Of a DNA stretch of 32,061 bases, positions 1 through 32,061 are shown piece by piece (the stretch's first letter is position 1; each line of letters opens with the position of its first letter). Position numbers and translations under genes: made by a program. This stretch comes from Alcaligenaceae bacterium (GTDB lineage Bacteria; Pseudomonadota; Gammaproteobacteria; Burkholderiales; Burkholderiaceae_B). The notes beneath the pieces were generated by a model. The model saw only the letters and a program-made list of their open reading frames with translations. It did not search any database and was not told the DNA's origin. Where the stretch lies: assembly GCA_030452305.1 (NCBI GenBank), contig JAKDMO010000007.1, positions 1 through 32,061 of the forward strand, read 5' to 3'.

Positions 1-64
1 CTATATTTGCGATGCTCGCCCAGGCGGCCCTCACAACCCTCTTTCATCGGTCACCAATCGACGT

Positions 65-793
65 ATGCGGAAACGAATCGCACTGACACCCGACGCGACA
101 CGCTGTTCCACCTGTATGCTCAATGCAATCTGCCTGCCCTTGGGCATGTCACGCAACGATGTGCTGGTTATGGACGAGCTGATCAAGGAACGTGTGCGCC
201 TGGCCAAGGGCGCCGCGCTCTACTCGCTGGGGGATCCGGTCGAGGCCATTTACGGCATACGCTACGGATCGCTGAAAACCCAGGTCCAGAACGCAAGCGG
301 GCAAATGCAGGTCACAGGCTTTCTGCTGCCAGGGGAAGTCGTCGGCCTGGACAGCCTCAGCGACGAGCGCCACGGCTCGCACGCCATCTCCCTCGAGGAC
401 TCTGAAGTCTGTGTGATTCACCTGGATGAAATGGACGAGCTCGCCCCGCGACTGCCTGTGCTGCAAACACAGTTGCGTCGGCTGATGGGCAAGGAAATCA
501 CCCGATCACACCAGTTGGTGATGACGCTGGGCAGCCTGCGATCCGAACAGCGCCTGGCGGCGTTTCTGCTGAATCTGTCGCAACGGCTGAGCACGCTGGG
601 CTATTCGCCCCACGAATTCCTGCTGCGCATGAGCCGCCAGGAAATCGGAAATTTCCTCGGGCTGACGCTGGAAACCGTCAGCCGTCTGTTTTCACGTTTC
701 GCACGCGACGGGCTGATCCGAGTCCAGCAGCGCGAGGTCCAAATCCTGGACATGGACGCGCTACGGGTTCTGTCGGGCACCGACTGCGGCTGA
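65..793 (+). CDS. fnr: FNR/CRP-family oxygen-responsive transcriptional regulator
   Basis: N-terminal CSTCMLNAIC cysteine cluster plus a later Cys in SEVCVIH fits the 4Cys [4Fe-4S] FNR layout; C-terminal HTH SRQEIGNFLGLTLETVSRLFSRF has the FNR-type E..SR recognition helix. Confidence 0.93.
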   Translation: MRKRIALTPDATRCSTCMLNAICLPLGMSRNDVLVMDELIKERVRLAKGAALYSLGDPVEAIYGIRYGSLKTQVQNASGQMQVTGFLLPGEVVGLDSLSDERHGSHAISLEDSEVCVIHLDEMDELAPRLPVLQTQLRRLMGKEITRSHQLVMTLGSLRSEQRLAAFLLNLSQRLSTLGYSPHEFLLRMSRQEIGNFLGLTLETVSRLFSRFARDGLIRVQQREVQILDMDALRVLSGTDCG

Positions 794-817
794 ACGCAGC
801 AGGTGCGCCGCGCCCGG

Positions 818-1072
818 CTAATGACTCATCGGCTCGTCGAACTCATCGAGCACCACACCGCGCGGCGCCATGGCGAGGCTAAGCGCGCTCGATCCCGCCG
901 CCATCGCCCAGAACAAAAAGAAACCCAGCGCGTAGACCAGTTGCCGGCTGCCGCGCAGATGGTCCAAGAACAGCACATCCTGCGGATCCACCAGGGCAAA
1001 GACAATTCCACTGGTCACACCCGCCACCAGAAACGATGGCCACAGGATCCACATCAGTTGACGAGCTTTCAT
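818..1072 (-). CDS. Small (84 aa) two-TM hypothetical membrane protein at the end of the cco operon
   Basis: Internal ATG at 1072 in the ORF track gives MKARQLMWILWPSFLVAGVTSGIVFALVDP...; two hydrophobic segments; co-directional with the cco genes. Confidence 0.65.
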   Translation of the reverse strand: MKARQLMWILWPSFLVAGVTSGIVFALVDPQDVLFLDHLRGSRQLVYALGFFLFWAMAAGSSALSLAMAPRGVVLDEFDEPMSH

Positions 1073-1098
1073 TCTGAAACTCCCTCTTTCTGGTCGGC

Positions 1099-1326
1099 TC
1101 AGCGCGCCGATTGTACCGGTGCGGGCCGGCTGACATGCAAGCCGTTCTTGACCCCACCGTCCTGTATGGCCTGGTCGCCGTAGCTTTGAAACGCCAGTAC
1201 GATGGTCACGACGCACCCGACCACTGCCACAGCCGGCCCCAGCATCAGCAGCCACGGCCAGGGCTCGCGCCACCAGGGCCGCTTCGACTGGCGTGCTTCA
1301 CATGATTCGGGCAAATCGCTTTTCAT
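1099..1326 (-). CDS. Short FixH-like protein (75 aa)
   Basis: RPWWREPWPWLLMLGPAVAVVGCVVTIVLAFQSYGDQAIQDGGVKNGLHVSR resembles the FixH N-terminal TM region; directly downstream of ccoG. Confidence 0.7.
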   Translation of the reverse strand: MKSDLPESCEARQSKRPWWREPWPWLLMLGPAVAVVGCVVTIVLAFQSYGDQAIQDGGVKNGLHVSRPAPVQSAR

Positions 1327-1347
1327 ACCGGACGATTCCTGACAGGG

Positions 1348-2832
1348 CTAACGGGGCACATAGAAGCTGGACTGCTCGACGACTGTATCCACATCGTCGG
1401 GTGCGCGCGTCCCCACCCCTTTGAGTTGAATATCGTACAGGCCCGGCTTCAGGGATTCCGCAGGCGCACGCAACACCACCGGCACCAGACGGTTGGACGA
1501 GCTATCAACCCGCACACGGCTCTGCCCCTCATCGGCCGTACGAATTGTCAGGCCGGGCACGCCGGTCGCGCTCAGATCCAGCACCAACGGGGCCTCGGCG
1601 GTATTGATCACCTGCAGGCGATAGACGTTCTCGATCATGCCGCCGGCCACCTCACGGCCCAATGCGCCGCGATCGCGTATGACGTCCATGCGCAAGGTGG
1701 TGCGTGTGGCCAGCGAGATCACAAATCCGATGGCGATCACACCCAGCAATACGCTGTAGGCCAGAATGCGCGGGCGCAGCACGCGGCGGCGTACCTGGCT
1801 TTGCGTCAGGCCATCGGTGATCGCATTGCCAGAGGTATAGCGGATCAACCCGGGCTCGTAGCCCATTTTGTCCATGACCTGGTCGCAGACGTCCACACAG
1901 GCGCCGCAGCCGATACACATATATTGCAGGCCATCGCGTATATCGATGCCTGTCGGGCAGACTTGCACACACAGGCTGCAGTCCACGCAGTCGCCCATGC
2001 CGGCTTCCTTGTGGTCGATCTTGCGCGAGCGCCCGCCACGCGGCTCGCCGCGTACGTGATCGTAGGTGACCACAAAGGTATCGTCATCGACCATGACACT
2101 CTGGAAGCGCGCATACGGGCACATATACTTGCATACCGCCTCGCGCATGAACCCCGCATTGCCCCAGGTCGCAAAGGCGTAAAAGAGCATCCAGAACCAT
2201 TGCCACGGGCCGAGCGCAAAACTCATCAAGTCGGCGCCCAGGCTACGGATCGGTGCGAAATAGCCGATGAATGTGTAGCCCGTCCACAGAGCCACGACGA
2301 TCCACAGAAAGTGCTTGGTGGCCTTCAGGCGCAGTTTCCGGGCATTCCAGGACTGCTCGTCGAGTCGGATGCGCGCCAGGCGATCGCCCTCGATGCGCTT
2401 CTCGATCCACATGAAGATCTCGGTATACACCGTCTGCGGACACGCGTAGCCACAGAACAGACGCCCGGCCATGGCCGTAAACAGGAACAGCGCGAAGGCC
2501 GACAGCACCAGCAGGACGGCCAGGTAGATCACATCCTGTGGCCACAGGACCATGCCGAACAAATAGAACTTCCGGGCGCCCAGATCAAACAGGACCGCCT
2601 GGCGCCCGTGCCACTGCAGCCACGGCAAACCATAAAAAATCAGCTGCGTCAGGAACACCATCGCAACGCGGATACGCGCGTAGTTCCCGGAAACCGAACG
2701 CGGATAGATCTTGCTGCGCACCTCGGATAGGGCGCGCTCGACCTGTGGCGACGCCCCGCCGGAACCCTTGGAGATTCTGGGCGGCTGCCAGGCGGGAACT
2801 GTTGCCTTGGTGTCGGAGGATTCCTTGCTCAT
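1348..2832 (-). CDS. ccoG: Cytochrome c oxidase accessory protein CcoG (FixG), polyferredoxin-like
   Basis: CGYACPQTVYTEIFMWIE, CPYARFQSVM, and two 4Fe-4S cysteine motifs (CVDCSLCVQVCPTGIDIR, CIGCGACVDVCDQVM); internal start MSKESSDTK chosen. Confidence 0.95.
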   Translation of the reverse strand: MSKESSDTKATVPAWQPPRISKGSGGASPQVERALSEVRSKIYPRSVSGNYARIRVAMVFLTQLIFYGLPWLQWHGRQAVLFDLGARKFYLFGMVLWPQDVIYLAVLLVLSAFALFLFTAMAGRLFCGYACPQTVYTEIFMWIEKRIEGDRLARIRLDEQSWNARKLRLKATKHFLWIVVALWTGYTFIGYFAPIRSLGADLMSFALGPWQWFWMLFYAFATWGNAGFMREAVCKYMCPYARFQSVMVDDDTFVVTYDHVRGEPRGGRSRKIDHKEAGMGDCVDCSLCVQVCPTGIDIRDGLQYMCIGCGACVDVCDQVMDKMGYEPGLIRYTSGNAITDGLTQSQVRRRVLRPRILAYSVLLGVIAIGFVISLATRTTLRMDVIRDRGALGREVAGGMIENVYRLQVINTAEAPLVLDLSATGVPGLTIRTADEGQSRVRVDSSSNRLVPVVLRAPAESLKPGLYDIQLKGVGTRAPDDVDTVVEQSSFYVPR

Positions 2833-2864
2833 GACGTGATCGCTGTCCTGTAGTGCCGATAGTC

Positions 2865-3764
2865 TTAGTTCGACTGACCCCAAACCCAGGCGGTCAGCAG
2901 CCGGATCTGCTCGGGGGTCAGGATATGCTCCTGACCAGGCATCCGATTGTCGCGACCTTCCAGAATCGTCTCGATGATGGTCGCCGCCGAGCTGCCATAC
3001 AGCCAGATGTCATCGCTCAGGTTCGGTGCCCCAAGTGCCGTGTTTCCTTTCCCTTCCGCGCCGTGACAGGCCACGCAAAAGGTATCGAAACCGCGCTTGC
3101 CGGGCACGATCCGCAAGGGGTCGTGGGCCAAGCCGGACAGCGAGCGGACATACTGGGCGATATCCGAGGCCTGAGCGGGCTTGATGGCGGCCTTCCATGG
3201 CGGCATCATGCCGTGACGCCCCTTGGTGATGGTCTGCATGATCTGCTCGGGCTCGCCCCCCCACAGCCAGTCCGTATCGGTCAGGTTGGGAAAGGTCCGC
3301 CCGCCCTTGGCATCGGATCCGTGGCACTGGGCGCAGTTATTCAGAAACAGACGCTGGCCGATTTCACGGGCTTCCTGATCAGCGGCGATATCAGGAATCG
3401 GCATGGCCTGGAAACGCTCGTAGACCGGCTTGATCCGTTCGTTGAACGCCTGCTGTTGCTGCTGTAGCTGTTTGCCCGCCGTGAAACCGAGTTGGCCCTC
3501 GTAGGAGCCCAAGCCCGGGTACAGCACCAGATACCCCAGCGCAACAATGCACAGGCCCAGATACATGACTGTCCACCAGCGCGGCACGGGATTGTTGAGC
3601 TCGGTCAGGTCGCCGTCCCATACGTGGCCGGTGTTCTCGACGATCTCGACATCCTTTTTCAGCCAGGCGCGTTGCGAAAACAATAGATAGATGCACCAGG
3701 CAATCCCGCCCAGCGAGATCACCGCAATATAGATGCTCCAGAAACCGCTGAAAAAATCACTCAT
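2865..3764 (-). CDS. ccoP: cbb3-type cytochrome c oxidase subunit III, diheme
   Basis: Two CxxCH heme motifs (CAQCH, CVACH); N-terminal TM and HVWDGDLTELNNPVPRWW typical of CcoP. Confidence 0.96.
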   Translation of the reverse strand: MSDFFSGFWSIYIAVISLGGIAWCIYLLFSQRAWLKKDVEIVENTGHVWDGDLTELNNPVPRWWTVMYLGLCIVALGYLVLYPGLGSYEGQLGFTAGKQLQQQQQAFNERIKPVYERFQAMPIPDIAADQEAREIGQRLFLNNCAQCHGSDAKGGRTFPNLTDTDWLWGGEPEQIMQTITKGRHGMMPPWKAAIKPAQASDIAQYVRSLSGLAHDPLRIVPGKRGFDTFCVACHGAEGKGNTALGAPNLSDDIWLYGSSAATIIETILEGRDNRMPGQEHILTPEQIRLLTAWVWGQSN

Positions 3765-3933
3765 GAGAGCCCCCGGTGTTCGTATCCTCGTGAAATTCCT
3801 CCGACAGTGCGAAAGGCAGCATCGATGCCTGGCGATTGGCCTCGGCGCGGCCGGCCGACCATGCCCACCACACGATCCCCAGGAAGGTCGCCATTCCCAG
3901 CACCGTCATCACTCCGTTGATTATGCCGACCAT
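3757..3933 (-). CDS. ccoQ: cbb3-type oxidase subunit IV (CcoQ)
   Basis: Internal start MVGIINGVMTVLGMATFLGIVWWAWSAGRAEAN; single TM; position between ccoO and ccoP. Confidence 0.85.
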   Translation of the reverse strand: MVGIINGVMTVLGMATFLGIVWWAWSAGRAEANRQASMLPFALSEEFHEDTNTGGSHE

Positions 3934-3934
3934 G

Positions 3935-4594
3935 TCAGTGACTCCCTGCTTCCATTGCCGCGCGGGCCGCATCGCGCCCACCCACACCCAGGCCCTGCAG
4001 ATACGCGATGATCGCGTCTTCCTCGGTCTTGCCCTTCAACTGCCCGGGCGCCTGTCCGATCTGCTCGTCGGTATAGGGCACGCCCAGTGTGCGCAGCGCC
4101 CGCATCCGAACCCGTACATTCACATCATCGACGGCATTGTGCTGCAGCCAGGGATACGAAGGCATATTCGATTCCTGCACGACGTCACGCGGATCGCGCA
4201 GGTGGATGCGATGCCACTCGTCGGAGTAGCGCCCCCCCACACGCGCCAGGTCCGGACCTGTGCGCTTGGATCCCCATAGGAAGGGATGGTCGTACATGGA
4301 TTCCGCCGCGATTGAATACGGCCCATAGCGCTGGACTTCGGACTGCAGCATGCGGATCTGTTGTGAATGGCAGCCGACACATCCCTCGCGGATGTAGACA
4401 TCGCGCCCCACCAGGCTGAGCGCCTCGTACGGACGTACGCCTTCCACCGGGGTCGTCGTGGAGTGCTGGAAGAACAGCGGAATGATCTGCACCAGGCCCG
4501 AGACCGAAACCACCAGGATGCTAAAGAAAATCAGCCATCCGACATTGCGTTCCAGCAGTTCATGAGAGAAGCGCTTCTTTTTCGTACTGGTCAT
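3935..4594 (-). CDS. ccoO: cbb3-type cytochrome c oxidase subunit II, monoheme
   Basis: [32 protein letters not shown] and [13 protein letters not shown] heme motif. Confidence 0.96.
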
Positions 4595-4606
4595 GACGGA
4601 CCCTCC

Positions 4607-6088
4607 TTATGCCATGGCAGGCGAAACAGATACCGGACTGTGGACATCATCCGCAGTCCCCAACGGCACCGGCGGGTTGACCCTGGCTTGGCCCTTGACC
4701 GTGATCCAGGTGTTCCAGGCCATGACGACCATTCCGGCCAGGAAAAACAGGCCGCCAATCATGCGGATGGTGTAGAACGGATAAGTCGATTTCACGACCT
4801 CGGCAAAGCTGTACATCAAGGTGCCATCGGCGGCGGTGGCACGCCACATCAGACCCTGCATCACCCCGGCAATCCACATCGAGCTGATGTAGAGCACCAC
4901 GCCCAGCGTTGCCAGCCAGAAATGCAGGCTGATCAAATCGACGCTCGCCATGCTTTTGCGACCGTACAGGCGGGGAATCAGGTAGTACAACGAGCCGAAG
5001 GTAATCATCGCCACCCAGCCCAGCGCGCCGACGTGCACGTGACCCACCGTCCAGTCGGTGTAGTGCGACAAGGCGTTGACGGTGCGGATCGACATCATCG
5101 AGCCCTCGAAGGTCGCCATGCCATAGAAGGACAGCGCCACCACGAGGAACTTCAGGATCGGATCGGTGCGCAGCTTGTGCCAGGCGCCCGATACCGTCAT
5201 GATTCCGTTGATCATGCCACCCCAGGACGGCGCCAGCAGAATCAGCGAAAAGGCCATGCCCAGCGACTGGGTCCAGTCGGGCAGCGAGGTATACAGCAGG
5301 TGGTGCGGCCCCGCCCACATATACGTGAATGCCAGCGCCCAAAAGTGCACAATCGACAGGCGATAGGAATAGATGGGCCGCCCGGCCTGCTTGGGCACAA
5401 AGTAGTACATCATCCCCAGGAAGCTGGTGGTCAGGAAAAAACCCACCGCGTTATGGCCATACCACCACTGCACCATGGCGTCCTGTACCCCGCCGTACAC
5501 CGAGTACGATTTCCAGAAGCTGACGGGCAGTTCAAGGTTATTGAAAATATGCAGGATGGCGATGGTGAGGATGTAGGATCCAAAAAACCAGTTGGCCACA
5601 TAGATGTGCTTGCCCCGGCGCTTGGCAATCGTTCCAAAGAACACGACTGCGTACGCCACCCACACCAGTGTGATCAGGATGTCGATCGGCCACTCGAGTT
5701 CGGCGTATTCCTTGGTGCTGGTGTAGCCCAGCGGCAAAGTGATCACCGCGGCCACGATCACCACCTGCCAGCCCCAGAACGTGAAGGCCGCAAGCTTGTC
5801 GGAAAACAGGCGTGTCTGACAGGTGCGCTGCACGACGTAGTAAGATGTGGCAAACAGGCCGCTGCCGCCGAAGGCAAAAATCACGGCATTGGTATGCAAA
5901 GGCCGCAGGCGGCCATAGCTGAGCCACGGAATATCAAAATTGAGGCCCGGCCAAATCAACTGCGAAGCAATCAGTACGCCCACAGCCATTCCGACGACCC
6001 CCCAGATGATGGTCGCGATTGTGAACTGCCTGACTACCCCGTAGTTGAAGGTTTCCACCGGTGCCCCGACCGTGTCGGACATGCCCAT
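4607..6088 (-). CDS. ccoN: cbb3-type cytochrome c oxidase subunit I
   Basis: Heme-copper oxidase subunit I features: [78 protein letters not shown]. Confidence 0.97.
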
Positions 6089-6124
6089 GAACTTCCCCTT
6101 GAAAACAAGTTAAGACTATCGTTT

Positions 6125-6274
6125 CTAACAATGTGAATCGTCGTCATCCAGGATGGCCGTGGCTGCGTCCTGGGTGTCGTCGAACTGGCCGGCGAATATC
6201 GCCCACCAGAATGCTGCGCCGATTGCCAGCACAAACATCAGTGATATGGGCAACAGCAAAAAAAGAATATCCAT
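6125..6274 (-). CDS. ccoS: cbb3-type oxidase assembly protein CcoS
   Basis: Internal start MDILFLLLPISLMFVLAIGAAFWWAIFAGQFDDTQDAATAILDDD; CcoS-like FDD...IL motif; just upstream of ccoN. Confidence 0.9.
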   Translation of the reverse strand: MDILFLLLPISLMFVLAIGAAFWWAIFAGQFDDTQDAATAILDDDDSHC

Positions 6275-6284
6275 GGCGCTGCTC

Positions 6285-7238
6285 CTAGGCCGCCTGGCCG
6301 TACCAGACCGTGTGCTTGGGCGCCAAGGCCTGGCGGTACAGGCGCCACGCGTTGGCGGCAACCGCCAGGGATGACATCAACATGGTGATCGCGGCCAGCC
6401 AGGGCTGCACCCAGCCGAAGGCGGCCAGGGGCGTCATCAGGATGTGCCAGGCGAGCGATCCGTAGAGGTTCTGCCGGGCGACCCGGGCCATCTGCGCATC
6501 CAGCAGCAAGGCCTCGGCGCGCCCAAGTGCCGGCAGGCGCAGTTGCACAGCACGCCGTGCCGCCACTGCCGTCGGGACGGACATCGACATCGCGCAAGGG
6601 CAGCTCATGACCAGCAGTGCCACCGTCACGGCAGCCGCACGATCAGGCGCGGCACCCAACCAATACAGGCCCACGACCGCAGCCAGCGCAAGCTGTATCA
6701 GCACGAACCAGAACGCCAACCGATTGGCCGATGCAAACAACGCTGTGGTATCCGTGCTCATGCCCAGCAGTGGCCCATCGACCGCCTGGCGCGCACAAAG
6801 CTCCAGGTAACGCGCCGTCAGCAGGAAGGCGACAAACATCGTCACGGAATCGAAATACACCTCGCCCGACGCACGCCAGGTACTGATCACACTAGGCAGG
6901 AAGGCCGCAGCAATACCCAGGGCGACCGGTACGTCCATCCCGACTCGCAGGCGCAGCAGGCAGCGCCAGGCACCGCGCCAGACCGGCCAGGCACAGTACA
7001 GGACGACAGGCACCGTCAGTATCAGGCTGATCCAGTTCATCAGAATGATCGCCTGGTCCAGCGAGGCCTGGGATTCAGGGCCTCGTGCGCCCGAGCGCAA
7101 ATAGCCCGGAAACGCGAACATCATGACCTGCATCATGCCCAGCCACGCCAGCCCGCAACGCGCCAGCATGTGTCGGCGCGCACGGCGAGCGGCCTCGGGC
7201 AACTGGGGCGGAGGGCTGAATATGGACAATTTGCGCAT
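6285..7238 (-). CDS. CcoI/CopA-like P1B-ATPase membrane domain only; no HMA, actuator, or P/N domains
   Basis: LGMMQVMMFAFPGYL, MDVPVALGI, YFDSVTMFVAFLLTARYLE, VMSCPCAMSMSVPTAVA (CPC motif) and C-terminal ARQNLYGSLAWHILMTPLAAFGWVQPWLAAITMLMSSLAVAANAWRL match P1B-ATPase TM segments; no TGES and no DKTGT. Start could be GTG 7247 or ATG 7238. Confidence 0.85.
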   Translation of the reverse strand: MRKLSIFSPPPQLPEAARRARRHMLARCGLAWLGMMQVMMFAFPGYLRSGARGPESQASLDQAIILMNWISLILTVPVVLYCAWPVWRGAWRCLLRLRVGMDVPVALGIAAAFLPSVISTWRASGEVYFDSVTMFVAFLLTARYLELCARQAVDGPLLGMSTDTTALFASANRLAFWFVLIQLALAAVVGLYWLGAAPDRAAAVTVALLVMSCPCAMSMSVPTAVAARRAVQLRLPALGRAEALLLDAQMARVARQNLYGSLAWHILMTPLAAFGWVQPWLAAITMLMSSLAVAANAWRLYRQALAPKHTVWYGQAA

Positions 7239-7273
7239 GACCGGCACTATAGAGAAACCACACGCGCCTCATA

Positions 7274-7287
7274 TTGATAAAAATCAA
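7274..7287 (-). promoter_or_regulatory. FNR box (TTGAT-N4-ATCAA) upstream of the cbb3 operon
   Basis: Perfect TTGATAAAAATCAA palindrome; a TATAGT -10-like hexamer at 7251-7246 (minus strand) is placed as expected for a class II FNR promoter. Confidence 0.9.
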
Positions 7288-7327
7288 ACCTAATGTGTTT
7301 GTGCCCCACGCTGCGCAGAGTGGGCGC

Positions 7328-7352
7328 AAAAAAAGGGAGGCTTGCGCCTCCC
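7328..7352 (-). terminator. Rho-independent terminator of aceA
   Basis: Minus strand GGGAGGC-GCAA-GCCTCCC followed by TTTTTTT. Confidence 0.9.
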
Positions 7353-7408
7353 GAACCGCAGAATATGACTACTGCGGAGTTCCACCCATCATTCTGTGCA
7401 AGCCGGAC

Positions 7409-8740
<1,332 letters not shown>

Positions 8741-8876
8741 GATGGTCTTCCTGGATAAAGAAAAAAGAAATCGTTGGAAACAGTCTATCCTGATGACGCA
8801 GTGCACACATGACTTATGTCTTATATAAGATAAAAAATATTATCCTTATTAATCATAGAATTGAAATTTAATTTTC

Positions 8877-8930
8877 ATGTTGCGAAACGATATTTTCGAT
8901 TATGAAATATCCGATAGCGCATCGCAACAT
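8877..8930. promoter_or_regulatory. Nested inverted repeats in the AT-rich aceA/queF intergenic region
   Basis: ATGTTGCGA (8877-8885)/TCGCAACAT (8922-8930) enclosing GATATTT (8889-8895)/AAATATC (8905-8911). Confidence 0.5.
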
Positions 8931-8935
8931 TCGTT

Positions 8936-8971
8936 TTTCACAATATGGAACGTGAAATTCACAATCTGAAA
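8936..8971. promoter_or_regulatory. Direct repeat TTCACAATnTGnAA x2 with 21-bp period, upstream of queF
   Basis: TTCACAATATGGAA (8937-8950) and TTCACAATCTGAAA (8958-8971); also TTTCAC/GTGAAA inverted (8936-8941/8952-8957). Confidence 0.45.
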
Positions 8972-9036
8972 TCAGTGCGGCACACAAGGCCCCGCACGAC
9001 GAAGGCTACAATCGAATCCTCTAACGGATACTAGTC

Positions 9037-9864
9037 ATGCCCGCAACGATATACACCGACAGCCCCCTGGGCCGAAAGGTCGAGGAACCTTCTCATTACG
9101 ACCCCGCCCTGCTCTACCCGATCGCACGCGCCGAAACGCGTAGCGGCATGGAGGTACCCGCAGCCGACTACGGGGGCGATATCTGGAACGCGTACGAGCT
9201 CTCGTGGCTGGACGCACACGGCAAACCTGTCGTCGCCATGGGGCGCTTTACCTTCCCTGCCGACAGCCCCAATCTGATCGAATCCAAATCGTTCAAGCTC
9301 TATTTGAATTCCTATAACGACGAGCGCTTTGAACTGGCCGATATCGTGCGTCAGCGCATGCAGCTGGACCTGACGCGCGCCGGCGGTAAACCCGTGCTCG
9401 TGGAAATTTTGCCCCTGCGCCCGGCCTACGAACTGAGCTGCCAGGCGATGGCGGGCATCTGTATCGACGATCAGGACATCGATATACAAACCTATGATCC
9501 CGCCCCCGCTCTGCTGCACACCAGCGATCCGGCGTCCATCGTGCATGAAACCCTGGTCTCGGAACTGCTGAAGACCAACTGCCCCGTCACCGGGCAGCCC
9601 GACTGGGCTAGCCTGCAGATTCAATACGAAGGCCCACAGATCGACCGCAGCGCCCTGCTCGCCTACATCGTGTCGCTGCGCCACCATAACGAGTTCCACG
9701 AGCTGTGCGTCGAAAAAATCTACGGGGAAATCATGGCACGCTGCGAGCCTGCATCGCTGTTTGTCTATGCGCGCTACACGCGCCGTGGTGGCCTGGATAT
9801 CAACCCATGGCGCGCAAATCACCAACCCAAACGCATCAGCCAGGCGCGCACACTGCGCCAGTAG
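9037..9864 (+). CDS. queF: NADPH-dependent 7-cyano-7-deazaguanine (preQ0) reductase
   Basis: LIESKSFKLYLNSYNDERF, TNCPVTGQPDWASLQIQYEGPQIDRSALLAYIVSLRHHNEFHELCVEKIY; long-form QueF architecture. Confidence 0.97.
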   Translation: MPATIYTDSPLGRKVEEPSHYDPALLYPIARAETRSGMEVPAADYGGDIWNAYELSWLDAHGKPVVAMGRFTFPADSPNLIESKSFKLYLNSYNDERFELADIVRQRMQLDLTRAGGKPVLVEILPLRPAYELSCQAMAGICIDDQDIDIQTYDPAPALLHTSDPASIVHETLVSELLKTNCPVTGQPDWASLQIQYEGPQIDRSALLAYIVSLRHHNEFHELCVEKIYGEIMARCEPASLFVYARYTRRGGLDINPWRANHQPKRISQARTLRQ

Positions 9865-9870
9865 CTTGCA

Positions 9871-10776
9871 TTACGCAGCCTGAGCCTCGCGTACCAACTG
9901 GTTGCTGACGTGTTCGCGATACTCGGTGGGGCTGAAGCCGGTGTGCTTACGGAAAAACCGGCTGAAGTAGACATCGTCATCGAAGCCGAACGTGCCCGCT
10001 ACCACCTTGACCGGCGTCACGGTATAGATCAGATCGCGCTGGACCTCGTGCAGCACACGCGCGTTGATGACCGCCAGGGCAGACACCCCCAGTGCATCGC
10101 GGCACAGACGTGACAGGTGCCCGACGGTGACGCCGAGTTCCGCAGCGTACGCGGACACAGGCCTGCGTTGCCTGAAGTGCTCCTCGACCAGATTCTGGAA
10201 TTTCTGAATCTGCTCGGCCTTGCGGGTACTACCCAGGCGCCTGGGCGCGCCTTCGCTATAGCGTATGCGGGCAATGCGCAGGAACAGCGCGGTGAACAGC
10301 GACATGCAGATCCCCGCCTGGCTGAGGTCGCGATTATGGAATTCGGTCTGTAGCGCCCTGAACAAAGGCATCAATTCGCCCTCGTGGCTGTTCTCGGGCG
10401 TCAGTTCGATCACGGCAGGCTGATGAATCAGATGCACCAGATCGGGCGCGCTCATCCCCACAAACACTTCAAGCAAATGCTGGACTGCGGTGATGACCGG
10501 CCCGTCCACATCGTTGGTGAAGTGGAATCCATGCACTGTTTGTTCTGGTATTGACACAATGCACGGAGCGGTAACCTGCCAGACCCGACCGTCAATTTCC
10601 ACCCGGCCGCCACCCGCAGTCAGATACAGGATCTGAATGAACGATTTATGGGTATGGGGGCTGATTTTCCAGTGGTTTGGCCCGGACCGGGTTGGAATCC
10701 ACTCGATATGAAGCGAATCAACCCAGTCTCCGAGACCCTGTGTGGCATACAGACCGTATCTAGGGATTACCCGCAT
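9871..10776 (-). CDS. AraC-family regulator with N-terminal cupin-like domain (PobR/HpaA-like)
   Basis: C-terminal double HTH ...YAAELGVTVGHLSRLCRDALGVSALAVINARVLHEVQRDLIYTVTPVKVVAGTFGFDDDVYFSRFFRKHTGFSPTEYR; N-terminal HTHKSFIQILYLTAGGGRVEIDG. Start MRVIPRYGLYATQ favoured. Confidence 0.9.
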   Translation of the reverse strand: MRVIPRYGLYATQGLGDWVDSLHIEWIPTRSGPNHWKISPHTHKSFIQILYLTAGGGRVEIDGRVWQVTAPCIVSIPEQTVHGFHFTNDVDGPVITAVQHLLEVFVGMSAPDLVHLIHQPAVIELTPENSHEGELMPLFRALQTEFHNRDLSQAGICMSLFTALFLRIARIRYSEGAPRRLGSTRKAEQIQKFQNLVEEHFRQRRPVSAYAAELGVTVGHLSRLCRDALGVSALAVINARVLHEVQRDLIYTVTPVKVVAGTFGFDDDVYFSRFFRKHTGFSPTEYREHVSNQLVREAQAA

Positions 10777-10802
10777 GATGTCTATGAAACCTGAATTTCC
10801 AT

Positions 10803-10840
10803 GCACGAATTGTCCTGTCACTCGCATGAATTGTCAATTC
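10803..10840. promoter_or_regulatory. Candidate AraC-type operator: two direct repeats 21 bp apart
   Basis: GCACGAATTGTC (10803-10814) and GCATGAATTGTC (10824-10835); the second overlaps palindrome GAATTG-T-CAATTC (10828-10840). Confidence 0.6.
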
Positions 10841-10956
10841 TAAAGAACCCAATCGCCCTTCAATATAAAGGGGTACCCAAATATTCGGCTACCGACGCCC
10901 CGGCAACTCGCCCGCGCCCTCGTATCCCCCCGGCCAGGAAACTCACAGGAGCACCC

Positions 10957-11778
10957 ATGAACCAACAGGATTGGCTCGAACTGACTGATCGCGTTTGCGT
11001 CGTAACCGGCGCCGCCGGCGGTATCGGCGCAGCCATCGCCGAACAGGCCTGCAGGGTCGGCGCACGCGTAGCCCTGCTGGATCGCGACGAGGCCGCCGCG
11101 CAGACGGTGGCCGCACAATTGCGTGAAACCGGGGGTCAAGCCATTGCCATTGCCTGTGACGCATCGGATGCGGACAGCATCGCACGGGCAGCCCAGGCTG
11201 TCGAACGCGAACTCGGCCCGTGCACGGCGCTGGTCAACAATGCAGGTATTCTGCGCGCCGGCGCGCTCAAGGACATCGACATCGACCAGTGGAATGAGAT
11301 CATCGGCATCAACCTGACGGGCTATCTGCTGACAGCCCGTGCCTTTGCCGAACCCATGCAAAAGGCCGGCGGCGGCAGCATGGTGCACATTGCCTCGATT
11401 GCTTCGCGCCATCCACAAAGCCAAAGCGGCGCATACAGCGCCTCGAAAGCCGGGATCCTGCTGCTATCGCAGCAGATCGCGGTGGAATGGGCCGAGCAGG
11501 GCATACGCAGCAATACGATCAGCCCGGGGATGATCCGCACCAAGTTGTCAGCCCCGTTTTATGCCGTACCCGGGATCGAGGCGGCGCGTTCCGCCATGAC
11601 CGCCAGTCGGCGCGTGGGCGAGCCCCTCGATATCGCCAACGCGGCGATGTTCCTGCTCAGCCCCAGATCAGCCTATGTCAACGCCTCCGACGTTCGCGTC
11701 GATGGCGGCATGAGCGCCATGCTGATGGATATGGTTCCGCGGCCCGGGTACAACGCCCCCGCTGCCGCGACGAACTGA
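10957..11778 (+). CDS. Short-chain dehydrogenase/reductase (SDR)
   Basis: TGAAGGIG, NNAG, YSASK motifs; start MNQQDWLELTDRVCVVTGAAGGIG after AGGAG-like RBS. Confidence 0.94.
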   Translation: MNQQDWLELTDRVCVVTGAAGGIGAAIAEQACRVGARVALLDRDEAAAQTVAAQLRETGGQAIAIACDASDADSIARAAQAVERELGPCTALVNNAGILRAGALKDIDIDQWNEIIGINLTGYLLTARAFAEPMQKAGGGSMVHIASIASRHPQSQSGAYSASKAGILLLSQQIAVEWAEQGIRSNTISPGMIRTKLSAPFYAVPGIEAARSAMTASRRVGEPLDIANAAMFLLSPRSAYVNASDVRVDGGMSAMLMDMVPRPGYNAPAAATN

Positions 11779-11813
11779 ACCGGCCCATTCACTTCAAATC
11801 AGAGACCCCTATC

Positions 11814-13526
11814 ATGAGCACACCTATCCTGGATGAACACACGCAATGCGACGTGCTGATCATCGGCGCCGGCGTCGGCGGACTGAGCACCGCCATCACA
11901 GCAGCAAAAAACGGGCTGCGCCCGGTCGTGATTGAAAAGGAGCCGGTCTTTGGCGGCACGACGGCGTTTTCGGGCGGCGTCCTCTGGATCCCCGGCAACC
12001 CTTTGGCCAAAAAAGCCGGAATCCCGGATTCCCGCGAAGCCGCCGTCACCTACATGAAAAACGAGGCCGGCGAGTTCTTTGACGAAACCACCGTCAACGC
12101 GTTCCTGGACACGGGCCCCGAGATGGTGGAGTTCTTTGAACGGGAAACCGAAGTGCAGTTCGTCCCCACCCTGTACCCCGACTATCACCCGGATCGCCCC
12201 GGCGGCGTGGACATCGGCCGGTCGATCCTGGCGGCACCCTACGACATTCGCGCACTGGGCCCGGACATGCAGCGCCTACGCCCACCGCTGCGCACAATCA
12301 CCTTCATCGGCATGATGTTCAATTCCTCGAACGCCGATATCAAGCATTTCTTTAACGTCACCAAATCGCTGACCTCATTCCTGTATGTGGTCAAGCGCCT
12401 GGCGAACCACCTGAAAGAGCTTGCGATGTACCGGCGTGGCACGAACGTCACCAGTGGCAACGCCCTGGCGGCACGCCTGGTCAAAAGCGCGCTGAACCTG
12501 AACATCCCGATCTACACCGATACCGCCGCCCGCGAACTGATCCGCGAGGGCGAGCGCGTGGTCGGTGCACGCGTAGCGACGCCCCAGGGCGAAGTCACCA
12601 TCCATGCCAAACGGGCTGTCGTACTGGCGGCGGGCGGCTTCCCGCACGACCAGGAGCGCATCCGGAAAAACTATCCGCACCTCGCGCGCGGGGGCGTACA
12701 TCTGTCGCCCACGCCCACAGGCAATACAGGCGACGGGATCCGCATGGCCGAACAACTGGGCGCCACGCTGCAGATGGACTATCCGAATGCCTGCGCGTGG
12801 ATGCCGGTGTCAAAGGTCCCCTTCAAAAACGGTGAATTCGGCGTATTCCCGCACCTGCTCGACCGCTACAAGCCCGGCATCATCGGTGTAGGCCGCAACG
12901 GCAAGCGATTCACGAACGAATCCAATTCCTATCATGATGTCGGCGAAGCCATGATCAAGGCTTGTATCAACGAGCCCGACACCAATATGTGGCTAATCTG
13001 TGATCAGGCGACGATCAGCAAATACGGCCTGGGCTATGCCAAGCCCGCCCCCATGCCGCTTGGACCCATGGTCCGCAACGGCTACCTGAATCGCGGCCGC
13101 ACGCTGGAGGAACTGGCGCACAGCGCAGGCATCGATGCGGAAGGCCTGAAGCAAACCGTTACGCAGTACAACGAGCACGCCACCAAGGGCGAGGACCCGG
13201 AGTTCGGCCGTGGCACGACCGCCTTCAACCGCTATCTGGCCGACCCAGAGAACAAACCAAACCCATGTGTGGCACCCATAGGCAAAGGCCCCTACTACGC
13301 GCTAAAGATCCTGATGGGCGACCTGGGCACATTCAACGGCATCAATACCACGCCTGCCGGGCAAGTGCTCGACGACCAGGGGCAAGCCATCGCAGGCCTC
13401 TACGCAGCGGGTAACGATCGCGCAAGCGTCATGGGCGGCAGCTACCCGGGCGCAGGCATCACGCTGGGGCCCATCATGACATTCGGCTACATCACCGGCA
13501 AGCACCTGGCCCAGACCCAGGACTGA
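11814..13526 (+). CDS. FAD-dependent oxidoreductase, KstD/flavocytochrome-c family (flavoprotein A)
   Basis: GAGVGGLSTAITAAKNG Rossmann motif; C-terminal GPYYALKILMGDLGTFNGINTT... and GLYAAGNDRASVMGGSYPGAGITLGPIMTFGYITGKHLA as in 3-ketosteroid Delta1-dehydrogenases. Confidence 0.93.
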   Translation: MSTPILDEHTQCDVLIIGAGVGGLSTAITAAKNGLRPVVIEKEPVFGGTTAFSGGVLWIPGNPLAKKAGIPDSREAAVTYMKNEAGEFFDETTVNAFLDTGPEMVEFFERETEVQFVPTLYPDYHPDRPGGVDIGRSILAAPYDIRALGPDMQRLRPPLRTITFIGMMFNSSNADIKHFFNVTKSLTSFLYVVKRLANHLKELAMYRRGTNVTSGNALAARLVKSALNLNIPIYTDTAARELIREGERVVGARVATPQGEVTIHAKRAVVLAAGGFPHDQERIRKNYPHLARGGVHLSPTPTGNTGDGIRMAEQLGATLQMDYPNACAWMPVSKVPFKNGEFGVFPHLLDRYKPGIIGVGRNGKRFTNESNSYHDVGEAMIKACINEPDTNMWLICDQATISKYGLGYAKPAPMPLGPMVRNGYLNRGRTLEELAHSAGIDAEGLKQTVTQYNEHATKGEDPEFGRGTTAFNRYLADPENKPNPCVAPIGKGPYYALKILMGDLGTFNGINTTPAGQVLDDQGQAIAGLYAAGNDRASVMGGSYPGAGITLGPIMTFGYITGKHLAQTQD

Positions 13527-13562
13527 AGCCGCCGACACCCTACACACCAAAGGAGACCCCAT

Positions 13563-13907
13563 ATGCCTATCGATAATTCACTGCCCCTGATCGATCATCG
13601 CATCTATACCATCGCACTACGGAAAATGCCCGAGTTCCTGGACGTTTTCGATCGCCTCGCCATGCCGGTCCTGCTCGAAACATTGGGCAATCCTATGGGA
13701 TTCTATGTCAGCCAGGTCGGCCCCCTGAACCAATTGGTCCACCTCTGGGCCTATAAGGACCTGGCCGACTTCGAAGAGCGCGCCAAACGCCGCGACACAC
13801 ACCCGGACTTCCCGGCCTATCTGGCGGCATCGGAAAAGCTGATCACCGCGCAGGAAAATCGCCTGATCAAGCGCATTGACCTACCCAGCATGAGGCACCT
13901 TGCATGA
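13563..13907 (+). CDS. NIPSNAP-family protein (114 aa, one dimeric alpha/beta barrel unit)
   Basis: DHRIYTIALRKMPEFLDVF...GFYVSQVGPLNQLVHLWAYKDLADFEERAKRR pattern. Confidence 0.85.
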   Translation: MPIDNSLPLIDHRIYTIALRKMPEFLDVFDRLAMPVLLETLGNPMGFYVSQVGPLNQLVHLWAYKDLADFEERAKRRDTHPDFPAYLAASEKLITAQENRLIKRIDLPSMRHLA

Positions 13908-14698
13908 ATACGGCAGCACATTCCGACACCCGGATCGCCATCGTGACCGGCGCGGCGGGCGGCATAGGCTGGGCCACTGCGCAGCGACTCGCTGCCGACG
14001 GCTGCCAACTGGCCATTCTGGATTTGGATGGCGACGCGGCCACCCAGCGCGCCCAGGAACTGGGCCCCGGGCATTTCGGCACAGGCTGCGACGTGGCCTC
14101 GGAATCCTCGGTTCAGGCGGCCATCGCCAAAGTCATGACGCGCTTCGGGCGCGTGGATACCCTGGTCAATAACGCAGGGATCGGCGACCAATCCACAGGC
14201 ACCATCGAGCAGACGGCCGAGGGATTCGATCGTGTGCTGAGCGTGCATCTGCGCGGCACGTTCCTGGTGAGCCGCGACGTCGGCCGGATCATGCTCGACC
14301 AAGGTGCAGGCGCCATCGTGAACCTCAGCTCGATCGCCGGACTGGCAGGCATACCGGGGCGCAACGCCTACGCAGCGGCCAAGGCGGGGATTTCGGCCAT
14401 GACCCGATCCATGGCCTGTGAGTGGGCACGGCGCGGCGTACGCGTCAACGCTGTGGCGCCGGGCTATGTCCGCACCGTGCTGGTTGAAAAACTTGAACAC
14501 GATCAGGCACTGGACACAGAAGCCATTGCGGCACGGACCCCGATGGGCCGGCTCGCACGCCCCGAGGAAATCGCCCAGGCCATTCAATTCCTGGTTTCAG
14601 AACAATCCAGCTTCATTACCGGAACCACCTTGAATGTGGACGGTGGCTGGCTTGCCCTGGGGGCGCCTGAAAGCGCGCTTGAGGCCGGCGCACATTAG
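13904..14698 (+). CDS. SDR family oxidoreductase
   Basis: TGAAGGIG, NNAG, YAAAKAG motifs; ATGA overlap with the upstream NIPSNAP gene. Confidence 0.94.
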   Translation: MNTAAHSDTRIAIVTGAAGGIGWATAQRLAADGCQLAILDLDGDAATQRAQELGPGHFGTGCDVASESSVQAAIAKVMTRFGRVDTLVNNAGIGDQSTGTIEQTAEGFDRVLSVHLRGTFLVSRDVGRIMLDQGAGAIVNLSSIAGLAGIPGRNAYAAAKAGISAMTRSMACEWARRGVRVNAVAPGYVRTVLVEKLEHDQALDTEAIAARTPMGRLARPEEIAQAIQFLVSEQSSFITGTTLNVDGGWLALGAPESALEAGAH

Positions 14699-14716
14699 CC
14701 CGCTAGAGGACTTCCT

Positions 14717-15568
14717 ATGCTGACCATCAATATTTTGAACGGCCTGGTCTATGGCTCGTTGCTGATCATCGTAGCCTCAGGGCTGGCGCTGATCTACGGC
14801 CTGAGGCGGGTCGTGAATTTCGCCCATGGATCGCTTTACATGCTGGGGGCATATATCGGCTATTCGATCGCCCTGCACAGCAACTTCTGGGCAGCCCTGA
14901 TCATTGCCCCGCTGATCATGGGGGTCATCGGCATGCTGCTGGATCGCTATGGCCTGCGTTTGCTGCAGGACCGCGACCCGCTCAGCGTCATCCTGGTGAC
15001 CTTCGGACTGCTGCTCGTGATCGAGGACGTGGTGCAAACCGTCTGGGGCAAGAGCAATCTGTCGCTGGACGAACCGGAACTGCTGAACACATCGATCCAG
15101 ATCCTGGGCACCACCATGCCGACCTACCGCATTGCCGTGGTCGTGGCAGGCGCGGCCGTCGCCCTGGGCCTGACCCTGTGGCTGCGCGGCACACGCATGG
15201 GCCTATTCGTGCGCTCGGCCAGCACGGACCCGACCACGACGGCCATGCAAGGCGTCAACACCGACCGTCTCAGCGCATTGGTCGTGGGCCTGGGCACCGC
15301 ACTGGCGGGGTTTGCCGGCGTGGTGACCGCACCCTTCCTGTCGTTGTCGCCCTCGATGAGCGGCGACGTCCTGATCGACTCGTTCATGGTGGTCGTCATC
15401 GGCGGCCTGGGCAGTCTGCCCGGCGCGTTCTTTGCCGCGATGATCCTGGGTCAGGTCCAGACACTGGGGGCCATCTATCTGCCCGATATCTCTGCACTGC
15501 TTCCCTTTCTCCTGATGATTGCCATCCTGCTATGGAGGCCGGCAGGGCTTGCCGGGAACCGCACATGA
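14717..15568 (+). CDS. Branched-chain amino acid-type ABC transporter permease (LivH-like), system 1
   Basis: LNGLVYGSLLIIVASGLALIYGLRRVVNFAHGSLYMLGAYIGY; VVVIGGLGSLPGAFFAAMILG. Confidence 0.95.
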   Translation: MLTINILNGLVYGSLLIIVASGLALIYGLRRVVNFAHGSLYMLGAYIGYSIALHSNFWAALIIAPLIMGVIGMLLDRYGLRLLQDRDPLSVILVTFGLLLVIEDVVQTVWGKSNLSLDEPELLNTSIQILGTTMPTYRIAVVVAGAAVALGLTLWLRGTRMGLFVRSASTDPTTTAMQGVNTDRLSALVVGLGTALAGFAGVVTAPFLSLSPSMSGDVLIDSFMVVVIGGLGSLPGAFFAAMILGQVQTLGAIYLPDISALLPFLLMIAILLWRPAGLAGNRT

Positions 15569-16569
15569 AATCAACTCGCACAAGCCGCAGCCGCATCCTG
15601 CCGTGGTCCGTGCTGGCCGTGGCCATCGGCCTGGCCGGCAGTATGGCGATCTCTTCGGCCATCATGCTGTCGCTGCTGACCCAGGCCGCGATCTATGCAA
15701 TATTTGCCTCTGGAATCGGCGTGCTGCTGCGCCAAAGCGGTGTGGCAAGCTTTGGCCATGCGGCGTTCTTTGGGCTGGGCGGATACATCATCGCGATCCT
15801 GCTCAACGATGGCGCGGTTTCGGCCGAAACCGCCGTCATCCTGGCCCTGGTGGGCATTGCGGTATTCGCATTCCTGCTCGGCCTGGTGATCGTACGCGTA
15901 CCAGGTATTGCGTTCGCAATGCTGACCCTGGCATTCGGCCAACTGTTCTACCAGCTTGCCTCGAACTCCCGCAGCCTGACGGGCGGGGCCGACGGCATGA
16001 CCATCAACTGGCCCAACTCGCTCTTTGGCGTGAGCTTTTCAACCCTGCTGGATCAGCATGTGCTGTTCGGCATATGCTGGGTTGCCCTGGTGCTGTCGCT
16101 GGCCGCCCTGGCCTGGCTGCGGCACAGCCGCCTCGGGCATGTCAGCGAAGCCATCCGTGACAACATCGAACGCGCCTCGTTCATCGGCATCCAGACCCTG
16201 ATCCCGCGCGCCCTGATTTTCGCTGTCTCGGCAATCATCGTCGGGGTGGCCGGCGCACTCTCTGCGGTGAATACCGGCTTCATTTCCCCTGAAAGCCTGC
16301 ACTGGAGCGTATCGGGCTCGGCCCTGATGATGGTTGTGGTGGGCGGCTATCGCCTGGTCTGGGGCCCGGCCTTTGGCGCAATCGTCTTTTTCCTGGCCAA
16401 GGACTGGATCGGCGACTACGCGGATCACTGGCTGGCACTGTTCGGGATTGCGCTGATCATTGTGGTGGTCTTTACCGACGCAGGCATCAGCGGTGCCCTG
16501 AACCGGCTGATCCACAAAAAACGCAAAGGCGGGCCTGCAAATGGCGCCGTCGCTGCCGTCAAGCCTTAG
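15565..16569 (+). CDS. Branched-chain amino acid-type ABC transporter permease (LivM-like), system 1
   Basis: Start MKSTRTSRSRILPW in ATGA overlap with LivH; GIGVLLRQSGVASFGHAAFFGLGGYI, GGADGMTINWP. Confidence 0.94.
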   Translation: MKSTRTSRSRILPWSVLAVAIGLAGSMAISSAIMLSLLTQAAIYAIFASGIGVLLRQSGVASFGHAAFFGLGGYIIAILLNDGAVSAETAVILALVGIAVFAFLLGLVIVRVPGIAFAMLTLAFGQLFYQLASNSRSLTGGADGMTINWPNSLFGVSFSTLLDQHVLFGICWVALVLSLAALAWLRHSRLGHVSEAIRDNIERASFIGIQTLIPRALIFAVSAIIVGVAGALSAVNTGFISPESLHWSVSGSALMMVVVGGYRLVWGPAFGAIVFFLAKDWIGDYADHWLALFGIALIIVVVFTDAGISGALNRLIHKKRKGGPANGAVAAVKP

Positions 16570-16574
16570 GAGTC

Positions 16575-17303
16575 ATGGCAATGGAAAACAATATTGTCCT
16601 GGAAGTCAAGGACGTCGCCATCCACTACGGTGGCGTCAAAGCGGTGGACGGCGTGACGTTCCAGGTCCGCAAGGGTGAAATTCACGGGTTGATCGGGCCG
16701 AATGGCGCAGGAAAATCAACGGTGATCGATGCCATTACAGGGCGCCGCAAGCTGACACGGGGTGCCGTCACCCTGCAGGGCGAAGACATCTCGAAGCTGG
16801 ATGTGATTGCACGCCGGCGGCGGGGCCTTGCACGATCGTTCCAGCGCACCAGCGTATTTGCCGAAATGACCGTGGGCGATCAGGTCGGGCTGGCGGCACT
16901 GAAGGTGGGCGCAGCCGACCCCGAGGCCAACTCGCGAGATGTGCTCGGCCAACTGGATCTGCTGGACATGTCCGATGTCGAGGCCCGCGAACTGGGCTAC
17001 GGCCAGCAACGCCGGCTGGATCTGGCGCTGGCGCTGGTCGGTCAGCCCTCGGTGCTGCTGCTCGATGAGCCCATGGCGGGCCTGTCGGCGCAGGAATCCG
17101 AGGATCTGGCGCAGCACCTGAAGGTACTCGCCGGGCAATGGAACGTATCCGTGCTGCTCGTCGAACACGATATGGACATTCTGTTTGGAATTTCCAATTC
17201 GGTCACCGTATTCGAACTCGGGAAAGTCATCGCCGGCGGCGACCCGCAGACCATACGATCGCATCCCAGGGTGCGCGAAGCTTATCTGGGGAGCGCGGCA
17301 TGA
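16575..17303 (+). CDS. ABC transporter ATP-binding protein (LivG-like), system 1
   Basis: Walker A GPNGAGKST; Walker B VLLLDEPMAGL; the usual LSGGQ signature region is variant (ELGYGQQRRLDLA). Confidence 0.95.
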   Translation: MAMENNIVLEVKDVAIHYGGVKAVDGVTFQVRKGEIHGLIGPNGAGKSTVIDAITGRRKLTRGAVTLQGEDISKLDVIARRRRGLARSFQRTSVFAEMTVGDQVGLAALKVGAADPEANSRDVLGQLDLLDMSDVEARELGYGQQRRLDLALALVGQPSVLLLDEPMAGLSAQESEDLAQHLKVLAGQWNVSVLLVEHDMDILFGISNSVTVFELGKVIAGGDPQTIRSHPRVREAYLGSAA

Positions 17304-17998
17304 GCAGTCTGCTGAAATTCGAGGGCATCCACGCCTACTACGGTGCGGCGCACATCCTGCACGGCATCGACCTGGAAGTTGAACGCGGCGAGCGTGTTGC
17401 CCTAATCGGGCGCAATGGCGTGGGCAAGACCACCATCGCCAATTCGCTACTGGGCATCGCCCAAATCAAGGCCGGCACAATCAGTGTCAACCAGACCCCC
17501 ATCAAGCGACCCAGGCCCTATATCGCGACCAGCCTGGGGGTGGCCATCGTCCCACAAGGGCGATGCATCATCGCAAATCTGAGCGTAGAAGAAAACCTGG
17601 TACTGGGTTCGGCCGCAAATCGGGCGGGCCCATGGACCGTATCCGCCATCTACAAGCTCTTTCCCATTCTGCAAGAGCGCGCCCATACCCCGGGCACCGC
17701 CCTGTCAGGCGGGCAGCAACAGATGCTCGCCATCGGGCGCGCGCTGATGGCCAACCCGGACCTGATCATCCTGGACGAGCCCACTGAAGGCCTGGCCCCG
17801 GTGATCATCGACCAACTGGCCGATATCTTCAACCACGTTGCCGACCAGGGTGCGGCCCTGCTGCTGATTGAGCAGAACCTTAGCCTGGTCGCCCGCGTCG
17901 CCCGGCGTTATTACGCCGTCGAAAAGGGCTCTGTCGTGGCGCAGGGCACCATTGATCCAGACGATATTTCGGGCCTGCGCACGCATATCGCGGCGTAG
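17300..17998 (+). CDS. ABC transporter ATP-binding protein (LivF-like), system 1
   Basis: Start MSSLLKFEGIHAYYGAAHILHG in ATGA overlap; GRNGVGKTT, LSGGQQQMLAIGRALMANPDLIILDEPTEGL. Confidence 0.95.
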   Translation: MSSLLKFEGIHAYYGAAHILHGIDLEVERGERVALIGRNGVGKTTIANSLLGIAQIKAGTISVNQTPIKRPRPYIATSLGVAIVPQGRCIIANLSVEENLVLGSAANRAGPWTVSAIYKLFPILQERAHTPGTALSGGQQQMLAIGRALMANPDLIILDEPTEGLAPVIIDQLADIFNHVADQGAALLLIEQNLSLVARVARRYYAVEKGSVVAQGTIDPDDISGLRTHIAA

Positions 17999-18049
17999 GC
18001 GCCCAATGCTTTACCCCTAAACATCAAGGTACACAAAGGAGACACCATC

Positions 18050-19240
18050 ATGAAGACCAAAGGCTTATTCAAACTGTCGCTTGCCGCACTGGCGGCAACG
18101 GCACTCATCCCCCTGGCCACCCAGGCGCAGGACAAGGAACCCGTGCGCATCGGCGCCGTCACCTCAATTTCAGGTGTGTTCGCACAGCAAGGCGAGGAAG
18201 TCATGCGTGCCATCGAATTCGCCGTCGAAGAAGCCAACGCCAAAGGCGGGGTCGATGGGCGCAAGGTCGAACTGAAGACCGGCGACGATGAAAGCACGCC
18301 GAAGGCAGGGCTGCGGGCAGCGGAAAAACTGGCACGCGAAGGCTATAACCTGCTGATCGGTCCCATCGCCTCATCAATCACCATGGCCATCGGCCAGAAC
18401 CTGCAGCGCTGGGACGCCATGCAAACCGTGGTCATCAGCAAGAGTGACAAAATCACCGGCGATTCGTGCAAAGCCAGGATGTTCCGCGCCAACCACTCCG
18501 ACGCCATGGATCTGGCCATGCTCGGCGAGTGGATGAAGGACATCAAGCAAAAGAACTTTGCGATTGTCGCCGCAGACTACGTATGGGGCCGCGACTCGGC
18601 CAAGGCCTTCACGGAATCGGCCGAGGCACAGGGCAAGAACGTTGCACTGACGCTGTTTCCGCCACTGGGCACCAAGGACTTCGCACCCTATATTTCGCAG
18701 ATTAAGGCTGACCCCAGCATCGACGGTATCTGGGTGGCGCTGGTCGGCCGCGATCTGATTGCCTACACCAAGCAGGCGCAAAGCTTCGGCCTGACATCCA
18801 AGACCACCCTGGGTCATGCCATGATCATGAACTTCGTGGTGAATGCCACAGGCGACGCGACCAAAGGCATCTGGGGCAATATGGGCTATGGCTCGATGAT
18901 CGATACACCCATGAACAAAGCCTTTGTCACCGGTTTCGAGGCCAAGTACGATCGCCCGCCTACAGACAACGAAGGTCAGACCTACAACGGTATGCAACTG
19001 ATTTTCGAAGGGGTGCGCAAGGCCCACAGCGTCAAGCCGGCTGAAATTTCCAAGGCTCTGGAAGGCGCAACCTTTGATTCGATCTACGGTGAGGTCACCA
19101 TGCGTGCCGCCGATCACCAACTGGTCCTGCCGAACTACATCGGCCAGGTCCAGGAAGTCGACGGCAAGCTCGAACCTGTGATCATGCGCCGTTTCGATCC
19201 GTCGATCGTGCCGGCACCATCGGGCGACTGCAAGCTGTAA
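18050..19240 (+). CDS. Periplasmic substrate-binding protein of Liv-type ABC transporter, system 1
   Basis: Sec signal MKTKGLFKLSLAALAATALIPLATQAQ; PVRIGAVTSISGVFAQQGEEVMRAIEFAVEEAN. Confidence 0.94.
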   Translation: MKTKGLFKLSLAALAATALIPLATQAQDKEPVRIGAVTSISGVFAQQGEEVMRAIEFAVEEANAKGGVDGRKVELKTGDDESTPKAGLRAAEKLAREGYNLLIGPIASSITMAIGQNLQRWDAMQTVVISKSDKITGDSCKARMFRANHSDAMDLAMLGEWMKDIKQKNFAIVAADYVWGRDSAKAFTESAEAQGKNVALTLFPPLGTKDFAPYISQIKADPSIDGIWVALVGRDLIAYTKQAQSFGLTSKTTLGHAMIMNFVVNATGDATKGIWGNMGYGSMIDTPMNKAFVTGFEAKYDRPPTDNEGQTYNGMQLIFEGVRKAHSVKPAEISKALEGATFDSIYGEVTMRAADHQLVLPNYIGQVQEVDGKLEPVIMRRFDPSIVPAPSGDCKL

Positions 19241-19266
19241 TCCGTACGCCGTAATTCAGCCTACGT

Positions 19267-19299
19267 ACCGCGCCCCGGCAGAAATGACCGGGGCGCGGT
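19267..19299. terminator. Strong hairpin between convergent genes, probable bidirectional terminator
   Basis: ACCGCGCCCCGG (19267-19278)/CCGGGGCGCGGT (19288-19299): perfect 12-bp stem, 9-nt loop; short T-rich tail only. Confidence 0.75.
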
Positions 19300-19302
19300 G
19301 CT

Positions 19303-20099
19303 TTATGGATTCGGCTCGGAATAAAAATCCAACATGCGGGCCGATACGCTGGCGAACATCTGAAGCCCGGTCACCGTGCCGCACCCGTTTGCTCGCGCGG
19401 CGGCAATCAGCGGTGATACTTCGGGCACCGTGATGGCGTCACCCACAAAGGCATTCACCGCCAGATTATCGACACGCACCGGCGACGGATCGCCCTCTTT
19501 CATCCCCATCGGGGTGGCATTGACCACCAGATCAAAGCCGGCCGGATCATCGGTGCCGGCCTCGATCCGCGCTTGATTCAGGCCGGCCAAGCGGCTGACC
19601 AGCGCATCGCGCCGCGCGGCATCGGCATCACACACCGCCAGGGACGCGACCCCCGACTCTACCAACGCATGCGCGATGGCCGACCCGGCGCCGCCCGCCC
19701 CCACAAGCAGCGCACGGCGCCCCTGGGTTTGGCCGCCCGCCTCATGCAAGGCGGCGACAAAGCCCGTGCCATCGACCATATCGCCATACCAGCCACCATC
19801 GTCGCTGCGCCTCAAAACATTGGCCGCGCCCAGGAAACGGGCCCGATCACTGGCCGCACTGCAAAAGCCATAGGCATCGAACTTATGAGGGACGGTCGCA
19901 ATCACACCATCCACGTTCTGCAGGGCTTTGGCACTTTCCAGAAATGCAGGCAGATCCCGGCTGGTGACGTGGATGGGCACCACCACGGCATCCATGCCGC
20001 GCGCGCCGAACCCTGCCGTCATGCCGGCAGGCGACTTCACCTGCGCAATCGGGTCACCGATGATGAAATAAACACGTGTTTTCCGCTTAAGGCAAACAT
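19303..20099 (-). CDS. Shikimate dehydrogenase (AroE)-like protein with apparent 5' frameshift
   Basis: ORF 19303-20040 lacks the family N-terminus, but upstream in the same frame TRVYFIIGDPIAQ is encoded without a start codon. An ATG with SD at 20099 is in another frame (MFALSGK). GAGGAGSAIAHAL and VVNATPMGM motifs present. Confidence 0.8.
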
Positions 20100-20132
20100 C
20101 AGAACGTCCTATTCATAAGTAAAGAAATGGCG

Positions 20133-22634
20133 CTAGTCGTCTTGGTTGGCGACACCCAGCAGGCGCGCCTGCGTGGCTTCGTCAGCCGCCAGATCAGCGG
20201 CTGATCCTTCATACGCCACAACCCCATTGACCAGGATGCAGGCCCGATCGGCAATCGCCAGCACAGACTCGGCATTGTGTTCGACGATGATGAGGCTTGC
20301 TCGCTCGCGCAGCTTGACCACAGCATCCATCACCTCCTTCACAATCGCGGGGGCCAGGCCCTCAAAGGGTTCATCAAGCAGAATCATCTTGCTGGGTACC
20401 ATCAGGGCACGTGCAATGGCGACCATCTGACGTTCGCCGCCGGACAGGCTCTCACCCTTGATATTGCGCCGATTTCTGAGCCGAGGGAACATCTCGTAGA
20501 CTTCCTCGACTGTAATGCCGCCCTTGCGCGCAGCCATGCGCAGATTCTCGTACACCGTCAGGTTGGGAAACAGGCGCCGCCCTTCGGGTACGATCGACAG
20601 GCCCAGCCGATTGATGGCATAGGATTTCCAGCCGGTGATATCGCGCCCGTCAAAGCTGATCCGGCCACCGCTGACATGGACCACACCCATCAAGGTATGC
20701 AGTGCGGTCGTCTTGCCCACGCCATTGCGCCCCAGCAGCGCCAGGACCTCACCCTTGTTCACGGTCAGACTCAGATCGTTCAGGATACGGCTGCCGTGAT
20801 AGCCCGCCTGGACCTTATCCAGGACCAGCAGGGGCTCGGTCGCGCGGCCTGACTGCGCAGCGCGAACATCCACGTCCAGGCTCGGGCGCTCGCCACCCAG
20901 ATACGCCTCGATCACCTGCGGATTGCCGGCAACCTCGCCAGGTGTGCCGTCGGCAACGAGCTTGCCACGATGCAGCACCGTCACACGATCCGAGATACTC
21001 AGCACACGATCCATATCATGCTCGATCAGAACCACGGCGCGCTGTTTGGCCAGATTTTGGATCAGCTCTGCCACCACAACACGGTCGGCCTCGGCCAAAC
21101 CCGCCAGCGGTTCATCGAGCAGCAGCAGTCGCGCATCCGTCGCCAGCGTGACGGCAATTTCCAATAGACGCTGTTCACCGTGCGCAAGGCTTGCGCACGG
21201 CATCTCGGCGCGATGGTCCAGCTTGACGGCCGCCAGCAGGGACCAGGCCCGGGCATTGACCTCATCCATGTCGTAGGCATCCTGCCAGAACCCAAGCCTG
21301 GGCTTCATATGCGCCTGGACAGCCACACGCACGTTTTCAAAGACGGTCAAATTCTGGAAAACGCTCAAGATCTGATACGAGCGCCCCATCCCCATACGCA
21401 CGCGCTTGTGCATGGGCAAGGCGGTGATGTCCTGATCCTCGAAAATGACCTTCCCGGCAGTCGGCGGCAGCACACCAGCCAGCATATTGAAAAACGTGGT
21501 TTTGCCCGCGCCGTTCGGTCCGATCAGGCTATGAAGCTGATTGGGGTAGATATCGAGGTCGATGCTTTTGGCCGTCACCAGCGACCCGAACTGTTTCGTG
21601 AGGCCGCGCACCGACAGGATGGGCTTGGAGGCATCCGAATCCTGGGGGGTGCCGATCCATGGAGCGATATGGTCCGGGCGCGGGGGAATTCCCTCGCGCA
21701 TCAAAGTCCAGTGGGACTTTCCGCGCAACCTCTGATAGAGCCCCTGGATGCCCTCGGGCGACAGCAGTGCGAACAGCATGATGACGGGCGCGAAAATCAG
21801 CCACCAGTGCTCGGTAATGGCGCTGAGGTTGTCCTCGAACAGGATAAAGGTGACCGCACCCCACAAAGGTCCGAGCATATGGTGCACACCGCCCAGAACC
21901 GTCATCAACAAGGGGTCGGCCGCGTGTTCCCAGTTCAGGTTATTGGCATAGGCGCCCCGCAGCAGCAAGCTCAGCAGCCCGCCTGCATAACCAATGAATG
22001 CGCCTGAAAAGATGAACGCAACGAGTTTGAGCCCATAGGTGTTGTAGCCCAGGCTGAGCACGCGCTGCTCGTTATCGCGCATCGCCTGTATGGCCCGGCC
22101 AAAGGACGAATGCACCAGGCGCCACATCAACCAGGCCGCAATCAGCACCGTGATCAGGGTAAAGACATAAAACGAGAACGGCGAAACCAGAGAGGGGCGC
22201 GGCACATTCTGCAGGCCGTTTTCCCCGCCGGTGACATCCGTCCAGCGAAATGCGATCTCGAAGGCGATCTGCGAGCAGGCCAGGGTCAGCAGCGAAAAAT
22301 ACAGTCCTCGCCGCTTCAGGATCAAGGCACCAAGCAAGGCAGCCAGAACCCCCGAAAAAACCACTGCAAGCGCGAGTGCTGCAAACTCGTTATTCAGGGA
22401 ATGCAGCATCGAGATCGCCACGACGTACGAGGCAGTCCCGAAAAAGACCGATGCGCCGAACGGAACCAGGCCCGTATACGCGACCAGCAGGTTCACGCCC
22501 ATGCCATACAGCGTATAGATGGCAATCTGGACGACGCGGCTGAGTGGTGTGCCGATCGCCAGCATCAACAGCGATACGGCAAGCAGGGCAACCCCCAGGA
22601 CAATAATAGGATGACGCCAATACAGGGGTTTCAT
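20133..22634 (-). CDS. Triple-fusion Liv-type ABC transporter: LivM permease + LivG ATPase + LivF ATPase, system 2
   Basis: One ORF with LivM-type N-terminus (YTGLVPFGASVFFGTASYV) and two ATPase domains (GPNGAGKTT; GRNGVGKTT with LSGGERQMVAIARALM). Start MKPLYW at 22634 is in ATGA overlap with LivH. Confidence 0.93.
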   Translation of the reverse strand: MKPLYWRHPIIVLGVALLAVSLLMLAIGTPLSRVVQIAIYTLYGMGVNLLVAYTGLVPFGASVFFGTASYVVAISMLHSLNNEFAALALAVVFSGVLAALLGALILKRRGLYFSLLTLACSQIAFEIAFRWTDVTGGENGLQNVPRPSLVSPFSFYVFTLITVLIAAWLMWRLVHSSFGRAIQAMRDNEQRVLSLGYNTYGLKLVAFIFSGAFIGYAGGLLSLLLRGAYANNLNWEHAADPLLMTVLGGVHHMLGPLWGAVTFILFEDNLSAITEHWWLIFAPVIMLFALLSPEGIQGLYQRLRGKSHWTLMREGIPPRPDHIAPWIGTPQDSDASKPILSVRGLTKQFGSLVTAKSIDLDIYPNQLHSLIGPNGAGKTTFFNMLAGVLPPTAGKVIFEDQDITALPMHKRVRMGMGRSYQILSVFQNLTVFENVRVAVQAHMKPRLGFWQDAYDMDEVNARAWSLLAAVKLDHRAEMPCASLAHGEQRLLEIAVTLATDARLLLLDEPLAGLAEADRVVVAELIQNLAKQRAVVLIEHDMDRVLSISDRVTVLHRGKLVADGTPGEVAGNPQVIEAYLGGERPSLDVDVRAAQSGRATEPLLVLDKVQAGYHGSRILNDLSLTVNKGEVLALLGRNGVGKTTALHTLMGVVHVSGGRISFDGRDITGWKSYAINRLGLSIVPEGRRLFPNLTVYENLRMAARKGGITVEEVYEMFPRLRNRRNIKGESLSGGERQMVAIARALMVPSKMILLDEPFEGLAPAIVKEVMDAVVKLRERASLIIVEHNAESVLAIADRACILVNGVVAYEGSAADLAADEATQARLLGVANQDD

Positions 22635-23500
22635 TCGAAGCGCTCCCAACGTTCACCAAATAAGCCACGCGGGCGGATCAGAAGAATAACGGCCATCAGG
22701 ACATACATGGACACTGCCGAGGCGGCGGGCATGAACTGCACCGTCAGCGCCGTCACCAGTCCCACCAGAACCCCTGCCACAATCGCGCCGGGATAGGATC
22801 CCAGCCCGCCGATCGTGACGATCACGAACGCCGGCATGATGGCGGCCGAGGCCATGTCCGGTGTCACGGTCAGCAGCGGTGCGGCCAGCAAGCCACCCGC
22901 ACCCGCCAGCAGGCATCCCAGGCCGAAGGCGCCGGTCAGGACCCGTGGCAGATTGATGCCGAGCATCCCGACCATTTCAGGGTCGCGACTACCGGCACGC
23001 AGAATTCGTCCATAGGGTGTAAAGGTCAGGAATGCCCACAGCGCAATCAGCAGGATCACCGTAATCACGAGCACGGCAACCCGATATCGCGTCAGGAAGA
23101 TGGGCCCATATTCGAATACTCCCGAGAAAATCGGCGGCGCCCCAAAGGGGATCCCGCCGGCGCCCCAGATCAGGCGGATCATGGCGGTCATGAACAGCGC
23201 CAGCGCAAAAGTCAGAATCAGGCTCAGGAGCGGATCCTTGCCATATAGATGACGGATCAACAAGCGCTCGGCGACTATGCCGACCACGGCGGTCAGGATC
23301 GGCGCAAGCGGGACGGACCACCATCCAAAGGTGGACTGCAGGGTGATCGCAAAATACGCACCCAGCGCAAAGAAGGCGCCATGAGCAAAATTGATCACAC
23401 CAAGCAAGCCGAAAATGATCGACAGGCCGATGGCCAGAAGTACGTAGAGAAAGCCCAGCACCAGGCCATTGGCCAACTGGGACAGCAGAATTTCTAACAT
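22631..23500 (-). CDS. LivH-like ABC permease, system 2
   Basis: LANGLVLGFLYVLLAIGLSIIFGLLGVINFAHGAFFALGAYFAI; VIVTIGGLGSYPGAIVAGVLVG. Confidence 0.95.
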   Translation of the reverse strand: MLEILLSQLANGLVLGFLYVLLAIGLSIIFGLLGVINFAHGAFFALGAYFAITLQSTFGWWSVPLAPILTAVVGIVAERLLIRHLYGKDPLLSLILTFALALFMTAMIRLIWGAGGIPFGAPPIFSGVFEYGPIFLTRYRVAVLVITVILLIALWAFLTFTPYGRILRAGSRDPEMVGMLGINLPRVLTGAFGLGCLLAGAGGLLAAPLLTVTPDMASAAIMPAFVIVTIGGLGSYPGAIVAGVLVGLVTALTVQFMPAASAVSMYVLMAVILLIRPRGLFGERWERFE

Positions 23501-23589
23501 GGCGCTTTCCGAAGAAACGAGAAAACCGCGAGCCGGTCATCGACACAGATGCCGATCGGCCCGCGGTAGAGACGCAGCAGCCCAGCCGT

Positions 23590-24861
23590 TTAGCGCGAAG
23601 CCATCTTGCAGCCGATTTCCTCTTTGCTGCCGAACAGCGCATCGAGGTTTTCCGGCGTTGGGTTCTTGGGCTCCTGGGCGACCAGGTCCAGCCAGTCCCA
23701 TTCGTCGGTGATCTGGTCCTTGACCTTGAACACCATGCATTGACGCAGCATCTGGTGGTCCCATGCCCGATAGCCTGCGGGCACGCCACCATCGTCAATT
23801 CGTGCAACTTCCAGACCGGCCGCGATCGCTGCGGGTTCGAAGGAGTCGGCCTTCTCGATGCCAGCAATCAGGGCGCGCATGGTGAACCAGCCCAGCCACG
23901 CCTTATCCGGCGCGGGGGAATCGTGCTCGGCCAGATAGGCCGCCGCAAATTCCTGATCGGCGGGTGGATTGCTGGGGGTGCTGAAATGCCATGGCTTGCC
24001 GTAGTACCCGGTAGCCGCCTCAGGGCCCACCGACCACAGATCGGCATCGCCGATAATGGGGCACGCAACCGGGATCTTGCCCTTCATGCCCATTTCGGTC
24101 CACTGCTTGAGGAAGGTAGACAGATCCCCGCCAGGCAGGCCCAGCATCAGGACTTCAGGCTTGGCCTGGCGCACCTTCAGAATGAACGAGCTGTAATCGG
24201 TCGTACCCAGCGGCGCCTTGTCGTGTCCAAGCTCCTTGCCCTGAGCCTCGTTCAGCAACATCGACATGCTGCGATAAATATCCTGGCCATACGCATAATT
24301 GGCGGTCAGGTAATACCAGTTCTTGCCCAGCTCCAGCAGTGCCGGCGCCATGGCGCGACTGGCAACCATGGTGGTCGTCAGGGTACGAAAGGTATAGGGG
24401 TTGCAGTCCGCACCGGTGACGGCGGCGGCGGCGGCGTTAGGCGTCAGGAACGGCACACCCACGCGCGCAGCAACCGAAGCCATGGCCAGTGCCGTACCGC
24501 TGTTCGAGCCCCCGATCACTGCGGCGACCTTGTCCTCTGCCATCAGTTTCTGTACGTTCTGCTGGGCACCCTGGGGATTGGGCTCGTCATACCACAGGAC
24601 TTCAATGTCCTGCCCGAGGATCTTGTTCCCATGTTTGGCCAGCGCCATCTTGGCACCGTCCGCCAGTTGCTGGCCCTGAACGGTCCAGACGCCCTGCTTT
24701 GCGAACACCAGGCCGAGCTTTATCGGACCCGAACCCTGGGCGCGGACGATACCCGGCATGGCCAGGGATAGGCCACCACCGGCCACAGACGCGCCTGCTG
24801 CCTGCAGAACGCGGCGGCGGGACCACTGATTACCCGAACCTTCCTTCTTTGAATCTTGCAT
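23590..24861 (-). CDS. Liv-type ABC substrate-binding protein with Tat-like signal, system 2
   Basis: N-terminal WSRRRVLQAAGASVAGGGLSLAMPGIVRAQ; GPIKLGLVFAKQGVWTVQGQQLADGAKMALAKHGNKILGQDIEVLWYDE. Confidence 0.93.
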   Translation of the reverse strand: MQDSKKEGSGNQWSRRRVLQAAGASVAGGGLSLAMPGIVRAQGSGPIKLGLVFAKQGVWTVQGQQLADGAKMALAKHGNKILGQDIEVLWYDEPNPQGAQQNVQKLMAEDKVAAVIGGSNSGTALAMASVAARVGVPFLTPNAAAAAVTGADCNPYTFRTLTTTMVASRAMAPALLELGKNWYYLTANYAYGQDIYRSMSMLLNEAQGKELGHDKAPLGTTDYSSFILKVRQAKPEVLMLGLPGGDLSTFLKQWTEMGMKGKIPVACPIIGDADLWSVGPEAATGYYGKPWHFSTPSNPPADQEFAAAYLAEHDSPAPDKAWLGWFTMRALIAGIEKADSFEPAAIAAGLEVARIDDGGVPAGYRAWDHQMLRQCMVFKVKDQITDEWDWLDLVAQEPKNPTPENLDALFGSKEEIGCKMASR

Positions 24862-24942
24862 TATGAGTCTCCTGGGGGTGTGAAGAAGTTGTCAATCGAA
24901 ACGTCGGCGTGTATTCTATTTTTTTGGAATAATAATCTAAAC

Positions 24943-24957
24943 CGGAACGCTATTCAA
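24943..24957. promoter_or_regulatory. Candidate operator CGGAA-N4-ATTCAA, copy A (SBP / Gfo-Idh divergent promoter)
   Basis: CGGAAcgctATTCAA; on the minus strand the TTGAAT forms a -35-like hexamer 17 bp from TATTAT. Confidence 0.5.
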
Positions 24958-24982
24958 TAAATCGGAACCTATAGATAACCCT

Positions 24983-26044
24983 ATGATCAACATGACAATG
25001 CAAAGCAAAAAGAAGCTGGCGCTGATCGGCGCGGGTGCGATCGGCGCCACCCATATTCAGATAGCCGAAAACAGCCCGGACTTTGAACTGACGACACTGG
25101 TCGATCCCTCTGAGGCAGCCAAGGCGTTGGCCCAGTCCAGAGGCATCCGGTGGTATGCCGATTACAAGACAATGCTGGAGTCGGACCATCCGGATGGGGT
25201 GATCGTCGCCACCCCGAACACCACGCATTGCGACATTGCCACGGCCTGCCTGGATCGGCAGATCCCGGTGCTGGTGGAAAAACCGATTACCGACACGCTG
25301 TCATCGGCACTGCAATTGGTCGAGGCCGAAGCCCGTACCGGCATCCCGGTGCTGGTGGGGCACCACCGCAGGCACAACCCCATCCTCAGGCAGGCGCGCA
25401 ACATCGTGGATTCAGGCGTATTGGGCAAGCCCGTATCCGTGACGGCAATGGCCACATTCTTCAAGCCCGATGCCTACTTCGACATTGCCTGGCACCGCGA
25501 AGCCGGGGCCGGCCCCATACTGATCAACCTGATCCATGACATCGACATGCTGCGATTCCTGGTCGGGGATATCGACAGCGTCCAGGCCATGACATCGAAT
25601 GCACGCCGCGGTTATCCGGTAGAAGATACGGCGGGCGCGGTATTACGCTTTTGCAATGGCGCCATCGGCGCAGTCACCACATCGGACACCACGGTTGCGC
25701 CGTGGAACTGGGACCTCTGTGCGGGCGAAGCAGCCCACTACCCGCGCCAGACCGAAAACACCCACTTCCTGAGCGGATCAGACGGATCGCTCTCTCTCCC
25801 CGGGCTCGATATCTGGCGCTATCACGAAAAAAAGAGTTGGCACGCCCCCCTCACCCAGGAACGCAGCACCCCGCACCTGGGCAACCCCTACGCTGAACAA
25901 CTGCACCACTTCGCCGCAATGATCGACGGACGGGAATCGGCGTTATGCTCAAGCCTGGACGGCATGCGTACACTAGAGGCCACTTTGGCCATACATCAGG
26001 CGGCCCTCACCGGACAGACAGTCACGCTCGGCTCACAGGCCTGA
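24983..26044 (+). CDS. Gfo/Idh/MocA-family oxidoreductase
   Basis: LALIGAGAIGATHIQIAENSPDFELTTLVD, VATPNTTHCDIATACLDRQIPVLVEKPITDT. Confidence 0.94.
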   Translation: MINMTMQSKKKLALIGAGAIGATHIQIAENSPDFELTTLVDPSEAAKALAQSRGIRWYADYKTMLESDHPDGVIVATPNTTHCDIATACLDRQIPVLVEKPITDTLSSALQLVEAEARTGIPVLVGHHRRHNPILRQARNIVDSGVLGKPVSVTAMATFFKPDAYFDIAWHREAGAGPILINLIHDIDMLRFLVGDIDSVQAMTSNARRGYPVEDTAGAVLRFCNGAIGAVTTSDTTVAPWNWDLCAGEAAHYPRQTENTHFLSGSDGSLSLPGLDIWRYHEKKSWHAPLTQERSTPHLGNPYAEQLHHFAAMIDGRESALCSSLDGMRTLEATLAIHQAALTGQTVTLGSQA

Positions 26045-26082
26045 CACGCCAGCCCATCGATCTATCAGGAGTTACTTCAACC

Positions 26083-26895
26083 ATGTCACGTATTTATTCA
26101 CTGGCCCAGCTCACCACGCTGGAACTTTCACCACCCGAAATGGTGACCGCCTCGGCAAAGGCCGGCTACCAAGCCTGCGGACTACGCCTGCTGCCGGTCG
26201 CACCCGGCGGGGTCGCCTACCGGCTGATGGACGATCCGGTGATGCTCAAGGAAACCCTGGCCCGCATGGCGGACACTGGTGTCCTGATCGGCGATATCGA
26301 AATTATTCGCCTCGCGGAGCACTTCAACCCCAAGGACTATGAACGATTCTTCGAGGTCGGCCAACAACTCGGCGCGAGCAAGATCCTGGTCGCGGGCGAC
26401 GACCCTGACGAGCAGCGCGTCACTGAGTCCTTTGCACGACTGTGCGAGGCCTGCCTGCCCTATGACCTGACCGCCGATATCGAATTCATGCCCTGGATCG
26501 GCGTGGACTCGTTATCCAAGGCGCAGCGCGTCGTCGCCACAGCCGGGCAGAGCAACGGCGGCGTACTGGTGGACGCCCTGCACTTTGCCCGCTCGAAGAG
26601 CACCCTGGACGAACTGGCTGCGCTGCCGCCCTCGATGATCCACTATGCTCAGATCTGCGATGGCCCGGCCGGTATTCCCGCAAGCACCGAGGAACTGATC
26701 CATACGGCCCGCTGCGAACGATTGCTGCCCGGCGAAGGCGGGCTGCCCCTGGCGGATATTTTCAAACGCCTGCCTGCGGACACGCTGATCAGCGTGGAAA
26801 TCCCGCACGACAAGCGCTGCGCCGAAATGGGGCCACAGGCCTGGGCGAACGAGACCCTGAAGGCCTCGCGCCGCCTGATCGAAAGCCTGGACTAG
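26083..26895 (+). CDS. Sugar phosphate isomerase/epimerase-like TIM barrel (AP endonuclease 2 fold)
   Basis: Start MSRIYSLAQLTTLELSPPEMVTASAKAGYQACGLRL; GGVLVDALHFARSKST, YAQICDGPAG, LPGEGGLPLADIFKRLP. Confidence 0.88.
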   Translation: MSRIYSLAQLTTLELSPPEMVTASAKAGYQACGLRLLPVAPGGVAYRLMDDPVMLKETLARMADTGVLIGDIEIIRLAEHFNPKDYERFFEVGQQLGASKILVAGDDPDEQRVTESFARLCEACLPYDLTADIEFMPWIGVDSLSKAQRVVATAGQSNGGVLVDALHFARSKSTLDELAALPPSMIHYAQICDGPAGIPASTEELIHTARCERLLPGEGGLPLADIFKRLPADTLISVEIPHDKRCAEMGPQAWANETLKASRRLIESLD

Positions 26896-28634
26896 GCTAC
26901 GGCCGCCTGGCCGGGCTGCACTGCCCGGCCAGCCGCGTGAGTTCCCGCGATATACCCAAAGGTCAGGCCCGGCCCCAGGGTGATCCCCGGTCCAGGGTAG
27001 GTACCGCCCATGATCGAATGCATGTCATTGCCGCAGGCATACAGGCCGCTTATCGGCTGCCCATCCTTATCCAGGACGCGCGCCAACTCGTCGGTCACCA
27101 GGCCGGTCGCCGCACCGATATCGCCCGGATACAGGCGTACCGCATAGAACGGCCCCTGCTCAATGGACCCGAGCGTCGGGTTCGGACCCGGCCATGTCGC
27201 GTCGCCGTTCCCTTTCTGATAATCGGTTTCGCCACGATGGAAATCGGGGTCGACCCCCGTGCGGGCGTATTCATTGTTCTTTGCCACACTGTCCTTCAGG
27301 TTCACTGGATCGACCCCCAGCTTCGCAGCCAGCGCGTCCAGCGTATCGGCCTGCACCAGGTAGCCATCCGCCAAAAACGGCGCCAGTCCCTTGCCGCCCG
27401 GGCGCACCATGCCCAGCCCGTAGCGCCGCAGGGCCGCCTGATCCGTAACCAGATAGGCGGGAATGCTGGGCACATCCTGGTTGGCTGCCTGCATCGCAAT
27501 TCCAAACAAGTGGTAGGACGTCGTCTCGTTCAAAAAGCGCCGGCCCTGTTGATTGACCACAATCATCCCGGGCTTGCCACGATCCATCAGGAAATGAGGG
27601 AACACAGCCGTGCTGCCGTCCTTGCGCTTGCGCACCGACACCGGCGCCCAGAATGCATTGCTCAAGCCCCCCGAGCCAAAATGCGCGCCGATTTCCAGGG
27701 CCAGATCCTGCGCGCGGCCGGTATGTCCGGGCGCACCGGGGCACCATTCCGGATTGGCGCCAGGCAACATCTCGGCACGCCGCTGAGGATGACGATTGAA
27801 GCCGCCGCTGGCGAGGATCAGGCCCCGGCCCACGGCGATGCGCGCCTGTGTGCCCTGCTGTTTCAGCGTCACCGCCTCAATCCCCGAGGCCCCGCGCTCG
27901 ATACCTTCCAATTCGGTATTGCACAGTATGGTCACGCCGCGCTGAATCAGGGAATACAGCAGCCGCGCAATCAAGGCATTGCCCATGACCAGCCGCGTAC
28001 CGCGCGGGTATTTCAGACGATCCATGGCATGCCGACCAATGATTCCGATCGAATAGGCCAGGGACTTCAGCGAGTGCTTCATATTCAGCAGATGAGCGAT
28101 ATCGTCGCGATCCACCATCATTCCGCCCAGAACCGTGAACTCGGGAATGGGCGGACGCACCAGCCTGAACGCATCGCCCAGCTTGCGCCCGTCGAACGGC
28201 AGGGGCTCAAGCGAGCGCCCGCGCAGGGTCGAGCCCTCTAGATCAGAGATATAGTCCGGATGAAACGGTCGCGCCCGATACTTGACCTCGGACCCGCCCT
28301 CGATGCGTTCCACGGCCTTGGCACCGTTCTGTATGAAGGCCTCACGCAATGCGGCGGGCGCGCGATCCCCGACCGCCAGATCCAGATAACGCCGCACCGC
28401 ACCAGGGGTGTCGTCCTGATTGACCGCCGCACCATGCCTGGTGTTCGGAATCCAGGTCGTGCCTGCGGAAAAGGCGCTGCTGCCCCCCACATACCCGGTA
28501 CGCTCCACCAACAGCACGCGCGCGCCGTCCATTGCAGCAAACAGGGCCGCCGACATGCCGGCGTTGCCCGCACCCACCACCACGACATCAAACTCAGCAT
28601 CCTGTCCCAGTTGATCCAGCTTATCCGTCATCAC
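26892..28634 (-). CDS. FAD-dependent oxidoreductase, KstD-like (flavoprotein B)
   Basis: GAGNAGMSAALFAAMDGARVLLVE; GPFYAVRLYPGDIGAATGLVTDELARVLD; GLYACGNDMHSIMGGTYPGPGITLGPGLTFGYIAGTHAAG. Confidence 0.93.
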   Translation of the reverse strand: MMTDKLDQLGQDAEFDVVVVGAGNAGMSAALFAAMDGARVLLVERTGYVGGSSAFSAGTTWIPNTRHGAAVNQDDTPGAVRRYLDLAVGDRAPAALREAFIQNGAKAVERIEGGSEVKYRARPFHPDYISDLEGSTLRGRSLEPLPFDGRKLGDAFRLVRPPIPEFTVLGGMMVDRDDIAHLLNMKHSLKSLAYSIGIIGRHAMDRLKYPRGTRLVMGNALIARLLYSLIQRGVTILCNTELEGIERGASGIEAVTLKQQGTQARIAVGRGLILASGGFNRHPQRRAEMLPGANPEWCPGAPGHTGRAQDLALEIGAHFGSGGLSNAFWAPVSVRKRKDGSTAVFPHFLMDRGKPGMIVVNQQGRRFLNETTSYHLFGIAMQAANQDVPSIPAYLVTDQAALRRYGLGMVRPGGKGLAPFLADGYLVQADTLDALAAKLGVDPVNLKDSVAKNNEYARTGVDPDFHRGETDYQKGNGDATWPGPNPTLGSIEQGPFYAVRLYPGDIGAATGLVTDELARVLDKDGQPISGLYACGNDMHSIMGGTYPGPGITLGPGLTFGYIAGTHAAGRAVQPGQAAVA

Positions 28635-28665
28635 TCGCCTCCCTCGTTAAACGCGTCTTCAATTT

Positions 28666-28685
28666 CAGAATGGTATTCCATTCTG
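28666..28685. promoter_or_regulatory. Perfect inverted repeat CAGAATGG-TATT-CCATTCTG between divergent flavoprotein genes
   Basis: 8-bp arms, 4-bp spacer, directly read. Confidence 0.6.
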
Positions 28686-28709
28686 CAAAAGTTGAATATA
28701 ATACAAAAA

Positions 28710-28724
28710 CGGAATAGCATTCAA
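28710..28724. promoter_or_regulatory. Candidate operator CGGAA-N4-ATTCAA, copy B
   Basis: CGGAAtagcATTCAA; same layout as the copy at 24943. Confidence 0.5.
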
Positions 28725-28747
28725 TTAAAATATGAATGGGGACTTCA

Positions 28748-30487
28748 ATGCAGCAATGCGATGTACTGGTCATCGGCTCGGGCGCAGCCGGCCTGGCCAC
28801 AGCCGTCACGGCCGCCACACTGGGCCTGAAGGTCGTCGTCCTGGAAAAGGAAGCGGTGCTGGGCGGAACCAGCGCCTGGTCGGGTGGCTGGATGTGGATT
28901 CCACGCAACCCACTGGCGGTCGCTGCCGGGATCAAGGAAGACATCGAGGTGCCCAGGCAGTACCTTCGCGATGAACTGGGCGACGGATTTGACCCTGACC
29001 GGATCGATACCTTCCTGGAAAACGGCCCGGAAATGGTCGAATTCTTTCAGACGCGCACGGCGGTGCGATTCATAGACGGCAATAAAATCCCCGACTTCCA
29101 TGATACGTCGAAAGCTTCGGGCCGCGGTGGGCGCTCGGTGGGATCCGCGCCGTATGACGGTCGGCAACTCGGCCCTCTGATTCACAAGCTGCGGCGCCCA
29201 CTGGACGAAACCACCCTGCGCGGCCTGGCGATTGCATCCGGCCAGGACATGGTGCATTTTTTCAACGCGTCCCGCGCGCCGAAATCCGCCTGGTATGTCA
29301 CAAAGCGCCTGCTGGCCTTCGCCCGCGACCTGATTGTGCACGGCCGATCCATGGCATTGGTCAATGGCAACGCACTAGTGGCACGCCTGTTGCGATCGGC
29401 GCTTGACCAGGGTGTGACACTGGTCACCGAAGCGCATGTCGATGAGTTGACTCAGGAAGGCGGCCGCGTCGCCGGTGCGCGGGTATCGATAGACGGCCGG
29501 GTGGACACAATCCACGCCCGCCGCGCCGTGGTCATGGCCTGCGGCGGCTTTCCACACGATCATCAGCGCCAGCGGACGGCATTTCCAAACACCCCGACCG
29601 GGCATGAACACTGGTCGGCCGCGCCCCGTGGAAACACGGGCGACGGCATCCGGCTGGCACAGGCGGCGGGTGCATACTTTGATAATCAGCCGGCCAGCCC
29701 GGCCGCGTGGGCGCCGGTATCTCTGGTTCACCGCAGCGACGGGCGAGTCGCACATTTTCCGCATTTGATCGAGCGCGCAAAGCCCGGCCTGATTGCCGTG
29801 ATGCGCGACGGTCGCCGCTTTGTCAACGAGGCCGGCTCGTATCACGACTTCATCGCCGCCTTGATCGCGGCCACCCCCGAAGGGCAGCCGGCCGAAGCCT
29901 GGCTGATCTGCGACCATCCATTCCAGCGCCGCTACGGTCTGGGTGTATCCAAGCCCTTCCCCTTTCCCACATCGCCTTATGTGCGCTCCGGCTACCTGAA
30001 TCAGGCCTCGTCCATTGGCCAACTGGCCCAGGTCTGCGAAATCGACGCGCAGGGGTTGGCACACACAGTCTCGATCTACAACGCACACGCCGCCCAGGGC
30101 CTGGACCCAGAATTCGGCCGAGGCACGACGCCCTACAACCGCATCCAGGGCGATCCTGCCCACAGCCCGAATCCCTGCGTGAAACCCATCGCCCAGGGCC
30201 CCTATTACGCCCTGCGCATCTATCCTGGTAGCCTGGGCACGTTCTCGGGCATTCGAACCAATGCGCTGGGCCAGGCGCTGAATGAAACAGGCGAACTCGT
30301 CGAGGGGCTGTACGCAGTCGGAAACGACAGCGCCAGCATCATGGCCGGACACTATCCTGCCGGCGGCATCACCCTGGGCCCGGCCATGACCTTCGGCTAC
30401 ATCATCGGCAAGCACTTGGCCGGAACCCCTGCGCAGCAAGCTTCTGCAGACCCAAGCAACTCACCACTTCAAGAGGAAACACTATGA
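28748..30487 (+). CDS. FAD-dependent oxidoreductase, KstD-like (flavoprotein C, paralogue of A)
   Basis: MQQCDVLVIGSGAAGLATAVTAATLGLKVVVLEKEAVLGGTSAWSGG; GPYYALRIYPGSLGTFSGIRTN; GLYAVGNDSASIMAGHYPAGGITLGPAMTFGYIIGKHLAG. Alternative start at 28736. Confidence 0.93.
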   Translation: MQQCDVLVIGSGAAGLATAVTAATLGLKVVVLEKEAVLGGTSAWSGGWMWIPRNPLAVAAGIKEDIEVPRQYLRDELGDGFDPDRIDTFLENGPEMVEFFQTRTAVRFIDGNKIPDFHDTSKASGRGGRSVGSAPYDGRQLGPLIHKLRRPLDETTLRGLAIASGQDMVHFFNASRAPKSAWYVTKRLLAFARDLIVHGRSMALVNGNALVARLLRSALDQGVTLVTEAHVDELTQEGGRVAGARVSIDGRVDTIHARRAVVMACGGFPHDHQRQRTAFPNTPTGHEHWSAAPRGNTGDGIRLAQAAGAYFDNQPASPAAWAPVSLVHRSDGRVAHFPHLIERAKPGLIAVMRDGRRFVNEAGSYHDFIAALIAATPEGQPAEAWLICDHPFQRRYGLGVSKPFPFPTSPYVRSGYLNQASSIGQLAQVCEIDAQGLAHTVSIYNAHAAQGLDPEFGRGTTPYNRIQGDPAHSPNPCVKPIAQGPYYALRIYPGSLGTFSGIRTNALGQALNETGELVEGLYAVGNDSASIMAGHYPAGGITLGPAMTFGYIIGKHLAGTPAQQASADPSNSPLQEETL

Positions 30488-31101
30488 CTACGCTATACGA
30501 TGTCGTGACACTGACCGTCAACATGGGCGCCACCGGCGACGTGATGGCACGAGTACGCGATGCTGCGCCGGCCAAAGGCGCCACGCTGCACGGAATATGG
30601 TTCTCGGATATCGGGGAACTGGGTAGAGTCATGGTCTTGCGCAGCTTTGAGTCCGCAGAGGAACTGGTTGCGGCTCGGCAGGCACAACTGCTCGACGGAA
30701 CCTATTTCGGCACCGACGGCCTGATCGCCGACGTCGATATCAGCACCTACGCCCACTTCCCCTTCCTGCCCGCCATTCGCCACGGCGAGTTCGGTTCAAT
30801 CTACGAAATGCGCGTCTACGGCATCAAACGCGGCACAGGCCTGCAGGCCACCATCGACGCGTGGGAGGACTCCATTCCAAAGCGCACCGAGCTCTCGCAC
30901 CTGGTGGGCGCCATGTACGCGCTGGACGGCACGACACCTCGGTTCCTGAACATCTGGCCATATGCCAGCCTGAACGACCGATCACGCATTCGCGGCGAAG
31001 CGGTGGCCCAAGGCATCTGGCCACCCAAGGGCGGCCCGGCCAATCTGACCACGATGGAATCCACAATTTATATGCCCGCGCCGTTCTCGCCCCTACGCTG
31101 A
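30484..31101 (+). CDS. NIPSNAP-like protein (205 aa, two tandem dimeric alpha/beta barrel units)
   Basis: GSIYEMRVYGIKRGTGLQATIDAWEDSIPKRTELS...NIWPYASLNDRSRIRGEA; ATGA overlap with flavoprotein C. Confidence 0.83.
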   Translation: MTTLYDVVTLTVNMGATGDVMARVRDAAPAKGATLHGIWFSDIGELGRVMVLRSFESAEELVAARQAQLLDGTYFGTDGLIADVDISTYAHFPFLPAIRHGEFGSIYEMRVYGIKRGTGLQATIDAWEDSIPKRTELSHLVGAMYALDGTTPRFLNIWPYASLNDRSRIRGEAVAQGIWPPKGGPANLTTMESTIYMPAPFSPLR

Positions 31102-31163
31102 CCACCTGTCGTATCATGTAAGCCCTTGTATCACCCAACCAGCTCGATGTAGGAGAGTTCACC

Positions 31164-31967
31164 ATGAGCGGCAGCCTGCAGCGTGGCATGGCAATTCTGG
31201 AATTGCTCGCAACCACGCCTCACCCCCTGCCTTTGCGTGATATCGCGCAAAGTGTCAATGGCCCACCCACCACCGTGCATCGGATACTGGGTATTCTGGC
31301 CGAAGCCGGCTTCATCAATCAGGTCAAGGACAACGGCGACTATTACCTGAGCCTGAAGTTGGCCTCACTGGGGCTGATCGGGCTGGCGAACACGGGTATC
31401 AACGGCGTGGCGCAGCCCATCCTCGACAGGCTGGCCACCGAGACCGGCGAACTGGTTCGTCTGGGCATCATCGAAGACGATAAAATGGTGTTCATCGCCA
31501 AGGCGGCGGTGCCCCGATACGGGCTGCGCTACGACCCCGATGCGGGCCAGGAAGCCCCGCTGTACTGTACGGCCAGCGGGCAGGCCTGGCTGCTGAACCT
31601 GTCTGATGAGGAGGCCCTGAGGATCATTTCCCGACAGGATCTCACCTTCCAGCAGCAGCAACACGGCCCAAATGCACCCATGACCATCCAGCAATTCCTG
31701 AAAGGGCTGCAGGCTGCGCGCAAACGCGGCTATGGCCTGAACCTGAATGCGTCCATGGCGGGGCTGAACGCCATTGCCGTAGCGATTACCCAGCCCACTA
31801 CTGGAAAAATCATTGGCTCTCTGAGTCTGGCGGGCCCATCAAGCCGATTCACCGAAGAACGGGCCAAGGAATTTCTGCCTGAACTAAAGAAGAACGCCGA
31901 AGAGCTATCGAGCATCACGCTATATCCCACAGCGCTGCTGGGCGAATCCTCGCCCTACCACACCTAG
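31164..31967 (+). CDS. IclR-family transcriptional regulator
   Basis: N-terminal HTH MAILELLATTPHPLPLRDIAQSVNGPPTTVHRILGILAEAGFI; C-terminal effector domain NLNASMAGLNAIAVAITQPTTGKIIGSLSLAGPSSRF. Confidence 0.94.
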   Translation: MSGSLQRGMAILELLATTPHPLPLRDIAQSVNGPPTTVHRILGILAEAGFINQVKDNGDYYLSLKLASLGLIGLANTGINGVAQPILDRLATETGELVRLGIIEDDKMVFIAKAAVPRYGLRYDPDAGQEAPLYCTASGQAWLLNLSDEEALRIISRQDLTFQQQQHGPNAPMTIQQFLKGLQAARKRGYGLNLNASMAGLNAIAVAITQPTTGKIIGSLSLAGPSSRFTEERAKEFLPELKKNAEELSSITLYPTALLGESSPYHT

Positions 31968-31976
31968 GCGCAGCCC

Positions 31977-32060
31977 TCAGTGCCCCCTGGCCCGGATCTC
32001 GGGCCAGGCCTTTTTCAGGTAATAGCACATCGACCAGACCGTCAGAATAGCGGCTACCAC
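31977..32060 (-). CDS. C-terminal fragment of a membrane protein running off the window edge
   Basis: Minus-strand frame reads VVAAILTVWSMCYYLKKAWPEIRARGH-stop; hydrophobic helix then basic tail. Below the ORF-track length cutoff. Confidence 0.55.
   Translation of the reverse strand: MVAAILTVWSMCYYLKKAWPEIRARGH
31986..32015 (+). terminator. Rho-independent terminator downstream of the IclR gene
   Basis: CCTGGCCCG-GATCT-CGGGCCAGG then CCTTTTT. Confidence 0.8.
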
Positions 32061-32061
32061 A

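Follow-up and report, generated by a model that had tools for sequence, protein, structure and literature searches.

An ATPase-less CcoI membrane core in the cbb3 oxidase clusters of Alcaligenaceae

Results

We analysed a stretch of 32,061 nucleotides from an Alcaligenaceae bacterium (contig JAKDMO010000007.1), referred to below as the window. Its minus strand carries a cbb3 oxidase cluster in the order FNR box, short ccoI, ccoS, ccoN, ccoO, ccoQ, ccoP and ccoG, and a gene of the fnr type follows at the far end (Table 1). A preliminary description of this DNA had placed a continuous frame of 317–320 codons first in the cluster, and the ORF listing, in which the frame lies ahead of ccoS-ccoNOQP-ccoG, bears this out. 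The frame is uninterrupted over positions 6285–7247 (minus strand) and could start at a GTG at 7247 (320 aa) or at an ATG at 7238 (317 aa). We favour the ATG as the likely start because of the conserved SIFS block and the spacing from the FNR box: the closest in-frame start codon ahead of the SIFS block lies 34–38 nt beyond the end of the box in 62 of 68 related loci, and the ATG of the window lies 35 nt from the end of its box. Of 92 related loci, 65 likewise have the pattern TTGA-N6-TCAA upstream. FNR usually occupies position −41.5; if it does so here, the transcript would begin approximately at the start codon of the short ccoI, yielding a leaderless or nearly leaderless mRNA. The gene of the Fnr-family regulator (65–793, plus strand; PRK11161, 1.7e-64, slightly below the cut-off) stands at the opposite end of the cluster and faces it. 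Between this gene and ccoG there is a 151-aa ORF (818–1273, minus strand) with hydrophobic stretches and no NCBIfam match.

Table 1. Features of the cbb3 cluster and of the short ccoI in the window.
Feature	Position	Strand	Basis
Short ccoI, ATPase-less CcoI membrane core, 317 aa	6285–7238	−	Profile matches, alignment, tree, AlphaFold2
Short linker where the A-domain would be	6729–6785	−	Alignment with full-length CcoI
Short linker where the P- and N-domains would be	6480–6542 (bounds approximate)	−	Alignment with full-length CcoI
CPC motif C216-P217-C218, TM-MBS1	6594–6602	−	Invariant in 88/88 short proteins, also in full-length CcoI
W267-H268 replacing Tyr-Asn of Cu+ pumps, TM5	6444–6449	−	W in 92%, H in 99% of short proteins
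M289 and S293, Met-Ser of TM-MBS2, last helix	6369–6383	−	M in 99%, S in 95% of short proteins
FNR-type box TTGAT-N4-ATCAA	7274–7287		Sequence
ccoS	6125–6274	−	TIGR00847, 4.4e-16
ccoN	4607–6088	−	TIGR00780, 2.3e-228
ccoO	3935–4594	−	TIGR00781, 5e-83
Probable ccoQ	3757–3933	−	Position between ccoO and ccoP; no family match
ccoP	2865–3764	−	TIGR00782, 8e-78
ccoG, cupric reductase family, start codon unsettled	1348–2883	−	TIGR02745, 2.6e-147

The short CcoI has lost the ATPase machinery. Its matches to P1B-1 ATPase models are confined to their transmembrane parts (TIGR01511, 1.9e-16; TIGR01525, 1.3e-11), and CopA structures align to it as three blocks, in order. The 126–128 residues of the A-domain region of full-length CcoI are reduced to 15–27 in the short proteins (most commonly 21, with one row of 37), the 266–296 residues of the P- and N-domains are mostly reduced to 23, and the N-terminal (metal-binding) domain is missing. 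The TGE motif of the A-domain is lacking in the short protein, and the DKTGT and GDGxND motifs of the P-domain, found in full-length CcoI, are missing from the ORF. An AlphaFold2 model built from 40 family members has eight transmembrane helices (pLDDT 89.2, pTM 0.83), the sixth of which carries the CPC motif. The top fold matches of the model are Cu-ATPases, with global TM-scores of 0.46–0.56 (by query length); scores this low support kinship, not close superposition. The profiles, the CopA structures, the model and the alignment with full-length CcoI together uphold what had been proposed from the sequence of this one gene: about eight P1B-type segments kept in order with CPC, some 20 residues in place of the A-domain, some 25 in place of the P- and N-domains, and no N-terminal HMA domain.

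An alignment of 88 short proteins with 20 full-length CcoI was used to follow the residues of the metal path. In the CcoI of R. capsulatus, TM-MBS1 is formed by CPC and TM-MBS2 by Asn-Met-Ser (PMC8475189). The short CcoI has the Met-x3-Ser of the last helix; among the 88 short proteins M104 is invariant and E149 is found in 92%. The Tyr-Asn pair of TM5, each residue of which is present in 100% of the full-length proteins (n=20), is replaced by Trp-His in nearly all short relatives, a change that the preliminary description had overlooked. Given the published assignment of Asn-Met-Ser, TM-MBS2 of the short proteins now reads His-Met-Ser. Eleven positions, plus one in an inserted column, are near-invariant in the short proteins with a residue differing from the full-length consensus; the new invariant positions include W35, N71, W90 and Q185. 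A further 29 positions that are near-invariant in full-length CcoI are lost, and constraint is relaxed where the domains join. Judged from the alignment, these changes look like re-specialisation rather than drift. Binding of Cu(I) by the short protein is inferred from ligand conservation only, in the absence of binding data, and the conservation of CPC by itself cannot separate Cu binding from a structural role.

Relatives of the same length occur across the Alcaligenaceae, in Castellaniella (the nearest named genus), Pusillimonas, Achromobacter, Bordetella, Advenella, Oligella, Pelistega and Taylorella. We surveyed 151 genomes of the family, at least 90% complete and sampled at one genome per species, and found a CcoI match in 114: by an approximate hand count 105 are short, including one that is broken and one truncated at a contig end, and nine are full-length. 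CcoN is likewise found in 114 genomes, both proteins in 112 and neither in 35 (Fisher p 2e-29, uncorrected for relatedness). Among the four genomes with only one of the two, contig ends account for three (G123, G131, G174) and very likely for the fourth (G091, where the match begins at base 3). The short ccoI adjoins ccoN in 89 of 92 loci. The usual order is co-directional; in one genome (L159, G105) the two genes are divergent and about 150 bp apart. Beyond the Alcaligenaceae, no short form was seen among the matches listed (to about 5e-39) in 399 order-level genomes, leaving aside a few frames of under 480 aa on small contigs.

In a maximum-likelihood tree of the shared transmembrane columns, the 31 short proteins included form one clade (support 100/100, stem 0.87) within the full-length CcoI of Burkholderiales, near Cupriavidus and Ralstonia. 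The full-length CcoI of the nine family genomes (L145–L153) fall outside this clade and branch elsewhere, which suggests replacement or another origin, as far as a tree can tell. One genus (g27) holds both states, short and full-length, in different species. Nei–Gojobori counts give dN/dS values of 0.06–0.29 among the 60 closest pairs listed (dS 0.16–0.51), except for one of 0.016, and the value for the short ccoI exceeds that for ccoN in every pair in which both were measured. By these estimates the short ccoI is under purifying selection. Apparent internal stops in two genomes (G132, G167) were rejected: in G132 the stop precedes the start codon, and both loci have an intact ORF with CPC. 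In a genome that is probably Bordetella pertussis (G118; L154, 1943–4110), the short ccoI is split by an insertion of about 1 kb whose opposite strand carries a transposase-like ORF. The ccoN of this genome also carries a stop, and B. pertussis ccoN has been reported broken (PMC11257404). The joint breakage fits a cbb3-linked function.

Separately encoded A-, P- or N-domains were not found in five genomes searched with TIGR01494, which recovered complete P-type ATPases and the short form but nothing else. Nor was a full-length CcoI seen elsewhere in the genome of the window, whose further P1B proteins, as far as they were included in the tree, lie outside the CcoI clade; the same holds for a second protein of 769 aa in G155, which had given the appearance of a double. 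Three genomes that seemed to be without any Cu+ ATPase (G064, G094, G105) have complete CopA-type proteins that the search had split into weak matches. Those genomes with the short form that were studied in detail have a CopA-clade ATPase; G172, a 92% complete MAG, gave no CopA-type match. The single catalytic P-type ATPase found in each of G032, G089 and G023 is of CopA type, and the tree places the proteins of G032 and G023 apart from the CcoI clade.

The search for oxygen reductases in two of these genomes, G032 and G089, turned up CcoN as the sole member of the COX1 family and no bd oxidase. Both probably belong to Taylorella, an inference drawn from the 79.5% identity of the short CcoI of G032 to that of Taylorella asinigenitalis. 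According to the published genomes, cbb3 is the one terminal oxidase of Taylorella, for which a dependence on oxidative phosphorylation has been reported (PMC3250509). In G023 and G112, too, no bd oxidase was found, and CcoN is accompanied only by a COX1-family protein of 754–755 aa resembling, from its sequence, a quinol-type NO reductase. In these genomes cbb3 is thus probably assembled with the short protein as the only CcoI.

Discussion

The requirement of cbb3 for CcoI is ascribed to Cu(I) pumping. The short form shares phylogeny, operon, eight transmembrane helices and the CPC and Met-Ser sites with CcoI/FixI/CopA2, the Cu+-exporting P1B-1 ATPase of cbb3 maturation; in contrast to it, the short form lacks the A-, P-, N- and N-terminal metal-binding domains, has Trp-His in TM5 and cannot hydrolyse ATP. 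The membrane-core fold is also common to CopA/CopA1, the Cu+ detoxification ATPase that provides the best PDB matches, but CopA is a complete enzyme of a separate clade with no tie to cbb3. Like the non-pump assembly factors CcoS and CcoH, the short CcoI is a membrane protein of the cluster, presumably kept for assembly, yet it is unrelated to them in sequence, descends from a pump and keeps the Cu path.

We lean, by a modest degree, towards the short CcoI being a pseudo-ATPase that acts as a non-pumping, cbb3-specific maturation factor; the hand-over of Cu(I) is inferred, with no experiment on any short protein. The long conservation of the core, even where cbb3 is the sole oxidase, makes it probable that it does a pump-free job in copper loading. 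Support for a role in cbb3 maturation comes only from co-occurrence, the operon and joint decay, and a requirement for cbb3 activity is inferred. Since the ATP motor is gone from the short lineage, either CopA must export the Cu(I) or a periplasmic SenC/PCuAC pool must make such export unnecessary. The CPC-Met-Ser site would hold Cu(I) from either source inside the membrane, with H268 as a possible extra ligand making it a holding site (its orientation toward the CPC site is not established). The protein, perhaps docked with CcoN, CcoS or SenC, would then pass the ion to apo-CcoN to form CuB. That a transport domain has thereby become an intramembrane Cu(I) chaperone, with its site remade by the change of Asn to His, and that CuB is filled family-wide without a dedicated ATP-driven pump, we put forward only tentatively, as a possibility about which we remain more doubtful than confident. 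In R. capsulatus the CPC site of CcoI is indispensable even with added Cu, and CcoI works together with SenC (PMC8475189). Two findings in that organism count against the hand-over reading: CcoI moves Cu(I) only with ATP hydrolysis (PMC8475189), and cbb3 requires CcoI but can do without CopA (PMC8456105).

Other readings of the conserved core have to be weighed. The A-, P- and N-domains of P-type ATPases act on the helices of their own chain, which makes it rather unlikely that the short CcoI pairs in trans with a full-length CopA, taking its ATP drive from the partner and steering the exported Cu to cbb3. The relaxed junction residues and G172, incomplete as that genome is, also speak against such a hybrid pump; it draws support from the CopA-clade ATPases of the closely examined genomes, sole catalytic P-type ATPases in three of them, and from the dimer-consistent size at which R. 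capsulatus CcoI runs (PMC8475189). The new invariant aromatic and polar residues could be contact surfaces of a metal-free scaffold that only stabilises CcoN or CcoS in assembly and keeps CPC for helix geometry. We consider this improbable, as the whole set of CPC, Met and Ser ligands stays near-invariant next to pump residues that drift. The entry and the path have also retained their residues (M104, E149, CPC, M289, S293), as would suit a passive channel or carrier whose helices conduct Cu(I) without ATP, but passive export would run against the membrane potential and the very low level of free Cu in the cytosol, and the His in place of Asn could, by inference, trap Cu instead of passing it. 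Import remains possible, with no data, and we regard the passive reading as improbable too.

Large domain losses and the gene broken by insertion in the probable B. pertussis genome might point to a decaying relic, or the architecture to an assembly artefact. This is scarcely credible: the same architecture is found intact across many independent genomes of the family, in one old clade with low dN/dS, and the loss of the gene together with ccoN agrees with a role linked to cbb3. The preliminary description had argued that the excision was kept by selection for an ATP-independent role, and had named what would overturn it. An assembly deletion fails in view of dozens of independent genomes, relaxed selection with full-length orthologues in close relatives fails with relatives that are short and dN/dS far below 1, and catalytic domains as separate ORFs are absent from the five genomes tested. 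The argument is thus supported, and the type of role, be it chaperone, partner or channel, is still an inference.

If the reading as a pump-free maturation factor holds, the short CcoI would be a long-conserved pseudo-enzyme among P-type ATPases. We found no description of such a protein, of a truncated CcoI or of a short Alcaligenaceae CcoI in the open-licence literature searched, and an earlier account elsewhere is not excluded. The Alcaligenaceae offer a natural experiment in which the membrane core of a pump is separated from its motor, including organisms apparently living on cbb3 alone, and the role of the pump core in CuB insertion becomes directly testable.

The SenC and PCuAC families are both present in all 16 genomes tested for them. 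In several small genomes copA lies near senC- or PCuAC-type genes. At four loci (L160, L161, L162, L164) it is clustered with SenC-type genes and a nitrite reductase gene that appears NirK-like by eye, joined at L164 by a PCuAC-type gene; in the Taylorella-like genomes the NirK-like gene, again identified by eye, adjoins copA.
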